Part shown: positions 1 through 64,000 of the stretch, piece after piece
Numbering within the stretch: position 1 is the stretch's first letter
How the letters are laid out: every line of letters begins with the position of its first letter
NCBI RefSeq assembly: GCF_900168025.1
Contig: NZ_FUYN01000003.1
Location: forward strand, 372,001-436,000
Direction: 5' to 3'
Origin: Acetoanaerobium noterae
GTDB lineage: Bacteria > Bacillota > Clostridia > Peptostreptococcales > Filifactoraceae
DNA: 64,000 nt
Translations under genes and position numbers: made by a program
The notes under the pieces: generated by a model
The model's input: the letters and a program-made list of their open reading frames with translations, nothing else
Told to the model about the DNA's origin: nothing
Database searches by the model: none

Positions 1-290
1 ACAGTTGCAGGAAAGCTCACATTAAAAGCATTTGATTTTTGAGATATATAGGATATTTTATTTTTTTGTTCAGTGTCCTTTATATCCTCACCAAAAATTT
101 TTATCTTTCCCTCTTTACTGCTAATTAATCCTAAACACAGCTTTAAAAGCGTAGTCTTTCCTGAGCCGTTAGGTCCTAGGATTCCAAAATAATCTCCTTT
201 ATATACATCGAAAGAAAGATCTGATAGAACTTTCTGGTCTTTATAACTAAAGCTAAGATTTTTAACTTCTAAAATCTTTTCTTTCATCAT
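1..290 (-). CDS. Metal ABC transporter ATP-binding protein, ZnuC-like (N-terminal part, runs off the window)
   Basis: About 96 residues of an ABC ATPase are visible; the rest lies beyond base 1. The translation starts MMKEKILEVKNLSF, has a Walker A motif GPNGSGKTT near residue 39, and shows a Q-loop-like stretch ISQKSNAFNVSFPATV. A phenylalanine-rich segment ending FPATV is typical of the ZnuC/AdcC/MntB group of zinc and manganese importers. In that family the protein powers uptake through a ZnuB-type permease with a ZnuA-type binding protein. The ribosome site AGGAGA sits just upstream; either of the two adjacent ATGs (290 or 287) could be used, and the second has the better spacing. A perfect palindrome upstream (314-330) suggests zinc-responsive control. 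The ABC ATPase call is certain; the metal assignment is inference from motif style and the operator. Confidence 0.85.
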   Translation of the reverse strand, partial: MMKEKILEVKNLSFSYKDQKVLSDLSFDVYKGDYFGILGPNGSGKTTLLKLCLGLISSKEGKIKIFGEDIKDTEQKNKISYISQKSNAFNVSFPAT

Positions 291-313
291 AGTCTCCTAT
301 TTTTTAATTTTTC

Positions 314-330
314 TTGCAATTAAATTGCAA
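314..330. promoter_or_regulatory. Perfect 8-1-8 palindrome, probable Fur-family (Zur) operator
   Basis: The sequence TTGCAATT, a central A, then AATTGCAA is a perfect inverted repeat with the 8-1-8 geometry common for Fur-family regulators. Overlapping minus-strand TATAAT-type -10 candidates lie at 337-347, so the palindrome is just downstream of the likely -10 and just upstream of the ZnuC-like start. That is where a repressor would block transcription. That the regulator is Zur is inference from the target gene. Confidence 0.5.
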
Positions 331-374
331 CTAGTAATTATATTATACATTAAGATTATAAAAAATTGAAACAT

Positions 375-420
375 AAAAAAGAGCAGATACAGAATTAATT
401 GCCCTGTATTGCTCTTTTTA
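375..420 (-). terminator. Rho-independent terminator of the dicarboxylate symporter gene
   Basis: Hairpin with arms AAAAAAGAGCA and TGCTCTTTTT plus an inner ATACAG/CTGTAT pairing, flanked by A and T runs on both sides. It lies about 60 bases after the symporter stop and between two minus-strand genes. Confidence 0.8.
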
Positions 421-478
421 TAGATTTATACTAGTTTAAATGTCTATATTTGATTGTTTCATCAACAAAACTCTATTA

Positions 479-1759
479 TTATATTGCAGCTTCCTCTAAT
501 TCAGAGTTGTCATTGTAAAATATCTCTTGGTCGAACTCTTTTTCTTTTTTCGCAACGATTAGAGTACATACTGCATCACCAGTGATATTAACAACTGTTC
601 TAGTCATATCTAGCAGTCTATCTATTCCCATTATCAAAGCTATCCCTTCAACTGGCAAGCCTACTGAGGTTAGAACCATAGAAAGTGTTACAAGTCCTAC
701 TCCAGGAACTCCTGCTGTTCCAACAGAAGCTAAGGTAGCAGTCAAAATAACTGTCAAAAACGATGCCAGAGTAAGCTCAATTCCATATACCTGAGATACA
801 AATACTACTGCAACTCCTTGCATTATAGCTGTTCCATCCATGTTAATTGTTGCACCAAGAGGAATTGTAAACGAAGCAACGGATTTAGAAACACCCATAC
901 GTTTTTCCATGGTCTCAATATTAAGTGGTATTGATGCATTTGATGAAGCCGTAGAAAAAGCTAAATTCATAACAGGTGCAAAGTTTTTGAAGAAACGAAT
1001 TGGATTTAGCTGGGCAAATATAGAAAGCATTGCCATATATGTACCACTTGCTTGAATAAATAAAGCTAACAATACTGCTCCCATGTATTTAAGTAATGGT
1101 ATAAATGCATCCCATCCTGTTGTTGCAAATGTTGAGGCAATAAGGCAAAATACTCCAATTGGAGCGAAGTTCATAATGATCATAGTCATTTTCATCATAA
1201 TTTCATTAAGGTTATCTATGAAATCTGAAAATACTTTGGCTTTTTCTCCAAGCACTGCAACAGTTATTCCCGTTAATATCGCAAAGAATATTATTTGAAG
1301 CATGTTACCTGACGCAAGTGAGTTAACAGGATTTGTTGGTATAATTCCAAGTAGTACATCAATCAAATTGGTTTTTTCTCCAATTGTTGGCTCTGATGTT
1401 ACAATCTGAGATAGGTCAAGTCCATAGCCTGGATTGATAATTTCACCAATAATTAGTGCTATAGTAATTGCTAGTGCAGTAGTAACCATGTAAAATCCTA
1501 CAGTTTTTACACCTATTCTTCCTAGTTTTTTTACATCCCCTATTGCAGCGGCTCCTCCTACTAAAGAAGCAAATACAAGTGGTACTACAAGCATTTGAAT
1601 AGCCTGTACAAAACCTCGTCCAAATAGTCTTAGCACTCCACCTACAACGATATTATCTCTAAAATTTCCTGCGGGAACAAAATAATGAAGAATTATTCCA
1701 AATATTGCTCCTAAAATAAGTCCGGAAAATATTTTTCCAGTGAGTCCCATCTTTTTCAT
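479..1759 (-). CDS. Dicarboxylate/amino acid:cation symporter (DAACS family, GltP/GltT-like)
   Basis: A 426-residue secondary transporter that would import glutamate, aspartate or a C4-dicarboxylate with H+ or Na+. Family hallmarks seen are the serine-rich hairpin segment AFSTASSNASIP, the NMDGTA motif in the substrate and cation site, and the later GVPGVG and GIDRLLDMTRTVVN stretches. Several long hydrophobic helices fit a membrane protein of normal family length. The open frame continues upstream, but the ATG at 1759 (MKKMGLTGKIF) follows a GAGAGGTG ribosome site, and the 49 residues before it are low-complexity and unlike the family. The gene is monocistronic, bounded by terminators on both sides. 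Substrate specificity cannot be read from the sequence. Confidence 0.93.
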   Translation of the reverse strand: MKKMGLTGKIFSGLILGAIFGIILHYFVPAGNFRDNIVVGGVLRLFGRGFVQAIQMLVVPLVFASLVGGAAAIGDVKKLGRIGVKTVGFYMVTTALAITIALIIGEIINPGYGLDLSQIVTSEPTIGEKTNLIDVLLGIIPTNPVNSLASGNMLQIIFFAILTGITVAVLGEKAKVFSDFIDNLNEIMMKMTMIIMNFAPIGVFCLIASTFATTGWDAFIPLLKYMGAVLLALFIQASGTYMAMLSIFAQLNPIRFFKNFAPVMNLAFSTASSNASIPLNIETMEKRMGVSKSVASFTIPLGATINMDGTAIMQGVAVVFVSQVYGIELTLASFLTVILTATLASVGTAGVPGVGLVTLSMVLTSVGLPVEGIALIMGIDRLLDMTRTVVNITGDAVCTLIVAKKEKEFDQEIFYNDNSELEEAAI

Positions 1760-1869
1760 TGAAACACCTCTCTCTCCTATTTTTAAAAAAAGTCCTTTTA
1801 ATATTATCATAATGTTATAAAAATTGCAAAAGAAAGGATAAACTACATATAAAAATTCATTTTTTATAT

Positions 1870-1898
1870 AAAAAAAGAGACATATAGTCTCTTTTTTT
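1870..1898 (-). terminator. Rho-independent terminator after the orphan solute-binding protein gene
   Basis: Stem GAGAC/GTCTC extended by A7 and T7 runs with a 5-base loop. It follows the stop at 1991 on the minus strand. It also falls within the open frame extending upstream of the symporter start at 1759, which supports that shorter start. Confidence 0.75.
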
Positions 1899-1990
1899 GA
1901 AGGCATTATTCATTATAATTTCATTTTCGCTTTAAAAATTAAGGTTCTTGTATAGTCAAATAATTTTCATCTGCAACTTTTCTTTCAAAA

Positions 1991-3298
1991 TTAATTTGCA
2001 ACAACCTGTTTAGTCTGAGTTATATTCTTTAAATTCATTTCAATTAATTCAATAGCTTGAGTTGGTGTTAATTCATTTAATAAAGCTCTATGCACTGAAT
2101 TTTGAATTGTCTTTGATATCTCAGCATAATAAGGTGACACAGGTCTTAAATATGCTTTTTCAAAAGACGGATACATATATTTCAAAAATGGCATACTTTC
2201 ATTTATTTCTGAGTCATTATATAGCTTCTTAATAGAAGGAAGATGACTCATTTTCAAAGCCCCAACTTTTTGAGCTTCTTCTGAGGTTCTGTATTTTGCA
2301 AACTCTATAGCTGCTTCCTTTTTATTGGAAAATGACGACACCATTACCTGCCATCCTCCAAGCGTAGTATAGTTGTTTCCCTTCATATCACCAAGAGGAA
2401 GCTCAGATATCCCGACTTTACCTACTACCTCAGAATTCTGGGGATCTTGAGAAAGCTCCCATCCACTAGACCAATCTCTCATAAAAATAATATCTCCATT
2501 AAAAAAGCTCTCTCTTACGTCTCCACTGCTATATACAGTTATTTCATTAGAAGTAATCTTGTGCTTATGTATCATATCCACCATAAAGGATAATGCATCA
2601 ATAGATTCCTTAGTGTTAATATTTACTTGCTGAGAGTGAGTATCTGAAAATATGCTTCCTCCGAAGCTCCAAATATATTCCAGTGCATTCGCAGTAAGTC
2701 CTTCAAATTCATCCCAGGAAGCTCCAAAGCCTTTTATATTATCTTCTCTTTCCATGATATAAATAGAAGTTTCTACTAGCTCATCCCAAGTCATAGGGAC
2801 ATTTTTATTATACTTTTCAAGTAAATCCTTTCTATAGTAAAGCATTCCTGCATCTATTCTATATGGCAATCCCCACAGCTGTCCCATATAAAGATTAGCG
2901 TTTACTGATTCAGGAAGAAATTTTTCTAGCTCCTCTTTACTCACATGCTCATCCAATGGCTCAGCCCAGCCTGAGGCTGCAAAAATCGGTGGCCAAACTA
3001 TATCAGAATCAAAAACATCTACTTGCATTTCACCTGATTGGAAAGCTTTCTTTATAGTAATAAGCTTATCGTCTGTATTAGGTGGGAGCTCAACTAGATT
3101 AACTTTTATATCTGGATGTAGCTTTTCAAAATTACTTATAATTTCTGACACCACACCATTGATATCTGGTTGTGAATAATAATTGATAACTACTTGCTCT
3201 TTTATAGATTGATTATTTTGAGTATATATATATGACACAAATCCAATGACGATTATTACAGAAAGCAATATAGCAATTTTTATTCTGTTTTTACTCAT
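1991..3298 (-). CDS. Extracellular solute-binding protein, family 1 (sugar ABC type), orphan
   Basis: A 435-residue periplasmic-binding-type protein resembling the maltose/sugar SBP family 1. It has an N-terminal hydrophobic helix (about residues 8-26), then INYYSQPDINGVVSEIISNFEKLHPDIKVNLVELP, the usual first-lobe pattern, followed by VDVFDSDIVWPPIFAASGWAEPL and GLPYRIDAGMLYYRKDLLEKY. No cysteine lipobox is visible in the signal region, so the protein may be anchored by an uncleaved helix or released rather than lipidated. No ABC permease or ATPase gene lies beside it; a terminator follows. It may feed a transporter encoded elsewhere or act as a ligand sensor. The family call is firm; the ligand is unknown. 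Confidence 0.88.
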   Translation of the reverse strand: MSKNRIKIAILLSVIIVIGFVSYIYTQNNQSIKEQVVINYYSQPDINGVVSEIISNFEKLHPDIKVNLVELPPNTDDKLITIKKAFQSGEMQVDVFDSDIVWPPIFAASGWAEPLDEHVSKEELEKFLPESVNANLYMGQLWGLPYRIDAGMLYYRKDLLEKYNKNVPMTWDELVETSIYIMEREDNIKGFGASWDEFEGLTANALEYIWSFGGSIFSDTHSQQVNINTKESIDALSFMVDMIHKHKITSNEITVYSSGDVRESFFNGDIIFMRDWSSGWELSQDPQNSEVVGKVGISELPLGDMKGNNYTTLGGWQVMVSSFSNKKEAAIEFAKYRTSEEAQKVGALKMSHLPSIKKLYNDSEINESMPFLKYMYPSFEKAYLRPVSPYYAEISKTIQNSVHRALLNELTPTQAIELIEMNLKNITQTKQVVAN

Positions 3299-3431
3299 TT
3301 TGCCACTCCTTAGACCCTCTATGATTATTTATACTAGGTAAATTACAAAGATTCTATTTAGCCCCAAATATTTAGAATCTTTAGATTAATTCTACCATAA
3401 TTGTGCATATATACAAATGATTTTAATTAAT

Positions 3432-3470
3432 AAAAAAAGCTCATTTAGGCATCCGCCTTAAGGAGCTTTA
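3432..3470 (-). terminator. Rho-independent terminator overlapping the stop of the Gx/HepI gene
   Basis: Arms AAAGCTC and GAGCTTT surround an inner TTAGGC/GCCTTA stem with loop ATCC. On the minus strand it ends in a run of seven T. It overlaps the last codons of the gene ending at 3458 and closes the pgi operon. Confidence 0.8.
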
Positions 3471-3979
3471 GTAATATATTTTTTAAACCCAGATCTTTCA
3501 ACTAAAAATTTTGATACTATTCCGACAAATATTCCTGTTCCAACAGATACATATGCAAGTACAGGCAGATACATAAGAATCTTTATATTTCTGATTATAG
3601 CTGCAGCTGCAAGAAGCTGCCCTATGTTGTAAAACAGTGCCCCCGATACACTTACCCCTACTATGCTTATGTCAAAGCGAGAAAGCTTTTTAGTAGCTGA
3701 CATAGCGAGTAGGCTGAGCATCCCTCCAGAAATACTATATATGAAAGAGGATACTCCTCCTGAAAAAAAAGATGAAATCAATATTCTCATTGCCAACACT
3801 ACAAAAGCATCTCTCACCCCAGAAATATATAGCACACTTAAGGTTATGATATTTGCAAGACCTAATTTTGCTCCAGGAGCAATAAATGATAAAGGAGGTA
3901 AAAACGACTCTATGATATATAGCACAAGGCTTTGAGAAATCATCAGCGATAAATAAACTAGCTTTTTAGTTCTGTTCAT
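3458..3979 (-). CDS. Gx transporter / heptaprenyl diphosphate synthase component I-like membrane protein
   Basis: A 173-residue integral membrane protein with about five hydrophobic helices. The segment LPPLSFIAPGAKLGLANIITL matches the conserved start of the HepI (Hpre_diP_synt_I) group, now often called Gx transporter proteins and thought to be ECF-type S components rather than prenyl synthase subunits. No NusG-II-domain partner, which often accompanies the family, is visible here. Its ATG overlaps the pgi stop codon as TAATG, so the two genes are almost certainly cotranscribed and translationally coupled. Ligand and exact role are unknown. Confidence 0.75.
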   Translation of the reverse strand: MNRTKKLVYLSLMISQSLVLYIIESFLPPLSFIAPGAKLGLANIITLSVLYISGVRDAFVVLAMRILISSFFSGGVSSFIYSISGGMLSLLAMSATKKLSRFDISIVGVSVSGALFYNIGQLLAAAAIIRNIKILMYLPVLAYVSVGTGIFVGIVSKFLVERSGFKKYITKAP

Positions 3980-5343
3980 TAGTTTTCATCCAATTCTAGC
4001 CTTTTTTCCAAGATAGCTTTTTCCTCTTCATAGCCTGTTTTTCCAAGAAGAGCAAACATATTTTTCTTATAGGCTTCTACTCCAGGCTGATCAAAGGGAT
4101 TAACACCTAAGATATATCCACTAATCGCACACGCTTTCTCGAAAAAGTAAATCAGCTCTCCCAAATGATATGCATTTAATTCTGGTAGATGGATTACTAG
4201 ATTAGGTACTTCTCCATCAGTATGAGCAAGAGTAGTACCTAAAAAAGCTTTATCATTAACGTAATCAACTGTTTTGCCAGCCAAATAATTTAGTCCATCT
4301 AAATCTTCAGATTCTGCTTTTATAACAATATCTTTTTTAGGCAAGTCGATTTTTATTATAGTTTCAAATATATTTCTTTTCCCATCTTGGATATACTGTC
4401 CCATAGAATGCAAGTCCGTAGAAAAGTTCACAGAAGCTGGGAAAATCCCTTTTTTATCCTTGCCTTCACTTTCTCCAAATAGTTGCTTGAACCATTCTGA
4501 AATATATTGAAGCTGAGGCTCATAATTTACTAATAACTCTAAATCCTTGCCTTTTCTTAGTAGTACATTTCTATACATAGCATATATAAGTGGAGAATTG
4601 GTTTCTAAATCATCTCTTAAATAAAGCTCTCGAGCGTCATGAGCACCTTTCATAAGCATGGTTATATCTATACCAGAAACACAAATTGGCAATAACCCTA
4701 CTGCAGTAAGCACTGAGAATCTTCCACCAACATCATCTGGAATAACAAAGGTTTCATAGCCCTCCTGAGAAGCTAAAGTCCTAAGAGCTCCTTTAGATTT
4801 ATCTGTTGTTGCATAAATTCTTTTTTTAGCTTCATGCTCTCCATATTTAGAAACAAGGGCATCCTTCAAAATCCTAAAAGCAATTGCTGGTTCAGTTGTT
4901 GTTCCAGATTTCGAAATTACATTTACAGAAAAATCAACATCCTCTAGTACCTCTAGCAAATCTGCCATATAGGTAGATGAAATTGAGTTGCCTGCATACA
5001 AAATCTTAGGATATCTTCTTTGTGATTTCGAAAGGTCATTTTTAAAATTGTGACTAAGAGCATCTATTACAGCTCTCGCTCCTAAATATGACCCTCCTAT
5101 ACCCACAACAACTAATACATCTGAATCCACTTGAATTTTTTTTGCACATTTTAGTATTCTATCAAATTCTTCTTTATCGTAATTTAAAGGAAGATCCACC
5201 CATCCCATAAATTCATTTCCTGCACCAGCTTTATTATTGACCATATCATTTGCTAGCTTAGCTAAGGGCTTAAGATATTCTAATTCATGTTTTGCCACAA
5301 ATTGCTGACATTTAGTGACGTCTAATTTTAAGTTATTCATCAT
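3979..5343 (-). CDS. pgi: Glucose-6-phosphate isomerase
   Basis: A 454-residue cytoplasmic glycolytic enzyme interconverting glucose 6-phosphate and fructose 6-phosphate. Seen motifs are [14 protein letters not shown] near residue 80, the phosphate-binding [12 protein letters not shown] region, [17 protein letters not shown] (PGI signature region), and the C-terminal [20 protein letters not shown] with its catalytic lysine. Length fits the short bacterial PGI type. A GGAAGG ribosome site precedes tandem ATGs at 5343 and 5340. The stop overlaps the start of the downstream membrane protein gene. Confidence 0.97.
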
Positions 5344-5388
5344 TACACATCCTTCCTAAGCATCTTGATATGGAATCTTCATCAAGCT

Positions 5389-7017
5389 TTATGCAGAAAT
5401 ACTTCCTTTTGCATCTATAACCGCTTTGGCTATATTCGAAGCATGATCTGATATTCTCTCAAGATTGCTTAATAAGTCTAAGAATATTATACCGGCCTCA
5501 GGATTGCACATACTATTATTAAGTCTATATATATGAGCACTTCTGCAAGAACGCTCAATTATATCTACTTGTTCTTCCATTTTAACTACCTTAAGTGCAA
5601 GCTCTGAGCTTCCTTCTCTCATTGATTGAAGAGACATTTCATAAGTCTTCATTACTTTTTCATACATAGTGTTTATATCTTTAATTGATTCTTCTGAGAA
5701 GGTCAAATCCTTTTCAATAAAATACATAGATAGTTCAGCTATATTATCGGCATGGTCTCCAACTCTTTCAATATCGTTAATAGTGTTAAAGAGCTCATCT
5801 ACTATTGCTCTATCTTCACCTGAAATCGCTGCATTAGAAAGCTGAATCAAGTATTCTAGAATATCTCTTTCTAACTGATTAATTTCTTTTTCAGTGTCAA
5901 AGGTTCTAAAAGCAGCATCTCTATCCTTATCAATAAGAGCTATCATAGAATTTTCTAAAGAGTATTTAGCTTTATTTCCCATATGAAGACACTCTTTTAT
6001 AGTATTTTTTAATGCTATAGATGGAGTGTTAAGCATACGTAGGTCAATGAAGCTAGTTGTTTTAAGTTCAAGCTCCTCTGGTTTTTCTGGAATAACTCTC
6101 TCTGCTATTTTAACAATTAATCCAGCAAATGGGAACTGAATAATCACGTTAGTTATGTTAAATAATGTATGAGCATTTGCAATTTGTCTAGCTATGTTAG
6201 TAGGGTCAATTGAAGTTACAACCATCATAATAGGTCTGTTTAATATTAATGCAAAAATCAAAGTACCTATAATGTTAAAAGTAAGATGCATAACAGCCGC
6301 TCTTTGAGCATTTTTACTAGCCCCTATACTAGATATTAAGGCTGTAGTACAGGTTCCTATATTATCTCCATAAAGTATAGGAAGTGCTGCTTCTAGAGGT
6401 AGCATTCCCTGAGATGCTAAAGCTAAAAGTATACCTATAGATGCACTTGAGCTTTGAACTAATAAAGTTAAAGTAAATCCCATTAATATTCCTAATATAG
6501 GATTATGCCCAAAATTTACTAGCATGTCTTTAAATGCTTGGACTTCGCGAAGCGGAGACATAGCATCTTTCATATATGTCATACCTACAAAAAGTATACC
6601 AAATCCAATTAAAATTTCAGCGTAGCTTTTTAGCTTTTCGCTTTTAGTAACCATATGTATAATTACACCAATACCAACAGCTACTGGAGCAATCGCTTCT
6701 AAGTCGAAGGATACTAGCTGTGCTGTTACAGTAGTACCTACGTTTGCACCCATAATTACACCTATAGCTTGGTTAAGCTGCATTATTCCTGCATTTACGA
6801 AGCCTACAACCATAACGGTAGTTGCGCTTGAGCTTTGGATTACTCCTGTTACAAATATACCTACTAAAACTGCAATAAATCTATTGCTCGTAAGAAGCTC
6901 TATTATCTTTTTTAGTCTGTCTCCAGCTGCTTTTTGTAAGCCATTTCCCATCAAGTTCATTCCGTATAAGAATAAACCTAGACCTGCTAGTAACCCTAAT
7001 ACTATACCAATATACAT
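5389..7017 (-). CDS. Na/Pi-cotransporter family protein with C-terminal PhoU-like domain
   Basis: A 542-residue protein. The N-terminal two thirds hold two inverted Na_Pi_cotrans repeats, each with the QSSSA signature (GVIQSSSATTVMVVGFVNAG and LLVQSSSASIGILLALAS). From about residue 330 to the end a soluble, acidic, helical PhoU-like region follows, with the E-x-D-x3-R style pattern in DIERVGDHADNIAEL and LERISDHASNIAKA. Such NptA/YjbB-like proteins move phosphate coupled to sodium, and the PhoU part may sense phosphate state. A strong AGGAGGAGATC site sets the start at 7017. It stands alone, 46 bases before pgi. Confidence 0.92.
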   Translation of the reverse strand: MYIGIVLGLLAGLGLFLYGMNLMGNGLQKAAGDRLKKIIELLTSNRFIAVLVGIFVTGVIQSSSATTVMVVGFVNAGIMQLNQAIGVIMGANVGTTVTAQLVSFDLEAIAPVAVGIGVIIHMVTKSEKLKSYAEILIGFGILFVGMTYMKDAMSPLREVQAFKDMLVNFGHNPILGILMGFTLTLLVQSSSASIGILLALASQGMLPLEAALPILYGDNIGTCTTALISSIGASKNAQRAAVMHLTFNIIGTLIFALILNRPIMMVVTSIDPTNIARQIANAHTLFNITNVIIQFPFAGLIVKIAERVIPEKPEELELKTTSFIDLRMLNTPSIALKNTIKECLHMGNKAKYSLENSMIALIDKDRDAAFRTFDTEKEINQLERDILEYLIQLSNAAISGEDRAIVDELFNTINDIERVGDHADNIAELSMYFIEKDLTFSEESIKDINTMYEKVMKTYEMSLQSMREGSSELALKVVKMEEQVDIIERSCRSAHIYRLNNSMCNPEAGIIFLDLLSNLERISDHASNIAKAVIDAKGSISA

Positions 7018-7156
7018 GATCTCCTCCTAATGTTTGGGAACACCCTTAATTATTTACGAATCAAAGTATACCAAATAGTAGAGTATTAAATGTTAAGTCT
7101 ATGTTAAAAATGTTAAGATTATTGATTTTATGTTAAGTTTTATATTGTGATAAAAT

Positions 7157-8752
7157 CTACACTTGAGGCTGGTACTTCGCTATAAGTGCCTGGGCTGATT
7201 TTATCCCATCTACAGCTGATGATACTATCCCTCCAGCATAGCCTGCTCCTTCTCCTGAAGGGTAGAGTCCTTTTATGGATTCAGATTCAAATGTGAGTTC
7301 ATCTCTTACTACTCTGACTGGAGATGAGGACCTAGTTTCTACCCCAGTCAATATTGCATCTGGATGAGCAAAGCCCTTTAGCTTTTTATCCATATCTAAT
7401 ATTGCATCTTTAAGAGTATTTGTAAGGTCTTTATCATAAACCTTCGATAAATCTGCCATTGTAAATCCTGGATTATACGAAGGTCTGACTCTTCCTATAG
7501 CTTTTGTTTTTTCACCCTTTAGGAAATCCTCCACTCTTTGAACTGGTGCTCTATATTTTCCTCCACCAAGCTCGAAAGCCATTTTTTCAAATTTCTTTTG
7601 AAATTCAATCCCAGATAGAGCTCCAGCTTTGAAGTCTTTTGGTGATACGCTTACTAGTAACGCACTATTTGCATTTTCCAAATTTCTAGCGTGATAGCTC
7701 ATTCCATTGACAACTAGCTCATCTTTGTCTGATGACGAACCAATAACAAGCCCTCCTGGGCACATACAAAAAGTATATGCTGAGCGCTCATACTTATCCG
7801 ACTTATAAGTAAGCTGATAATCCGCAGCACCTAAACGAGGATGATTATAAAACTCTTTATACTGAGCTCTATTTACCATCTGCTGAGGATGCTCTACTCT
7901 AAACCCAACAGCAAATGGCTTTGCAATAATTTTTACACCAAAATCATCTAACATTTTGTAGGTTTCTCTAGCACTATGCCCTATTGCTAAAATTAGTGCA
8001 GATACCTCTATATATTCAGAGTTTATCCAGGCTCCACTTATATGACCATCTTTTTCTTCTATTTTTTCAAGCATGGCTTCAAACCTTACTTCTGCTCCCA
8101 TTTCTATGATGCGCTTTCTCATATTTATAACTACATTCCTAAGGACATCGGTTCCTATATGTGGCTTATGAGCATAAAGTATTTCTTCAGGCGCGCCACA
8201 GCTATGAAAGATTTCCAAGACATCTGAAACTCTATTGTCTTTTATCCTAGTTGTGAGCTTTCCATCAGAAAACGTTCCAGCTCCACCTTCTCCGAACTGA
8301 ACATTAGATTTTGGATCTAATATACCATCTCTCCAAAATTTTTCTACATCGTCAGAACGTTCTTCTATACACTTTCCTCTTTCAATAAGTATGGGCTTAT
8401 AACCATTTTCAGCAAGAGTATATGCTGCAAATAGTCCTGCTGGACCACTTCCTACAACTAAAACTCTTCCATTTTTTTTCAAATGTCCTTTTTTTAAGGG
8501 AGTAGGTTCAGGTTTTTTATATTCTTTTACATTTGGATCTTTAATTGATTTTAAAATCTTATCTGGATCATCTACTTCAACTAGCACCTGATAAACGAAA
8601 TCTATTTTTCCTTTTTTTCTTGCATCTATGGATTCTCTTACTATTTTATATTGCATTCTCTGGTCTTTAAGCTTTAATTTTTTTCTGATTTTAAATGTCA
8701 AATCTTGCATATTATCTTCTATGCCAATTTTTAAATTGGAAATAAGTATCAT
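7157..8752 (-). CDS. FAD-dependent dehydrogenase of the COG2509 type
   Basis: A 531-residue flavoprotein. An N-terminal region of about 95 residues precedes the Rossmann FAD-binding motif VVGSGPAGLFAAYTLAENGYKPILIERG. Further hallmarks are VQFGEGGAGTFSDGKLTTR, CMCPGGLVIGSSSD and, near the C-terminus, GLYPSGEGAGYAGGIVSSAVDGI. This architecture matches the widespread uncharacterised FAD-dependent dehydrogenase family sometimes annotated as NAD(P)/FAD oxidoreductase. Substrate is unknown. It starts at an ATG after AGGAGAAAAAA, 9 bases after the small gene upstream, so it belongs to the same transcript as the glucosyltransferase-like gene. Confidence 0.88.
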   Translation of the reverse strand: MILISNLKIGIEDNMQDLTFKIRKKLKLKDQRMQYKIVRESIDARKKGKIDFVYQVLVEVDDPDKILKSIKDPNVKEYKKPEPTPLKKGHLKKNGRVLVVGSGPAGLFAAYTLAENGYKPILIERGKCIEERSDDVEKFWRDGILDPKSNVQFGEGGAGTFSDGKLTTRIKDNRVSDVLEIFHSCGAPEEILYAHKPHIGTDVLRNVVINMRKRIIEMGAEVRFEAMLEKIEEKDGHISGAWINSEYIEVSALILAIGHSARETYKMLDDFGVKIIAKPFAVGFRVEHPQQMVNRAQYKEFYNHPRLGAADYQLTYKSDKYERSAYTFCMCPGGLVIGSSSDKDELVVNGMSYHARNLENANSALLVSVSPKDFKAGALSGIEFQKKFEKMAFELGGGKYRAPVQRVEDFLKGEKTKAIGRVRPSYNPGFTMADLSKVYDKDLTNTLKDAILDMDKKLKGFAHPDAILTGVETRSSSPVRVVRDELTFESESIKGLYPSGEGAGYAGGIVSSAVDGIKSAQALIAKYQPQV

Positions 8753-8761
8753 TTTTTTCTC

Positions 8762-9052
8762 CTATATAGTTATTGAGATAAATATATCCATGCTTTCTAT
8801 CTCGAAACATTCTTGATTTACTATTTTAGCTATTTCATTAAAATCTATATCCTGCTTTTCTACATGTACATCATAAACCAGAACTTTATAGCTAGGTTTA
8901 ATTTTTTCTTTAAATTGCTCTAAGGGATTTATTTTAATTATATCTAGAGAAAAAAGCTGAGTCTCTAAAGTAACTTCATCGCTATACTTAAATATATCAA
9001 ACGATATCACATTGTCATACGGACTTGGTTTTTCAATACTTATATAATTCAT
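8762..9052 (-). CDS. Small conserved-looking hypothetical protein (96 aa)
   Basis: A 96-residue protein, no family recognised. It is soluble, acidic-to-neutral and predicted from its alternating pattern to be a mixed alpha/beta fold. The ATG at 9052 (MNYISIEKPSPYD) follows AAGGAGAGATA, a much better initiation signal than the upstream in-frame start at 9079. It overlaps the last 20 bases of the glucosyltransferase gene and lies 9 bases before the FAD dehydrogenase, so the three genes are coupled. Its ribosome site lies inside the upstream gene. Confidence 0.7.
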   Translation of the reverse strand: MNYISIEKPSPYDNVISFDIFKYSDEVTLETQLFSLDIIKINPLEQFKEKIKPSYKVLVYDVHVEKQDIDFNEIAKIVNQECFEIESMDIFISITI

Positions 9053-10454
9053 TATCTCTCCTTTTAAAACATTCCTCACTCATAAGATTATATATCCTAT
9101 ATAAAGAACTATCTTTATTTAAATTTGGATTATTATCAACACCACTATTTTTAATTTTATTCACATCAGAAGGTTCATTAACTTTATATATCTTTTTCTG
9201 ATTATCAATTATTTGATTTCTATAATCTTCATCGTGTTTTAGCTGAGAAAGATATGCTAAAAAGCTACTATCTTCAGCTGTATATATTCCTAAATTATTG
9301 TTTAAAAGAAACTCAGTATTTCTTTCTTCTTGCCCTGGTAAGTATTCTCTTATCACAATAGGAAGCCTACATGCCATAGCCTCTGTTATGCTAATTCCAC
9401 CTGGCTTTGTTATAATAACATCACTCATTTTCATTATTTCATCTATGTTTTTAACAAACCCGAGCACCATGATTTGGTTATTATAGTCTTTTTCTTTCTT
9501 TAAATTCAGTATTTCATCATAAAGCTCCTGATTATTTCCACAAACGACTAAAATGTTTGACAGCTCATTGTGTCTAGAAGAACTATGAAGATTAATTGAG
9601 CTATTATTTTCATGCTCAATAAGAAGCTTTACATAGTCCTTTATATTTCCTATTCCGTATCCTCCACCCATAATTAAATATGTGAATTTATCTCCTAGGG
9701 CATAGTCATATGCTAAAAAATCATAGTTTTCTTTAAGAAACACATGGTTTTTTCTTAATTCTATTTTGTCATATGTGTTATTAAATGAATCTTTAATCGG
9801 AATACCAAAAAACTTCGCTTTTACATTGTCATTTTCATCTTTTTCAAGTAGCTCAGGTTTTACTTCATTCAGAAAGTACTTAAGTCTATCTGATGCAAAA
9901 ATAAAAAAATCACTTGCATCATTAAGCCACGATGGATGAACTACGTAATCAGTTACTACAGTTAGTATACATGCATTTAATCCTTCTTCTGATTTTACAT
10001 ACTCGTATATTTCTGTAAGCTCAAGTAATTCACCTATAAATGGATGAGTACAAATTATAAAGTTAGGCTTTTGCTTTTTTAATATAGACATAAGCTTTTT
10101 CTTGATTATTACTTTATTAAAAATATCTGTAACTGTGATTTCCTCTTCTTGTATCTTTTGCTTTAACTTTTTAGAGCTTCTTTTAAATTTTCTAGGATTT
10201 TCTAAAGCTTTTTCTGCTTCCTTTTTATATAAGAACGAGTAGACATTTGGTATATACTTAATCGCTTTTAGGTAATACTCAGTAAAAACCTTATTAATCA
10301 AAGGATTTACATCTCCTAAAATATCAAAAATCTCTACATTAATTTCTTTAGAATCTATTTCCCGTTTCTCAAGATAATCTTTTAGGGCATTTGAAACACT
10401 TATATGTCCATATCCAGCTGTTACTGTCAAAATAAGCACATTTATTTCTTTCAA
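9033..10454 (-). CDS. MGDG synthase/UgtP-like processive diacylglycerol glycosyltransferase (GT28)
   Basis: A 473-residue glycosyltransferase-B-fold enzyme. The start INVLILTVTAGYGHISVSNALKDYL is the MGDG-synthase N-terminal motif (normally GxGH), and the C-terminal half carries YLIMGGGYGIG, VLGFVKNIDEIMKMSDVIITKPGGISITEAMACRLPIVI, the sugar-nucleotide binding region of GT28 enzymes. Family members transfer glucose or galactose from UDP-sugar to diacylglycerol on the inner membrane face to make glycolipids. The gene starts with TTG at 10454 behind a strong AGGAGG site. About residues 405-450 include an Asn/Lys-rich insertion. Donor and product are not provable here. Confidence 0.85.
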   Translation of the reverse strand: MKEINVLILTVTAGYGHISVSNALKDYLEKREIDSKEINVEIFDILGDVNPLINKVFTEYYLKAIKYIPNVYSFLYKKEAEKALENPRKFKRSSKKLKQKIQEEEITVTDIFNKVIIKKKLMSILKKQKPNFIICTHPFIGELLELTEIYEYVKSEEGLNACILTVVTDYVVHPSWLNDASDFFIFASDRLKYFLNEVKPELLEKDENDNVKAKFFGIPIKDSFNNTYDKIELRKNHVFLKENYDFLAYDYALGDKFTYLIMGGGYGIGNIKDYVKLLIEHENNSSINLHSSSRHNELSNILVVCGNNQELYDEILNLKKEKDYNNQIMVLGFVKNIDEIMKMSDVIITKPGGISITEAMACRLPIVIREYLPGQEERNTEFLLNNNLGIYTAEDSSFLAYLSQLKHDEDYRNQIIDNQKKIYKVNEPSDVNKIKNSGVDNNPNLNKDSSLYRIYNLMSEECFKRRDNELYKY

Positions 10455-10476
10455 TTCAAACCCTCCTAAAGTTGCT

Positions 10477-11172
10477 TTACAAGACTTCTTTTATATACTC
10501 TGGGCTTTTAATATAGTCCAGCTTTGGGAGTATCAAACTATTTTCAACTTTAAAATTAATCGATAGATTATAACCATTTCTCATGATATCTATTATAGGG
10601 CTTTTGGTGTTTACATAATTTAGTAGCTTCGCGCTGTTTCCAATTGCATTTACCTCATATGGCGGAGCTATTGCTACAGCGTTGATGTTAATATGATTAC
10701 CTGCTAGAGTTATTTCAGACATAGAATTTATTCTCTGCCCGTTTATACTTATAGCTTCACAACCTTCGCTTTTTAGCTCATTGACTAAAATAATAAATAG
10801 CTTTCTTTCTTCCATAAGGTACGCCAGATTTCTGTCATCGTGGGTATCGATTATTATTCTAATTCCTGGGCCTTCTACACTTGTATATGCCATAAGATTT
10901 TTTAAGTAGTCCGCCTTATCTTTGTATTCCATTAAAGCTTCATTTTCATCCGATGCTTTGTCTTCCAACTTCTCAATTTCTCTCTCATAGGCTTTCTTTT
11001 GCTTCATAAGAGCATAGCTTTCAATTCTTTCTTTGTTTATTTTAGTTATAGTGTCTCTCATTATAAACGAACCATCAGAGCTGATTTGATAAGGACTTTT
11101 TATCTGAATTCCTATTAGGATCCCTAGTATCATAGTCATAATCAAAAAACATCTAACAGATTTCAAGGCCAT
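10477..11172 (-). CDS. DUF881 (YlxW/YlxX-like) membrane-anchored coiled-coil protein
   Basis: A 231-residue protein with an N-terminal transmembrane helix (residues about 7-24), a coiled-coil stretch (about 45-95: KKAYEREIEKLEDKASDENE), and the DUF881 globular domain with VEGPGIRIIIDTHDD, SEGCEAISINGQRI and APPYEVNAIGN. DUF881 proteins are usually found near division and cell-wall genes in Firmicutes, where their biochemical role is not established. It starts just after the 65-residue membrane protein gene and 22 bases before the glucosyltransferase gene, suggesting an envelope-related operon. Confidence 0.88.
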   Translation of the reverse strand: MALKSVRCFLIMTMILGILIGIQIKSPYQISSDGSFIMRDTITKINKERIESYALMKQKKAYEREIEKLEDKASDENEALMEYKDKADYLKNLMAYTSVEGPGIRIIIDTHDDRNLAYLMEERKLFIILVNELKSEGCEAISINGQRINSMSEITLAGNHININAVAIAPPYEVNAIGNSAKLLNYVNTKSPIIDIMRNGYNLSINFKVENSLILPKLDYIKSPEYIKEVL

Positions 11173-11178
11173 AACTCA

Positions 11179-11376
11179 TTACTCCCATCTAGAATCTTCT
11201 ATATATTCTTCTAGTTCCTTTACTCTATTCTCAAGCAAAGCCATTCTAACTTCTAGGGTTTCACTTTCTTCATTTTTTTCTCTAATCTTTTTTATAAAAA
11301 AATATCCTAGAATAAATGGAACAATAAGCATACCTAATAAAACTAGAATATTTGTCCCTTGGATAAGATAAATCAT
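11179..11376 (-). CDS. Small membrane protein with coiled-coil tail (65 aa)
   Basis: Sixty-five residues: one hydrophobic helix (about 8-29, NILVLLGMLIVPFILGYFFI), then a charged tail with heptad spacing (SETLEVRMALLENRVKELEEYIE). It resembles small scaffold or regulator proteins and pairs by layout with the next gene, which is also a membrane-anchored coiled coil. A clear AAGGAG site precedes the ATG. No family was recognised. It begins about 25 bases after the engB terminator, so transcription would need read-through or a promoter embedded around the terminator. Confidence 0.7.
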   Translation of the reverse strand: MIYLIQGTNILVLLGMLIVPFILGYFFIKKIREKNEESETLEVRMALLENRVKELEEYIEDSRWE

Positions 11377-11400
11377 AAATAAGCTAGCTCCTTTTTTCAG

Positions 11401-11429
11401 AAAAGACTCTACCCCAGGTAGAGTCTTTT
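11401..11429 (-). terminator. Rho-independent terminator of the lon-engB operon
   Basis: Perfect 13-bp stem: AAAAGACTCTACC, loop CCA, then GGTAGAGTCTTTT. It sits 11 bases past the engB stop. Confidence 0.85.
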
Positions 11430-11439
11430 CGTATAATAT

Positions 11440-12048
11440 CTATTCTACAGTTATATTATATCCATCTTGCTCAAAAATATTGACAATATGGTTCCAAATT
11501 TCATCTTTTCCTGTTTTTTTAAGCGAAGATATAGGAAGTATCTTCTCTCCATGATAATCCAGCTTTTTTCTCATCATAGAAAAAGTTTTTTGAAATGCAC
11601 CTCTTGATATCTTATCTGATTTTGTTGCAATAATTGTTACTGGGATATTGTAATGCACTGCATATTTGTACATCAAAATATCATCTTCCTTTGGCTCATG
11701 TCTAATATCAAGCAGCAGGAAAATATGTCTCAAATCCTGACTGTTTTCAAAATACTCCTGCATTACTGTTCCCCAGTGTTGACGTTCTGTTTTAGCAGTT
11801 TTTGCATACCCATAGCCTGGCAAATCAACAAAGTAGAATTCTTCATTGATTTTGTAAAAATTAATAGTTCTTGTTTTCCCAGGATTTTGACTTACTCTTG
11901 CTAAGCTTCTTCTATTTAGAAGAGTGTTAATTGCAGAAGACTTTCCTACATTGGATCTTCCTACAAAAGCAACCTCTGGCAGTCCATCATGAGGGTACTG
12001 AGTTTTAGACATTGCACTTATTACTAGTTCAATTGATTTTAATTTCAT
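11440..12048 (-). CDS. engB: Ribosome biogenesis GTPase YsxC/EngB
   Basis: A 202-residue TRAFAC GTPase needed for 50S ribosomal subunit assembly. The G motifs are present in order: G1 GRSNVGKSS (about residue 30), G3 DLPGYGYAK, G4 TKSD, and G5-like SSLKKTGK. The N-terminal AFVGRSNVGKSSAINTL is diagnostic. The gene shares one base with the lon stop (TAATG), the conserved lon-engB arrangement of Firmicutes. Confidence 0.96.
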   Translation of the reverse strand: MKLKSIELVISAMSKTQYPHDGLPEVAFVGRSNVGKSSAINTLLNRRSLARVSQNPGKTRTINFYKINEEFYFVDLPGYGYAKTAKTERQHWGTVMQEYFENSQDLRHIFLLLDIRHEPKEDDILMYKYAVHYNIPVTIIATKSDKISRGAFQKTFSMMRKKLDYHGEKILPISSLKKTGKDEIWNHIVNIFEQDGYNITVE

Positions 12049-14423
12049 TATTTTTCATCCTTTTTTACTTGCTGTTTTTTTTCGCTTTTATCCATTATAA
12101 GCGCATGCTCTAAAACCTCATCCATATTTGAAACTAGAACGAATTCTAGTTGCTTTCTTATATTTTGAGGTATATCATCTATATCTCTTTTGTTATCCTG
12201 TGGAAGCAGTACTTTTTTTATCCCAGCTCTATGAGCTGCAAGTACTTTCTCTTTTATTCCTCCAACAGGCAGCACTTTTCCTCTTAGAGTCACCTCTCCA
12301 GTCATAGCAAGCTCACCACTTACAGGAATCTTACTAAGTGCTGACAAAAGAGCTGTAGCCATGGTAACCCCAGCAGATGGCCCGTCTTTTGGAATGGCTC
12401 CCTCTGGAATATGAACATGTATATCCTTTTCCTTGTAAAACTCTGGCTCTATTCCATATCTATCTGCTATTGACCTAACATAGCTCATACCAGCTTTAGC
12501 AGATTCCTTCATTACATTTCCTAGCTGACCTGTTAATTCCAGCTTTCCTGAGCCTTGCATTGTAGTCACCTCTATAGTAAGGGTATCTCCTCCTACAGGT
12601 GTCCATGCTAGACCAGTCACGCTTCCTATTTCAGGTTTTTCTGATACAGTTTGGTATCTAAATATAGGCTTTCCAAGATATTTTTCCATATTTTGCTTAG
12701 TGATTGTCACTGATTCAAGCTTTGGATTTTCTACCTTGCTCTTTGCCGCTTTTCTGCAAAGCTGCCCAATTTTTCTCTCTAAATTTCTTACGCCAGACTC
12801 TCTGGTGTATTTTGAAATTACTAGCTTTAGGTTCTCATCAGATAGCTTTAAAAAGTCCTCAGAGAGTCCGTGCTCTTTTAGCTGTTTCGGAAGCAAGTAA
12901 ATCCTTGCAATCTTTAGCTTCTCTTCTTCTGTATAGCCTGAGATTTCTATTACTTCCATCCTGTCTAGAAGCGGTCTAGGCACTGTTGATAAAGAATTTG
13001 CCGTGGTTATAAAAAGCACTTTTGAAAGATCAAAAGGTATCTCCATATAGTGATCAGTAAAATCTTTGTTTTGCTCTGGATCTAGAACCTCTAGCATCGC
13101 AGATGCAGGATCTCCTCTAAAATCAGATGCCATTTTATCTATTTCATCAAATAAAAATACTGGATTTTTAACCTTTACTTCTTTTATAGCATTTATGATA
13201 CGTCCAGGTATTGCCCCTACGTAAGTTCGTCTATGTCCTCTTATTTCTGCTTCGTCTCTAACCCCACCAAGAGAAACTCTAACGAACTTTCTGTTAAGAG
13301 ATCTAGCAACGGATTTTGCTATAGAGGTCTTTCCTACTCCAGGAGGCCCTACTAAGCATAGGATAGGTCCTTTCATAGATTTTGACAGCTGTCTTACTGC
13401 TAGATATTCTATGATTCTTTCTTTTACTTTTTCAAGACCAAAGTGGTCTTCGTCAAGTATGCTTTCAGCAAGCTTGATATCAAGCTTATCCTTGCTTTCC
13501 TTATCCCATGGAAGGGCAAAGAAATTATCAAGATATGACCTTATTACTCCACCTTCTGCTGATGATGGCGACATTCTTGATAGTCTTGCTATTTCCTTTT
13601 CTATCTTTTCTTTTATTTCCTTTGATACCTTGAGCTTTTTCAACTTTTCTTTGTATTCATCTAGCTCATCAGAAACCTCTTCGTCTTCACCTAATTCTCT
13701 TTGAATAGCTTTAAGCTGTTCTCGAAGGTAGTATTCCTTTTGAATTTTATTAACTTGCTTTTTCACTCTTATATTTATAGTTTTCTCAATTTCTAATACT
13801 TCAATTTCTTCAAGCAGTATTCTATAGATTTCTTCTAGTCTAAGCTTTGGATCAAAAATCTCTAAAATATTTTGCTTTTGAGCTGGCTTTAATATGATAT
13901 TTGCAGCTACAGTATCAGCAAATCTGCTAGGCTCATCTATGTCAGCCAAGGTTATTAATACCTCTCCAGACACTTTATTTCCTATATTTACATACTCTTC
14001 AAAAGTATCTAGCACCAGTCTCATAGTTGCATCTATATCTTTTTCTTCTCTAAGCTCCTCAGAATAAATAGCTTCTTGGATTTTTGCTCTAAAATATGGT
14101 TCAATCTGATAGAGCTCTTTTATTTTCGCTCTTGATATACCCTCTACCAATACTCTTATGGTGTTTCCAGGAAGCTTTAGCATTTGCTTGATTTTACAAA
14201 CAGTTCCTATGTTATAAAAATCATCCTCAGTTGGGATATCTATTTCTGGATCCTTTTGAGTTGTTAAAAATACTAGCTGTTCATTTACCATAGCCTCTTC
14301 AAGAGCTATTATAGATTTTTCTCTTCCCACATCAAAGTGAAGTACCATGTATGGGAATATAGATATTCCTCTTAAGGGAATAATTGGCATGTCTACTGTT
14401 TTCATTTTATAATTTTTTGCCAT
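12048..14423 (-). CDS. lon: ATP-dependent endopeptidase Lon (LonA)
   Basis: A 791-residue cytoplasmic AAA+ serine protease degrading misfolded and regulatory proteins. It has the LAN substrate-recognition domain (residues about 11-205, [22 protein letters not shown]), a coiled-coil linker, the AAA module with Walker [10 protein letters not shown] and Walker [10 protein letters not shown], and the C-terminal protease domain with the catalytic serine in [15 protein letters not shown] and lysine in [20 protein letters not shown]. Length is normal for LonA. Ribosome site AAAGGAG precedes the ATG. It is divergent from the chromate transporter genes across a 143-base region that must hold both promoters. 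Confidence 0.98.
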
Positions 14424-14566
14424 AACTATGCTCCTTTCAATATATAACTATCAATATATAGCGTATATATAATTAATTTCTTTATTTTCATAGACTTATT
14501 TTTCATACTAATGATATCATAAAAGTAGGATATCTTGCATTATTAATCAACAAAGGAGTTTTTATT

Positions 14567-15094
14567 GTGTTTAAATTTTTTCTGACATTTTTCAAGGTTG
14601 GTCTCTTTACCTTTGGTGGCGGTTATGCCATGGTTCCCATTATGGAAACTGAGCTAGTTAAAAAAGGACAGCTACTTTCTTCAGAAGAATTCGTAGATTA
14701 TATTTCTGTAGCTCAAAGCTTTCCAGGTCCTATTGCTGTCAATTTATCTGTACTTATGGGCTATAGAATCCATGGCCTTATAGGAGCTATTCTTTCATTA
14801 CTTGGAACTGTTCTGCCTTCGTTTATAATAATTTTATTTATTTCTTTGTTTTACTCTAAAACTAGAAATTCCAAAATATTAGATGGATTTTTTTCAGGTA
14901 TAATACCAGTGGTTCCTGCACTACTTGCATTTTCATTTATAAATATTTTTCAAAAAAGCAACAAAAAAGCTTCATCAATTGCTCTTATTGCTATAACGTT
15001 TTTAGCTGTAGCTTTTTTAGATGTAAATCCGCTATTTATAATCTTAGGGGGGGTGCTTTTAGGTATATGCAAATATTACTGTCACTCTTCTTAG
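14567..15094 (+). CDS. Chromate transporter, short-chain CHR subunit (first of pair)
   Basis: A 175-residue membrane protein made of a single CHR domain with FLTFFKVGLFTFGGGYAMVPIMETELV and SVAQSFPGPIAVNLSVLMGYRI, the conserved FGGGxAM and PGP signatures. Short CHR proteins act as heterodimers, equivalent to the two halves of long ChrA, exporting chromate or possibly taking up sulfate-like anions. It uses a GTG start behind AAGGAG. The next gene overlaps its 3-prime end by 28 bases in another frame, which points to translational coupling and a fixed stoichiometry. Confidence 0.9.
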   Translation: MFKFFLTFFKVGLFTFGGGYAMVPIMETELVKKGQLLSSEEFVDYISVAQSFPGPIAVNLSVLMGYRIHGLIGAILSLLGTVLPSFIIILFISLFYSKTRNSKILDGFFSGIIPVVPALLAFSFINIFQKSNKKASSIALIAITFLAVAFLDVNPLFIILGGVLLGICKYYCHSS

Positions 15095-15585
15095 CTTTCT
15101 TACAGATTGGTTCTGTTAGTTTCGGGGGAGGCTATGCTATGCTCCCATATATAGAAACCATGATTATTGAAAATCACGGATGGCTTACTAATTCAGAATT
15201 TCTCGATATCCTTGCAATATCTCAGGTTACACCTGGTCCAATTGCCATAAATGCTGCCACCTTCATAGGCTTTAGATATTTAGGGTTTTGGGGAGCAGTT
15301 TCAGCTACTCTTGGCATAGTATGCGGACCATTTATATTCATGAGCATAGTAACTAGGTTCATTGAAAAATATAAATCAAGTGATATCTCAGAGCATATCT
15401 TTACTTTTTTAAGGCCTATAACTGCTGCACTGATTTTATCAGCTGCCTATTCGACTTTACTAAAAAGCGTAATCGATTTAAAATCGTTTATTATATTTTC
15501 AGCATCTTTGACGCTCCTGCTTTTCACTAAGCTTCATCCTATTGTGATACTTATGTTTTTTGGCTTTTTAGGTTTATTTATATAA
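15067..15585 (+). CDS. Chromate transporter, short-chain CHR subunit (second of pair)
   Basis: A 172-residue single-CHR-domain membrane protein with FLAFLQIGSVSFGGGYAMLPYIETMI and AISQVTPGPIAINAATFIGFRYLG. It is a paralogue of the preceding gene, presumably arranged in the opposite membrane topology so that the pair forms one transporter. The start overlaps the upstream gene by 28 bases. The transcript ends at a long perfect hairpin right after the stop. Whether the natural substrate is chromate is not known for most anaerobes. Confidence 0.9.
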   Translation: MQILLSLFLAFLQIGSVSFGGGYAMLPYIETMIIENHGWLTNSEFLDILAISQVTPGPIAINAATFIGFRYLGFWGAVSATLGIVCGPFIFMSIVTRFIEKYKSSDISEHIFTFLRPITAALILSAAYSTLLKSVIDLKSFIIFSASLTLLLFTKLHPIVILMFFGFLGLFI

Positions 15586-15621
15586 TTAATTAAGGGATGC
15601 ACTTGCATCCCTTAATTAATT
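15584..15621. terminator. Bidirectional terminator between convergent chr and clpX genes
   Basis: A perfect 17-bp stem (arm AATTAATTAAGGGATGC), loop ACTT, and the complementary arm. It begins at the chr stop codon and lies 18 bases from the clpX stop on the other strand. T-rich sequence follows on both sides. Confidence 0.85.
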
Positions 15622-15638
15622 ATTTTAAGTTTTAATTT

Positions 15639-16904
15639 CTAAGCTGTCTCTTCTGGGGTATCATCCTTTTTATTAGACTTAAGAATTACATAAGGCTGTT
15701 TATTGTCTGTGATACTTTCCTTAGTAATAACTACCTTTTCTATATCATCTCTAGACGGAACCTCATACATGATATCCATCATAACTTTTTCTAAAATGCT
15801 TCTAAGTCCTCTCGCTCCAGTTTTCTTAGCAATTGCCTTTTTAGCAACCTCTACAAGAGCTTCATCTTCAATGTCTAGGATTACCTTATCCATTTCAAAA
15901 AGCTTTTTAAACTGCTTTACAAGAGCATTCTTTGGCTCTTTTAAAATAGAGATAAGAGCTTTTTCATCTAATGGGTCAAGCGATACTACAACTGGAACCC
16001 TTCCTATGAACTCAGGAATAAGTCCAAATCTAAGAAGGTCTTCTGTTTGAACCTGCTTGTAAATTTCACCTACAGCAATATCGTTTTTAGAAACGATTTT
16101 TGCTCCAAAGCCTAGAGCTTTTTCACCCATACGTCTTTGAATTATTTTGTCTATGCCATCAAAAGCCCCTCCGACAATAAACAAGATATTAGTAGTGTCT
16201 ATTTGAAGGAATTCCTGATGAGGATGCTTTCTTCCTCCTTGAGGCGGAACATTTGCTTTAGTTCCCTCAATTATTTTTAGTAGGGCTTGCTGAACCCCTT
16301 CACCTGAAACATCCCTAGTTATTGATGGATTCTCAGATTTTCTTGTTATTTTATCTATTTCATCTATATATATTATCCCTTTTTCTGCTTTTGAAATATC
16401 GTAATCTGAAGCCTGAATCAGCTTTAGAAGGATATTTTCTACGTCCTCTCCTACGTAACCTGCTTCTGTAAGCGCTGTAGCATCAGCCATAGCAAATGGA
16501 ACGTTAAGCATCTTTGCAAGAGTCTGAGCAAGAAGGGTCTTTCCTGAACCAGTAGGTCCAAGCATAAGAATATTACTCTTTTGAAGCTCTATATCCTTTG
16601 CCTTGCCATCCACAGCGTATATACGCTTATAGTGATTATAAACAGCAACAGCTAAGGTCTTCTTCGCATCATCTTGGCCTATTACATACTCATCCAAGTA
16701 ATCTTTTATTTCCTTTGGCTTCGGTAACCCTGTGATTTCTGTATCGATTATTTCCTCGAATTCTTCTTTAATTATTTCTTGGCAAAGCTCAACACACTCG
16801 TCACAGATGTACACATTCGGACCAGCAATCAGTCTTTTAACCTGCTCTTGGCTCTTACCACAGAAGGAGCATCTAAGCTGCTTCTTTTCATCAAATCTCG
16901 ACAT
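15639..16904 (-). CDS. clpX: ClpXP unfoldase subunit ClpX
   Basis: A 421-residue AAA+ unfoldase that recognises tagged substrates and feeds them to ClpP. The N-terminal zinc-binding domain has Cys12, Cys15, Cys34 and Cys37. Walker A is GPTGSGKT, Walker [10 protein letters not shown], and the pore loop region GYVGEDVE and the IGF-type ClpP-docking loop (here LGFGAK) are visible. It follows clpP by 27 bases and has its own AGAGGTG ribosome site. A bidirectional terminator follows. Confidence 0.98.
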
Positions 16905-16931
16905 TAACTACACCTCTTTTAAAATTTTTGA

Positions 16932-17516
16932 CTAAGGTCTCTTCTCTAATACCTCGTCAATAAGTCCATATTCTTTAGCCTCAGTCGAAGACATAAAGAA
17001 ATCTCTTTCTGTATCTCTTTCGATTTTCTCTAAAGGTTGTCCACTTCTATCAGCCATAATTTCGTTTAATTTATTTCTCATTCTGATAATTCTCTCTGCA
17101 TGAATTTTTATATCTGTTGCTTGTCCTTGAGTCCCACCTAGTGGCTGGTGAATCATAATTTCACTGTTTGGAAGAGCAAATCTCTTGCCTTTAGCTCCTG
17201 CAGTTAGTAAGAAAGCCCCCATAGAAGCTGCCATACCTACGCAAATCGTAGCTACATCTGGTTTGATGTACTGCATAGTGTCATAAATTGCCATCCCAGC
17301 TGTTATGCTTCCTCCTGGTGAATTGATATAAAGGAAGATATCCTTATCTGGATCTTCTGATTCTAAATGAAGCAACTGAGCAACGATTAACGATGCTGTA
17401 TGATCATTAACCTGATCTCCTAAAAATATTATCCTATCTTTTAATAATCTAGAATATATATCGTAACTTCTTTCTCCTCTTCCTGTTTGTTCGATTACTA
17501 TTGGTACGTATGCCAC
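16932..17516 (-). CDS. clpP: ATP-dependent Clp protease proteolytic subunit ClpP
   Basis: A 194-residue serine protease forming the tetradecameric chamber of ClpXP. The catalytic triad is visible as Ser98 (GMAASMGAF), His123 (MIHQPLGG) and Asp172 (ERDTERDFF). The start is the GTG at 17516 ([19 protein letters not shown]), preceded by AAGGAGG with 7-base spacing; this gives the usual ClpP length and N-terminal axial loop. The 12 extra upstream codons in frame are not needed. Confidence 0.97.
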
Positions 17517-17650
17517 TTTAAATCCTCCTTTTATTGTATATGTTATAGTCATAAACTACAAGATTGTTTTTACATTTCCTAGGAACTATTATACCCTAAT
17601 AAGGACAAATAAAACTAAAAACTAAAACTTAAAGTCTACTTAAAAAAATT

Positions 17651-17674
17651 ACAGTAGCCAAAATGGCTACTGTA
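17651..17674 (-). terminator. Rho-independent terminator overlapping the tig stop codon
   Basis: Arms ACAGTAGCC and GGCTACTGT with loop AAAAT, followed on the minus strand by a run of T. It includes the tig stop and separates tig from clpP, so these are likely separate units despite their order. Confidence 0.8.
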
Positions 17675-18953
17675 GGTTTGCGTTTCCTTTTATGAATTCA
17701 ACTGTTTTTCTAGCAACAACAGTATCTTTGATATAATCCATATCAGATGGTCTTAATGTAGATTTTAATTTATCTACTTCCATTTTGTAGCTTTCAGCCA
17801 TTTTAGCCAGTTCTTGTTCTAAATCTTCTTCAGTTGACTCGATGTTTTCTGATTTAGATATAGCCTCTATTACTAAGCTGTTTAGTACTCTTGATTTTGC
17901 ATCAGGACGCATTTGCTCCTTTAATCCTTCAATGCTCATGTTAGTGAACTTTAGGTAGTTCTCTAAATCAAGGCCTTGATATTTTAATTGATATTCAAAA
18001 TCGTAAACCATATTCTCAACTTGAGAGTCAATCATAGCCTCTGGAATTTCAACAGTAGCATTCTCAGCAGCCATCTTAACTAATTTATTTTCTAATTCTC
18101 TATCAGCATATTCATCTTTAGTTTTTTGAAGCTTTGCTTTTGCATCAGCTTTTAAATCTTCTAAAGTATCGAATTCGCTTACATCCTTAGCAAACTCATC
18201 ATCTAGCTCTGGAAGCTCTTTTTCTTTTATTTCATTTACTTTTACAGTAAATACAGCATCTTTGCCAGCAAGATTTTCAGCATGATATTCCTCTGGGAAT
18301 TTAACGCTTAAATCTTTTTCTTCATTTAGCTTCATTCCTACTAATTGCTCTTCAAAGCCAGGAATAAATGTATTTGAACCTACTATTATTGAGTAGTTTT
18401 CAGCTTGTCCGCCTTCAAACTCCACTCCATCAACTTTTCCATTGAAGTCGATTAACAGCATGTCTTTTTCTTTAACTTCTCTATCTTCAACAGTAACAAA
18501 TCTAGCATTTTGCTCTCTCATTGCTTCGATTTCTTTTTCAACTTCTTCATCAGAAACTTCTGAATCAGGTTTTTCTACAGTTAAGTTTTTATACTCTCCA
18601 AGAGTGATTTCAGGTTTAACAGCTACATCAGCTATGATAACTAGGTTCTTTCCTTTACCGATTTCTTCTACATCGATTTCAGGTCTAGCTACTGTATCTA
18701 AATCATGCTCTTTTACAGCTGCTTCAAAAGCGTCTGGGAAAAGTGTATTTACAGCATCCTCAAAGAATACTCCTTCTCCATAGAATTTCTCAACTATGCT
18801 CATTGGAGCTTTACCTTTTCTAAATCCTTGAACGTTGAATTTAGTTTTGTTTTTATTGTAAGCATCTTTACATGCCTTATCAAAGCTCTGTGCATCTATA
18901 GTGAGCTTCAGCGTAACAACGCTATTTTCTTTTTTTAAAATTTCACTGCTCAT
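17667..18953 (-). CDS. tig: Trigger factor (ribosome-associated chaperone and prolyl isomerase)
   Basis: A 428-residue protein with the three trigger-factor parts. The N-terminal ribosome-binding domain carries the signature GFRKGKAP (docking to L23). The FKBP-type PPIase domain (about residues 150-245) includes KDMLLIDFNGKVDGVEFEGGQAENYSI. The C-terminal helical arms follow. It binds nascent chains and delays folding. Start ATG follows AGGAGGAATAGA. The order tig-clpP-clpX is classic for bacteria. Confidence 0.97.
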   Translation of the reverse strand: MSSEILKKENSVVTLKLTIDAQSFDKACKDAYNKNKTKFNVQGFRKGKAPMSIVEKFYGEGVFFEDAVNTLFPDAFEAAVKEHDLDTVARPEIDVEEIGKGKNLVIIADVAVKPEITLGEYKNLTVEKPDSEVSDEEVEKEIEAMREQNARFVTVEDREVKEKDMLLIDFNGKVDGVEFEGGQAENYSIIVGSNTFIPGFEEQLVGMKLNEEKDLSVKFPEEYHAENLAGKDAVFTVKVNEIKEKELPELDDEFAKDVSEFDTLEDLKADAKAKLQKTKDEYADRELENKLVKMAAENATVEIPEAMIDSQVENMVYDFEYQLKYQGLDLENYLKFTNMSIEGLKEQMRPDAKSRVLNSLVIEAISKSENIESTEEDLEQELAKMAESYKMEVDKLKSTLRPSDMDYIKDTVVARKTVEFIKGNANLQ

Positions 18954-19019
18954 TCTATTCCTCCTAATTTATTGATAGCTTTCTCTCTTAATTTCAACTT
19001 AAATATTATATCATATATT

Positions 19020-20351
19020 CTATAAGATTTCATTTAATATCTTTTTCATTTCATCAAGAGATTTCGCTCTGTGGCTTATTTTATTTTTTTCTTCTTTTGT
19101 TAGCTCTGCAAAAGTTTTATCTAAACCATCAGGAGTAAATAAAGGGTCGTAGCCGAAGCCCATATCTCCTTTGCCTTCAAAGCCTATAAGTCCCTTGCAG
19201 ATTCCTTTTGCTATGTACTGCCTAGAATCTGGATATACAACTGCAATTGCAGATACGAACTTAGCTGTTCTACTGTCTAAATCATAACCTTTTAAAAGCC
19301 CTAACAGCTTTTCATTGTTTTTCTCATCTGTTGCTCCTTCGCCAGAAAATCTAGCAGAGTAAACCCCCGGTCTTCCACCTAGTACATCCACCATAAGACC
19401 AGAATCGTCAGCTATTGCAGCTTTTCCAGTGAGCTTCATTACTTCCTTTGCCTTTATAATTGCATTTTCCTCGAAGGTAGAGCCTGTTTCTTCTATTTCT
19501 AAGCCTTCTAGCCCAACATCCTTTAAAGACAACAGCTCAATTCCAAAATCAGCAAGTATGCTGCCTATTTCTTCAATCTTGTGGCTGTTAGATGAAGCAA
19601 TTACCATTTCTTGCTTTGGTCTTGGAGAAATTAGTGAAGATATAGGCTCTCCAATCGCTCTTCTTTGAATTTTCATAAGCTGTTCATTGCCTTGCTGTGC
19701 TAAATCTAAAAGCTGCATAAGCTGATTCTTTGAAAAAGGATGCTGTTCTCCTGTTCCTTGAACTTCAATGAATTCACCTTTATCTGTCATAACTACATTC
19801 ATATCTACTTCAGCGCTTGAATCTTCTTCATAACATAAATCAAGCACTGGCTTGCCTTTTACTATCCCTACACTGACTGCACTTACAAAAGCATTTATAG
19901 GGAAGCTTTTTATTGCTTCTTTTTCATAAAGCTTTGCCATAGCATCGCAAAGTGCTACAAAAGCTCCAGTAATGGAAGCTGTTCTAGTTCCTCCATCGGC
20001 TTGAAGCACATCACAGTCAATCCAAATAGTTCTTTCTCCTAGTACCTTCATATCTACAACAGATCTAAGAGCTCTTCCTATTAATCTTTGGATTTCATGA
20101 GTTCTACCATCTATTTTACCTCTAGCTGAATCTCTGATTTTTCTTTGGTGAGTCGATCTAGGAAGCATGGAATATTCTGCACTTATCCAGCCTGTACCTG
20201 TATTTTTAAGAAAGGGAGGTACTTTTTCCTCTATAGATGCATTACAAAGCACTACTGTGTCTCCAAACTCAATAAGTACTGAACCTTCAGCGTATTTTGT
20301 AAAGTTCTTAGTTATTTTTATTTCTCTTAGCATATTGCTTTCTTTTGACAT
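19020..20351 (-). CDS. Bifunctional RNase PH / non-canonical purine NTP pyrophosphatase (Rph-RdgB fusion)
   Basis: A 443-residue fusion. Residues about 7-243 are RNase PH, a phosphate-dependent 3-prime exoribonuclease trimming tRNA ends ([46 protein letters not shown]). From about residue 249 the RdgB/HAM1 domain begins ([18 protein letters not shown], then [19 protein letters not shown] and [26 protein letters not shown]), which hydrolyses ITP, dITP and XTP to monophosphates. In many Firmicutes the two are adjacent separate genes; here the RNase PH stop is absent and the reading frame is continuous. Both domains keep their signature motifs, so both activities are expected. A good AAAGGAG site sets the start. 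Confidence 0.95.
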
Positions 20352-20368
20352 TTATTTCTCCTTTGTGG

Positions 20369-22276
20369 CTAATAGCCTTTGAAATATCTATTTACTGCTT
20401 TGACTATACCTTCAACCATAGCATTTTGGTAAGCATCGTCTTTTAAATTTGCAAGCTCTGATGAGTTTGTCATATATCCTAGCTCCAAAAGAGCTGCAGG
20501 CATTTTAGTTCTATTAAGTACTACTAGGTTTGCTCTTGGAATTATCTTTCTATCATTTGCTCCAGATGACTTTAGCATCTCGCTATGGAAAATCTGTGCC
20601 AAGGCTTTGTTGTCATCTGATGGATAGTAAAGCGTTTCTATTCCATTTGCGGCACTGCTTCCAGCTGCATTATGGTGTATGCTTATAAATAAGTCTGCAT
20701 CGCTGTTGTTTGCTGCGGCTGCTCTATCTACTAATTCTATAAAAACATCAGTGTCTCTAGTTGTAATTATCTCATATCCTTCTTGCTTTAGTCTAGCAGA
20801 AAGCTTCTGAGAAATAATAAGGTTGAGTTCTTTTTCTGTAGAGCCTCCTGAAACTGCTCCCGGATCCTTTGCCCCATGGCCAGCATCTACAACTATAAGA
20901 GGCTTAGTTCTATTTTGCTTTGTAAATTTTATACCTATTTTAGAATTTATTCCATTCTCAGTAAGAGCATAATTTACTCTTTCCTTAAGCTTAAACTTAA
21001 TCTTAGTATCTTGCCCTTGATTTATTACTTCTATAGAGGATATATTTCTATCATCTACATTTCTAATCTCTGGCTGAAGATTTGAAACGCTAGATGGAAT
21101 AGTAAGCTCAACTACATTTGAAAACATATCAAAATTAACTGATGGAGCATTGTAAGACGAAAGAAGTCTAAGCTCAAATTTCGAATTAATTCTATCTGCG
21201 CTATACGTCATATTGGAATTCTTTGGCTTTTGAGATTTATAAGTCACATCAACTGAAGCAGGATTCTGCTTAATTTGAACTTCTTCTCTTTTAGTATCGT
21301 CTTTTAATTTTAAGGTTATTCTAAGCTTATTTTCTGAAGCATGATAATATGAGTTCATCTCTTTAATAAAAGCACTATTTGAATAAAATTTATTGGCATC
21401 TAAGCTAGAATTTATAGCTGCACCTTGAATATCTATAACTAGTCTTTCTGGATCAGATAGGAAAAAGCTAGAGCTACTAAGCCCACTAGTCCCAGTTATA
21501 CTAAATATTTCATTGTCCATATTTTGCTGGACTAGGTTATAGGAAACCTGCTTGGCTAACGAAGTGCTAGTGTTTACTTGATTATTGCTGCCTTGTGGTG
21601 TACTTATAATATTATCCACATCTACTATAGGCAATTGATTCGAATTGTTATTTGAATCAACTGAATTATTATTGGAATTATTTTGAACAACAGTAACTCC
21701 AGACAAATCTAAGCTTCCAAGTATATCATCCGTATTTACTACAGTGTCAGCCGGAAATAATGCGTCATTAACATGCTCTCCTGATTTTGAAATCAAGTTA
21801 GTGCTGTTGTTTGCCGCATTATAATTTACGGTAAGCGAAAATTCATCAGCTATAAATTTAAGCGGAACCATAGTCCTACTATTTACTATTATAGGCGAAA
21901 CCTTATCAGGAAGTGTCTTGGATTTGCCATTTACTTTAGCAGTAGAGCTGTTTATTTTTAAAACTATAGTTTTATCTGATTTTTTTATAGTCACCTCTTC
22001 TGTTTTTGCATTCCAAGAAATTTGAGCTCCTAATTTTTCTGTAACTAGCTTTACAGGAACTAAAGTTCTAGAATCTATAACAAGAGGTGGAACTTCTCCA
22101 CTAGATACTGTAAGTGGAGCAGAATCTACACTTACGTTTGCAAGAGCAATTTTTTGAGTCTTGCCTCCCACTATGAACTTTCCGTATTCAATTTTGGGAG
22201 CTCCAAAAGAAACAGATGGTATCAAAAGCCCTAGGGCTAATGTTAAAGCTATGTATTGTTTGAAACCTTTTTTCAT
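20369..22276 (-). CDS. N-acetylmuramoyl-L-alanine amidase with copper-amine-oxidase-N and AMIN domains
   Basis: A 635-residue exported cell-wall hydrolase. It has a signal peptide (about residues 1-25, ending VSFGAP), one Cu_amine_oxidN1-like repeat unit (about 60-165: SRTLVPVKLVTEKLGAQISWNAKTEEVTI and a second copy SRTMVPLKFIADEFSLTVNYN), an Asn/Ser-rich linker, an AMIN-type region (about 255-430) that targets proteins to the envelope, and Amidase_3 (about 440-632). Zinc and catalytic motifs seen are VVDAGHGAKDPGA, STEKELNLIISQKL, SIHHNAAGSS and ALLELGYMTNSSE. It cleaves peptide stems from glycan strands. It ends 17 bases before the rph-rdgB start, hinting at cotranscription. Confidence 0.94.
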   Translation of the reverse strand: MKKGFKQYIALTLALGLLIPSVSFGAPKIEYGKFIVGGKTQKIALANVSVDSAPLTVSSGEVPPLVIDSRTLVPVKLVTEKLGAQISWNAKTEEVTIKKSDKTIVLKINSSTAKVNGKSKTLPDKVSPIIVNSRTMVPLKFIADEFSLTVNYNAANNSTNLISKSGEHVNDALFPADTVVNTDDILGSLDLSGVTVVQNNSNNNSVDSNNNSNQLPIVDVDNIISTPQGSNNQVNTSTSLAKQVSYNLVQQNMDNEIFSITGTSGLSSSSFFLSDPERLVIDIQGAAINSSLDANKFYSNSAFIKEMNSYYHASENKLRITLKLKDDTKREEVQIKQNPASVDVTYKSQKPKNSNMTYSADRINSKFELRLLSSYNAPSVNFDMFSNVVELTIPSSVSNLQPEIRNVDDRNISSIEVINQGQDTKIKFKLKERVNYALTENGINSKIGIKFTKQNRTKPLIVVDAGHGAKDPGAVSGGSTEKELNLIISQKLSARLKQEGYEIITTRDTDVFIELVDRAAAANNSDADLFISIHHNAAGSSAANGIETLYYPSDDNKALAQIFHSEMLKSSGANDRKIIPRANLVVLNRTKMPAALLELGYMTNSSELANLKDDAYQNAMVEGIVKAVNRYFKGY

Positions 22277-22319
22277 CTTAATATCCTCCTACTTCAAACC
22301 AAAGCAGCCAAAAGCTAAA

Positions 22320-22353
22320 ATATGCTAAATATTTTTTAATATATTTAGCATAT
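22320..22353 (-). terminator. AT-rich perfect hairpin, weak terminator candidate after the PurM-like gene
   Basis: A 13-bp perfect stem (ATATGCTAAATAT and its complement) with an 8-base loop. It lies 60 bases past the PurM-like stop and 44 bases before the amidase start. There is no clear T run on the minus strand, so it could also be an operator or attenuator. Confidence 0.4.
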
Positions 22354-22412
22354 CACGTTATAGTTTAAAAATTCAACTCTACTGAGGTATTGTAATTTAT
22401 TCTTAATACTTT

Positions 22413-23405
22413 TTATACTACCTTGTAAAGTTCATCTGACTTTGGAGGCAAAACACTTGAATAAATTCCATCTTCAAAAATCACTACAGCTTCATCCTTT
22501 GAAAGCTCTCCTATTTTTGAAAGCCTTATATTCGATAAAGCAAATGCTTGTTCTATGGCCTTTGAAGAATGAGCCTTAGCAACAATAAGCATGCTTCCGC
22601 TGGAAATAAGTCTAAGAGGATTTATATTATAAAAGTGGCAGATTTTCTTTGAAGTTTCAGATAGTGGCATCGAGCTATAATCAAGCTTTGCTCCAAACCC
22701 TATCATTTCACAGGTTTCCCATACAGCCCCTAAGACTCCACCCTCTGTTATATCATGCATTATGCATTCATAGTCTCTAGCTAGCTTCGAGTCCTCAACA
22801 ACACTTAGATTTCTAGAGTAATCTTCAAGCGTTTTATTATCTTCTTCACTTAGAAGCTGTGATAGCTCTGAGGATTTTTCTAAAGCTATTATATGAGTTC
22901 CTTCCATTGCTATGTCCTTTGTAACATATATATAATCTCCAGCTTGAAATACTGGTACATTTTCAAAATGAGCTTTTGACAACAGCCCAAGCGCTGTGAC
23001 AGAAATTATCATTTTATTTACTGCTGAGGTCACTTCTGTATGCCCTCCTATAATTTGAACGTCTTTAGCTCTTGCACTTTCATATATATCCTTCATGACT
23101 AGTTTTATATCTTCATCAGTCGTTCCTAGTGGGCATAAGATAGTTACAGTAATGGCAAACGGAGAAGCTCCTGAAGCCGCTATATCATTTAAATTTATAT
23201 CCACAGCTAGCCTTCCTATATCCTCTTTAGCGGCTGTAATAGGATCTGAGGATATAGATATCATACTTCCCTTTGAATCAATTACAGCACAATCCTGCCC
23301 TATATACGGATGAGTGAGTACTTCTTCTCTAAAATTTTTAGTATATTCAAAAACCAATTCTTTAAGTTGCTCTATAGAGAGCTTTCCTTCATCTAAAATA
23401 TTCAT
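22413..23405 (-). CDS. AIR synthase-related (PurM/HypE/ThiL superfamily) protein
   Basis: A 330-residue ATP-binding protein with the PurM-type two-domain fold. Visible motifs are an early GQDCAVID, ISSDPITAAKEDIGRLAVDINLNDIAASGASPFAITVTIL, the central metal-nucleotide loop of the family, then IIGGHTEVTSAVNKMIISVTALG and HDITEGGVLGAVWE. It is not PurM itself, and the neighbours contain no purine, thiamine, hydrogenase or selenophosphate genes to assign it. The likely group is the stand-alone HypE-like AIR synthase-related proteins of Clostridia, of unknown substrate. Start ATG follows AGGAG. Confidence 0.82.
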   Translation of the reverse strand: MNILDEGKLSIEQLKELVFEYTKNFREEVLTHPYIGQDCAVIDSKGSMISISSDPITAAKEDIGRLAVDINLNDIAASGASPFAITVTILCPLGTTDEDIKLVMKDIYESARAKDVQIIGGHTEVTSAVNKMIISVTALGLLSKAHFENVPVFQAGDYIYVTKDIAMEGTHIIALEKSSELSQLLSEEDNKTLEDYSRNLSVVEDSKLARDYECIMHDITEGGVLGAVWETCEMIGFGAKLDYSSMPLSETSKKICHFYNINPLRLISSGSMLIVAKAHSSKAIEQAFALSNIRLSKIGELSKDEAVVIFEDGIYSSVLPPKSDELYKVV

Positions 23406-23576
23406 TCAATTACTCCTACTATAAGTGATTAAAAAGCTTTTAATTTAATATAGTAATCTAAAAATTACTTGAAACTAAATAAATTTAATAGTGCTAATTA
23501 TTTTACGCCAAATTAATTATACACCATTTATCTTTCGTTGTGTTTTTAATTAAGAAGTCCAGTATTTAAAGCAACA

Positions 23577-23611
23577 AAATAAAGAAGCGACCTAGGCCGC
23601 TTCTTTATTTA
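23577..23611 (-). terminator. Rho-independent terminator of the opp operon
   Basis: Stem AAATAAAGAAGCG with CGCTTCTTTATTT, closed by GACCTAGGCC-like inner bases. It follows the oppA stop by 15 bases. Confidence 0.85.
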
Positions 23612-23625
23612 TAAAAAATTTTTAA

Positions 23626-25263
23626 TTATTTTTCGATTGTAGCGTTGTGATAGAACACAAATCCTAGAGGTGAGAAGTGAACACCTTTAACATAAGATTT
23701 TAGTAGTGTTGGTTTTGTGTAGTAGTAGATAGGCATAGTGATGTTTGCATCCATCATTAGCTTTTCTGCTTGTAGCATAAGAGCGTCTCTATCTGCTCCT
23801 TCAGCTTTTTTAGAATCAGCGATTAACTTGTCATACTCATCGTTGAACCAGTCAGCATCGTTGTTTCCTGAGTTTGATAACCACATATCTAGGAATGTCA
23901 TAGGGTCAACATAGTCACCAATCCAACCATGTCTAGCTATAATGAAGTCTCCTTGAGTTCTTGTCTCTTGGAATACTTTCCACTCTTCGTTTCTAAGTTC
24001 TACATTGATTCCTAGGTTTTGTTTCCACATTTCTTGGATAGCTTCAGCTATTGCTTTATGAGCTTCAAGAGTGTTGTACATAACTTCGATAGTTGGGAAG
24101 CCTTGTCCATCTGGATATCCAGCTTCAGCAAGAAGTTTCTTAGCCTCTTCTACGTTAGCAGTTGCAGGGATACCAAAGTCTCCGCCTTTTTCTCTAAAGT
24201 CACTACCATCGCTTAGAGTCATACCTGATGGTACGAATCCAGATGCAGGTTTTTGTCCACCTTTTGTTACTACGTCAACGATAGCTTGTCTATCTATTGC
24301 AAGAGTTAAAGCTTTACGAACCTTAGGATCGTTAACTGGCTCTTTAGTAGTATTAAATACATAGAAGTAAGTTCCTAGGTAAGGCTGAATTTCGAAATCT
24401 TCATGAGATTCTTGAAGAGTAGGAATTTGATCTGTAGGAATATGCTCTAGGTAATCAATCTCACCAGACTCATATGCAGACATTCCAGTTGATTCTTCAA
24501 CTATCATGTAGAAATCTATACCATCTAATTGAATGCTATCAGCATCATAATAATTTTCATTTTTAACAACTTTTAATACGTCATTATGGCTCCACTCAAC
24601 AGCTTTGAAAGGTCCATTACTGATGTAAGTTTCCATGTTTAGAGCCCATCCTTCTGGATCAGCTTCAACTATGTCTTTTCTAACTGGGAAATATGTTGGG
24701 AATGCTGTAAGCTCTAAGAAGTATGGAGTAGGTGACTCTAAAACAACTTCTAAAGTCTTGTCATCAATAGCTTTAACTCCAACCTCATCTATTGTAGCTT
24801 CGCCACTGTTAAACGCTTCTCCACCTTTTAAGTAATACATTTGGTATGCATACTCAGCAGCTGTAGTTGGGTCAAGTGCTCTTTTCCAAGCAAACTCGAA
24901 ATCTTGAGCTTTTACTGGCTCGCCATCAGACCATTTTGCATCTCTTAACTTAAATGTGTAAGTAAGTCCATCTTCTGAAACTTCCCAGCTCTCAGCCATA
25001 CCAGGGATTGCTTTTTCATTTTCGTCAGTTCTGCAAAGACCTTCGAAAACGTTAACTAGGAATATTGCTCCATCAACCGCAGTGTTTAGTGCTGGGTCGA
25101 TAGTTTGAGGATCTGCCCCTAAGTTATGTCTAACAATCTTTGGTTCAGTAGACTCACCTGCAGCCTCGTCGCCGCCTTCAGCAGCTTGATTTCCGCCACA
25201 ACCTGCAAGAACAGAGAATCCCATTAATGCAGTTAGTGTTAACGCGATTAATTTTTTCTTCAT
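23626..25263 (-). CDS. oppA: Oligopeptide ABC transporter substrate-binding lipoprotein
   Basis: A 545-residue SBP family 5 lipoprotein. The signal peptide ends in a lipobox LAGCGG with the lipidated Cys22, followed by an acidic/alanine linker. The mature part shows NLGADPQTIDPALNTAVDG, GMAESWEVSEDGLTYTFKLRDAKWSDGEPV and RKALTLAIDRQAIVD, all typical of OppA. It captures peptides outside the membrane and delivers them to OppBC. It is last in the operon, 176 bases after oppF, a position that often carries a separate promoter because the binding protein is needed in excess. Confidence 0.95.
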   Translation of the reverse strand: MKKKLIALTLTALMGFSVLAGCGGNQAAEGGDEAAGESTEPKIVRHNLGADPQTIDPALNTAVDGAIFLVNVFEGLCRTDENEKAIPGMAESWEVSEDGLTYTFKLRDAKWSDGEPVKAQDFEFAWKRALDPTTAAEYAYQMYYLKGGEAFNSGEATIDEVGVKAIDDKTLEVVLESPTPYFLELTAFPTYFPVRKDIVEADPEGWALNMETYISNGPFKAVEWSHNDVLKVVKNENYYDADSIQLDGIDFYMIVEESTGMSAYESGEIDYLEHIPTDQIPTLQESHEDFEIQPYLGTYFYVFNTTKEPVNDPKVRKALTLAIDRQAIVDVVTKGGQKPASGFVPSGMTLSDGSDFREKGGDFGIPATANVEEAKKLLAEAGYPDGQGFPTIEVMYNTLEAHKAIAEAIQEMWKQNLGINVELRNEEWKVFQETRTQGDFIIARHGWIGDYVDPMTFLDMWLSNSGNNDADWFNDEYDKLIADSKKAEGADRDALMLQAEKLMMDANITMPIYYYTKPTLLKSYVKGVHFSPLGFVFYHNATIEK

Positions 25264-25439
25264 TTTTTTCCCTCCTTAGTTTTTAGTGCTAACCTTTGTT
25301 TAGCTCTATATAATCTACGGATGTAAAAAAATTACATCTATAGAAAATATCATATAAAAAAACCTTTTATTCTATAATATCTGATTTTCTAGAATTTTCA
25401 AACTTTTTTTAGAAATATGAGGAATTTTTTTTATAAAGT

Positions 25440-26429
25440 TTATTTTTTATGAAGATGACAAGCACACATTCTGCCTGGCGCAATTTCTACAAACTCTGGT
25501 TCTTGCTCTTTACATATATCCATAGCGTATTGGCATCTAGTTCTGAATCTGCATCCTGAAGGAGGATTCATAGGGCTAGGTACATCGCCAGTAAGGATGA
25601 TTCTCTTACTGTTTTTAGAAATATTTGGATCAGGTACTGGTACTGCTGAAAGTAGTGCCTGAGTATATGGATGCTGAGGTGAGTTGTATAAATCATCTGC
25701 AGGTCCAAGCTCAACCATTTTACCAAGATACATAACCCCTATTCTGTCAGAAATATGCTTAACCATAGAAAGGTCATGGGCAATGAATAAGTAGGTTATA
25801 TTTCTTTCTCTTTGTAAGTCTTCAAGCATATTTACAACCTGTGCTTGAATAGATACGTCAAGAGCTGAGATAGGCTCGTCGCAGATTATGAAATCTGGCT
25901 CAACAGCAAGGGCTCTAGCTATACCAATTCTTTGTCTTTGTCCTCCTGAAAACTCATGAGGATAACGAGTGGCATGGTCAGGGTTAAGTCCAACATCGTG
26001 AAGCAGCTGGTGAATTTTTTCTAATCTTTCTTTACCTGAAGCTAGCTCATGAATATCTAGTGGCTCTCCTATGATATCTCCAACTGTCATTCTAGCGTTT
26101 AATGAAGCGTATGGATCTTGGAATATCATTTGTATTTTTTTTCTATATGGCTTTAATTCTTTTTGTGATAATCTTCCTATTTCAGTTCCTTTATAAATAA
26201 TTTCACCTGAAGTAGGCTCATACAGTCTGATTATTGTTCTTCCAGTTGTAGATTTTCCACAGCCAGACTCTCCAACAAGTCCTAATGTTTCTCCACTTCT
26301 TATAGCAAATGATACATCATCCACTGCTTGTACATTTTGAGTAGTTCTCTTAAAGAAGCCTTTGTGTACAGGGAAATATTTTTTAAGGTTTTTGACTTCA
26401 ATCAATACTTCTGCATCTTTATTTATCAT
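25440..26429 (-). CDS. oppF: Oligopeptide ABC transporter ATP-binding protein OppF
   Basis: A 329-residue ABC ATPase. Walker A GESGCGKSTTGR, signature FSGGQRQRIGIARAL, Walker B FIICDEPISALD and the H-loop IAHDLSMVKH are intact. The C-terminal oligopeptide-transporter extension has the GCRFRTRCQYAMDIC...CACH cysteine pattern, which in related proteins binds an iron-sulfur cluster. It overlaps the oppD stop by one base (TAATG). Confidence 0.95.
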   Translation of the reverse strand: MINKDAEVLIEVKNLKKYFPVHKGFFKRTTQNVQAVDDVSFAIRSGETLGLVGESGCGKSTTGRTIIRLYEPTSGEIIYKGTEIGRLSQKELKPYRKKIQMIFQDPYASLNARMTVGDIIGEPLDIHELASGKERLEKIHQLLHDVGLNPDHATRYPHEFSGGQRQRIGIARALAVEPDFIICDEPISALDVSIQAQVVNMLEDLQRERNITYLFIAHDLSMVKHISDRIGVMYLGKMVELGPADDLYNSPQHPYTQALLSAVPVPDPNISKNSKRIILTGDVPSPMNPPSGCRFRTRCQYAMDICKEQEPEFVEIAPGRMCACHLHKK

Positions 26430-27466
26430 TAAGCTTGTCCCTCCTTATTCATATTTCCGTTGATTTCAGGCACACTAGGTGCATCTGGATGAAGTAGATG
26501 ACACATAGATCTGTGCGTAGGGCTCATCTGAGTATACTCTGGGCTTTGCTCCATACATATTCTCATAGCAAAATCACATCTTGGTGCAAATGGACAGCCT
26601 TTTGGTGGTTTAAGTAAATCTGGAGGCGTTCCATCGATTGGAATTAATCTTTGCTTATCAGATTTCTCTGTTATCTTAGGAATTGATTTAAGTAATCCCA
26701 ATGTGTATGGATGCTTAGGGTTATAGAAGATTTCTTCGCTGCTTCCCTCTTCCATAATAAGACCACCGTACATTACTATTATTCTACTGCATACATCTAC
26801 AACTACTCCAAGGTCGTGAGTTATAAGGATGATAGATGTATTTAATCTATCCTTAAGGTCTTTCATAAGCTCAAGTATTTGGGCTTGAATAGTAACGTCT
26901 AGCGCTGTTGTAGGCTCATCAGCTATTAGAAGCTGAGGCTCACAAGAAAGTGCCATAGCTATCATAGCTCTTTGTCTCATACCACCTGAAAACTCGTGAG
27001 GATATTGCTTTATACGTTTTTCAGGACTTGGAATTCCAACTAGTCTAAGCATTTCTACAGCTTTTTTTCTAGCTTCTTCTTTAGAAACCTTTTGGTGCTT
27101 TATTATAGCCTCCATTATTTGGTCTCCGATAGTGTAAACTGGATTAAGAGAAGTCATCGGGTCTTGGAATATCATTGAAATTTCATTTCCTCTTATGCTT
27201 TGCATCTCTTTATCAGTTTTTGTAGCTAAATCTTCTCCATTGAAAAGTATCTGTCCATCTATTATCTTACCTGGATTAAGCAGTAATTTCATTACAGAAA
27301 GAGAAGTAACAGATTTACCTGAACCTGACTCTCCAACTATACCTATAGCCTCTCCCTTTTTAAGGTGAAAGTCCACCCCTCTTATAGCTTTAACCTCTCC
27401 AACATGGGTAAAGAAGGATGTTTTTAAATTTTTAACATCTAACAAATTTTCTGATGACATATACAT
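26429..27466 (-). CDS. oppD: Oligopeptide ABC transporter ATP-binding protein OppD
   Basis: A 345-residue ABC ATPase with Walker A GESGSGKSVTSL, signature FSGGMRQRAMIAMAL, Walker B LLIADEPTTALDVTIQ and H-loop ITHDLGVV. The C-terminal extension carries GCPFAPRCDFAMRICME and a later MCH cysteine. It pairs with OppF to drive peptide uptake. AGGAGG lies close to the first ATG at 27466; the ATG at 27460 has better spacing and may be the true start. Confidence 0.95.
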   Translation of the reverse strand: MYMSSENLLDVKNLKTSFFTHVGEVKAIRGVDFHLKKGEAIGIVGESGSGKSVTSLSVMKLLLNPGKIIDGQILFNGEDLATKTDKEMQSIRGNEISMIFQDPMTSLNPVYTIGDQIMEAIIKHQKVSKEEARKKAVEMLRLVGIPSPEKRIKQYPHEFSGGMRQRAMIAMALSCEPQLLIADEPTTALDVTIQAQILELMKDLKDRLNTSIILITHDLGVVVDVCSRIIVMYGGLIMEEGSSEEIFYNPKHPYTLGLLKSIPKITEKSDKQRLIPIDGTPPDLLKPPKGCPFAPRCDFAMRICMEQSPEYTQMSPTHRSMCHLLHPDAPSVPEINGNMNKEGQA

Positions 27467-27475
27467 TCTCCTCCT

Positions 27476-28405
27476 TTACTTACGCATTTTTGGATCTAGA
27501 GCATCTCTAAGTCCATCGCCTAAAAAGTTAAAAGCAAGCATTGTTAACGATAGTGCAAGTGCTGGGAAGAATAGGTGATGCGGATATAGCATAAAGCTAC
27601 CTAGAGCATCGTTAGCAAGTACCCCCCATGAAGCTTTAGGAGCAGATACCCCAAGTCCTATAAATGATAGGAAGGCTTCAGTAAATATTGCACTTGGAAT
27701 TGACATTGTCATTGTAACTATAATTGGTCCCATTGCATTTGGAACTAGATGCTTAAATAGTATTCTTGAGTCGCTAGCGCCAAGTGTTCTAGCTGCCATA
27801 ACATATTCCTGCTCTTTTAGAGAAAGAATCTGCCCTCTAACTATTCTCGCCATACTAATCCAGTATGTAGTACCTATTGCTATAAGAATACTTTTCATAC
27901 CTGCTCCTAGCCAAACCATAAGCAGGATAACGTATAATGTTAGTGGAATAGTATAAAGAATATCAACTATTCTCATCATTAGGTTGTCAGTTCTTCCACC
28001 TACATAACCTGAAATACCGCCGTATACAACTCCAACTACTAGATTGATAATAGAAGCTGCTATACCAACTGTAAGTGAAATTCTCGCTCCGTAGATTACA
28101 CGAATAAACAAATCTCTACCGTGCTTATCTGTACCAAATATATGCTCTGCAGTAGGGCTTTGATTAGCATTCATAAGATTCTGGTCAGAATAGCTGTATG
28201 GCCAGAACATAGGCACAAATATTGCAACCAAAATTAAGAATACTAGAAAAATCAATGAACCCATTGCAACCTTATTTCCTTTTAATCTTCTCCATACGTC
28301 TTGCCAGTAAGTCATAGATGGTCTTACTATCTTATCAGCATCTCTTTCTGCTTTAGAAAGCGGTTGCCATAAATCTTGAGCATTTTTTAATTGTGTATTT
28401 TCCAT
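27476..28405 (-). CDS. oppC: Oligopeptide ABC transporter permease OppC
   Basis: A 309-residue inner-membrane permease. It has an N-terminal OppC cytoplasmic segment, a first helix around residue 50 (VAMGSLIFLVFLILVAIFVPMF), the FGTDKHGRDLFIRVIYGARISL motif, and the EAA loop EYVMAARTLGASDSRILFKHLVPNA that contacts the ATPases. It lies 10 bases after oppB. Confidence 0.95.
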   Translation of the reverse strand: MENTQLKNAQDLWQPLSKAERDADKIVRPSMTYWQDVWRRLKGNKVAMGSLIFLVFLILVAIFVPMFWPYSYSDQNLMNANQSPTAEHIFGTDKHGRDLFIRVIYGARISLTVGIAASIINLVVGVVYGGISGYVGGRTDNLMMRIVDILYTIPLTLYVILLMVWLGAGMKSILIAIGTTYWISMARIVRGQILSLKEQEYVMAARTLGASDSRILFKHLVPNAMGPIIVTMTMSIPSAIFTEAFLSFIGLGVSAPKASWGVLANDALGSFMLYPHHLFFPALALSLTMLAFNFLGDGLRDALDPKMRK

Positions 28406-28415
28406 AATCCGCCTC

Positions 28416-29339
28416 CTAATCTTCGTCTATTTTTATTCTAGGATCGATAACTCCATAGACTAAGTCTACTATAAATACCATTACTACTAGAATTGCTGCA
28501 TAGAATATTGTAACACCCATGATTACTGTGTAGTCACGGTTACTGATACTCTCAACGAACATTCTTCCCATTCCAGGGATAGCGAAAATCTTTTCTATAA
28601 CAAACGATCCAGTTAATATCCCTGCCGCCATAGGTCCTATATATGTAACTATTGGTATAAGTGCATTTTTAAGTGCATGCTTGAAAACTACAACGCCTTC
28701 GCTAAGACCTTTCGCTCTAGCAGTTCTAATATAGTCCTGCTGAATAACCTCAAGCATAGATGAACGTGTTAATCTTGCTATAAACGCTACTGAGTATGCT
28801 GCAAGTGCAAATACAGGCATTACCATATGTTTCGGTGACGCCCAGCGTGAAGTTGGCAAGACCTTAAGCTTCACCCCAAATACATAAATCATAAGTGCTG
28901 CTAGCACAAAGCTCGGTATCGTTACCCCTAATATCGCAAAGAGCATTACAAAGCTGTCTAGCCAGGTTCCCTGTTTTAGTGCCGATATAACTCCTATCGG
29001 TACCCCTATAAGTAAAATTACTGCGATTGCAATTCCACCAAGCTGAGCTGAAACCGGGAAATAATCTCCTATCATTCCACTAACATCTCTACCTTTGTAC
29101 TTAAATGATGGGCCAAGGTCTCCTTGAGCAACACCTTTTAAATAATCGAAATACTGTGTACTAATAGGATCATTTAGATTATACTTTTCCGCCAAAGCTC
29201 TTTCTATTTCTGGTGGAAGTTTCTTTTCAGATGTAAATGGTCCTCCTGGAACAAGGTGCATCATTATAAATGTGAACGTAGTAATTACAAATAATGTTAT
29301 TACCATTGATCCAATTCTTTTCAGAACATATCTTCCCAT
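28416..29339 (-). CDS. oppB: Oligopeptide ABC transporter permease OppB
   Basis: A 307-residue permease, first gene of the operon. The N-terminal helix and HLVPGGPFTSEKKLPPEIERALAEKYNLNDPISTQY are typical for OppB/DppB, and the EAA loop reads QDYIRTARAKGLSEGVVVFKHALKNALIP. Start ATG follows AAAAGGAGTGATAAA. A consensus-like promoter is found upstream at 29410-29438. Confidence 0.95.
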   Translation of the reverse strand: MGRYVLKRIGSMVITLFVITTFTFIMMHLVPGGPFTSEKKLPPEIERALAEKYNLNDPISTQYFDYLKGVAQGDLGPSFKYKGRDVSGMIGDYFPVSAQLGGIAIAVILLIGVPIGVISALKQGTWLDSFVMLFAILGVTIPSFVLAALMIYVFGVKLKVLPTSRWASPKHMVMPVFALAAYSVAFIARLTRSSMLEVIQQDYIRTARAKGLSEGVVVFKHALKNALIPIVTYIGPMAAGILTGSFVIEKIFAIPGMGRMFVESISNRDYTVIMGVTIFYAAILVVMVFIVDLVYGVIDPRIKIDED

Positions 29340-29409
29340 TTTATCACTCCTTTTCTAAACATTTGTAAAATTGAATGAAACTTTTCCTCAAGAATCATTG
29401 TTAAAAATT

Positions 29410-29438
29410 ATTATATGCATAAGATTTATTTATTTCAA
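29410..29438 (-). promoter_or_regulatory. Sigma-A type promoter of oppBCDFA
   Basis: Read on the minus strand: TTGAAA, 17 bases, TATAAT. It lies about 70 bases upstream of the oppB start. The rest of the 29340-29742 intergenic region is very AT-rich and holds no convincing gene; the other feature in it is the terminator at 29675-29716. Confidence 0.65.
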
Positions 29439-29674
29439 TAATATTACAGCAAATCAAATTTTAACTTTATTTAACATTTTAAAACTGTACTTGAAAAATG
29501 AACGTTCTAAGGTGACATTCATTATCGTTTATCGTATATTAAAATATAAACTCAAACAAAAGCTTAATTTTTAATATTTTCACAATTTATCAACAATTGT
29601 TGTTTGTTAATTAAAAATTATAAAATATAAAAATAAAATTATATGTCTTTAAATGGCGTACATATTGTTTTGTT

Positions 29675-29716
29675 AAAAAAAGCCACAAATGTTAAGTTTT
29701 GTTAACATTTATGGCT
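29675..29716 (-). terminator. Rho-independent terminator after the CamA-like methylase
   Basis: Arms AGCCA-CAAATGTTAA and TTAACATTT-ATGGCT with loop GTTTTG, followed on the minus strand by seven T. It starts 27 bases beyond the methylase stop. Confidence 0.8.
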
Positions 29717-29742
29717 CAATATTTAGATTCTTTTAAGCTTTC

Positions 29743-31503
29743 TTAAAGATTGTAAAGCTCATTCCATATTATATTATCTATTTCTAATTTCAATTGACTT
29801 ATCTCCAAAGCGTTGCATATCTTGGAATTAGTGATTTTTTGCGCTCTATACGCTATTTCTAGCTTTTTATCCTCGCTTATATCTATAACAGGCATTTCAC
29901 TTAGAGGTCTTTGGTATAGCTCTAGATATTTTCCCTTCTTTTTGCCCACATGTCTTAAATAAAAGTCAGTGAAGGAGCTGTTTAAATAGCCTAAAATAAA
30001 AAATGGATTTTCTTTAATGTCTGTAATATAATACACATCCGCACTAGCGTAAAGCTCCTCATTGGAATATGCAAAGCTCGGATAAAGGGCTCTTTGGGGT
30101 GATACTATCTTTTCCCCTGTAAATATCTCCTTACGTCTTGGCCACTGCAAATGATAGTATGGAAGCTTTCCTAGCATAGATTCTCTTCTTTTATTTAGTA
30201 TAAATTCAAATTTAGAAAGATGCCTTATAGCCTTTTCCTTATCAGCATCACTCATTTTGTTAGTAGAATAAAACAAAAAGTACTTCGGCTTTTTTATTGA
30301 GTAAGCGGTGATGTCTGAATTTTTGTAGAAGCTTACTAAGCAAGAGCATACATTTATATACTCGCTAGCTTCTTTTTCATTTAAAACAAATATCCCATCA
30401 CCTATCTTTATATTCATATCAGCTTCGTTATCAATTTGTTCTTTCAAAACACTTAGGTTTTTATTTGTTACCCTGTCCGCTCCGCTTACTATGCCTTGAT
30501 TAATAGCTGCAAGCTCTCCTAAAGTCGATTTTGTATGCTTCTTTATTTTTTCAAAAATACCCTGTGTCTTTTTAGATATGAAATTAAAGTACGGGGAATA
30601 GGTCATACAAAATTCACTAGAAACACAGCTTTTAATAAAATCTGATTGCTTCTCTTTTGATATAGAAATTTCAGGTTCAGGGCTCATATTTATGTCATCT
30701 AAAATATTTTTTAAGATTTTGCCTAAGTCATTTTTGGTTTCATTTATAAGGTAGTAAGAAAACTCTGCTGTTTTTTTCTTCTGAAGAAAAAAAATCAAGC
30801 TGTGGTGACCTGCCGCATCTTTAAATGCTCTAAGCTCTCCAAAATCAATTATATCTATAAAGCTAGCTCTAGCTCTAATAGCTTCTCTTAATTTTGAAGC
30901 TGAATCTGCCCTAGTCCAATAGGCTGGGGTTATCATAGCTAAAATTCCATCTTCATTTAATAGCTCTAAAGATTTCTCAATGAAAAAGTAAAAATAGTCC
31001 ATGCCTTTTTCATAATATTTTTGCCCAAACTCAGTAGCTCTTATTTTAGAAAACACAGCTCTATTTCCCTTTTCTCCTATATAAGGAGGGTTGCCTATTA
31101 TAAGGTCAAAGCCTTGTTCATTAAAATCAGTCAAATAATCTTTGCACTTAAGATTTAGGCTATCCGCATAGCTTATCCCAGCCTTTTTTAAGTTGTCTTT
31201 AGCAAGCTCAATAGCCGATGCTTCTATATCTATCCCAATAAAGTTAGTTTTTAGGAACTCACTTAGCTTATAGCTTTTTATATACTCTTGCTCCAAAGCT
31301 TGGAATATTGCTATATCAAAGCTTGCACCTCCTATACAAGGATCCAGTATCTTTGCAGCTTCGATAGATTTATTTTTAGATTCAAAGGAATCACTTAAAA
31401 GCTTTAGGCTTCTTCTTACCATAAAATTTGAAATTTTATCATCAGTAAAAACCATTCCTAGACTTTCACGCTCGGCAGTACTTAGCTTAGGTGGATAAAT
31501 AAT
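29743..31503 (-). CDS. Orphan N6-adenine DNA methyltransferase, TaqI/Eco57I class, CamA-like; probable ATT start
   Basis: A 570-residue methyltransferase counted from the first ATG (31455), or 586 from the proposed ATT at 31503. SAM motif I reads LDPCIGGASF and catalytic motif IV is NPPY (LIIGNPPYIGEKG). The C-terminal half has the TaqI-type recognition pattern: AAINQGIVSGADR, YHLQWPRRKEIF and FFILGYLNSSFTDFYL. The order and style resemble CamA of Clostridioides difficile, an orphan adenine methylase tied to sporulation. The frame stays open 16 codons above the first ATG and encodes PPKLSTAERESLGMVFT, matching the family N-terminus; that ATG has no ribosome site, whereas ATT at 31503 has AGGTGA 6 bases upstream. 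No restriction gene is adjacent. It directly follows ligA. CamA likeness is from memory of that protein. Confidence 0.82.
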   Translation of the reverse strand: MIYPPKLSTAERESLGMVFTDDKISNFMVRRSLKLLSDSFESKNKSIEAAKILDPCIGGASFDIAIFQALEQEYIKSYKLSEFLKTNFIGIDIEASAIELAKDNLKKAGISYADSLNLKCKDYLTDFNEQGFDLIIGNPPYIGEKGNRAVFSKIRATEFGQKYYEKGMDYFYFFIEKSLELLNEDGILAMITPAYWTRADSASKLREAIRARASFIDIIDFGELRAFKDAAGHHSLIFFLQKKKTAEFSYYLINETKNDLGKILKNILDDINMSPEPEISISKEKQSDFIKSCVSSEFCMTYSPYFNFISKKTQGIFEKIKKHTKSTLGELAAINQGIVSGADRVTNKNLSVLKEQIDNEADMNIKIGDGIFVLNEKEASEYINVCSCLVSFYKNSDITAYSIKKPKYFLFYSTNKMSDADKEKAIRHLSKFEFILNKRRESMLGKLPYYHLQWPRRKEIFTGEKIVSPQRALYPSFAYSNEELYASADVYYITDIKENPFFILGYLNSSFTDFYLRHVGKKKGKYLELYQRPLSEMPVIDISEDKKLEIAYRAQKITNSKICNALEISQLKLEIDNIIWNELYNL

Positions 31504-31513
31504 CCTAACTCAC

Positions 31514-34604
<3,091 letters not shown>

Positions 34605-34635
34605 CTAATCACCCCAATTATTTTTAATAATTAAT

Positions 34636-35577
34636 TTAGTAACCCCTCTTTATATCTACTACATTCTTTAAAGGTTTATTTTGAATAAATGCTTTTAAAT
34701 TTTCATAAATCAAATTAAATCTTCTATTATCTCTTTGCTCTGATATCCATGAATTATGAGGTGAAATAAATACGTTATCCATCTCCCAAAGTTCACTTTC
34801 AGAGCTTAGAGGCTCCTCTTCAAAAACGTCTAAAGCCGCTCCAGCTATAGTTTTAGATTTTAGTGCCTCAGTAAGAGCTACTTCATCTATGACATTTCCT
34901 CTTGAAACATTGATTAGCATAGCAGTATTCTTCATCCATGAAAGCTTCTCTTTATCTAGAAAATGATTAGTCCTTTCAGTAAAAGGAAGTACCATTACAA
35001 GATAATCCGCTTGCTCAATAGCTGTTTTTACTTCCTCTAGAGCATAAACCTTATCAAAATAAAGTGTATCAGTTCCTTTTGTATTTACTCCTACTACATT
35101 CATTTCAAATCCTTGAAGCCTTTTTGCCGCTTCACTAGATATAGTTCCTGTACCTAGAAATGTAACCGTCTTTCCATATAGCTCTGTGAGTTTAGAATCT
35201 AGCTTCCATTTCTTTTCTTTTTTATTATCCCAAAACTTTACAGCTTTTCTTGAAAGCATAAGAAGGTTCATAACTATCCATTCACCCATAGGTATGGAAT
35301 ATCCACCTCTGTTGTTTGACAAGGTGATAGATTTATTTAGGATATCCTCTTTCGGTATAAAATCAAAGCCTATGCTAGATAGCTGAATCAGCTTAAGATT
35401 TGGAAATTTCGTTATGTCTAGTCTATCAAAAGGATTGTAGCAACACATAACCTCAGAATCATAAGGCACCTGCTCAGGAGTAAATCTGCCTTCATCAATA
35501 ATCTCAACTTCATAACCTAAAGCTCTGATACTATCCATTTTCTCTTTTCCATAATCATAAGTAAATAATACCTTCAT
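34636..35577 (-). CDS. D-isomer-specific 2-hydroxyacid dehydrogenase family protein
   Basis: A 313-residue NAD-dependent dehydrogenase. The nucleotide-binding loop is VTFLGTGTISSEAAKRLQGF (GxGxxS variant), the catalytic Arg lies in NVSRGNVIDEVAL, Glu in DVFEEEPLSSESELWEMDNVFISPH, whose His is the acid/base. The family reduces 2-keto acids or oxidises D-2-hydroxy acids (phosphoglycerate, lactate, glyoxylate and others); the substrate cannot be told here. ATG 35577 has AAAGGGTGA at good spacing; the in-frame GTG at 35589 is within that site. Confidence 0.88.
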   Translation of the reverse strand: MKVLFTYDYGKEKMDSIRALGYEVEIIDEGRFTPEQVPYDSEVMCCYNPFDRLDITKFPNLKLIQLSSIGFDFIPKEDILNKSITLSNNRGGYSIPMGEWIVMNLLMLSRKAVKFWDNKKEKKWKLDSKLTELYGKTVTFLGTGTISSEAAKRLQGFEMNVVGVNTKGTDTLYFDKVYALEEVKTAIEQADYLVMVLPFTERTNHFLDKEKLSWMKNTAMLINVSRGNVIDEVALTEALKSKTIAGAALDVFEEEPLSSESELWEMDNVFISPHNSWISEQRDNRRFNLIYENLKAFIQNKPLKNVVDIKRGY

Positions 35578-35624
35578 AATATCTCTCACCCTTTCTTTGA
35601 TACAATAAAGTTTTTATTTATTAT

Positions 35625-37001
35625 TTAAGCCAAGGCTGTATCTTCTACTAGATTTTTAGCCCATTTGTTTGAAAGAACTCTAGGAAGTCCTACTATAGTT
35701 TTAAAAAACTCTTCAAAACTAACCATAAGCACTATAAAATGAATCGGAAGCTTAAACCAAAGAGCCCCTAAAAAAGCCATCGGCACGCCTATAAGCCATA
35801 CTCCACCCATTTCTAAAAACAAGGCATATTTTGTATCTCCACCACTTCGTAAAATACCTATAATCAAAGCTGTATTAAAAGTAACAAATGGAGAGAAAAA
35901 ACATTTTACTAGCAAAATATTTCTAACGCTTTGTTCTAAATTAGGTGTAACTCCAAACCATGTATTTACTAAAGGAATACTAGTATATAAAAGTAATCCC
36001 ACTCCTGCTCCTATGGAAAAAGTAATCACACAAAATCTCTTAGCATACCTAATTGCTATTTCATCTCTTCCTGCCCCTAGCTCACTTCCAAGCATAACTG
36101 CGCAAGCATTTCCTACTCCCATTGAGCCTACCATAAATATGTTCGAAACCGTATTTGCCACCTGAACTGCTGCAATAGCTGTAGTTCCTACCCTAGAATA
36201 AGCTACAGAATACATTATAGTTCCAAGCGACCACATCATTTCATTTATAATAACTGGAGTTGCTGTAACATAGTATTTTTTTAGAAAATCCTTGTCAAAT
36301 GCCATCAGCTCTTTAATATTAGCGGCAAGAGGATGAGCTTTATCTCTATATATTATTAGTATCATTAGAAATAGCTCTGTAAATCTTGCAATTGCTGTGG
36401 CTAGTGCAGCTCCGCTAACTCCCATCTCAGGAAATCCAAATTTACCAAATATAAGCAAATAGTTAAGTCCAGTGTTAATTAATAAAGATATTGAGCTTAC
36501 TATCATAGGCATATTTGCTTTTTGGACACTTCTGCAAGAAAATCCATATGCAAAGCTTATTGCCGTAACTACATAACTAATGCCTATTATTCTTAGATAT
36601 GATACCCCAAGCTCCATAACCTCACCCTTGGCATCGAATACCATCATGATATATTTAGGAAGCACTATAGCTACAAATGAAAATATTAGTCCAATAATAG
36701 CCACAGCTATGATGGCGAATCCAAGTGTGGATTTTATTTTAGCTATATCTTTTTTACCCCAATATTGAGAAATAAAAATACCAGCACCTGAGCAAATACC
36801 AAAGGAAATTAGCATAAAGAAAAAGAACAGCTGATTTGCCATTCCTACAGCGGCAAGAGCATTCTCACTGACTCTGCCTATCATCAATATATCTATCATG
36901 TTAAGAGAAGAACTGATAAGATTTTGAATGGATATCGGTATAGCTATGGCAAGCATGGTTTTAAAAAATGTTTTGTCGAATTTTGTTTTAGTCGATGTCA
37001 T
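35625..37001 (-). CDS. MATE family multidrug/toxin efflux transporter
   Basis: A 458-residue membrane protein with about twelve helices in two related halves, starting with AIAIPISIQNLISSSLNMIDILMIGRVSENALAAVGMANQ, the MATE N-terminal signature, and repeating it at PVIINEMMWSLGTIMYSVAYSRVGTTAIAAVQVANTV. MatE proteins export cationic drugs or metabolites using H+ or Na+ gradients. The ATG at 37001 has no good ribosome site. A 12-bp perfect palindrome lies just upstream at 37023-37034 and could be a repressor site. Confidence 0.93.
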   Translation of the reverse strand: MTSTKTKFDKTFFKTMLAIAIPISIQNLISSSLNMIDILMIGRVSENALAAVGMANQLFFFFMLISFGICSGAGIFISQYWGKKDIAKIKSTLGFAIIAVAIIGLIFSFVAIVLPKYIMMVFDAKGEVMELGVSYLRIIGISYVVTAISFAYGFSCRSVQKANMPMIVSSISLLINTGLNYLLIFGKFGFPEMGVSGAALATAIARFTELFLMILIIYRDKAHPLAANIKELMAFDKDFLKKYYVTATPVIINEMMWSLGTIMYSVAYSRVGTTAIAAVQVANTVSNIFMVGSMGVGNACAVMLGSELGAGRDEIAIRYAKRFCVITFSIGAGVGLLLYTSIPLVNTWFGVTPNLEQSVRNILLVKCFFSPFVTFNTALIIGILRSGGDTKYALFLEMGGVWLIGVPMAFLGALWFKLPIHFIVLMVSFEEFFKTIVGLPRVLSNKWAKNLVEDTALA

Positions 37002-37022
37002 AATTTGTTATTTCTAAACAGG

Positions 37023-37034
37023 TAAACTAGTTTA
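37023..37034. promoter_or_regulatory. Short perfect palindrome upstream of the MATE gene, possible operator
   Basis: TAAACTAGTTTA, 22 bases before the MATE start. Perfect but short and AT-rich, so the call is weak. Confidence 0.25.
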
Positions 37035-37130
37035 GTCCTTTCTTTTTTAATCTTCTAAAGAATATGTTACATTATAACAAAAAATATTGCACTAATTTTA
37101 TACCACATATAAATTTAAATAATCTGGAAT

Positions 37131-37165
37131 GAAAAAAACTAAGCAGCCACTGGCTGCCTAGTTAA
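37131..37165 (-). terminator. Rho-independent terminator of the pirin gene
   Basis: Stem AACTA-GCAGCC paired with GGCTGC-TAGTT with one mismatch, followed on the minus strand by seven T. It overlaps the pirin stop codon. Confidence 0.75.
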
Positions 37166-37853
37166 TATCAATAAGAAAGAATTCACTTTTTCCCAAAGCT
37201 TTGATTAAAAGACTTTCAGAATCTTTAGTTCTAGCTGAATCCCTGCTGTTTAATATATGTCTGTTTATATCTAGTTTCCCATCCAATAGAAAAATAAAAG
37301 TTTTTCTTCCTTCAGTAGGAGTATATTCCAGTGTTTTTCCGCTGTCTAGTATGCTAAGATAAAAGTTCACATCCTGTCTTATATGGCAAAGTCCATCATC
37401 CTTGCCAAAAATCTTATATAAGCAGTTTGCCGCTTTTTCTTTATCAATGCTCAGCTTATCATATCCAGCTTTATTTTCATAACTATTAGGAGAAAACCAA
37501 AATTGTAAAAACTTTAATGGATATTCTTTAGATGCATTTTTCTCGCTATGCTCTATACCATCACCTGCATGAAGTATTTGAAACTCTCCCGTGTTAACAT
37601 GAGTGGTTTCGTTTGATACATTATCTAAGTGGGCTAACTCTCCCTCTAGAACATAGGTTATAACTTCCATATAATGAGTCGGATGCATATTGAAGCCTTT
37701 TGCTGGACTTAATACCTCTTCATTGAAAACCAAAAGATTGCCAAAATCATTGTTTTCCTCATCATAATAATCTTGAAAGGAGAAGGTTAAATATCCTTTA
37801 AGCCAGTCTCTGTCTACATAATGTCTTTGATCTGATGTTACAATATTAAGCAC
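37158..37853 (-). CDS. Pirin family protein (YhhW-like bicupin)
   Basis: A 231-residue cupin-fold protein. The N-terminal cupin shows the pirin pattern HPTHYMEVITYVLEGELAHLD and GDGIEHSEKN, with the His and Glu residues that bind iron in the family. Some pirins have quercetinase activity or act as redox-sensitive cofactors, but no role is assignable here. I chose the GTG at 37853 because TAGGAGTG lies 6 bases upstream and the protein then starts LNIVTSDQRHYVDRDWL, matching the family. The upstream ATG at 37874 has no ribosome site. Confidence 0.85.
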   Translation of the reverse strand: MLNIVTSDQRHYVDRDWLKGYLTFSFQDYYDEENNDFGNLLVFNEEVLSPAKGFNMHPTHYMEVITYVLEGELAHLDNVSNETTHVNTGEFQILHAGDGIEHSEKNASKEYPLKFLQFWFSPNSYENKAGYDKLSIDKEKAANCLYKIFGKDDGLCHIRQDVNFYLSILDSGKTLEYTPTEGRKTFIFLLDGKLDINRHILNSRDSARTKDSESLLIKALGKSEFFLIDIN

Positions 37854-37960
37854 AAGCAACACTCCTATATCCATATCAAGATTTGAGTTCTCTACATACT
37901 AATGATATCAGATTAAGTCATATAAGTGAATAATCAATCTGTACTAGATAAAATAATTCA

Positions 37961-40900
37961 CTACATAAAATCTCCTATTATCGGAGCAATGATTTGTGCA
38001 ACAGAACTATCTACTATACTAAACTCCTTGAATCTAACTGGAGCGCACATATAAAGCACCCCTTTTTTCTTGCCTTTATGAATTATCGGTGTAGATAATA
38101 CACTATCCCATTCTGGCATACCAGTAAGCTCATCCAGCTTGGAAACTTGCTCCCAATCTGTCAAATAAAGGCTTTTTTCCTCATCATAGCAGGTTTTGAC
38201 AATATTTAGGTTTATTTGATTTTCAAACCCATGCTTGATTACGAAGGTTCCTTGTGAGGTTCCCTTAATTAACGATTCTATTTCAGAGTCCTCGTACTTA
38301 ATTATAAAGAGCTTTTCCGCCTCAAAATATTTGAGCACATCTAGAATGTACTTATCAAACACCTCTGTATCACCATCGCTTGTTTTTATTAGATTAATCG
38401 AGTTGACAAACAGGTTTGAGCGCTGATGATTTTCGCCAAATATAGACGCAATTATATTTTCTTTTTTCCTGTCAAAAATCTCAGAGTTATTTAAAGTATT
38501 ATCCCAAATACACACTTTATTACGCCCTGAATCCTTTGCTTTGTATAGCGCTATATCAGCCTTGTTTATAAGCTCTTCCTCCCATACCCCATGCTCTGGA
38601 TATGTGGATATACCCATACTTACAGTTATAGGCTTGCCTTCTAAATCCTTCAGCTCATTATACATTTTTTCTCTGATTCTATCAGCTATGCTATAGGCTT
38701 CTACAGCACTTGTGTGTTTTAGAACCAGTACAAACTCTTCCCCTCCATACCTTGCAAATAAATCAGAGCTTCTAATAGAGCCTTGAACTATTTTCGAAAA
38801 CCGTTTTAAAGTAATGTCTCCAAAGCCGTGGCCAAAGGTATCATTTACAGATTTGAAAAAATCAATATCCATAATCACTAATGAAAACATAGATTTTTGC
38901 CCTTGAGCACTTTCAAGCTCATTTTTAATAAAAATATCAAAATATTGTCTATTGTAAGCTTGAGTTAGCTTATCAATTGAATATTTTAGCGAAAGATTAT
39001 AATTATCTATAAAAGCAGAAAGTAAATTAATAAATTTTCCTATTTCCACATAAGACTCTTCAGTAAAGCTATTTAAAACCATTTTTGATTCTAAATAAAC
39101 ATATCCAATTATATTATTTCTTGTAAGCCTTCTGTCATTTAGCTGTAGATTGTCCGTGTATATAGGTATACACATAAATCCTTTAGCTTGCGATGGAAGA
39201 AGGCTTTTGAAAATAGAATCGCTATTTTCTACAAATTCCGATACTATAAGCTTGTCTTGGACTACATCCACTTGATTAAAAATCATTTCTAGCTCTTGAG
39301 TATCTCTTATGTCATTTACACTTGATATACAGTTTATTTCTTTATCCTGTCTTAGATAAATACCTCCAGTTTGAGCCCAGGTAATAGTCATAAGCTGCTT
39401 TAGTAAAAACTCTATATTTCCGATATTCGAGTATTTAAGATTCTCTATTATAGAATCTGTGCTCAGCTCATCTCTATCCCAGTTCAGATGTTTTTTCGCT
39501 TCATCTGTAAAGGTCTTATCTTTTAGTAATACTTTTAAAATTGCATTTTCATCAACTATAGCTTTTATGGATTCCACATTTGGATTATATATATCAATTT
39601 TTTCAAGCTCAGACAAATGTAAATCTTCTATTGATAATATCCTAGTTATAATACTTGATAGCATACTTCCCAAGAAGTTATCCAAATTCATTTCTTTATT
39701 AAAGCTGTAAATTTTATCCTTTAGCTTAATATAGTTTTCAACCAGATAGCTTACACCTATAAAATAATGCTTATTCTTTATATAGTCCTCACTCAAAATA
39801 AGATTAACTTGAAATAAAAGTCTCATGTCAAAGCTTGGATTTAAGTTAACTGCAAGCATTTCCATATAATCTGTTCTAGCATCAGTTGAATTAATATAAT
39901 ATTTCATATAATCTCTTATGTTTCTTGCTCTAATGCTTTCTTTTATATCTACATTGTCTAGAACCCATCCATAGATTTCGTTTATAAGCTCTGACTTAGA
40001 AAAGTATTTTGCTATAAGCCCTATATCCAAAAACCTTTTTACTGAATATGGATATCTAGAGAGCTCTTTAGTAACTTCAAATATCTCTCTAAGGGTTCTT
40101 TCTGCATCTTCGCTCGATTCAAGCTTATCAAGATTTGCAAATAAAGCTACAGCTTTTGAAGTAATTGCTTGGAAGCCCATTAGCTTTGTTTTTGAATCTG
40201 AAATTATCTTAACATGTTTTCTTACTATATCTTTATTTCCAGCATACATGTTAAGTACTGCTTTAATTTCATGATAAAACAAAATAGCTCTATCGTATTT
40301 TATATTCTCATCAAACAAATACTCAGCCTTTTTTATATAAACTCCAGCATTTGAAAAATCTAACATCTCAATCATAATATGAGCCATATAAATGTAAGCG
40401 TAGAAAACTAAATCCTTTTTCTTTAATGAAATGGATGCCTCTATGGATTTATTAAAATAATCGATTGCATCTTCATAATTTAAATTTCTAAGAACTGCTT
40501 CCCCTAAATTAAAGTTTGAAATAGCAACCTGAGGCATGAGCTTATTTGCTTCAGCAAAATCCTTCATCAGCTTGAAATAATGCATAGCATTCTGGTTATC
40601 AAGTAAATATTCAGAGTAGATAAAACCAAAGCTGTTATAGGTCTGGGCTATTCCCATCTTATCGCCAGTGTGAATGAACAAATCCAGTATTTTTTCATGA
40701 AGAGCTAGCAATTCTTCAGTTGAATAGCCCTCCTCGTGATAAATCACGCCCTTATAGTAAAGTACCCAAGCATAATGCTTCTTATATTTTCCTTGGCATA
40801 GCGTTTCTGCTGACTCTATCCATTTTTTTGCTGATTCATACTCGCCTATCTTAATTAAATACGAAAGCATTGAGATGTAATAATCAAGCTGAGCTTTAGT

Positions 40901-43216
40901 ATTAGAATAGCTTTTTAGTGCTTTAGCTATCTCGGCTAGCGTAGCTTTTGCCAAAACAAAATCATTTAGCTGCATATAAACATCTGCTATTTTGTTTAAG
41001 GTTACTAATATAACTTTATGATTATTAATCGATTTTGCAATCATCAATGAATCCTTAAAATAATCATTTCCTTTAGACAGCATACCTTCTTTCAGGCATC
41101 TATTTCCTGCCTTTTGGTAGGTTATTATCTGCCTTGTATGGTCCTTGGATAAAACCGCCTGCTCTATAGCTTCTTTATCCATTTCAAACGCTTCAATAAT
41201 AGACCCTGCTTTAAAATATTCTTCTGCCTTTTTTATAGCATATACACTAGCCTCTTTATGGCTTTTAGATTTCTTAAGATGGTAAATAAGCTCATCAAGC
41301 CGTCTTCCCTTTAATGATTTTTTCATGCTCATTGTATTTTGAGCCATCTGCTTATGCTTTAAAAGCTTTATATCTGCTGGTATACTGTCATATACCTTTT
41401 TCTTAAATACTCTATCCTCAAACTCATAATAATATCCATCGTCATTAAACTGAGTAATTAAAATTTTCGCTTTCACCAAATCCATCAAGCTATCCACTAT
41501 ATCGATGAACTTAATATCTGGTGAATACATTGTGGCTAAATCCTCAGCAGTTGATGGGTTTTTAAAAAGCGAAAGATTGATTATAGCCTCTTGCTGTATA
41601 TAATTAAGTACTTCTAAGTATTTTTGAGGGCTTTCTAAGGATTCCTCAGAGATTTTGAGGTCATCGTATTTATCTGACTTAAAAATCCACTTTCCTGCAT
41701 TATCAAGCTCGAGTATCCTCTGATCAATAAGCTCAAACAATATGTTTTTTACATGCTTGATATTTCCTATAGTGTCTTTATATATTCTAGTTGCTATGTC
41801 TATAGGATTGTAATCTATACACAAAATTGATTTAATTAGCTGAGTAGTTTCATCTATAGTAAGATTATTGAGCATATAGCTTTCAGTTTTTTCAAGTGGA
41901 ATATTATCTTCTGACGTATATATTATCAGTAGCTTTTCCTTTAATTTTTTATCATACATCAAATATTTTATGATTTCGATTGAATCAACATCGGTTTCCT
42001 TTAAATCATCTATTATTATTGCAGAAAGCTGAGAATCAATAGCCGTTTTAATAAAGGTATTTATTTGAGAATAGCTAGTGTAATCATCCTTTTCACAGCT
42101 TCCACTTTTTAAAAATGCCTTTACCTTTTCGTATTTATTAATAATATCATAGCCTCTTTCAGCTAATATTTTGCTGACTACTGGGAGCATACTCTTGTAT
42201 TTAAGTATGGGTCTGTCTTCATCAAAGCTAGCAAAAATATTTACACCATTTAGTGAAAGCTGCTTTCTAATATGCCTCAAGGTTTTTGTCTTTCCTGTAT
42301 TTCTATCTCCCTTTATCTCATAAAGAAGTACTCCATAGTCTCCAGCCTTGAGGTTATTTACTCCTTTAAAAATAGAGTTCTTAATCGAGTCTCTAATTAC
42401 AAGTCCAGGTTTTCTATCTATATAATAATTTTTATCTTCAAAAAGAAACTCATAATCCTTGTCGCAAAAGAAATTTATATCCTCTATTATTTGAGTGATA
42501 GACATGTATCGATCTAAATATCTATATGCAGTCATCTTGTCAATAACAGGTTTGATTTTATTCCCAAAATTTACTTCAAATGAAGGATTCTTTAATAGAC
42601 TCTTAAGAACCATTCCCAAAGCATAAATAACAGATAAGATAGTAGTACTTTCTCCAGAATAAAGCTCTGGAGCTCTATACTTTAAATCTGCTCTTTGCTC
42701 GTGAGATGAAAAGCTTATATTTTCAATTTGAGTTAATAAAAAATCTTTAATTTTAATATTGTGATTGTCATCTAGATAAATATGCTCTGTTGAAGCAAAA
42801 TCATAATAAAAGCCTCTTCTAATCATAAGCTCAAATATTCTCAGTATATCTATAAATTTATCTAATAAAATATCTGAATCTGTTTGTTCATATGAATAAT
42901 CTAAAAATGAAGTATTATAGTCGAACTTCTCAACAACAAAATAGTAATTTGTCCTCTCTACAGGTTTTCTATCGATAGAAAACACCATATCCACATGCTC
43001 GCCTTTTACAATATAGGGATGCTTGATACTAGAATAGACTTGAAAATCAGATATGAATTTTTGCATAGCAAGGCTAGGCATCATTTGTGGCTTTACAATG
43101 AAAATTCTAAACGATGCCTCGTTTGGGTAGAGTATATCCTTTGCAACATGGCATGAAAATACTCTATTACTATATTCCGTCTCTAATATTCTGTATCTAT
43201 TATTGATAATCTCCAT
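37961..43216 (-). CDS. Giant signalling protein: pseudokinase, AAA ATPase, TPR, GAF, GGDEF (active-looking), GAF
   Basis: A 1751-residue cytoplasmic protein without membrane helices. Residues about 1-260 form a Ser/Thr-kinase-like domain that keeps the APE region (KYRAPELYSG) but has lost the HRD and DFG motifs (DFA and DFL stand in their place), so it is probably a pseudokinase. A P-loop ATPase follows with Walker A GDRNTGKT near residue 304 and Walker B AIIIDDL. About residues 690-1100 are TPR-like helical repeats; a GAF-like domain comes next. The diguanylate cyclase domain has GGEEF at about 1491-1495, preceded by the inhibitory RxxD (RSSD) five residues upstream, so c-di-GMP synthesis and product inhibition are plausible. 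A second GAF-like domain ends the protein. ATG 43216 has GAGG at better spacing than the ATG at 43228. Confidence 0.88.
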   Translation of the reverse strand: MEIINNRYRILETEYSNRVFSCHVAKDILYPNEASFRIFIVKPQMMPSLAMQKFISDFQVYSSIKHPYIVKGEHVDMVFSIDRKPVERTNYYFVVEKFDYNTSFLDYSYEQTDSDILLDKFIDILRIFELMIRRGFYYDFASTEHIYLDDNHNIKIKDFLLTQIENISFSSHEQRADLKYRAPELYSGESTTILSVIYALGMVLKSLLKNPSFEVNFGNKIKPVIDKMTAYRYLDRYMSITQIIEDINFFCDKDYEFLFEDKNYYIDRKPGLVIRDSIKNSIFKGVNNLKAGDYGVLLYEIKGDRNTGKTKTLRHIRKQLSLNGVNIFASFDEDRPILKYKSMLPVVSKILAERGYDIINKYEKVKAFLKSGSCEKDDYTSYSQINTFIKTAIDSQLSAIIIDDLKETDVDSIEIIKYLMYDKKLKEKLLIIYTSEDNIPLEKTESYMLNNLTIDETTQLIKSILCIDYNPIDIATRIYKDTIGNIKHVKNILFELIDQRILELDNAGKWIFKSDKYDDLKISEESLESPQKYLEVLNYIQQEAIINLSLFKNPSTAEDLATMYSPDIKFIDIVDSLMDLVKAKILITQFNDDGYYYEFEDRVFKKKVYDSIPADIKLLKHKQMAQNTMSMKKSLKGRRLDELIYHLKKSKSHKEASVYAIKKAEEYFKAGSIIEAFEMDKEAIEQAVLSKDHTRQIITYQKAGNRCLKEGMLSKGNDYFKDSLMIAKSINNHKVILVTLNKIADVYMQLNDFVLAKATLAEIAKALKSYSNTKAQLDYYISMLSYLIKIGEYESAKKWIESAETLCQGKYKKHYAWVLYYKGVIYHEEGYSTEELLALHEKILDLFIHTGDKMGIAQTYNSFGFIYSEYLLDNQNAMHYFKLMKDFAEANKLMPQVAISNFNLGEAVLRNLNYEDAIDYFNKSIEASISLKKKDLVFYAYIYMAHIMIEMLDFSNAGVYIKKAEYLFDENIKYDRAILFYHEIKAVLNMYAGNKDIVRKHVKIISDSKTKLMGFQAITSKAVALFANLDKLESSEDAERTLREIFEVTKELSRYPYSVKRFLDIGLIAKYFSKSELINEIYGWVLDNVDIKESIRARNIRDYMKYYINSTDARTDYMEMLAVNLNPSFDMRLLFQVNLILSEDYIKNKHYFIGVSYLVENYIKLKDKIYSFNKEMNLDNFLGSMLSSIITRILSIEDLHLSELEKIDIYNPNVESIKAIVDENAILKVLLKDKTFTDEAKKHLNWDRDELSTDSIIENLKYSNIGNIEFLLKQLMTITWAQTGGIYLRQDKEINCISSVNDIRDTQELEMIFNQVDVVQDKLIVSEFVENSDSIFKSLLPSQAKGFMCIPIYTDNLQLNDRRLTRNNIIGYVYLESKMVLNSFTEESYVEIGKFINLLSAFIDNYNLSLKYSIDKLTQAYNRQYFDIFIKNELESAQGQKSMFSLVIMDIDFFKSVNDTFGHGFGDITLKRFSKIVQGSIRSSDLFARYGGEEFVLVLKHTSAVEAYSIADRIREKMYNELKDLEGKPITVSMGISTYPEHGVWEEELINKADIALYKAKDSGRNKVCIWDNTLNNSEIFDRKKENIIASIFGENHQRSNLFVNSINLIKTSDGDTEVFDKYILDVLKYFEAEKLFIIKYEDSEIESLIKGTSQGTFVIKHGFENQINLNIVKTCYDEEKSLYLTDWEQVSKLDELTGMPEWDSVLSTPIIHKGKKKGVLYMCAPVRFKEFSIVDSSVAQIIAPIIGDFM

Positions 43217-43345
43217 ACATTTCCTCATCCCAACTCACTATTTTGTTTAGGACCTTTATCCTAACTATAAGTATATCATACCATAAAATAAAAAAATATA
43301 AATAATTTTTACTAAATTGATATAATATACTTTTATCTAAATAGA

Positions 43346-44245
43346 TTAAAGTTTTGTCTTAGGTACAAAAACCTCAATTGCTTCTTTTCTAACCTCTACT
43401 TCAATAGGAAGCATAGGTCCTTTTTCTCCATCTATGCTCATATTAACTTTCTCAGTTGAGCTAATTTTAAAATAATCTGACTTTAGAAGAAGTACACTAT
43501 CACTTTTTAGATAGTCTTCTCCTCTCATCATCATAAGGAACATGTTTGCTATTTCTATAGGATTTCCTTCTCTAAGCACTAGCATCTCCATAAGTCCATC
43601 GGAAATATCAATCTGACTTTCAGAAAATACTCTTTTAAAGCTTCCTACATGGGTCCCATTTAGTATCATAACTAAATACGCATTCTCTTTGTAGATATCA
43701 GTGCCAGTATCTATTTCTAGTGGATAAGATTTTAAGCTTGCAAGCTCACTTAAGGCTTTCAAATAATATGCAAAGGGCCCTAGCTTTTGTTTTAGCTCTG
43801 GCTCAGTTTTAAAAGAAGCCTCAACAAACATCCCTCCTGCTAAGCTCGACAGGAAGCTGTGTTTTGAATTTACTATACCTACATCTACACTATAGCTATG
43901 TCCTTGGCAGATTATATCAATAGCTTTTTCCATATCCTCAGGGATATCTATATTATGAGTAAAATTATTGCAGGTTCCAGTTCCAAGAGTTCCGTATGGG
44001 AGCTTTATACCTTCTTTAATCATCCAGTTAGCAACATTTCCTATAGTTCCATCGCCACCTGCCCCTATAATCATATCTATATCTTTTCTATGCATAGCTT
44101 CTATTATTTTACTGTTATCTTCAGCTATTCTATACATATCTAAGAAAATGTCGTTTTCTTGAAATTTTTCAATTATCCTGTCAAGCTCTCTTGGAACAAG
44201 TCTATTTCCTGATAGTGGATTATAAATGAATAAGGCTCTTTTCAT
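43346..44245 (-). CDS. Diacylglycerol/lipid kinase family protein (DagK/YegS type)
   Basis: A 299-residue soluble lipid kinase. It begins ALFIYNPLSGNRLVPRELDRII, contains the nucleotide-binding GAGGDGTIGNVANWMI (GGDGT motif), LPYGTLGTGTCNNFTHNIDIP and SIDGEKGPMLPIEVEVRKEAIEVFVP. Such enzymes phosphorylate diacylglycerol or related lipids to recycle them into phosphatidic acid. ATG 44245 follows an AGGAGGT site. Confidence 0.92.
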   Translation of the reverse strand: MKRALFIYNPLSGNRLVPRELDRIIEKFQENDIFLDMYRIAEDNSKIIEAMHRKDIDMIIGAGGDGTIGNVANWMIKEGIKLPYGTLGTGTCNNFTHNIDIPEDMEKAIDIICQGHSYSVDVGIVNSKHSFLSSLAGGMFVEASFKTEPELKQKLGPFAYYLKALSELASLKSYPLEIDTGTDIYKENAYLVMILNGTHVGSFKRVFSESQIDISDGLMEMLVLREGNPIEIANMFLMMMRGEDYLKSDSVLLLKSDYFKISSTEKVNMSIDGEKGPMLPIEVEVRKEAIEVFVPKTKL

Positions 44246-44266
44246 AACAGACCTCCTGATGATTTA

Positions 44267-45295
44267 TTAATATCTTCTCATCTCATTTATTACCCCTAAA
44301 ACCTTATCTATATCTGATTTATTAATATAATAATGACAAACAAATCTCATAAGCCCACCTTCAGCAGGATTGATTTTGATTCCATTTTTGAAGAAATTTT
44401 CATGGGTAAGCTGGGCTTCTAGTCTTTCATCTGTAATTTTAAAAAATACCATATTGATATCAAGAGCGTCCTTAATTACTTCAATTCCTTGAATTTTATC
44501 CAGCTCCTCTGCTAAATATTTAGCATTATCGTGATCTTCAATAAGTCTTAATCTCATTTCCTTTAATGATATTAAGCCTGCAGCTCCTAGCATTCCAACT
44601 TGTCTCATTCCACCACCTAGTAGCTTTCTTTTTTTTCTAGCTTTAGCAATAAATTCCTTGCTTCCTGCTAAAATTGAGCCTACTGGTGCACAAAGGCCTT
44701 TTGAAAGACAAAACATAACAGAATCAGTATATCTAAGCATGTCCTTTGCATCCACCTTTAAAGCCGTAGCGGCATTGAATACCCTAGCTCCGTCTAAATG
44801 CACAGGAATATCATGAGCCTTTGCAATAGCATAAATTTCTTGCATATGCTCAAGAGGAAGTACTGTTCCATCTGAATAAGCGTTTTCCATACATATAAGT
44901 CCTGTCTCTGGATAGTGGATATCATCTTCTCTTATAGCTTCTTTTACCATTTGAGGATTCATTTGTCCATTAATAGCTGGCATGCTTCTAAGCTGTACTC
45001 CAGCTATTACTGAAGCAGCTCCAACCTCATGCATAACTACATGACAATCGTGTGGAAGGATTACTTCATCTCCTCTATTACACCAAGTAAATATAGCCAA
45101 TTGATTTGCGAAAGTACCACTAGGCACAAATAGTGCAGCCTCTTTGCCTACTAAATTGGCCGCGTACTCTTCTAGCTCCTTCATAGTCGGATCGTCTTCA
45201 TAAACATCATCCCCAACTATTGCGTCCATCATAGCCTCTCTCATTCTCTGTGTAGGCTCAGTAACAGTATCACTTCTTAAATCGATATATTTCAT
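44267..45295 (-). CDS. Low-specificity L-threonine aldolase
   Basis: A 342-residue PLP enzyme cleaving L-threonine or allo-threonine to glycine and acetaldehyde. It starts IDLRSDTVTEPTQRMREAM, shows AALFVPSGTFANQLAI, the aspartate region VHLDGARVFNAATAL, and the PLP lysine in VMFCLSKGLCAPVGS. Length and order fit the GLY1/LtaE family. Ribosome site GGAGGATTTTATA precedes ATG 45295. It is 22 bases from the lipid kinase and probably cotranscribed. Glycine supply would suit an amino-acid-fermenting anaerobe, but that is inference. Confidence 0.93.
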   Translation of the reverse strand: MKYIDLRSDTVTEPTQRMREAMMDAIVGDDVYEDDPTMKELEEYAANLVGKEAALFVPSGTFANQLAIFTWCNRGDEVILPHDCHVVMHEVGAASVIAGVQLRSMPAINGQMNPQMVKEAIREDDIHYPETGLICMENAYSDGTVLPLEHMQEIYAIAKAHDIPVHLDGARVFNAATALKVDAKDMLRYTDSVMFCLSKGLCAPVGSILAGSKEFIAKARKKRKLLGGGMRQVGMLGAAGLISLKEMRLRLIEDHDNAKYLAEELDKIQGIEVIKDALDINMVFFKITDERLEAQLTHENFFKNGIKINPAEGGLMRFVCHYYINKSDIDKVLGVINEMRRY

Positions 45296-45541
45296 TATAA
45301 AATCCTCCTTTAGCTTTCTTATATTATAATATTATACATTTTCTCATTATCAATAGAGCAATATATTCGTTGTATTAAAGCATCTTTATATTGTAGCCAT
45401 TTACCTAATGACTACATAACTGTTAGTCCATAACTACTAGAAAAATTAGTGTTCCTCTTATAATAGTACTACAATTATATCTATTTTAGTATAATTATTA
45501 GGCTATGGGGAGAAATTTTAAAAAATATTTTTGACTAATTA

Positions 45542-45570
45542 TTGACAACCACATTTATATATCGTAATAT
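45542..45570 (+). promoter_or_regulatory. Sigma-A promoter of the ArsR/CoA-disulfide reductase operon
   Basis: TTGACA (45542-45547), 17 bases, TAATAT (45565-45570). It is the strongest promoter-like sequence in the 45296-45599 intergenic region, which otherwise holds only AT-rich spacer between the divergent threonine aldolase and arsR genes. Confidence 0.75.
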
Positions 45571-45584
45571 TAGAATATAACGAA
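45561..45584. promoter_or_regulatory. Imperfect inverted repeat over the -10, probable ArsR operator
   Basis: ATCGTAATATT, two bases, AATATAACGAA: the arms match as inverted repeats at 9 of 11 positions. The site covers the -10 and start region, as expected for repression by the adjacent ArsR-family protein. Confidence 0.5.
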
Positions 45585-45599
45585 ATACAGGAGGAACAA

Positions 45600-45884
45600 A
45601 TGAACAATTTTGATATGGATTTTAAACAACTGGAAGAAACCTCGGAGCTGTTAAAAGCACTAGCCCATCCGGTAAGGCTATGCATAGTAAGAGGACTTAT
45701 TGGCAATGGTCCTTGCAATGTAAGTAATATGCACAGCTGTCTTAACCTGCCTCAATCAACTGTATCTCAACATGTATCTAAGCTAAAATCAGCTGGAATC
45801 ATAAAAGGAGAAAGAAAAGGCACAGAGATTATTTATGAAATTTCAGACTCAAGAATAAAAAAGCTTGTAGAATGTATTTTTTAG
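45600..45884 (+). CDS. ArsR-family transcriptional regulator (likely sulfide/persulfide sensor)
   Basis: A 94-residue winged-helix repressor. The DNA-recognition helix is NLPQSTVSQHVSKLKSAGII and the wing follows at ERKGTEIIYEI. Cysteines are at 28, 39, 47 and 92; none forms the metal-binding ELCVC pair of CadC-like proteins. Because the next gene encodes a persulfide-handling multidomain enzyme, a thiol-based sulfur-sensing role like that of SqrR/BigR is attractive, though the spacing of the sensor cysteines differs and this remains inference. AGGAGG precedes the ATG, and an inverted repeat overlaps its own promoter. Confidence 0.88.
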   Translation: MNNFDMDFKQLEETSELLKALAHPVRLCIVRGLIGNGPCNVSNMHSCLNLPQSTVSQHVSKLKSAGIIKGERKGTEIIYEISDSRIKKLVECIF

Positions 45885-45994
45885 TTTAAACTGCTAAATA
45901 TTGGAAATAATTCCAATGTAAAATAATAATAAATCTATACCAAATTAATCGTTTTATTCGAATATGTAAATAATTAAATTAAATGGAGGTTATT

Positions 45995-48478
45995 ATGAAA
46001 AAAATATTGATAGTTGGTGGGGTTGCTGGAGGAGCTACTACAGCAGCAAGACTTAGAAGACTTGATGAAGAATCACAGATAGTAATGTTTGAAAGAGGCG
46101 AGTATATATCTTTTGCCAACTGTGGTCTTCCATACTATATAGGAGAAGTTATTCCTCAAAGAGATGCTCTTCTAGTACAGACAGTAGATGGCATGTCTGA
46201 AAGATTCAATATGGATATTAGAAATTTAAGTGAAGTAACTGCTATAAATAGAGAGAAGAAAACTGTAACAGTAAAAAATCTTAAGCTTGGAACTACTTAC
46301 GAAGAAAGATACGATGTACTCGTATTATCTCCTGGAGCAAATCCTATCAAGCCTCCTATCAAGGGTCTTGATGAAGCAGATAATGTATTTACTCTAAGAA
46401 ATATTCCAGATACAGATGCAATCAAAGCTCATGTTGATAATAAAAAACCAAAATCAGCTGTAGTAATCGGTGGAGGCTTTATCGGTGTAGAGATGGCTGA
46501 AAATTTAGTGCATAGAGGAATCAAAGTTACATTAGTAGAAATGGCAGACCAAATCATGGCTCCATTTGACAGTGAAATGGTAAGCATTCTTCATAAGCAT
46601 GTAACTGATATGGGTGTTGAGCTTATTTTATCCGATGGAGTATCTTACTTCGACCAAAAAGGAACAAAAATCGGTCTAAACAGCGGAAAAGTGCTAGACA
46701 CAGAGCTTACTATACTATCGATAGGTGTACGCCCTGAAAATGAGCTAGCAAAATCCTCAGGCTTAGAGCTAGGTGAAAGAGGTCATATAAAAGTAGACCA
46801 AAATATGATGACCTCAGATCCTAATATCTACGCTATCGGTGATGCGATAGAAACTATTGATTATATATACAATGAGCCTGCTATGGTGCCACTTGCATGG
46901 CCAGCAAACAAACAAGGAAGAATAGTTGCTGATAGAATCTGTGGCATTGATTCAAAGTATCCTGGAACTCTTGGAACTTCTATTGCAAAGGTATTTGATT
47001 TAACTGCAGCCTCAACTGGGCATAATGAAAAAGCCCTAGCTAGGCTTGGCAAAACCAACTACAAGACTATTCATATTCACCCAGGCTCACATGCTGGATA
47101 CTATCCAGGAGCTTTTCCTATATCACTTAAGCTGATATTCGAAGTCCCAAGTGGTAAAATTCTAGGAGCTCAAGGCATAGGCTACGATGGCGTTGATAAG
47201 AGAATAGATGTAATCGCTACTGCTATAAAAGGTAATTTGACCGTAAGAGATATAACCAACCTAGAGCTTGCCTACGCACCTCCATATTCTTCTGCTAAGG
47301 ACCCTGTAAATATGGCTGGTTATGTAGCTAGCAATATTTTAGATGGTCTAGTAGATGTAGTATATTATAATGAAATCGATAAGCTAATCGCTGATGGTGG
47401 CTTGCTAATAGATGTAAGAGAGCCTATGGAAAGAGAAATGGGCTTTATAGAAGGCTCCATAAACATTCCTCTTCATGAAATAAGAGAAAGACTAGATGAA
47501 ATTCCAAAAGACAAAGAACTCTATGTATCTTGTCAAGTAGGTCTTAGAGGATATCTTGCTGCTAGAATCTTAAAACAGCACGGATATAATGTTAAGAACC
47601 TAGATGGCGGATACAAGACTTATTCTGATGTATATGGCGCTCCAGAAGCTGCTGGCTGTGCATATGTGGATGATGCTGGTGAGATGCATATAGCAGATCA
47701 TAATATAGATTCTTTTACTGGAAGTACTAGCCCAGATTTAACTGTAGATGCTAGAGGGCTTCAGTGTCCTGGTCCTATAGCTCAGGTCTATGCAGCTGTT
47801 AGTACTATGGAAAATGGACAGATGTTAGAAGTTCTAGCAACTGACCCTGGCTTTAGCAAGGATATTTCTGCATGGTGTAAAAAAACAGGTAACACATTAA
47901 TTTCATCAGAATTTGACAAGACTCATTTCAGAACCCTTCTTAGAAAAGGAACTGATACACCCAGAGTAGCCCCAGCTCTAGGGGCGACTAATGCTCCAGT
48001 AGTAAATGAAAAAAATGGCGCAACAATGGTAGTATTTAGTGGAGACCTAGATAAAGCTATGGCTTCATTTATCATAGCAACAGGAGCTGCATCTATGGGC
48101 AAAGAAGTAACTATGTTCTTCACATTCTGGGGATTAAACGTCCTTAGAAAGCCTGGAGTTAAAGTAGAAAAAGATGCTCTAGAAAACATGTTTTCTAAAA
48201 TGATGCCAGAAGGCGCTAAAAAGCTTAAGCTTTCAAACATGAACATGGGCGGCATGGGTTCAAAAATGATAAACTATGTAATGAAAAAGAAAAATGTAGA
48301 CGATGTAGAAACATTAATCGCTAATGCACAAAAAATGGGTGTAAAGCTAGTAGCTTGCGCCATGAGTATGGATATCATGGGAATCAAACAAGAAGAGCTA
48401 ATTGATGGAGTTGAAATAGCTGGTGTTGCATCATATCTAGCTGAAACTGAGGATTCTGGGCTTAATCTATTTATCTAA
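45995..48478 (+). CDS. CoA-disulfide reductase-type FAD oxidoreductase fused to rhodanese, TusA and DsrE-like domains
   Basis: An 827-residue fusion for sulfane-sulfur chemistry. Residues about 1-445 are a pyridine-nucleotide-disulfide oxidoreductase with FAD motif ILIVGGVAGGATTAARLRRL, redox Cys43 in FANCGLPYY as in CoA-disulfide and persulfide reductases, and a second dinucleotide motif VVIGGGFIGVEMAENL. Residues about 465-555 are rhodanese with Cys513 (VSCQVGLRGY). A TusA-like sulfur carrier follows with Cys591 (ARGLQCPGPI). The C-terminal 160 residues are DsrE/F-like with Cys788 (LVACAMSMDIMG). Sulfur could pass between these cysteines and be reduced to sulfide with NADH. ATG 45995 follows TGGAGG; the in-frame ATG at 45983 lies at that site. 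Confidence 0.94.
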   Translation: MKKILIVGGVAGGATTAARLRRLDEESQIVMFERGEYISFANCGLPYYIGEVIPQRDALLVQTVDGMSERFNMDIRNLSEVTAINREKKTVTVKNLKLGTTYEERYDVLVLSPGANPIKPPIKGLDEADNVFTLRNIPDTDAIKAHVDNKKPKSAVVIGGGFIGVEMAENLVHRGIKVTLVEMADQIMAPFDSEMVSILHKHVTDMGVELILSDGVSYFDQKGTKIGLNSGKVLDTELTILSIGVRPENELAKSSGLELGERGHIKVDQNMMTSDPNIYAIGDAIETIDYIYNEPAMVPLAWPANKQGRIVADRICGIDSKYPGTLGTSIAKVFDLTAASTGHNEKALARLGKTNYKTIHIHPGSHAGYYPGAFPISLKLIFEVPSGKILGAQGIGYDGVDKRIDVIATAIKGNLTVRDITNLELAYAPPYSSAKDPVNMAGYVASNILDGLVDVVYYNEIDKLIADGGLLIDVREPMEREMGFIEGSINIPLHEIRERLDEIPKDKELYVSCQVGLRGYLAARILKQHGYNVKNLDGGYKTYSDVYGAPEAAGCAYVDDAGEMHIADHNIDSFTGSTSPDLTVDARGLQCPGPIAQVYAAVSTMENGQMLEVLATDPGFSKDISAWCKKTGNTLISSEFDKTHFRTLLRKGTDTPRVAPALGATNAPVVNEKNGATMVVFSGDLDKAMASFIIATGAASMGKEVTMFFTFWGLNVLRKPGVKVEKDALENMFSKMMPEGAKKLKLSNMNMGGMGSKMINYVMKKKNVDDVETLIANAQKMGVKLVACAMSMDIMGIKQEELIDGVEIAGVASYLAETEDSGLNLFI

Positions 48479-48559
48479 TTCAAATAAAAGTAAATATAAT
48501 AAGGCTTTCAAATAAAGAATAACTATAATAACCCTAAAATATAATTTAAGTATCAAAAT

Positions 48560-48607
48560 ACTGACCCCTCAATGTTAGAATTCTAAATCTAACATTGAGG
48601 GGTCAGT
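48560..48607. repeat. Perfect 20-bp inverted repeat with 8-base loop, IS-end-like
   Basis: Left arm 48560-48579 (begins ACTGACCCCTC, ends ATGTTAGA), loop ATTCTAAA, perfectly complementary right arm 48588-48607. There is no T run, so it is a poor terminator. The arm resembles terminal inverted repeats of IS3-family elements, which often have CTGACCCC then a TTAGA-like end. It may be two abutted IS ends or a tiny MITE. The IS comparison is from memory. Confidence 0.6.
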
Positions 48608-48657
48608 TCATATTGGTATACTATATATTTTTTTGAAATTTTATTTTTTTACAAATT

Positions 48658-48698
48658 AAAATGAGATACCAGTCCCGACTCCAAGTATCTCATTTTTT
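48658..48698 (+). terminator. Rho-independent terminator downstream of the CoA-disulfide reductase fusion gene
   Basis: A perfect 12-bp stem (AAAATGAGATAC and its complement) with a 15-base loop, ending in a T run on the plus strand. Confidence 0.7.
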
Positions 48699-48769
48699 AA
48701 GAAATTAAGGTGTAATTCCTATTTAAAATATTCAGTTGTAAAAAAATAGATGCTTTTTCGATGCTATTA

Positions 48770-48975
48770 CCTCCTAAAAGTTGCATTAACTTTTATAACC
48801 TATTTGTTACTCAACTTTCTGGGGTTTAATCGTTTCGTATAGGACTTAGCCTATAGACTGATTAAACAAACATTCTTTGGTTGTTGCTTAAGTTCTTACT
48901 TTGATTGTCATTCGCTGCACTTTCGGTGGGAATGACTGGTATAATACTCTATTAGGATTATCTATCCTAATTCTT
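48770..48975. ncRNA. Candidate structured RNA or mobile-element remnant: cluster of hairpins
   Basis: No gene is visible between 48479 and 49091 apart from the inverted repeat and terminators. Within it, five stems lie close together: 48776-48782 with 48788-48794; 48824-48831 with 48860-48867 enclosing 48838-48843 with 48850-48855; 48907-48913 with 48930-48936 (inner CAC/GTG); and 48952-48958 with 48964-48970. All are perfect and 6-8 bp long. On the minus strand an AGGAGG motif sits next to the first stem. The nested second stem and inner hairpin look more RNA-like than random AT palindromes. I recognise no Rfam family. Strand is undecided; a minus-strand RNA would be downstream of the cyclophilin terminator. 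Confidence 0.35.
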
Positions 48976-49052
48976 TACACCTGAACTTCTTATTTCATAT
49001 ATACCTAAATATAATTATATTAAACATTTTATTCTAAAAAAATCAGAAAATT

Positions 49053-49090
49053 AAAAAAATACCAAGACATAAGAAGTCTTGGTATTTTTT
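49053..49090 (-). terminator. Rho-independent terminator of the cyclophilin gene
   Basis: A7-T-ACCAAGAC arm paired with GTCTTGGT-A-T7, loop ATAAGAA. It starts one base after the stop codon. Confidence 0.9.
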
Positions 49091-49091
49091 T

Positions 49092-49613
49092 CTACTGAGT
49101 TATAGGCTCTGGATATTCTACTCCAAAGGTATCTACTGTTACTGACTCTATAACTATATCCTCTAGTGGCTTATCAGAAAAATTAGTTTTAACTTTTTCT
49201 AGAGCTTCTACTATATCCATTCCTTCTACTACTCTTCCAAATCCAGCATATGATCCATCTAGATGAGGACTTACTGAAGTCATAAGGAAAAACTGTGAAC
49301 CAGCAGAATCTGGATGCGCTGATCTCGCCATAGAAATAACTCCTGGCTCATGAGAAAGATTGTTTACATGACCGTTCTTACTAAACTCGCCCTTGATGCC
49401 GTAGCCTGGGCCACCAGTACCATTTCCTTTTGGATCCCCACCTTGTATCATAAAGCCTTGAATCACTCTGTGAAATATAAGTCCATCATAAAAACCTTTT
49501 TTTACTAGAGAAATAAAGTTGTTTACAGTATTTGGCGCTATATGTGGATAAAGCTCTATCTTTACTTCTCCTCTATCTTCTATTTTCATTGTTACTATTG
49601 GATTTTGACTCAT
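49092..49613 (-). CDS. Cyclophilin-type peptidyl-prolyl cis-trans isomerase
   Basis: A 173-residue cytoplasmic PPIase (no signal peptide). Active-site motifs are FHRVIQGFMIQGGDPKGNGTGGPGY, with the catalytic arginine, SMARSAHPDSAGSQFFLM and LDGSYAGFGRVVEGMDIVE. It accelerates proline isomerisation during folding. Monocistronic: ribosome site AGGAGGGCAAT upstream and its own terminator downstream. Confidence 0.95.
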   Translation of the reverse strand: MSQNPIVTMKIEDRGEVKIELYPHIAPNTVNNFISLVKKGFYDGLIFHRVIQGFMIQGGDPKGNGTGGPGYGIKGEFSKNGHVNNLSHEPGVISMARSAHPDSAGSQFFLMTSVSPHLDGSYAGFGRVVEGMDIVEALEKVKTNFSDKPLEDIVIESVTVDTFGVEYPEPITQ

Positions 49614-49713
49614 ATTGCCCTCCTGTTTTTCATATAAATTTACTATATTATATCATAATAATCCACTCCAAAAAATATTATACCTAAAACTTATAAAATT
49701 TAATAAATAACAC

Positions 49714-49742
49714 TTGTCAAAAGCTCAAATCAGGATTAATAT
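49714..49742 (+). promoter_or_regulatory. Promoter of the cadC-cadA operon
   Basis: TTGTCA, 17 bases, TAATAT. The transcript start would fall just before or within the CadC-type palindrome at 49758-49781. Confidence 0.6.
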
Positions 49743-49757
49743 ATAATTAACATATGA

Positions 49758-49781
49758 ATATTTGCTCATATGAACAAATAT
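49758..49781. promoter_or_regulatory. 24-bp near-perfect palindrome, CadC/CmtR-type operator
   Basis: Arms ATATTTG and CAAATAT flank a central TCATATGA, with one unpaired position on each side; overall 11 of 12 base pairs are symmetric. It lies between the promoter and the cadC ribosome site. ArsR/SmtB repressors bind similar ATA-rich 12-2-12 repeats and release them on metal binding. Confidence 0.7.
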
Positions 49782-49797
49782 AAAAGAGGTGAAGCTA

Positions 49798-50157
49798 GTG
49801 GCAAAAGATGCTCCCAAATGTAGCTGTGACACTATCCACGAGGATACAGTCAATGATATAAAAAGCAAAATGCCAAAGGATGAAAATCTCTATGATTTAG
49901 CAGAATTTTTCAAAGTCTTTGGTGATACCACCAGAATTAAAATCATTTATGTTCTATTTCAATCAGAGCTTTGCGTCTGCGATATAGCTGCTCTACTAGG
50001 TATGACTCAATCAGCGATTTCACATCAGCTAAGAGTCCTAAAGCAAGCTAGACTAGTAAAATGCCGCAAAGACGGTAAGGTAGTATATTACTCCCTAGAT
50101 GACGAACATGTACAGACAATATTTAACATGGGTTATGCCCATATACTTGAGAGGTGA
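49798..50157 (+). CDS. ArsR/SmtB-family metal-sensing repressor, CadC-like
   Basis: A 119-residue winged-helix repressor. Cys8 and Cys10 near the N-terminus plus the ELCVCD motif (Cys59, Cys61) in the helix before the recognition helix form the alpha3N thiolate site of CadC, which senses Cd, Pb or Zn. DNA-binding helix: MTQSAISHQLRVLKQARLV. The start is taken as GTG 49798, six bases after AGAGGTG; the in-frame GTG at 49789 lies within that site. A 24-bp palindrome upstream is its likely operator, and the cadA gene starts 6 bases after its stop. Confidence 0.92.
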   Translation: MAKDAPKCSCDTIHEDTVNDIKSKMPKDENLYDLAEFFKVFGDTTRIKIIYVLFQSELCVCDIAALLGMTQSAISHQLRVLKQARLVKCRKDGKVVYYSLDDEHVQTIFNMGYAHILER

Positions 50158-50162
50158 TAATG

Positions 50163-52391
50163 ATGGAACTAACGCTATATATCAATGGAATGATGTGTGC
50201 TAATTGCTCACAGAAACTCGAAGAAAAAGCATCAAAGCTTGCTGAAATTGAAGAAATACACGTAAACTACGCAAGTGCAAAGATAAACGTAAAATTTAAA
50301 CAAGACTCAGATAAAAATACAGTATTTGAAAAACTAAATAAGCTTTGCACACAGATAGAACCAAAAGCCTACCTTACTGACAAAGAGCCAATGAGCCTTG
50401 GACTTGCATCTAGTGCGCCTGTTAATAAAAAAGAAAATGATAGCTGTGACTGCGATGAACACAATCACTCTCACGATGACGACCGCTCTCATAGTCACTC
50501 TCACGGTCATTCGCATTCTCATGGTCATGCTGATATTAATGTTTCTCATTCTCTTGCAGATCACAAAAAAGAAATGCTTATAATAGGTATAACCATTGCT
50601 ATTTATGCTTTTGGTATTATGTATAAAGGCAGTGACATGATTAAGCTAGCAATATTTATAATAGCTTATATAATCATAGGAAAAGATGTCCTCTTATCAG
50701 CATTTAAAAACATCCTTAGAGGAGAGGTTTTTGATGAGAACTTCTTAATGTCAATTGCAACACTAGGAGCTTTTGCTATAGGTGAATATCCAGAGGCCGT
50801 AGCAGTAATGCTGTTTTACAACGTAGGAGAGTTATTCCAAGATATGGCTGTAAATCGTTCCAGAAAATCCATAAAAGCTCTTATGAACATAAAGCCTGAC
50901 TATGCAAATCTAAAGGTTAATAATAATTTTGAAATAGTAAAGCCTGAGGCTGTAAATATAGGAGATATAATACTTGTAAAGCCTGGAGAAAAAGTGCCTC
51001 TAGATGGAACTCTTCTAAGCGAGTCCACTCAGATGGATACTTCTAACTTAACAGGAGAATCCGTTCCTAGAATCGTAAATAAGGGCGATACTGTATTATC
51101 TGGCTTTATTAACAAAACTCACGCAATAGAAATGAAGGTAGAAAAAACCTTTGGAGAATCTACAGTAAATAAGATTCTAGAGCTTGTAGAAAATGCTTCA
51201 GCTAAAAAAGCTCCAACCGAGAAATTTATTACTAGATTTTCCAGATACTATACTCCTGCTGTTGTTTTCTTTGCACTAGCACTAGCTATTATCCCTCCAT
51301 TTTTTACAGGATTTAATTTTAGCGAGTGGCTATACCGTGCCTTGATATTTCTAGTTGTATCTTGCCCTTGTGCTTTAGTAGTGTCAATCCCTCTAGGCTT
51401 TTTCGGAGGTATAGGAGCTGCTTCTAAGCATGGGATATTAATTAAAGGGGGAAACTATCTAGAAGCTTTAAAAAATGCAGAAATAGCAGTATTTGATAAA
51501 ACTGGAACACTTACAGAGGGAATATTCAAAGTACAGGAAATTACTCCTGCTCATGGAATGAACGATAATGAGCTACTAGAGCTCGCTGCCTATGCAGAGA
51601 GTCATTCATCTCACCCTATAGGTGTATCTATACTCAAAGCCTATAATAAGCCTATAGATTACGACAGAATCCAAAGCTATGAAAATCTTCCTGGTTACGG
51701 TGTAAGAGCTGTAATAGATGGTAAAAAAGTGCTTGCTGGAAATGAAAAATTGATGCAAGAAGAAAAAATTGATTATATAAATGATAAATTTGGAACCATA
51801 GTTCATCTCTCAGTTGATGGAAGCTACGCTGGTAGTATATCTATATATGACAAAATAAAAGAAGACTCAAAGCTAGCGATGCAAAAATTAAAATCCGTAG
51901 GCATACATTCTATAGCTATGCTAACTGGAGATAACGAAAAGACAGCTCTAGATATTGCAGAAAAAATAGGAATCGATAATGTAAAATACGACCTTCTTCC
52001 AGATCAAAAAGTAGCTGCTTTTGAAGAGCTTATGAAAATGTCTAGTCCAAAAGGCAAGGTTATTTTCACAGGAGATGGAATCAACGATGCTCCAGTGCTT
52101 GCAAGAGCAGATATTGGAATTGCTATGGGAAGCCTAGGAAGTGACGCAGCCATAGAATCAGCTGATGTAGTAATCATGACAGACGAGCCTTCAAAAATCG
52201 CAGAAGCTATAAAAATAGCCAAGTTCACAAACAAAGTAGTATGGCAAAACATCTACTTCTCACTAGGCATCAAAGGACTAGTCCTAATTCTTGGAGCCTT
52301 TGGAATGGCTAATATGTGGGAAGCTGTATTTGCTGATGTAGGAGTTGCAGTTATTGCAGTTCTTAATGCAACTAGAATAAGTAAAATCTAA
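50163..52391 (+). CDS. cadA: Heavy-metal P1B-type ATPase (Cd/Zn/Pb exporter, CadA/ZntA-like) with His-rich linker
   Basis: A 742-residue metal pump. The N-terminal HMA domain carries GMMCANC (Cys12, Cys15). A histidine-rich linker follows (about residues 95-135, many HSH and HGH units), which would bind Zn or Cd. The transmembrane CPC motif is at 401-403, the phosphorylated Asp is D445 in DKTGTLTEG, and ESHSSHPIG and GDGINDAPVLARADIGIAMG complete the P1B set. It expels divalent metals from the cytoplasm. CPC plus the CadC partner points to Cd/Zn/Pb rather than copper. ATG 50163 is favoured over 50160 by spacing from AGAGGTG. Confidence 0.96.
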   Translation: MELTLYINGMMCANCSQKLEEKASKLAEIEEIHVNYASAKINVKFKQDSDKNTVFEKLNKLCTQIEPKAYLTDKEPMSLGLASSAPVNKKENDSCDCDEHNHSHDDDRSHSHSHGHSHSHGHADINVSHSLADHKKEMLIIGITIAIYAFGIMYKGSDMIKLAIFIIAYIIIGKDVLLSAFKNILRGEVFDENFLMSIATLGAFAIGEYPEAVAVMLFYNVGELFQDMAVNRSRKSIKALMNIKPDYANLKVNNNFEIVKPEAVNIGDIILVKPGEKVPLDGTLLSESTQMDTSNLTGESVPRIVNKGDTVLSGFINKTHAIEMKVEKTFGESTVNKILELVENASAKKAPTEKFITRFSRYYTPAVVFFALALAIIPPFFTGFNFSEWLYRALIFLVVSCPCALVVSIPLGFFGGIGAASKHGILIKGGNYLEALKNAEIAVFDKTGTLTEGIFKVQEITPAHGMNDNELLELAAYAESHSSHPIGVSILKAYNKPIDYDRIQSYENLPGYGVRAVIDGKKVLAGNEKLMQEEKIDYINDKFGTIVHLSVDGSYAGSISIYDKIKEDSKLAMQKLKSVGIHSIAMLTGDNEKTALDIAEKIGIDNVKYDLLPDQKVAAFEELMKMSSPKGKVIFTGDGINDAPVLARADIGIAMGSLGSDAAIESADVVIMTDEPSKIAEAIKIAKFTNKVVWQNIYFSLGIKGLVLILGAFGMANMWEAVFADVGVAVIAVLNATRISKI

Positions 52392-52412
52392 ATGTAATTT
52401 ATTAAAAAAAAT

Positions 52413-52475
52413 AAAAAAGAGTGCTGCCATATGTTGATTTCAAAAACCATCAATATATAGTCGCACTCTTTTTTT
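52413..52475 (+). terminator. Rho-independent terminator of cadC-cadA
   Basis: Long stem: AAAAAAGAGTGC pairs with GCACTCTTTTTTT, with an inner TTGAT/ATCAA pairing. Ends in seven T. Confidence 0.9.
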
Positions 52476-52544
52476 ATTCTCCAGTAACGTATATTTTCCC
52501 AGAAAAAGACTTTCCTCTAAGTATTACATTAGGCAATAATTTTT

Positions 52545-54059
52545 TTATTCAGTTGGTGTTATATCATCTAGTTTAGTTGTTTCTATAAAGTTTTTAACCT
52601 CATTTATTTCCTTTGGTTCAGCATGCTCATGATTCATCACCATCTTGCCACCTACTATACCAGAAATTAATGCTTTCATATCTATTCCTAGTCCTTCTGT
52701 TAATCCTTCTGATATTTGAGTAGTTGAATTAATGATATCTTTTACCATTTTTGCTGAGTTGCCTTCACCATACATAGTTATCTTATCAATATTAGTTAAT
52801 GGTTCAGCTACATTTTTAGCTATATCAGGAAGTACGTTGAAGTACATTTCTAGTATTGCAGCTTCTTTCATTTTTTCCATTGCTATTGCTTTTTTCTCTA
52901 TACCTTCGGCTTCTGCTAGAGCTTTAGCTCTGATACCTTCCGCCTCTGCTAGCATAAAGGCTCTAACCCCCATGGCTTCTTCCTCTTTAGCTATTCTTTC
53001 AGCCTCTGCTTTTGCTTTTAATGCCTCTGCCTTTGCTATTTCTTCAAACTTATCTGCTTCTGCTTTTTTCTGTCTCTCAAATAGCTCTGCCTCTGCCTGC
53101 TGCTGTCTGGCGAATTTATCAGCCTCTGCCTTTTTCTTGATTTCAGCTTCTAGGGTTCTCTCTTTGATTTGGACATCTCTTTCTTTTATTACTATTTCCT
53201 TTTCTTGTCTTGCTAGGTTAGCATTTGCAGTGGTTATTTCTATAGTTTTACGTTGTTCCTCTTTTTGAATTTCATAAGCCGCATCAGCTTCTGCCTTTTT
53301 TGTATCCTCAGCTTTTTTAAGATCAGCTTTTCTCATAGCTAGCTCGTTATTTCTGACTGCTATTTCTCTTTCAGCATCTATACGAGCATCATTAGATTCC
53401 TTATCCGCTCTGGATTGAGCAATTTGGATATCTCTTTCAGCATCAGCCTTAGAAATTGCAGCTACTTTCTTGATTTTCATAGTGTTATCTATACCAAGGT
53501 CCTCGATGATACCACTTTTGTCTGAGAAGTTTTGTACATTAAAGGACACTATTTCTATTCCCATCTTTTGCATATCAGGTACTGCATTTTGCTGTACCTT
53601 AAGAGCAAATTCCTGTCTATTAGAAATCATGTTTTCAAGAGTCATAGTTCCAACTATTTCTCTGACATTACCCTCCAATACCTCTCCTACTATAGCTTGG
53701 ATATATGCTTCATCTTTATTTAAAAAGTTTTGAGCAGCTATTGGAAGCAAATCTTCATCAGAGCTTATCTTTACAGTTACTACTGCATCTACATTTACGT
53801 TTATGAATTCCTGTGTAGGCACAGATTCTTTAGTTTTTACATCGATTTTTATAACTTTTAATGTAAGTCTATCTTTTCTTTCAAAAAACGGAATCATCAC
53901 TGATGCTCTTCCTCTTATTATTCTAGGAGTACGCTTTACACCAGAAATAATAACTGCTTCATCAGGTGATGCCTTTACATAACCAACCACAATAATAATT
54001 ATTAAAAGTAATATTCCTACTCCTGGTACTGCAAATTTTAAAATGTCTTCAATTCCCAT
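52545..54059 (-). CDS. Flotillin-like SPFH membrane protein
   Basis: A 504-residue membrane-microdomain scaffold. An N-terminal transmembrane helix (about residues 10-30) is followed by the SPFH/PHB domain (AVIISGVKRTPRIIRGRASVMIPFFERKDRL) and a long coiled coil (about 190-400) rich in KAEAE, QQAEAE and similar repeats. Bacterial flotillins organise fluid membrane domains and affect signalling and protease assembly. The usual NfeD-type partner gene is not adjacent. ATG 54059 (MGIEDILKF) follows GGAGG; the in-frame ATG at 54071 lies at that site. A perfect 13-bp hairpin lies just upstream. Confidence 0.93.
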   Translation of the reverse strand: MGIEDILKFAVPGVGILLLIIIIVVGYVKASPDEAVIISGVKRTPRIIRGRASVMIPFFERKDRLTLKVIKIDVKTKESVPTQEFINVNVDAVVTVKISSDEDLLPIAAQNFLNKDEAYIQAIVGEVLEGNVREIVGTMTLENMISNRQEFALKVQQNAVPDMQKMGIEIVSFNVQNFSDKSGIIEDLGIDNTMKIKKVAAISKADAERDIQIAQSRADKESNDARIDAEREIAVRNNELAMRKADLKKAEDTKKAEADAAYEIQKEEQRKTIEITTANANLARQEKEIVIKERDVQIKERTLEAEIKKKAEADKFARQQQAEAELFERQKKAEADKFEEIAKAEALKAKAEAERIAKEEEAMGVRAFMLAEAEGIRAKALAEAEGIEKKAIAMEKMKEAAILEMYFNVLPDIAKNVAEPLTNIDKITMYGEGNSAKMVKDIINSTTQISEGLTEGLGIDMKALISGIVGGKMVMNHEHAEPKEINEVKNFIETTKLDDITPTE

Positions 54060-54077
54060 ATTCCCCTCCAAATTAGA

Positions 54078-54111
54078 TTAATTAAGTGATAGATAGGAAT
54101 CACTTAATTAA
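54078..54111. promoter_or_regulatory. Perfect 13-bp hairpin in the flotillin 5-prime region
   Basis: Arm TTAATTAAGTGAT, loop AGATAGGA, perfect complementary arm. It lies about 10 bases upstream of the flotillin ribosome site and could be an operator, an RNA stabiliser or a leader hairpin. Confidence 0.4.
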
Positions 54112-54289
54112 AAGATTAACATATATTGTATATTTATACTATTTCAAAAAAGTTAAATTCAATTACAGTTTTGTAAATCTTATGTAAGTATTTTGTAACT
54201 ATGAAAAGAATATACTTTGCTAGAATATAGTTGTAAGAAAAAATGTATCATCATACTCCTAAGATATGATAGATTTTGACCCTCAAACA

Positions 54290-54317
54290 GAAAACTCCGG
54301 TTGCCCTACCGGAGTTT
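54290..54317 (-). terminator. Rho-independent terminator of the HD-domain gene
   Basis: AAAACTCCGG, loop TTGCCCTA, CCGGAGTTTT: a perfect 10-bp stem 22 bases past the stop. Confidence 0.8.
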
Positions 54318-54338
54318 TCACTTTTTTGAATCATTATT

Positions 54339-54908
54339 CTATTTTAATCCAATTTCCTCAGCTACTTCTCTCATTCCTAGTATCGTATGCTCTATAGCAT
54401 AGTCTAATTCCCAGCCTAACATGTCTAGCCCTTGCTGGATTACTTCTCTGGATACTCCAGCTGCGAAGCTAGGAGATTTAAACTTTTTACGTACTGATTT
54501 AACCTCCATATCCATAACGCTCTTAGAAGGTCTCATAATTGCTGCTGCGTGGATAAGTCCACATAGCTCATCTATGCAAAATAACACTTTTTCCATCTGA
54601 TGCTCTGGCTTTATATCGGCAACCAGTCCATAGCCATGGCTTACTATTGATTTAATAATAGATTCATCTACATCTCTTTCTCTAAGTATTTCTTGAACCT
54701 TGATACAGTGCTCATCTGGGTATTTTTCATAATCTAAATCATGAAGAAGTCCAATAAGAGCCCATCTATCTACATCCTCTTCTCCTAATAAGTTGGCAAA
54801 ATATCTCATTACGCCTTCTACTTCAAGTGCGTGCTTTATAAGATATTCTGTTTGATTGTATTCATTAAGTAGCTCCCATGCTTGTGTTCTAGTAGGTATT
54901 ACTGACAT
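54339..54908 (-). CDS. HD-domain phosphohydrolase-like protein
   Basis: A 189-residue soluble protein with the HD signature: HALEVEGVMRYFA, then GLLHDLDYEKYPDEH (metal-binding HD) and a further conserved His in IVSHGYG. This pattern is the common HDIG-type hydrolase group without recognised substrate. Start ATG 54908 follows AAGGGGATG. Single gene with its own terminator, between the flotillin gene and the matrix operon; no evidence links it to either. Confidence 0.85.
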   Translation of the reverse strand: MSVIPTRTQAWELLNEYNQTEYLIKHALEVEGVMRYFANLLGEEDVDRWALIGLLHDLDYEKYPDEHCIKVQEILRERDVDESIIKSIVSHGYGLVADIKPEHQMEKVLFCIDELCGLIHAAAIMRPSKSVMDMEVKSVRKKFKSPSFAAGVSREVIQQGLDMLGWELDYAIEHTILGMREVAEEIGLK

Positions 54909-54972
54909 CTTTACATCCCCTTTGCTAAATTAATATTGTATACATTAACAGCCTTTTATCTATAATACTACT

Positions 54973-55001
54973 AAAAAAATACGCCTTCAAGAGAAGGCGC
55001 A
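54973..55001 (-). terminator. Rho-independent terminator of the fibre/matrix operon
   Basis: CGCCTTC, loop AAGA, GAAGGCG, with AT flanks; seven T follow on the minus strand. It closes the transcript that begins near 60510. Confidence 0.8.
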
Positions 55002-55024
55002 TTAGTTAATTTTATATTTTACTT

Positions 55025-55879
55025 TTATTTCTCGTCATCATCATCTTTTCTTCTTAGTATAACAACTCCTGCTCCAAGTAATACTGCTCCAGCACTATAG
55101 AAGAATATTGGTGCCATTCCTCCTGTTCTAGGTAGCTTAGGAACTGCTAGTGGAACTGGTTCTTCCTCAATAGCTTCCTCAACTTCTGGAACTGCTAGTG
55201 GAACTATTTCCTCAGGAATAATTTCCTCAGGTACTGGTTCTACTACTGCTAGAGGTACTGGTTCTTCTGGAACATCCTCTGGCTCATCTTCATCATCATC
55301 GTCATCATCTGGTGGTGGTGGAGGTGGTGGAGGTGGTGTATCAGGTATCTCTGCTCTAAAAGACCAAATTACTCCAGCCTCTTTTCCTTGATATTCATTT
55401 CCTAATTCTTCAGGTAATGAAACTTTTAAATTCATTATTTGAGATTCTCCAGGTTCAAAAAAACCTAAGCTCATTTCATCTTTTGCATACCCTTTTATAG
55501 AGGTCTGGTCTGTTTCTCCTCTATAAACAACTTCTAGCATCAACTGATCATATAAATCTGGAGATTGGATTTCGATTCCCATATCTCTTTTTGCTATCAG
55601 CCAAACTTGAAATCTTTGAGAATAACCATTTGTTATCTTAATAGTAGATCTTTCATCATTTGGTGTTATGTCACTATCGGTTCCATCTCCTGGTCCCATA
55701 TTACTAAGATCAAAAAACTTATCTCCAACAGGCTCAATTTTAAGTTGTCCTGTAGCATCACTACTAACTTCAATGTTATTTGCAAATGCTATTGAAGGCG
55801 ATTGCAAAATCAGTCCAGATACTATAAGAGCTAGCGAAAGAGCTATACTAGAGATTCCTATTGCAATTCTTTTATACAT
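55025..55879 (-). CDS. LPXTG-anchored surface protein with TasA/camelysin-like module
   Basis: A 284-residue exported protein. It has a signal peptide (about 1-34, ending IAFANN), a beta-rich domain (about 36-178) that shares the NEYQGKEAG segment with the two upstream fibre proteins (NEYQGAAL, EKYNGHTF), a poly-Pro run of nine followed by a poly-Asp/Glu spacer, and repeated VPLAVPEVEE-like units. The C-terminus is a classic sortase signal: LPRTG at residues 249-253, a hydrophobic helix and a charged RRKDDDDEK tail. It is likely the cell-wall anchor of the fibre. No sortase gene is in this window. Start ATG follows AAGGAGGGTAAC. Confidence 0.85.
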   Translation of the reverse strand: MYKRIAIGISSIALSLALIVSGLILQSPSIAFANNIEVSSDATGQLKIEPVGDKFFDLSNMGPGDGTDSDITPNDERSTIKITNGYSQRFQVWLIAKRDMGIEIQSPDLYDQLMLEVVYRGETDQTSIKGYAKDEMSLGFFEPGESQIMNLKVSLPEELGNEYQGKEAGVIWSFRAEIPDTPPPPPPPPPDDDDDDEDEPEDVPEEPVPLAVVEPVPEEIIPEEIVPLAVPEVEEAIEEEPVPLAVPKLPRTGGMAPIFFYSAGAVLLGAGVVILRRKDDDDEK

Positions 55880-55917
55880 GTTACCCTCCTTTCTAGGGTT
55901 TTATCTTTACCTATACC

Positions 55918-56472
55918 CTATGGTAAGGAAAGGATTTCAACCTCAGGCGGCAAACTTGACAAGCCCCAAACATCCATATATGCTCCATTTGTAGCTTGAA
56001 CTGCCTGTGAATAAGCCTTCAACATAAATGTGTGACCATTATATTTTTCATCTTTACTTAGCAATTTAACTGATAGGTTGAGTGGGGAAGTGGTAGCTCC
56101 GGCATTAAGCACATGTTTATAATAGTAATAGCCTCCGCTTAGTACCCAGTCGCTAGAATTGTTTGTTACCTGTACATTGTTTATATCTAGCGCTGTATCC
56201 GCTTGATCTTTTTGCCATACTCCCGCTACTCTTACTCTAATATATGCACGCTTATTGCCTGTATTTTTAATCAGTATCTCTTTTGGTGTGGTCTCTCCGG
56301 CCTGCCAATTTGTAGGCGGATTAAAGTTTTCACTTAAATCTATTACTACCGTACCCGCTGTAATATCCGGGCTGACCGCTGCAGAATCGCTGAAATATGC
56401 TGTAGTAATCCCTATAATCAGCGAGGCGGCGAAGATGCCTGTTAATAGTGGTATCATCCATTTTCGTTTCAT
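55918..56472 (-). CDS. TasA/camelysin-like SipW-dependent matrix protein (second subunit)
   Basis: A 184-residue exported protein. The signal region IFAASLIIGITTAYFSDSAAVS carries the AYFSD cleavage-site style of SipW-cognate signal peptides. Then DITAGTVVIDLSENF, IKNTGNKRAYIRVRVAGVW and KAYSQAVQATNG follow the TasA/CalY fold pattern. Such proteins assemble into biofilm fibres after SipW processing. ATG 56472 has GAGAGGGG 7 bases upstream; the in-frame GTG at 56478 is too close. Two genes of the same kind in tandem point to a major and a minor subunit. Confidence 0.82.
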   Translation of the reverse strand: MKRKWMIPLLTGIFAASLIIGITTAYFSDSAAVSPDITAGTVVIDLSENFNPPTNWQAGETTPKEILIKNTGNKRAYIRVRVAGVWQKDQADTALDINNVQVTNNSSDWVLSGGYYYYKHVLNAGATTSPLNLSVKLLSKDEKYNGHTFMLKAYSQAVQATNGAYMDVWGLSSLPPEVEILSLP

Positions 56473-56561
56473 CTTCACACCCCTCTCTATTAATATTAGT
56501 TTTTAAAGAAAATCTCATTTAATTTAACTTATAGCTTCTCAAAATCTAAATTACTATTATT

Positions 56562-57206
56562 TTAAGTTTCTGGTACTGTTTCAAATGGAGGATTAAGTTG
56601 ATCTACGTTTGCAGCTTGAACAGCTTGAACTTCAAATTCCATATCTAGTGCTGCGCCTTGATACTCATTTCCAGTTCCTGCACCATCAATAGTTACTATA
56701 AAAGGTACATTTTCAACATCTGCTAAATCATAAACTCCAAAATCTTCATCAGCTCCATTTAAGATACCATCAAGTAGGAAAACATATTTTCCATCAACCA
56801 TATCTTCTTGAAGTACCCAATGACTTCCTTCTACTCCTTCAAGTGTAAGATTTGTATTAGCTAATTCTCCAACCCATCCAGCACCTACTAATACTCTTAC
56901 GTAAGCTGCTTTGGTGCCTGTATAGCTGATCTTAAGCGCTCTATCATATCCACCTTGAGGAATTTCTCTGTCCTCATCAAACCCATGATAATATCCAGCA
57001 TCTTGAGGTTCTCCAAATTTAATGATGTCTCCAGGATTAACAATGTCTATATCTGTAGGATCAGTAATTCCTACTTCTACAGTACCTGCAGTAAATGTTG
57101 CAGCTACAGTTTGACTATCAGTAAACCACGCCATAGTTGCCCCAGCAATAAGAGCTACTAAAACCAACACAGAAGCTATACTCATTAGCATTTTTCTTTG
57201 TAACAT
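56562..57206 (-). CDS. TasA/camelysin-like SipW-dependent matrix protein (first subunit)
   Basis: A 214-residue exported protein with signal peptide VLVLVALIAGATMAWFTDSQ, in which the AWFTDS motif is the typical SipW-dependent cleavage site. The mature domain begins TFTAGTVEVGI and includes DRALKISYTGTKAAYVRVLVGAGWVG and GNEYQGAALDMEFEVQAVQAAN, the beta-sandwich pattern of TasA and camelysin. It follows sipW by 87 bases. Strong AAGGAGGGAAATATC ribosome site suggests high expression, fitting a fibre subunit. Confidence 0.88.
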   Translation of the reverse strand: MLQRKMLMSIASVLVLVALIAGATMAWFTDSQTVAATFTAGTVEVGITDPTDIDIVNPGDIIKFGEPQDAGYYHGFDEDREIPQGGYDRALKISYTGTKAAYVRVLVGAGWVGELANTNLTLEGVEGSHWVLQEDMVDGKYVFLLDGILNGADEDFGVYDLADVENVPFIVTIDGAGTGNEYQGAALDMEFEVQAVQAANVDQLNPPFETVPET

Positions 57207-57293
57207 GATATTTCCCTCCTTAAAGTGGAATTTAATTAATAAATATATCCGAACGATTAAATAACATAAGGTAAATAATTTAAATCACTAATC

Positions 57294-57860
57294 TTAAAAC
57301 TTAATTTCATGATTTTGAGCTTTTTTCTGCTTATCCAGCTCACTTGCATAACCTATCAGTTTAAATATTTCTATGAGAAGTAGTGCTATCGCGGGTATTA
57401 TCACTACTAAAAGCATACCTTGTTTAGTCTTTATAAACTCAGTCATATATCCAAGATATGGAATATCATACTGTACTCTTGCTATGATATTTTCTGGCTT
57501 AACTGGTTCTAAGTCGATTACATCATTTGCATCTCCCTTAGTTATAAAGCTAAGCTCTCCGTTTTCTTTAGATATTTGCTCTATTCTATGTGTTACAAGT
57601 GTAGTAGAATCATCTTTTGATTTAAATGTCACTACATCACCTATAACAAGGTCCTTAGGGGATACTCTTTTACTAATTACCAAACTTCCTGTTTGAATAT
57701 CTGGCTCCATACTACCGCTTTGAACTACATAGAGTCTGTATCCCATAATATCTGGTATACGACCTGCATTTTGAAGCATAGTATATACGAAAACTAAAGA
57801 TACTACTGTTACTATTATAAATATAGAGTTAAATAATATACTTGTTATCTTCTTTAGCAT
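57294..57860 (-). CDS. sipW: SipW-type (ER-type) signal peptidase I
   Basis: A 188-residue membrane protease with an N-terminal helix and a C-terminal helix. The catalytic serine lies in VVQSGSMEPDIQTGSLV. The second active-site residue is His in TLVTHRIEQI instead of the Lys of ordinary bacterial signal peptidases, which defines the SipW/ER type. SipW enzymes process TasA-like proteins encoded next to them, exactly the arrangement here. Later GDAND and RVQYDIPYLGYM match the family. The start MLKK at 57860 is chosen on AGGTG spacing; in-frame GTG 57869 and ATG 57866 overlap the site. Confidence 0.93.
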   Translation of the reverse strand: MLKKITSILFNSIFIIVTVVSLVFVYTMLQNAGRIPDIMGYRLYVVQSGSMEPDIQTGSLVISKRVSPKDLVIGDVVTFKSKDDSTTLVTHRIEQISKENGELSFITKGDANDVIDLEPVKPENIIARVQYDIPYLGYMTEFIKTKQGMLLVVIIPAIALLLIEIFKLIGYASELDKQKKAQNHEIKF

Positions 57861-57876
57861 CCCCATCACCTACCTT

Positions 57877-60510
57877 TTATGCTTTTGCTATTTCAATTTT
57901 CTTAGAATCAAAATTCATATCAGCTATTATTACTCCGCCTACATGGAAATAGTTCTTTTCTTCATCATCATCATAGAACCAACCAGTTTTTTTAGGTTCA
58001 TTTGTTACAGTGATGCTATCTTCAGGATTAGAATAGGTGATATTAACTGGAGCTGAAATTCCAACTAGCTTATAGTTATATGGCAAGTAGGCTTCAGTTG
58101 CAGTATACAAACCTTGCTTTAATCCCCAGAATTTGTGAGTTCCACCGTAAGTGAAGTGGTTAAAGTTAGTACTTGTTTGATTCAATAAATTACCTGAGAT
58201 ATTAATTTCAAATTCTTTAGGAAGTCCTGTGCCATTTATTGCTTTTATTATATTTAATCTTAGTACTGGTGGTACTGGAACCTTTGGCATAGGGAAATCC
58301 ATAGTTGAATTTATATTATTAGGATCCTTGTAACTAAGTGTAGCTGAAGCATTTGTATATACTGGGTTAAGCCCTGCATTAGGCTCATTAGTATATCCAA
58401 ATGGTCCTACTGTATCTAAAGAGCTCCAGTTAGATGGCCATGCAGCTGTAGGCCACATATCATCTATCACTTTAATCTGATAACTCATAGTTACAGTTTC
58501 TTCTCTGATATCTCCTATAGTCCAGTCAATCTTCTTGGTTGAAGGATTATATACAGCCGTACCCTTGCTAGCTGTAATACTACTTGTTATAACCTCGAAG
58601 TGGTCGTTGACTGGTATAGACATAAAATCTACTACCCCAGCATTTGTTGCTGCATATTGAAGTTTAGTAGCAATTGTTTGATATACTGGATTTAAATTGG
58701 CTGCGCTCATTGTTTCATAATATTTTTCACTATCATAATTTACAGCTAAGTTCATTGTATCTCTTGCTATAGCTAAAACTTCTGTTTCATCTTCATATAC
58801 ACCAAACAATCCTATATTAAATAAATTTCCACCTAATGTTGAATATAGACTTTGGCCTGCTGTATATCCAGCAATAGTATGGACATTATGATTTATTGGA
58901 TCTCCCGGTCCATAAAGATTACCATTGCTCGCAGTTGAAACTCCATCTGTCAAAAATACAACCGCTTTTACGGAATCTCTAGAACTCTCTATTTGGGATA
59001 TTTTTGTGTTAGCCAAGTTGTATCCTGCTTGAGTATTAGTCCCTCCCCCCGCAACAAGAGAGTTTATATTATTAGTTAAAGTAGTTTTATTATTAGTTAA
59101 TTCAGTTACAACTCTTGCATCATCTGAATCTCCATAACCACTTGCATATTGTGGACCATAAAATTCTATTACTCCTACTCTACTTCCAGGAACCTCATCA
59201 ATTATTTTTTTCGCAAATTCAATTGCTGCATCTTTTGCATAATATAGTGGTGTATGCGAATCCCCTGGTATTCTGTATCCCATACTTCCTGAAGTATCAA
59301 TTACAAGAAATACATCAATAGGTTTATCTGGAGGAGTCCCAGTAATTTGAAAATCTATCTGATATAATCTTTCTTCTAAATCTAATGTTTTAGCTGTTTT
59401 ATCTATTGATAGAAAATCATTCTCATAAGGATTTACAACAGATAATCCAAAGCTTCTCAGCATCGGTAATTCTTGATATTTAGATATATCTACAAAAATA
59501 TCTCCAGTTTCTTGTGATGCTTCAGCTAACTCAATAATTTCTGGCAATAAAGTTGCATCTCCGTTGACTACTGCAGTAGCAGTTTTGTTAATTTCACCGA
59601 CTGGTCCTGTACCATATACTCTTACAGTATTTGTAATCACAGGAGGCTCTTCAGGAGCTACCATTATTTCTTCTCCTGCTACCATTATAGGTTCAGGTTG
59701 TTTTACTTCAAAACTGCCAGTGAAAACTTTTGTTTCCCCAGTTAATAAATCAAACGTTTCTATAAGATTTATCATAGGGTCTTCTACTGTAAGTCCTGTC
59801 AAATCTCCACCTGAATTATTAGTAACTTCAATAGTGTAATTAATCGTTTCTCCAGGATTTACTTGATCCTTGTCAGCTGTTTTCGTAACAATAATTTCCT
59901 CACCAGGTATTGCGGTTATCGGTGGTATTATTACCCCTCCCCCTCCAATAACTGGAACTGTCGGATCAACTACAGGATCTACTGGTGGTGCATTTGGATC
60001 AACCGGTGGTGTGTTAGGATCTACTGGCGGTGCATTTGGGTCAACCGGCTCTTCTATTGGTGGTACATTTGGATCTACAGGCTCTTCAACTGGTTCCTCT
60101 ACTGGTGGAAGTTCTCCATCTACAGGTTCTTCTTCAGTTGGTGGGAGCTCTCCATCTACTGGTCCTTGAGGTGTTTCTTCATCTTCAATTACTTCTTCCC
60201 CATCTGGATTTTCGATATCACCATCAGGACTGTCTAAATCTTCTTCAGCTTGCGGTTCTCCTGGTGGCTCTTGTTCTTCTAAATTTTGCTCACCTTCTCC
60301 TTCTTGAGGTTCAATGTTTTGCTCCTCGTCCGATGCTTCTACTTGCGGGGCATCTTCGCTTTGTATATCTACTTCACCTTCCACTGAATCAGATGAAACA
60401 TCCTGAGACTCTACTTCTAACTGAGAGGCATAAATAAGAGCTGGATGGATATTTACAAAAGTAAGAGCAAAAATTAAGATAATGATTTGCCACAATTTTA
60501 TTTTCTTCAC
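57877..60510 (-). CDS. Large vWA/DUF11 surface protein with Pro-rich repeats, first gene of the fibre operon
   Basis: An 877-residue exported adhesin-like protein. It has a signal peptide (about 1-29, ending IYAS), an acidic Glu/Asp-rich region (30-115), PVDPNxPP repeats (115-185), a DUF11-like beta domain (about 204-315: IIVTKTADKDQVNPGETINYTIEVTNNSG), and a von Willebrand A domain (about 398-600) with intact MIDAS start DTSGS at 405-409 and VVFLTDG. A Cna-B-like domain follows (about 740-840: LRLNIIKAINGTGLPKEFEINISG). The C-terminus has no LPXTG signal, hydrophobic helix or other anchor, unlike most vWA pilin-type tips, so it may join the fibre non-covalently. GTG start follows AGGAGGTGAAACC. 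It lies 16 bases upstream of sipW. Confidence 0.86.
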   Translation of the reverse strand: MKKIKLWQIIILIFALTFVNIHPALIYASQLEVESQDVSSDSVEGEVDIQSEDAPQVEASDEEQNIEPQEGEGEQNLEEQEPPGEPQAEEDLDSPDGDIENPDGEEVIEDEETPQGPVDGELPPTEEEPVDGELPPVEEPVEEPVDPNVPPIEEPVDPNAPPVDPNTPPVDPNAPPVDPVVDPTVPVIGGGGVIIPPITAIPGEEIIVTKTADKDQVNPGETINYTIEVTNNSGGDLTGLTVEDPMINLIETFDLLTGETKVFTGSFEVKQPEPIMVAGEEIMVAPEEPPVITNTVRVYGTGPVGEINKTATAVVNGDATLLPEIIELAEASQETGDIFVDISKYQELPMLRSFGLSVVNPYENDFLSIDKTAKTLDLEERLYQIDFQITGTPPDKPIDVFLVIDTSGSMGYRIPGDSHTPLYYAKDAAIEFAKKIIDEVPGSRVGVIEFYGPQYASGYGDSDDARVVTELTNNKTTLTNNINSLVAGGGTNTQAGYNLANTKISQIESSRDSVKAVVFLTDGVSTASNGNLYGPGDPINHNVHTIAGYTAGQSLYSTLGGNLFNIGLFGVYEDETEVLAIARDTMNLAVNYDSEKYYETMSAANLNPVYQTIATKLQYAATNAGVVDFMSIPVNDHFEVITSSITASKGTAVYNPSTKKIDWTIGDIREETVTMSYQIKVIDDMWPTAAWPSNWSSLDTVGPFGYTNEPNAGLNPVYTNASATLSYKDPNNINSTMDFPMPKVPVPPVLRLNIIKAINGTGLPKEFEINISGNLLNQTSTNFNHFTYGGTHKFWGLKQGLYTATEAYLPYNYKLVGISAPVNITYSNPEDSITVTNEPKKTGWFYDDDEEKNYFHVGGVIIADMNFDSKKIEIAKA
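59956..60168 (-). repeat. In-frame tandem repeats encoding PVDPN-type proline-rich units
   Basis: Coding repeats of about 18-27 bases in the vWA gene: EEPVDPNVPP, EEPVDPNAPP, VDPNTPP, VDPNAPP. They form a stalk-like linker between the acidic region and the DUF11 domain. Repeat slippage would change stalk length while keeping frame when units are multiples of three. Confidence 0.8.
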
Positions 60511-60581
60511 GGTTTCACCTCCTCATATCTTCTAAAAGTTCTTATCTTACTTTTACCAAGCTAAAATTACATAGGATTTTT

Positions 60582-60625
60582 ATTTCAATTTGATTACAAT
60601 TTGTTTTCAGTTACATTTCAGTTAC
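60582..60625 (-). promoter_or_regulatory. Four contiguous 11-bp direct repeats, predicted SARP-type binding site upstream of the fibre operon
   Basis: On the plus strand the units are ATTTCAATTTG (60582-60592), ATTACAATTTG (60593-60603), TTTTCAGTTAC (60604-60614) and ATTTCAGTTAC (60615-60625), sharing the pattern T-T/A-T/A-CA-A/G-TT. The 11-bp period is one helical turn, the classic layout for SARP/BTAD activators that bind direct repeats near the -35. The block is 72-115 bases upstream of the vWA start and next to the BTAD regulator gene. The pairing with that regulator is inference. Confidence 0.6.
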
Positions 60626-60716
60626 GTGAAAACCTTTTTATTCATTCAATAAGAATCAACACTATTAAAACAACTAAAATGGCTCATAATTTTTGATAAG
60701 CTTGTTTTCCTTCCAA

Positions 60717-60742
60717 TAAAAAACTGCCCTAAAAGGCAGTCT
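60717..60742 (-). terminator. Rho-independent terminator of the BTAD regulator gene
   Basis: ACTGCC, loop CTAAAA, GGCAGT, then TTTTTTAT on the minus strand. It overlaps the stop codon and isolates the regulator from the fibre operon. Confidence 0.75.
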
Positions 60743-61976
60743 CATTGTAATTTTCATCAGTTGCTTGTATTGGTTTACAGCTAAGAGTAAATAATATTCT
60801 ATGCTTTTTCTTGACTTGATTTAATAAAAAGTTCATTCTTTGATTTATTCTTTTTATCATTTCTTCGCTACTATTAAACATCATAAAAGCAAACTGATTT
60901 TTATTTAGTTTTGTTATAACATCGTATTTTCTCATATATTTGTCTACTACCGGGCCTATATCCTCCACTATCTTTACAGACTCCTCTTCGCTTATTTCTC
61001 TTAAGTCATAGGCAGACACCGTTACTATCCCAACCATGGTTTTACCTATTTCTCTTTCTTTTTTTCGAAGCTCTAGTCTGTAAAGGTTAATAAAGAAATC
61101 TTTATCGCAAAAAAACACCCCATCTGACTGCTCTGCAAGCCGTATAGTTCTTTCTAAGGTAAAAAGATCAGTACCATACTCTGAGTTTTCTCTTTTTTGT
61201 ACTTTCTGATAGATTTCTTTCATTTTTTCTGAAGGCTTCATATTCATCTCAGTATAAAATCTAGAAGTAACATAGTTATAGTGGTTTAGAGCTTGATTAG
61301 CTTTATTTGATTTAAATAAGGCCTCGAGCAAATACTCATGAATTACTTCATCAAAAAAATTTATAGAAAGTGCAGATTCGCATTCATTGATTACTTCATC
61401 ATATCTAGCTTTTTTGGCTAGGTGTCCTATATATTGAGAAAAAAGCATTAGATACTGTCTTTTGTAATGTGTCCTGAGAGGGAATATCCAATCATAAAAT
61501 TCAGCGCCTTCAATATAATCTCCTCTATAAAGCTTAAGTGCTGTCTTTAGCTCTGATATTTTCTCAAAATTATCCTCTAATTCCAGTGGATTTAGGGAAA
61601 ATTTACAAACGTAATCTTCAAATATTTCTACATCTAAAATATACTCTTTCTCTAAATTAAATACGTAATTTCCAGCTACAAAATCAAGTCTCATTACTTC
61701 ACATTCAAGCTTCGAATTTATATCCTTTATTATTTTTCTTAGTCTGTGAACTTGGCTTCTTAGTGCATTGTTATAGTCTGTATAGTCGTATAGTTTAAAA
61801 TTTGCTTCAATTATTCTGTTTACAGGGATTTTTTTACCTCTGTTAGATATAAAATATTTCAATAGCGAAAGTGCTTTTTGACTTTTTCCAAACTGAGTCA
61901 AAAGGGATTCTCCATCTATTAAGATATCAAAGCTACCGAAGGTGAGGATTTCTAATCTACCATTATTTAGGTCCAT
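60729..61976 (-). CDS. SARP/BTAD-like transcriptional activator with degenerate GGDEF-like C-terminal domain
   Basis: A 415-residue regulator. Residues about 6-110 form an OmpR-type winged helix as in AfsR/DnrI proteins (ILTFGSFDILIDGESLL, then NNALRSQVHRLRKIIKD as recognition region). About 115-270 is the bacterial transcriptional activation domain, with helical repeats (LEALFKSNKANQALNHYNYV). About 290-405 resembles a GGDEF fold (KTMVGIVTVSAYDLREIS, RKYDVITKLNKNQFAFMMF), but the GGDEF motif reads NKNQF, so it cannot make c-di-GMP; it may bind a ligand or only dimerise. It sits directly upstream of the fibre operon and is the natural candidate to activate it. ATG 61976 follows AAGGGAGAG. Confidence 0.82.
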   Translation of the reverse strand: MDLNNGRLEILTFGSFDILIDGESLLTQFGKSQKALSLLKYFISNRGKKIPVNRIIEANFKLYDYTDYNNALRSQVHRLRKIIKDINSKLECEVMRLDFVAGNYVFNLEKEYILDVEIFEDYVCKFSLNPLELEDNFEKISELKTALKLYRGDYIEGAEFYDWIFPLRTHYKRQYLMLFSQYIGHLAKKARYDEVINECESALSINFFDEVIHEYLLEALFKSNKANQALNHYNYVTSRFYTEMNMKPSEKMKEIYQKVQKRENSEYGTDLFTLERTIRLAEQSDGVFFCDKDFFINLYRLELRKKEREIGKTMVGIVTVSAYDLREISEEESVKIVEDIGPVVDKYMRKYDVITKLNKNQFAFMMFNSSEEMIKRINQRMNFLLNQVKKKHRILFTLSCKPIQATDENYNETAF

Positions 61977-62076
61977 ATACTATCTCTCCCTTATTCAGAT
62001 TACTTATATCCTATTTACCCCTTTTTTATCTATAGTATCATTTTATAATTTTATGCATAAACTCCCCATAATTCAT

Positions 62077-63087
62077 TTACTCGACTCTTGTATTTAGTAT
62101 CATTTCATCAAGCTTGTTAATATTATCTACGACATCTTCTCTCATTTGGCTTATGCTTCTTTGTCTAAATACCTCTGCCATTTTAAACCTGATTCTTGGA
62201 AGCTCCTTTTCCAAGGTATCTGTCCAGTTAATTTTAGTTTTCCCCTGATATAAATCCATATCTACTATTCTAGTTCCATCGCTGGTATACTCAAAACCAA
62301 GCAGAACTTTTTTTATATCTTTTGGTGGGTTAAATGTAAAGAATCTAATTCTATACACCCCCACTGGCATAAACATTCTAGGGTAATCCTTAGTCCAAGC
62401 CTCTCCTAAAACTAATCCTAGCTCAAGTTCTTCTAAAATCTCAATTAATCTATCGTATTGAAGGCTATAGGCTTGATATCTATCGTAGATTCTTATCTCT
62501 AATTCATACCAATCCTTTTTGCCTATCCCTTCGTTAATATATCTCAGTGCATGCATTCTCATATCTGCCATAAAGGTTTCATAAGGAAGCTTGATATACA
62601 AAGCTTTTTTATAAAGGCTTCTAATAAAAACATCCGATTTCAAGCTTCTATCAGTAAAGCTTAATATTACACCCTTATCATTTCCTTGCTCTAAAAGATC
62701 TACAAAGCTACCTTCCCTACAATCATAGTCGTGCTCAATCTCACTTATAATCTTTTCCACATCACCAAAATATCTCATTACAATAATTGAAGGAGCACTT
62801 CTTACCTTTGTATTTTGGGGAGGATTTTCCTGAGATATAAATCTAGATAGTAAATCTTCGCTGCTGATATTAGCAATTATAACCTTTTCAAGATTTTCAC
62901 TACTGACTTTATCAGCCATTTCTTTAGTCAAAATTACTATAGTATCATCTTCACCTGATGAATCAAAAGCCTCTTCGAGAGAAAGCTCTTGCCCTTTGCT
63001 AATTTCAAGTATATTATCTCTTAACATAGAGATGTCATCTGAAGCCCAAACTATAAAATTTACTCCATTTCTAAAAAAAGAAAACAT
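62077..63087 (-). CDS. Uncharacterised protein (336 aa)
   Basis: I recognise no family. It is a 336-residue soluble protein without signal peptide or membrane helix. The first 200 residues alternate short strands and charged helices (including EISKGQELSLEEAFDSSGEDDTIVILTKEM and an acidic stretch), and the region 210-300 is richer in aromatic residues (YRIRFFTFNPPKD). A receiver-like alpha/beta fold is possible but unsupported by a phosphoacceptor motif I can point to. It sits between the metallophosphoesterase and the BTAD regulator, same strand; AGGAGG precedes ATG 63087. It may belong to the regulator unit. Confidence 0.65.
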   Translation of the reverse strand: MFSFFRNGVNFIVWASDDISMLRDNILEISKGQELSLEEAFDSSGEDDTIVILTKEMADKVSSENLEKVIIANISSEDLLSRFISQENPPQNTKVRSAPSIIVMRYFGDVEKIISEIEHDYDCREGSFVDLLEQGNDKGVILSFTDRSLKSDVFIRSLYKKALYIKLPYETFMADMRMHALRYINEGIGKKDWYELEIRIYDRYQAYSLQYDRLIEILEELELGLVLGEAWTKDYPRMFMPVGVYRIRFFTFNPPKDIKKVLLGFEYTSDGTRIVDMDLYQGKTKINWTDTLEKELPRIRFKMAEVFRQRSISQMREDVVDNINKLDEMILNTRVE

Positions 63088-63120
63088 AGACTATGCCTCC
63101 CTTGTCCTTTAAATATAACA

Positions 63121-63753
63121 CTAAAATCCAATTCTACCTTTTTTTAGTCTTGCATCATCAGTGCCTATAGGATACTGGAGTTTATATATAGTTCCTGACT
63201 TTAGCATGATTATATTAATAGTTTTTATACCGTTTAAATAAATAGAATTTTCAGAAATTTCATCTTTTACTGAGAGGTCATGCCCATAAAGTCCATATGA
63301 ATTTGGTGTGTCTTTCAGAGCTTCAAGGTAATGAGCATATTGAATTGTTTTATTTCCTAATTTAATGCTATTAGGCTCTCTGCCTACAGTTATTCTATTA
63401 TCTAATTTCTTATACTCAGAAATAGCTTCTATATCGTCATGATTGCCAAGGGAAATATATATTCCCTTGACAAATGGTTTTTGCATTATTTTCATTAGGT
63501 TCTTTAGATATAATTTATATCTAGGTAAAGATTTAGGATAAAGCTCTAGTTTTATATTGTCCACTAAATCTCCTGTATGCACTATATACTCAGGTTTTAA
63601 TGTCATAATCAAACTATCTAGAGCTGAAAATATGCTATATGGTGTATCTGATATATGAAGCAATATTTCTTCATTTCTATTGATTAGTGATTTAGAAACT
63701 CTTACTCTGCCAGAAAGTCTATATATCACATCCCATATATGTTCATAATTCAT
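63121..63753 (-). CDS. Calcineurin-like metallophosphoesterase
   Basis: A 210-residue cytoplasmic phosphoesterase. The dimetal motifs are seen in order: LLHISDTPYS (D-x-H variant, DxH replaced by HISD), YIVHTGDLVDN, ISLGNHDD and GLYGHDLS. The family hydrolyses phosphomono- or diesters, from nucleotides to c-di-nucleotides; substrate unknown. It starts 2 bases after the stop of the M18 aminopeptidase (stop 63756-63758), so translation is likely coupled. It is 33 bases upstream of the uncharacterised 336-residue gene. Confidence 0.82.
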   Translation of the reverse strand: MNYEHIWDVIYRLSGRVRVSKSLINRNEEILLHISDTPYSIFSALDSLIMTLKPEYIVHTGDLVDNIKLELYPKSLPRYKLYLKNLMKIMQKPFVKGIYISLGNHDDIEAISEYKKLDNRITVGREPNSIKLGNKTIQYAHYLEALKDTPNSYGLYGHDLSVKDEISENSIYLNGIKTINIIMLKSGTIYKLQYPIGTDDARLKKGRIGF

Positions 63754-63755
63754 GT

Positions 63756-64000
63756 CTACACCGTAAAGAACTTATAGAATATCTTTGTTAGGTAATATTG
63801 ATCATCTGAACCGCACAATTCTCTTATAGAGTGCATAGAAAGCATTGGATTTCCGATATCTATAGATTTAATTGAAAGATGTGAAGAAGATATCGGTCCT
63901 ATAGTTGATCCTCCTACTTGGTCAGACGGATTTACAAAGGTCTGGTATGGCGCTGAGGCTTCCTCGCAAAGATTTTTAAATACAGCAGAAGAATAACCAT
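63756..64000 (-). CDS. M18 family aminopeptidase (C-terminal fragment, runs off the window)
   Basis: The last 80 codons of a zinc aminopeptidase. The reading frame on the minus strand contains GGSTIGPISSSHLSIKSIDIGNPMLSMHSIRE, the C-terminal signature of aspartyl/M18 aminopeptidases, with metal-binding His in MHS. The stop is TAG at 63756-63758. The N-terminal part lies beyond the window edge. The enzyme removes N-terminal acidic or hydrophobic residues from peptides, complementing the Opp uptake system. Confidence 0.88.
   Translation of the reverse strand, partial: GYSSAVFKNLCEEASAPYQTFVNPSDQVGGSTIGPISSSHLSIKSIDIGNPMLSMHSIRELCGSDDQYYLTKIFYKFFTV

Follow-up and report, generated by a model that had tools for sequence, protein, structure and literature searches.

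The window analysed here, a stretch of 64,000 nt from Acetoanaerobium noterae, carries five genes in the same direction on the minus strand between positions 55025 and 60510, separated by gaps of 7, 87, 83 and 38 nt. All five open reading frames named by the first-pass annotation (a vWA protein, SipW, two TasA-like proteins and an LPXTG protein) were found on this strand; SipW and TasA-like B are listed with GTG starts, and in both ATG codons follow shortly after. The genes had been placed between one promoter block and one terminator. The single terminator was recovered: an intrinsic terminator-like hairpin at 54978..55003 (minus strand) is the only one on that strand listed by the terminator scan between 54000 and 61500. 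The promoter block was overstated, since the promoter scan listed no sigma-70-like promoter on the minus strand from 60510 to 60729 and the 32 promoter-like sites across the whole region are close to the shuffled mean of 30.0. By eye we observed a further terminator-like hairpin (ACTGCC-TTTTAG-GGCAGT, then TTTTTT) at 60717..60740 on the minus strand, which overlaps the stop codon of the neighboring BTAD gene and is absent from the listing of the scan.

SipW (191 aa; 57294..57869, minus strand) is an ER-type signal peptidase that scores 132.1 bits against TIGR02228 (cut-off 51.85) and 147.2 against the Bacillus SipW model, below its cut-off of 190. Residues S53 and H94, which we take to be catalytic, are invariant in all 11 aligned sequences. 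A genome-wide search returned a single SipW match, the one in the operon, in agreement with the earlier statement that no other ER-type signal peptidase is seen. SipW adjoins its candidate substrates, the TasA-like subunits A and B, which are also the only two proteins in the genome that match the SipW-type signal TIGR04088 (32.8 and 34.4 bits, respectively, cut-off 19). Subunit A (214 aa; 56562..57206, minus strand) matches Peptidase_M73 (E 3.8e-13), and its predicted donor segment WFTDSQTVAATFTAG (57084..57128, minus strand) directly follows the expected SipW cut, the position of which was transferred from TasA. In subunit B (186 aa; 55918..56478, minus strand) sequence comparison predicts the donor segment YFSDSAAVSPDITAG at 56353..56397 (minus strand). 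Subunit B reaches 59.3 bits against the BsaA family TIGR04090, just under the cut-off of 60, and subunit A gave no match to this family. Profile A3, composed of 10 subunits, matches the TasA fibre 8aur (E 1.7e-4) in an alignment confined to 49 N-terminal positions. An NEYQG-like segment had been ascribed to all three small proteins; it is exact in the anchor and in subunit A, while subunit B reads EKYNG.

The last gene (55025..55879, minus strand) encodes a protein of 284 aa with a Sec signal (by eye), a TasA-fold domain, a Pro/Asp/Glu-rich linker and an LPRTG motif, and it is the only LPXTG match among the five proteins. LPRTG, membrane span and charged tail (55028..55135, minus strand) score 19.5 bits against TIGR01167 (cut-off 15.9), and the Pfam Gram_pos_anchor score of 16.8 is below the cut-off of 20. 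The TasA-fold domain (aa 34-180; 55340..55780, minus strand) was modelled with pLDDT 87.1 and pTM 0.79. Aligned with the TasA fibre the model gave Z 9.9 and rmsd 2.3 over 127 residues, with model positions 10-147 lying on TasA 43-234, and it begins after the donor strand. VIA-align placed TasA first for this model; with Foldseek an archaeal bundling pilin came first and TasA was not among the best 50 matches listed. At the level of sequence, the anchor profile aligns with the subunit profile (probability 97.6), and in the PDB sequence search it found TasA only at E 0.11, amid unrelated matches. With a threshold of 13 bits for the donor score, none of 42 anchors passes, compared to 121 of 142 subunits (including the 69 used to build the matrix). 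The one sortase match in the genome lies on another contig and none is found in the operon; it scores 126.7, below the class C cut-off of 160. Sortases adjoin the anchor in three other loci (L100, L168 and L098), and the gene after the anchor in L226 and L228 (contig of L178) is RadC, not a sortase.

The first gene (57877..60510, minus strand) encodes the largest protein, a putative cap or tip of 877 aa with a Sec signal (by eye), DUF11 (E 5.5e-9), vWA (VWA_2, E 6.7e-13), a Cna-B domain and a C-terminal tail. Its vWA domain carries the DxSxS..T..D MIDAS residues; a PDB sequence search with the protein gave no match. The SpaA/Cna-B sequence match (E 0.0083) is below the cut-off; the Cna-B assignment (aa 750-838; 57997..58263, minus strand; alignment A9) is supported by the structure model, which matches Cna-B domains with PitA at the top (Z 10.3). 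K7, E57 and N88 of this module, presumably the places of the isopeptide triad, are invariant in six of six rows of alignment A9. Only the Cna-B domain together with the tail is common to the cap and four relatives, and the heads differ. Other relatives, of the vWA protein, bear their own anchors in L066 and L068, and in G019 (L068, L106) the anchored relative adjoins a weak SipW-like ORF (E 0.003).

The tail itself (WFYDDDEEKNYFHVGG, aa 844-859; 57934..57981, minus strand) falls outside the confident Cna-B model, and its sequence WFYDDDEEKNYFHVG resembles the mature N-terminus, i.e. the donor strand, of SipW-processed TasA-like subunits. The spacing F(+2)...F(+12) equals that of F29...F39 in TasA, which are two of three residues given as donor contacts (PMC9674648). 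A donor HMM gave at best E 0.028 against single tails, the likeness being only 15 residues long, and the window's tail was not among its best 30 matches listed. Since its best reversed control (12.1 bits) outscored the best true tail (11.0 bits), we set the HMM aside and used an ungapped matrix built from subunit N-termini, with shuffles of each tail as control. With this matrix the top seven of 1515 C-termini are all those of caps, and the window's tail scores above all 1508 non-cap C-termini when the matrix is made from subunits of other loci. When no subunit from any of the seven cap loci was used, six caps still outscored every one of the 1508 non-cap tails and L162 came second; the held-out cap L226 ranked 2 of 1516. 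The vWA protein scores −4.7 as an N-terminal and 23.5 as a C-terminal donor, and it is not of the TapA type, as TIGR04088 marks only the two subunits. A search of 2771 ORFs for tails of the strict form WF.[DN]...F gave 8 matches from six distinct loci, each in a protein encoded immediately ahead of SipW. Scores are low for caps from a wider group (L219 rank 550, L218 rank 57, L101 ranks 44 and 394), and in L167, L175, L098, L103 and L104 the matrix gave at most 7.7 bits anywhere in the last 300 residues. For L171 of Clostridium minihomine, with the order vWA-SipW-Tas-Tas-base, it found no tail (best 7.1 bits). By eye, YFTHTDLKSNAIQIT after the Cna-B-like end of this protein resembles WFTDSKEVANTVTFG of its subunits; the matrix gives YFTHTDLKSNAIQIT 1.1 bits. 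We also considered the cap's C-terminus as a second SipW cut site and rejected this, as by eye no hydrophobic segment precedes the tail.

Tests for co-variation between caps and subunits gave divergent results. No co-variation emerged from a blind test with 12-mers that took in 23 caps (p 0.22 and 0.23), nor from the non-WF caps alone (p 0.33 and 0.66). This test truncated two tails (L182 and L168), and some donors, in L098 and L104, are misplaced by its parser. With 75-residue tails it was still negative (p 0.18 and 0.11). A hand-registered list of 18 caps, in which relatedness is not removed, gave p 0.0057 for the best donor and 0 of 100000 for the first donor; with one cap per family (15) the values were 0.016 and 4e-5. 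The donor lists are handmade, incomplete for some loci and give the L226 donors in an incorrect order; seven caps that lack a clear motif or locus (L167, L223, L222, L227, L103, L104, L171) were excluded. Two further counts that ignore relatedness point in the opposite direction to the blind test: the F12 register stands at 7:2 for cap loci and at 9:51 for the others (p 0.0003), and F/L at position 2 gave p 0.0006 in a table made by eye.

The search for the same gene order in other Clostridia, which the first-pass annotation had proposed as a check, was positive: cap, SipW, one or two TasA-like subunits and anchor recur in this order in G076/L095, L168, L178, L182 and L226, and L226 reproduces the full five-gene set of the window. 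Such loci often have a BTAD regulator upstream. In the window this is a SARP-like protein of 415 aa (60729..61976, minus strand) composed of a winged helix, a BTAD domain (E 2.3e-17; 64.1 bits, cut-off 22.1) and a degenerate GGDEF-like C-terminus; the winged helix (Trans_reg_C, 24.5 bits, cut-off 26.2) and GGDEF (E 0.032) are below cut-off. Where 3 kb or more of upstream sequence was available, a BTAD homologue precedes 13 of 23 anchor-bearing and 7 of 29 anchor-less loci, and from such sequence comparisons the BTAD protein is likely the regulator of the five-gene operon. BTAD/SARP-like regulators typically act on promoters with 11-bp direct repeats. Four tandem 11-bp units, GTAACTGAAAT GTAACTGAAAA CAAATTGTAAT CAAATTGAAAT, lie at 60582..60625 (minus strand) as a candidate operator. 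Repeats at 11 of 24 BTAD genes reach p up to 0.05 in Markov shuffles, the strict motif has 3 matches in 3.42 Mb against ~0.8 expected (a hand estimate), and no exact 8-mer repeats with an 11-bp period were found in L095, L226 and L221. The regulator, the tail of the vWA protein and the C. perfringens bsa precedent are points absent from the first-pass annotation.

The conserved gene order, the TasA-fold model of the base and the donor-like tail support the earlier reading of the operon as tip, shaft and anchor. From sequence and models we consider it probable that the five genes specify a donor-strand fibre of the TasA type whose two ends are defined: a donor-only tip, a shaft with donor and socket, and a socket-only, wall-anchored base. 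SipW would cut the two TasA-like proteins and expose an N-terminal donor strand of the WF.D type, and the vWA protein, exported by an ordinary Sec signal, would carry its own donor-strand copy in the C-terminal tail. Judged by sequence likeness, this tail may fill the groove of the first subunit and start a chain in which the N-terminal strand of each subunit fills the groove of the next. The base, having the TasA fold without a donor strand, could take the last strand and so end the chain. The sole, unlinked sortase would join the base to the wall. The predicted outcome is a fibre fixed to the wall and tipped by a vWA adhesin, probably under control of the BTAD regulator. Several observations count against this reading: the likeness of the tail is short, the blind co-variation test is negative, wider-group caps and L171 have low tail scores, 35 of 86 SipW loci have an upstream gene of neither donor type, some vWA relatives bear their own anchors, the operon has no sortase, and TapA, the best-studied protein to donate a first strand, probably leaves the filament (PMC10151520).

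Three other explanations have to be weighed against this fibre with defined ends. The tail could be a TapA-like assembly aid, in which case the vWA protein would lend the first strand and leave the tip, its adhesin role being separate. TapA contributes its N-terminus and probably does not remain in the filament once assembly has begun (PMC10151520), and the two donor types occupy the same gene position directly upstream of SipW but were not found together (C-tail caps in 7, N-donor TapA-like proteins in 6 and both in 0 of 86 SipW loci; in 35 the upstream gene shows neither). However, a large vWA/Cna-B head with an intact MIDAS, and varied heads on one module, look adhesin-like rather than chaperone-like, and we regard this explanation as unlikely. 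Quite improbable, in our view, is a fibre shed into the biofilm matrix, of the kind known from B. subtilis, B. cereus and C. perfringens, with the LPXTG TasA-fold protein as a separate wall protein that does no more than touch it. C. perfringens BsaA polymerises without the neighboring sortase SrtB and is mainly extracellular (PMC7395162), and TasA/CalY of B. cereus is reported not to depend on sortase (PMC13082335). Against shedding, the anchor gene comes after the subunit genes in the compared loci, its product has a TasA-fold model and lacks a donor strand, and the anchor is found nearby in 31 of 80 SipW loci (27 of 52 with at least 5 kb downstream) and has sortases beside it in the three loci named above.

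The five genes could finally encode surface proteins that have nothing to do with one another and lie together by chance or for co-regulation, with the WF.D tail as part of the Cna-B stalk. The shortness of the motif and the vWA relatives that bear their own anchors would fit this, but the order is kept across families, the tail was modelled outside the confident Cna-B part and its strict form was found, among 2771 ORFs, only directly before SipW; we hold chance grouping to be very improbable.

How TasA-type fibres start, end and attach to the cell is unsettled, and for a fibre with defined ends the present list of parts offers an answer for each end. If correct, it would bring together donor-strand assembly and anchoring by sortase, two routes kept apart in the B. 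cereus work (PMC13082335), and the 15-residue tail would be a handle for finding tip adhesins in uncultured Clostridia. In our literature search, which covered few subscription papers and bioRxiv preprints, we found no published LPXTG TasA-fold base or C-terminal donor tip. The sequence comparisons tip slightly in favor of a wider principle, a donor-strand polarity code with heads swapped on a constant Cna-B and tail module, which would make the system a clostridial display platform and an alternative to TapA-type nucleation.

The closest studied system is C. perfringens sipW-bsaABCRSD with its BsaA pellicle fibre. It shares a clostridial SipW and a SipW-dependent, filament-forming matrix protein (PMC7395162), and the window's TasA-like B nearly reaches the BsaA family cut-off. 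Compared by description, the accessible text on bsa mentions no vWA cap or LPXTG base and gives bsaB, C and D as putative secreted proteins; regulation there is by the two-component system BsaRS instead of a BTAD protein, and the adjoining srtB is not needed for polymerisation (PMC7395162). B. cereus TasA-CalY-CapP likewise has two TasA-like subunits and an accessory protein, but CapP is described with a DUF4047 domain and repeats, and the system as sortase-independent (PMC13082335). With B. subtilis tapA-sipW-tasA the window shares SipW, a predicted TasA fold and N-terminal donor strand, and an accessory protein that would offer the first donor strand (PMC9674648, PMC10151520); TapA has its donor at the N-terminus and is cut by SipW, whereas here the donor would be C-terminal on a large protein with an ordinary signal. 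A clostridial system with vWA and Cna-B parts differs from the Bacillus operon, as had been proposed, with the putative donor on the C-terminus of the cap and not on the N-terminus of TapA. To our knowledge, the B. subtilis tapA-sipW-tasA operon has no LPXTG base. Sortase-assembled Gram-positive pili resemble the window in the vWA and Cna-B architecture of the adhesin (PitA at the top) and in an LPXTG protein at the wall; we rejected a pilus of this type for the window because the operon has no sortase and one LPXTG protein only. The shaft here would be held together by non-covalent donor strands. In their working, the chaperone-usher pili (type 1, P, CFA/I) are alike, with a tip adhesin, a donor-strand shaft and a chain end, and their pilin domains also match the base model (Z about 6-7). 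These pili are Gram-negative and need a chaperone and an usher, and their adhesin accepts a strand, whereas the adhesin of the window would donate one.

In the window the system consists of five genes on the minus strand (60510 to 55025) separated by only 7, 87, 83 and 38 nt and closed by a terminator-like hairpin (55003–54978), so that the packed layout described in the first-pass annotation was borne out; the operon is very probably of the SipW/TasA surface fibre type. The first gene (57877–60510) encodes the proposed tip protein, or cap, with a Sec signal (read by eye), an acidic and proline-rich region, DUF11, vWA and Cna-B domains and a short tail, and its vWA residues D405, S407, S409, T491 and D522 are invariant in an alignment of four sequences. 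It is followed by the signal peptidase SipW (57294–57869), the TasA-like subunits A (56562–57206) and B (55918–56478) and the anchor protein (55025–55879), in which a Pro/Asp/Glu linker connects a TasA-like domain to an LPRTG sorting signal. The third-position GC of subunit B is 0.36 compared to 0.14–0.15 in the neighboring subunit A and anchor genes, and by this measure subunit B is perhaps a later arrival. Searching the whole assembly (2.81 Mb in 19 contigs, the window lying within one of them), we found one match to the SipW family model, in agreement with the earlier view that it is the only ER-type signal peptidase seen, and two SipW-type signals, both inside this operon; within the reach of the family model these two proteins are therefore the substrates of the peptidase. 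The only sortase match is located on a different contig and is scored best by the class C model, yet under the cut-off of that class. Two further proteins with LPXTG-type ends resembling that of the anchor are carried by contig C2.

Inspection of the C-termini of the proteins whose genes precede SipW showed that some end, past Cna-B, in WF.D.....N.F: WFYDDDEEKNYFHV in the window and, in loci from other genomes (L numbers), WFYDEDEVINRFNV (L095), WFYDDDRKDNHFTV (L178), WFDDDDNKDNIFKM (L162) and, each with an acidic extension after it, WFRDEDEKNNFFTV (L135), WFRDETEADNYFTV (L182) and WFRDWDEEENTFYL (L168). The TasA-like subunits open with WFTD.....N.FTAG directly past the expected SipW cut. For Bacillus subtilis TasA, residues 28–38 are described as the donor strand, with contacts through F29, I32 and F39, and the N-terminus of TapA is described as resembling it (PMC9674648). 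Of 85 parsed subunit N-termini (142 subunit-like ORFs in total), 69 went into an ungapped donor matrix, 16 of them with F at mature position 12 and 53 at position 13; the remaining 16, with neither, were left out. The matrix was then run over the C-terminal 70 residues of 1515 ORFs that were not subunits and measured 150 aa or more, a set that includes overlapping frames and so goes beyond real genes. Ranks 1–7 fell to the seven caps (window cap 23.5 bits, best non-cap 13.0), and for each of them 0 of 2000 shuffled tails reached the true score. When the subunits of the seven cap loci were removed from the matrix (76 donors left), six caps still exceeded all 1508 other tails and L162 came second. 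The two L101 caps ranked 44 and 394, their scores being reached by 206 and 983 of 2000 shuffles. The held-out L226 tail ranked 2 of 1516, while in the wider group the ranks were 8 (L221), 10 (L224), 11 (L223), 25 (L220), 38 (L225), 57 (L218), 550 (L219) and 33 for both L222 and L227, in whose stretches no SipW was seen; the top-scoring segments of L220 and L225 differ from their WLNG tails. Together these ranks indicate strong tail likeness within the WF group and, with this matrix, weak to absent likeness in the WL group, whose tails were recognized by eye alone. L098, L103, L104, L167, L171 and L175 gave at most 7.7 bits anywhere across the last 300 residues, and for the vWA cap L171:6952-9960 the matrix found no tail, with YFTHTDLKSNAIQIT past a Cna-B-like end resembling by eye the WFTDSKEVANTVTFG of the subunits. 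We regard it as fairly likely that the tail of the vWA protein acts as a donor strand. In L158 (4503-5159) a protein encoded after SipW has a donor-like segment close to its C-terminus (RFSDEEILQNQVTAG, 10.9 bits). Small proteins before SipW in L111, L147, L100 and L102 carry C-terminal V.[ED][DS]VY-type repeats such as VPESIYGNIPESVPESVYEH, read by eye.

The first strand might also be supplied by an N-terminal, TapA-like donor encoded at the same gene position. Among 86 SipW loci (one contig counted twice, as L099 and L115) the directly upstream gene has a donor in its C-tail in 7 and at its N-terminus in 6 (L131, L134, L138, L146, L148 and L170, from Clostridia-type MAGs and Paenibacillus), and no locus shows both; of the other upstream genes 12 are subunit-like, 1 is base-like, 35 are neither and 25 could not be classified. 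This distribution suggests that two routes to the first strand may exist, with neither seen in many loci at the thresholds used. Had structure modelling of the module placed the tail inside Cna-B as an integral strand, this would have counted against a donor role. In the module model (6 rows, pLDDT 72.5) residues 1–90 adopt a Cna-B fold (PitA, Z 10.3, rmsd 2.1, 86 aligned), and past residue 90 the block means of the tail drop to 57, 46, 44 and 42; such low scores are no proof of a free donor. The heads vary on this module: alignments of L178, L162 and both L101 proteins with the window cap cover Cna-B and tail and not the vWA head. A profile of nine modules (A7) gave six strong matches (E <1e-33) in five of 391 genomes of the class, five being query members (window, L095, L178, both L101) and genome G417 the sole new find; the weaker matches inspected were Cna-B-type domains, some with WL-type tails ahead of TasA-like genes.

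At the other end of the proposed fibre, the base profile matched the subunit profile (prob 97.6, E 4.7e-12) with NEYQG aligned to NEYQG. The mature base domain, folded with 31 rows (pLDDT 87.1, pTM 0.79), had as its top VIA-align match the TasA fibre 8aur (Z 9.9, rmsd 2.3, 127 aligned), ahead of TasA monomers (7.9/7.8), an archaeal bundling pilin (7.3) and chaperone-usher pilins (≤7.0); model residues 10-147 superpose on TasA 43-234, so that the match begins past the donor strand. In the first 110 residues the donor matrix reached at least 13 bits in 0 of 42 bases versus 121 of 142 subunits. A loose LPXTG pattern occurs in 32 of 42 base-like proteins (the scored set differing from this one in that L096 was added and L115, a copy of L099, dropped) and variant ends (PKTG, VKTG, LPRTA, PPTSG, etc.) in seven; one runs off its contig, and L149 and L158, which are the most distant, show no LPXTG-type end. 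Family search located a sortase gene close to the base in L100, L168 and L098, and a motif did so in L102, L116 and L146 too; none was found near it in the window. We conclude that the LPXTG protein is probably the base of the fibre.

The SipW search gave no match in the one genome of the same genus, and of nine genomes of the same family three likewise gave none, while six matched partially within ORFs of 399-463 aa, a length that does not fit SipW. The system recurs in other families of the class, and the shared gene order sought in other Clostridia was found: G417 (L226) has the same five genes in the same order, in G076 (L095) the order is BTAD (as two ORF pieces), vWA cap, SipW, a single TasA-like gene and LPXTG base, L168 (cap split over two ORFs) and L182 have cap-SipW-Tas-base, and L178 has cap-SipW-Tas-Tas-base with a cap lacking the vWA head. 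Among SipW-recruited loci from named genomes (the best 80 of 542 confirmed stretches) a TasA-like gene was near SipW in 55 and a base-like gene in 31, or 27 of 52 where at least 5 kb downstream was present. In L218-L221, L225, L098, L101 and L167 the gene immediately after the cap encodes a TasA-like subunit instead of SipW, and this subunit may be a tip adaptor. SipW-like domains were also seen, at times paired, within ORFs of 470-760 aa (L117, L118, L125, L129 and others) from Syntrophomonadaceae and other MAGs. Upstream of the operon lies the BTAD regulator gene (60729-61976, minus strand), with a hairpin and T run at its end (by eye), and between the two are four tandem 11-bp units (60625-60582; GTAACTGAAAT, GTAACTGAAAA, CAAATTGTAAT, CAAATTGAAAT) that lie 8 nt ahead of a TATGTAAT box. 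Repeats of 11-bp period are known for SARP and PhoB-type regulators. Such tandem repeats occur just downstream of 11 of 24 BTAD genes (p up to 0.05), the strict motif among the loci scanned only in the window, L108 and L111, and exact 8-mer repeats of this period were absent from L095, L226 and L221. As a lead from sequence, the units are a candidate BTAD operator.

The full scheme of a donor-only tip, a shaft with donor and groove and a groove-only base is one to which we give slightly better than even credence, set, like our overall confidence, a little lower because L171 and the repeated cap-subunit co-variation test without hand registration give it no help. Our literature search found no description of a wall-anchored TasA-fold base, a C-terminal donor-like tail or exchangeable heads. 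The nearest NCBIfam family for subunit B is BsaA, with a score just under the cut-off, and the sipW-bsaABCRSD operon of Clostridium perfringens is reported to make filaments, BsaA outside the cell requiring SipW and the adjoining sortase being dispensable (PMC7395162). From this likeness and precedent, the SipW/TasA kind of fibre is already known.
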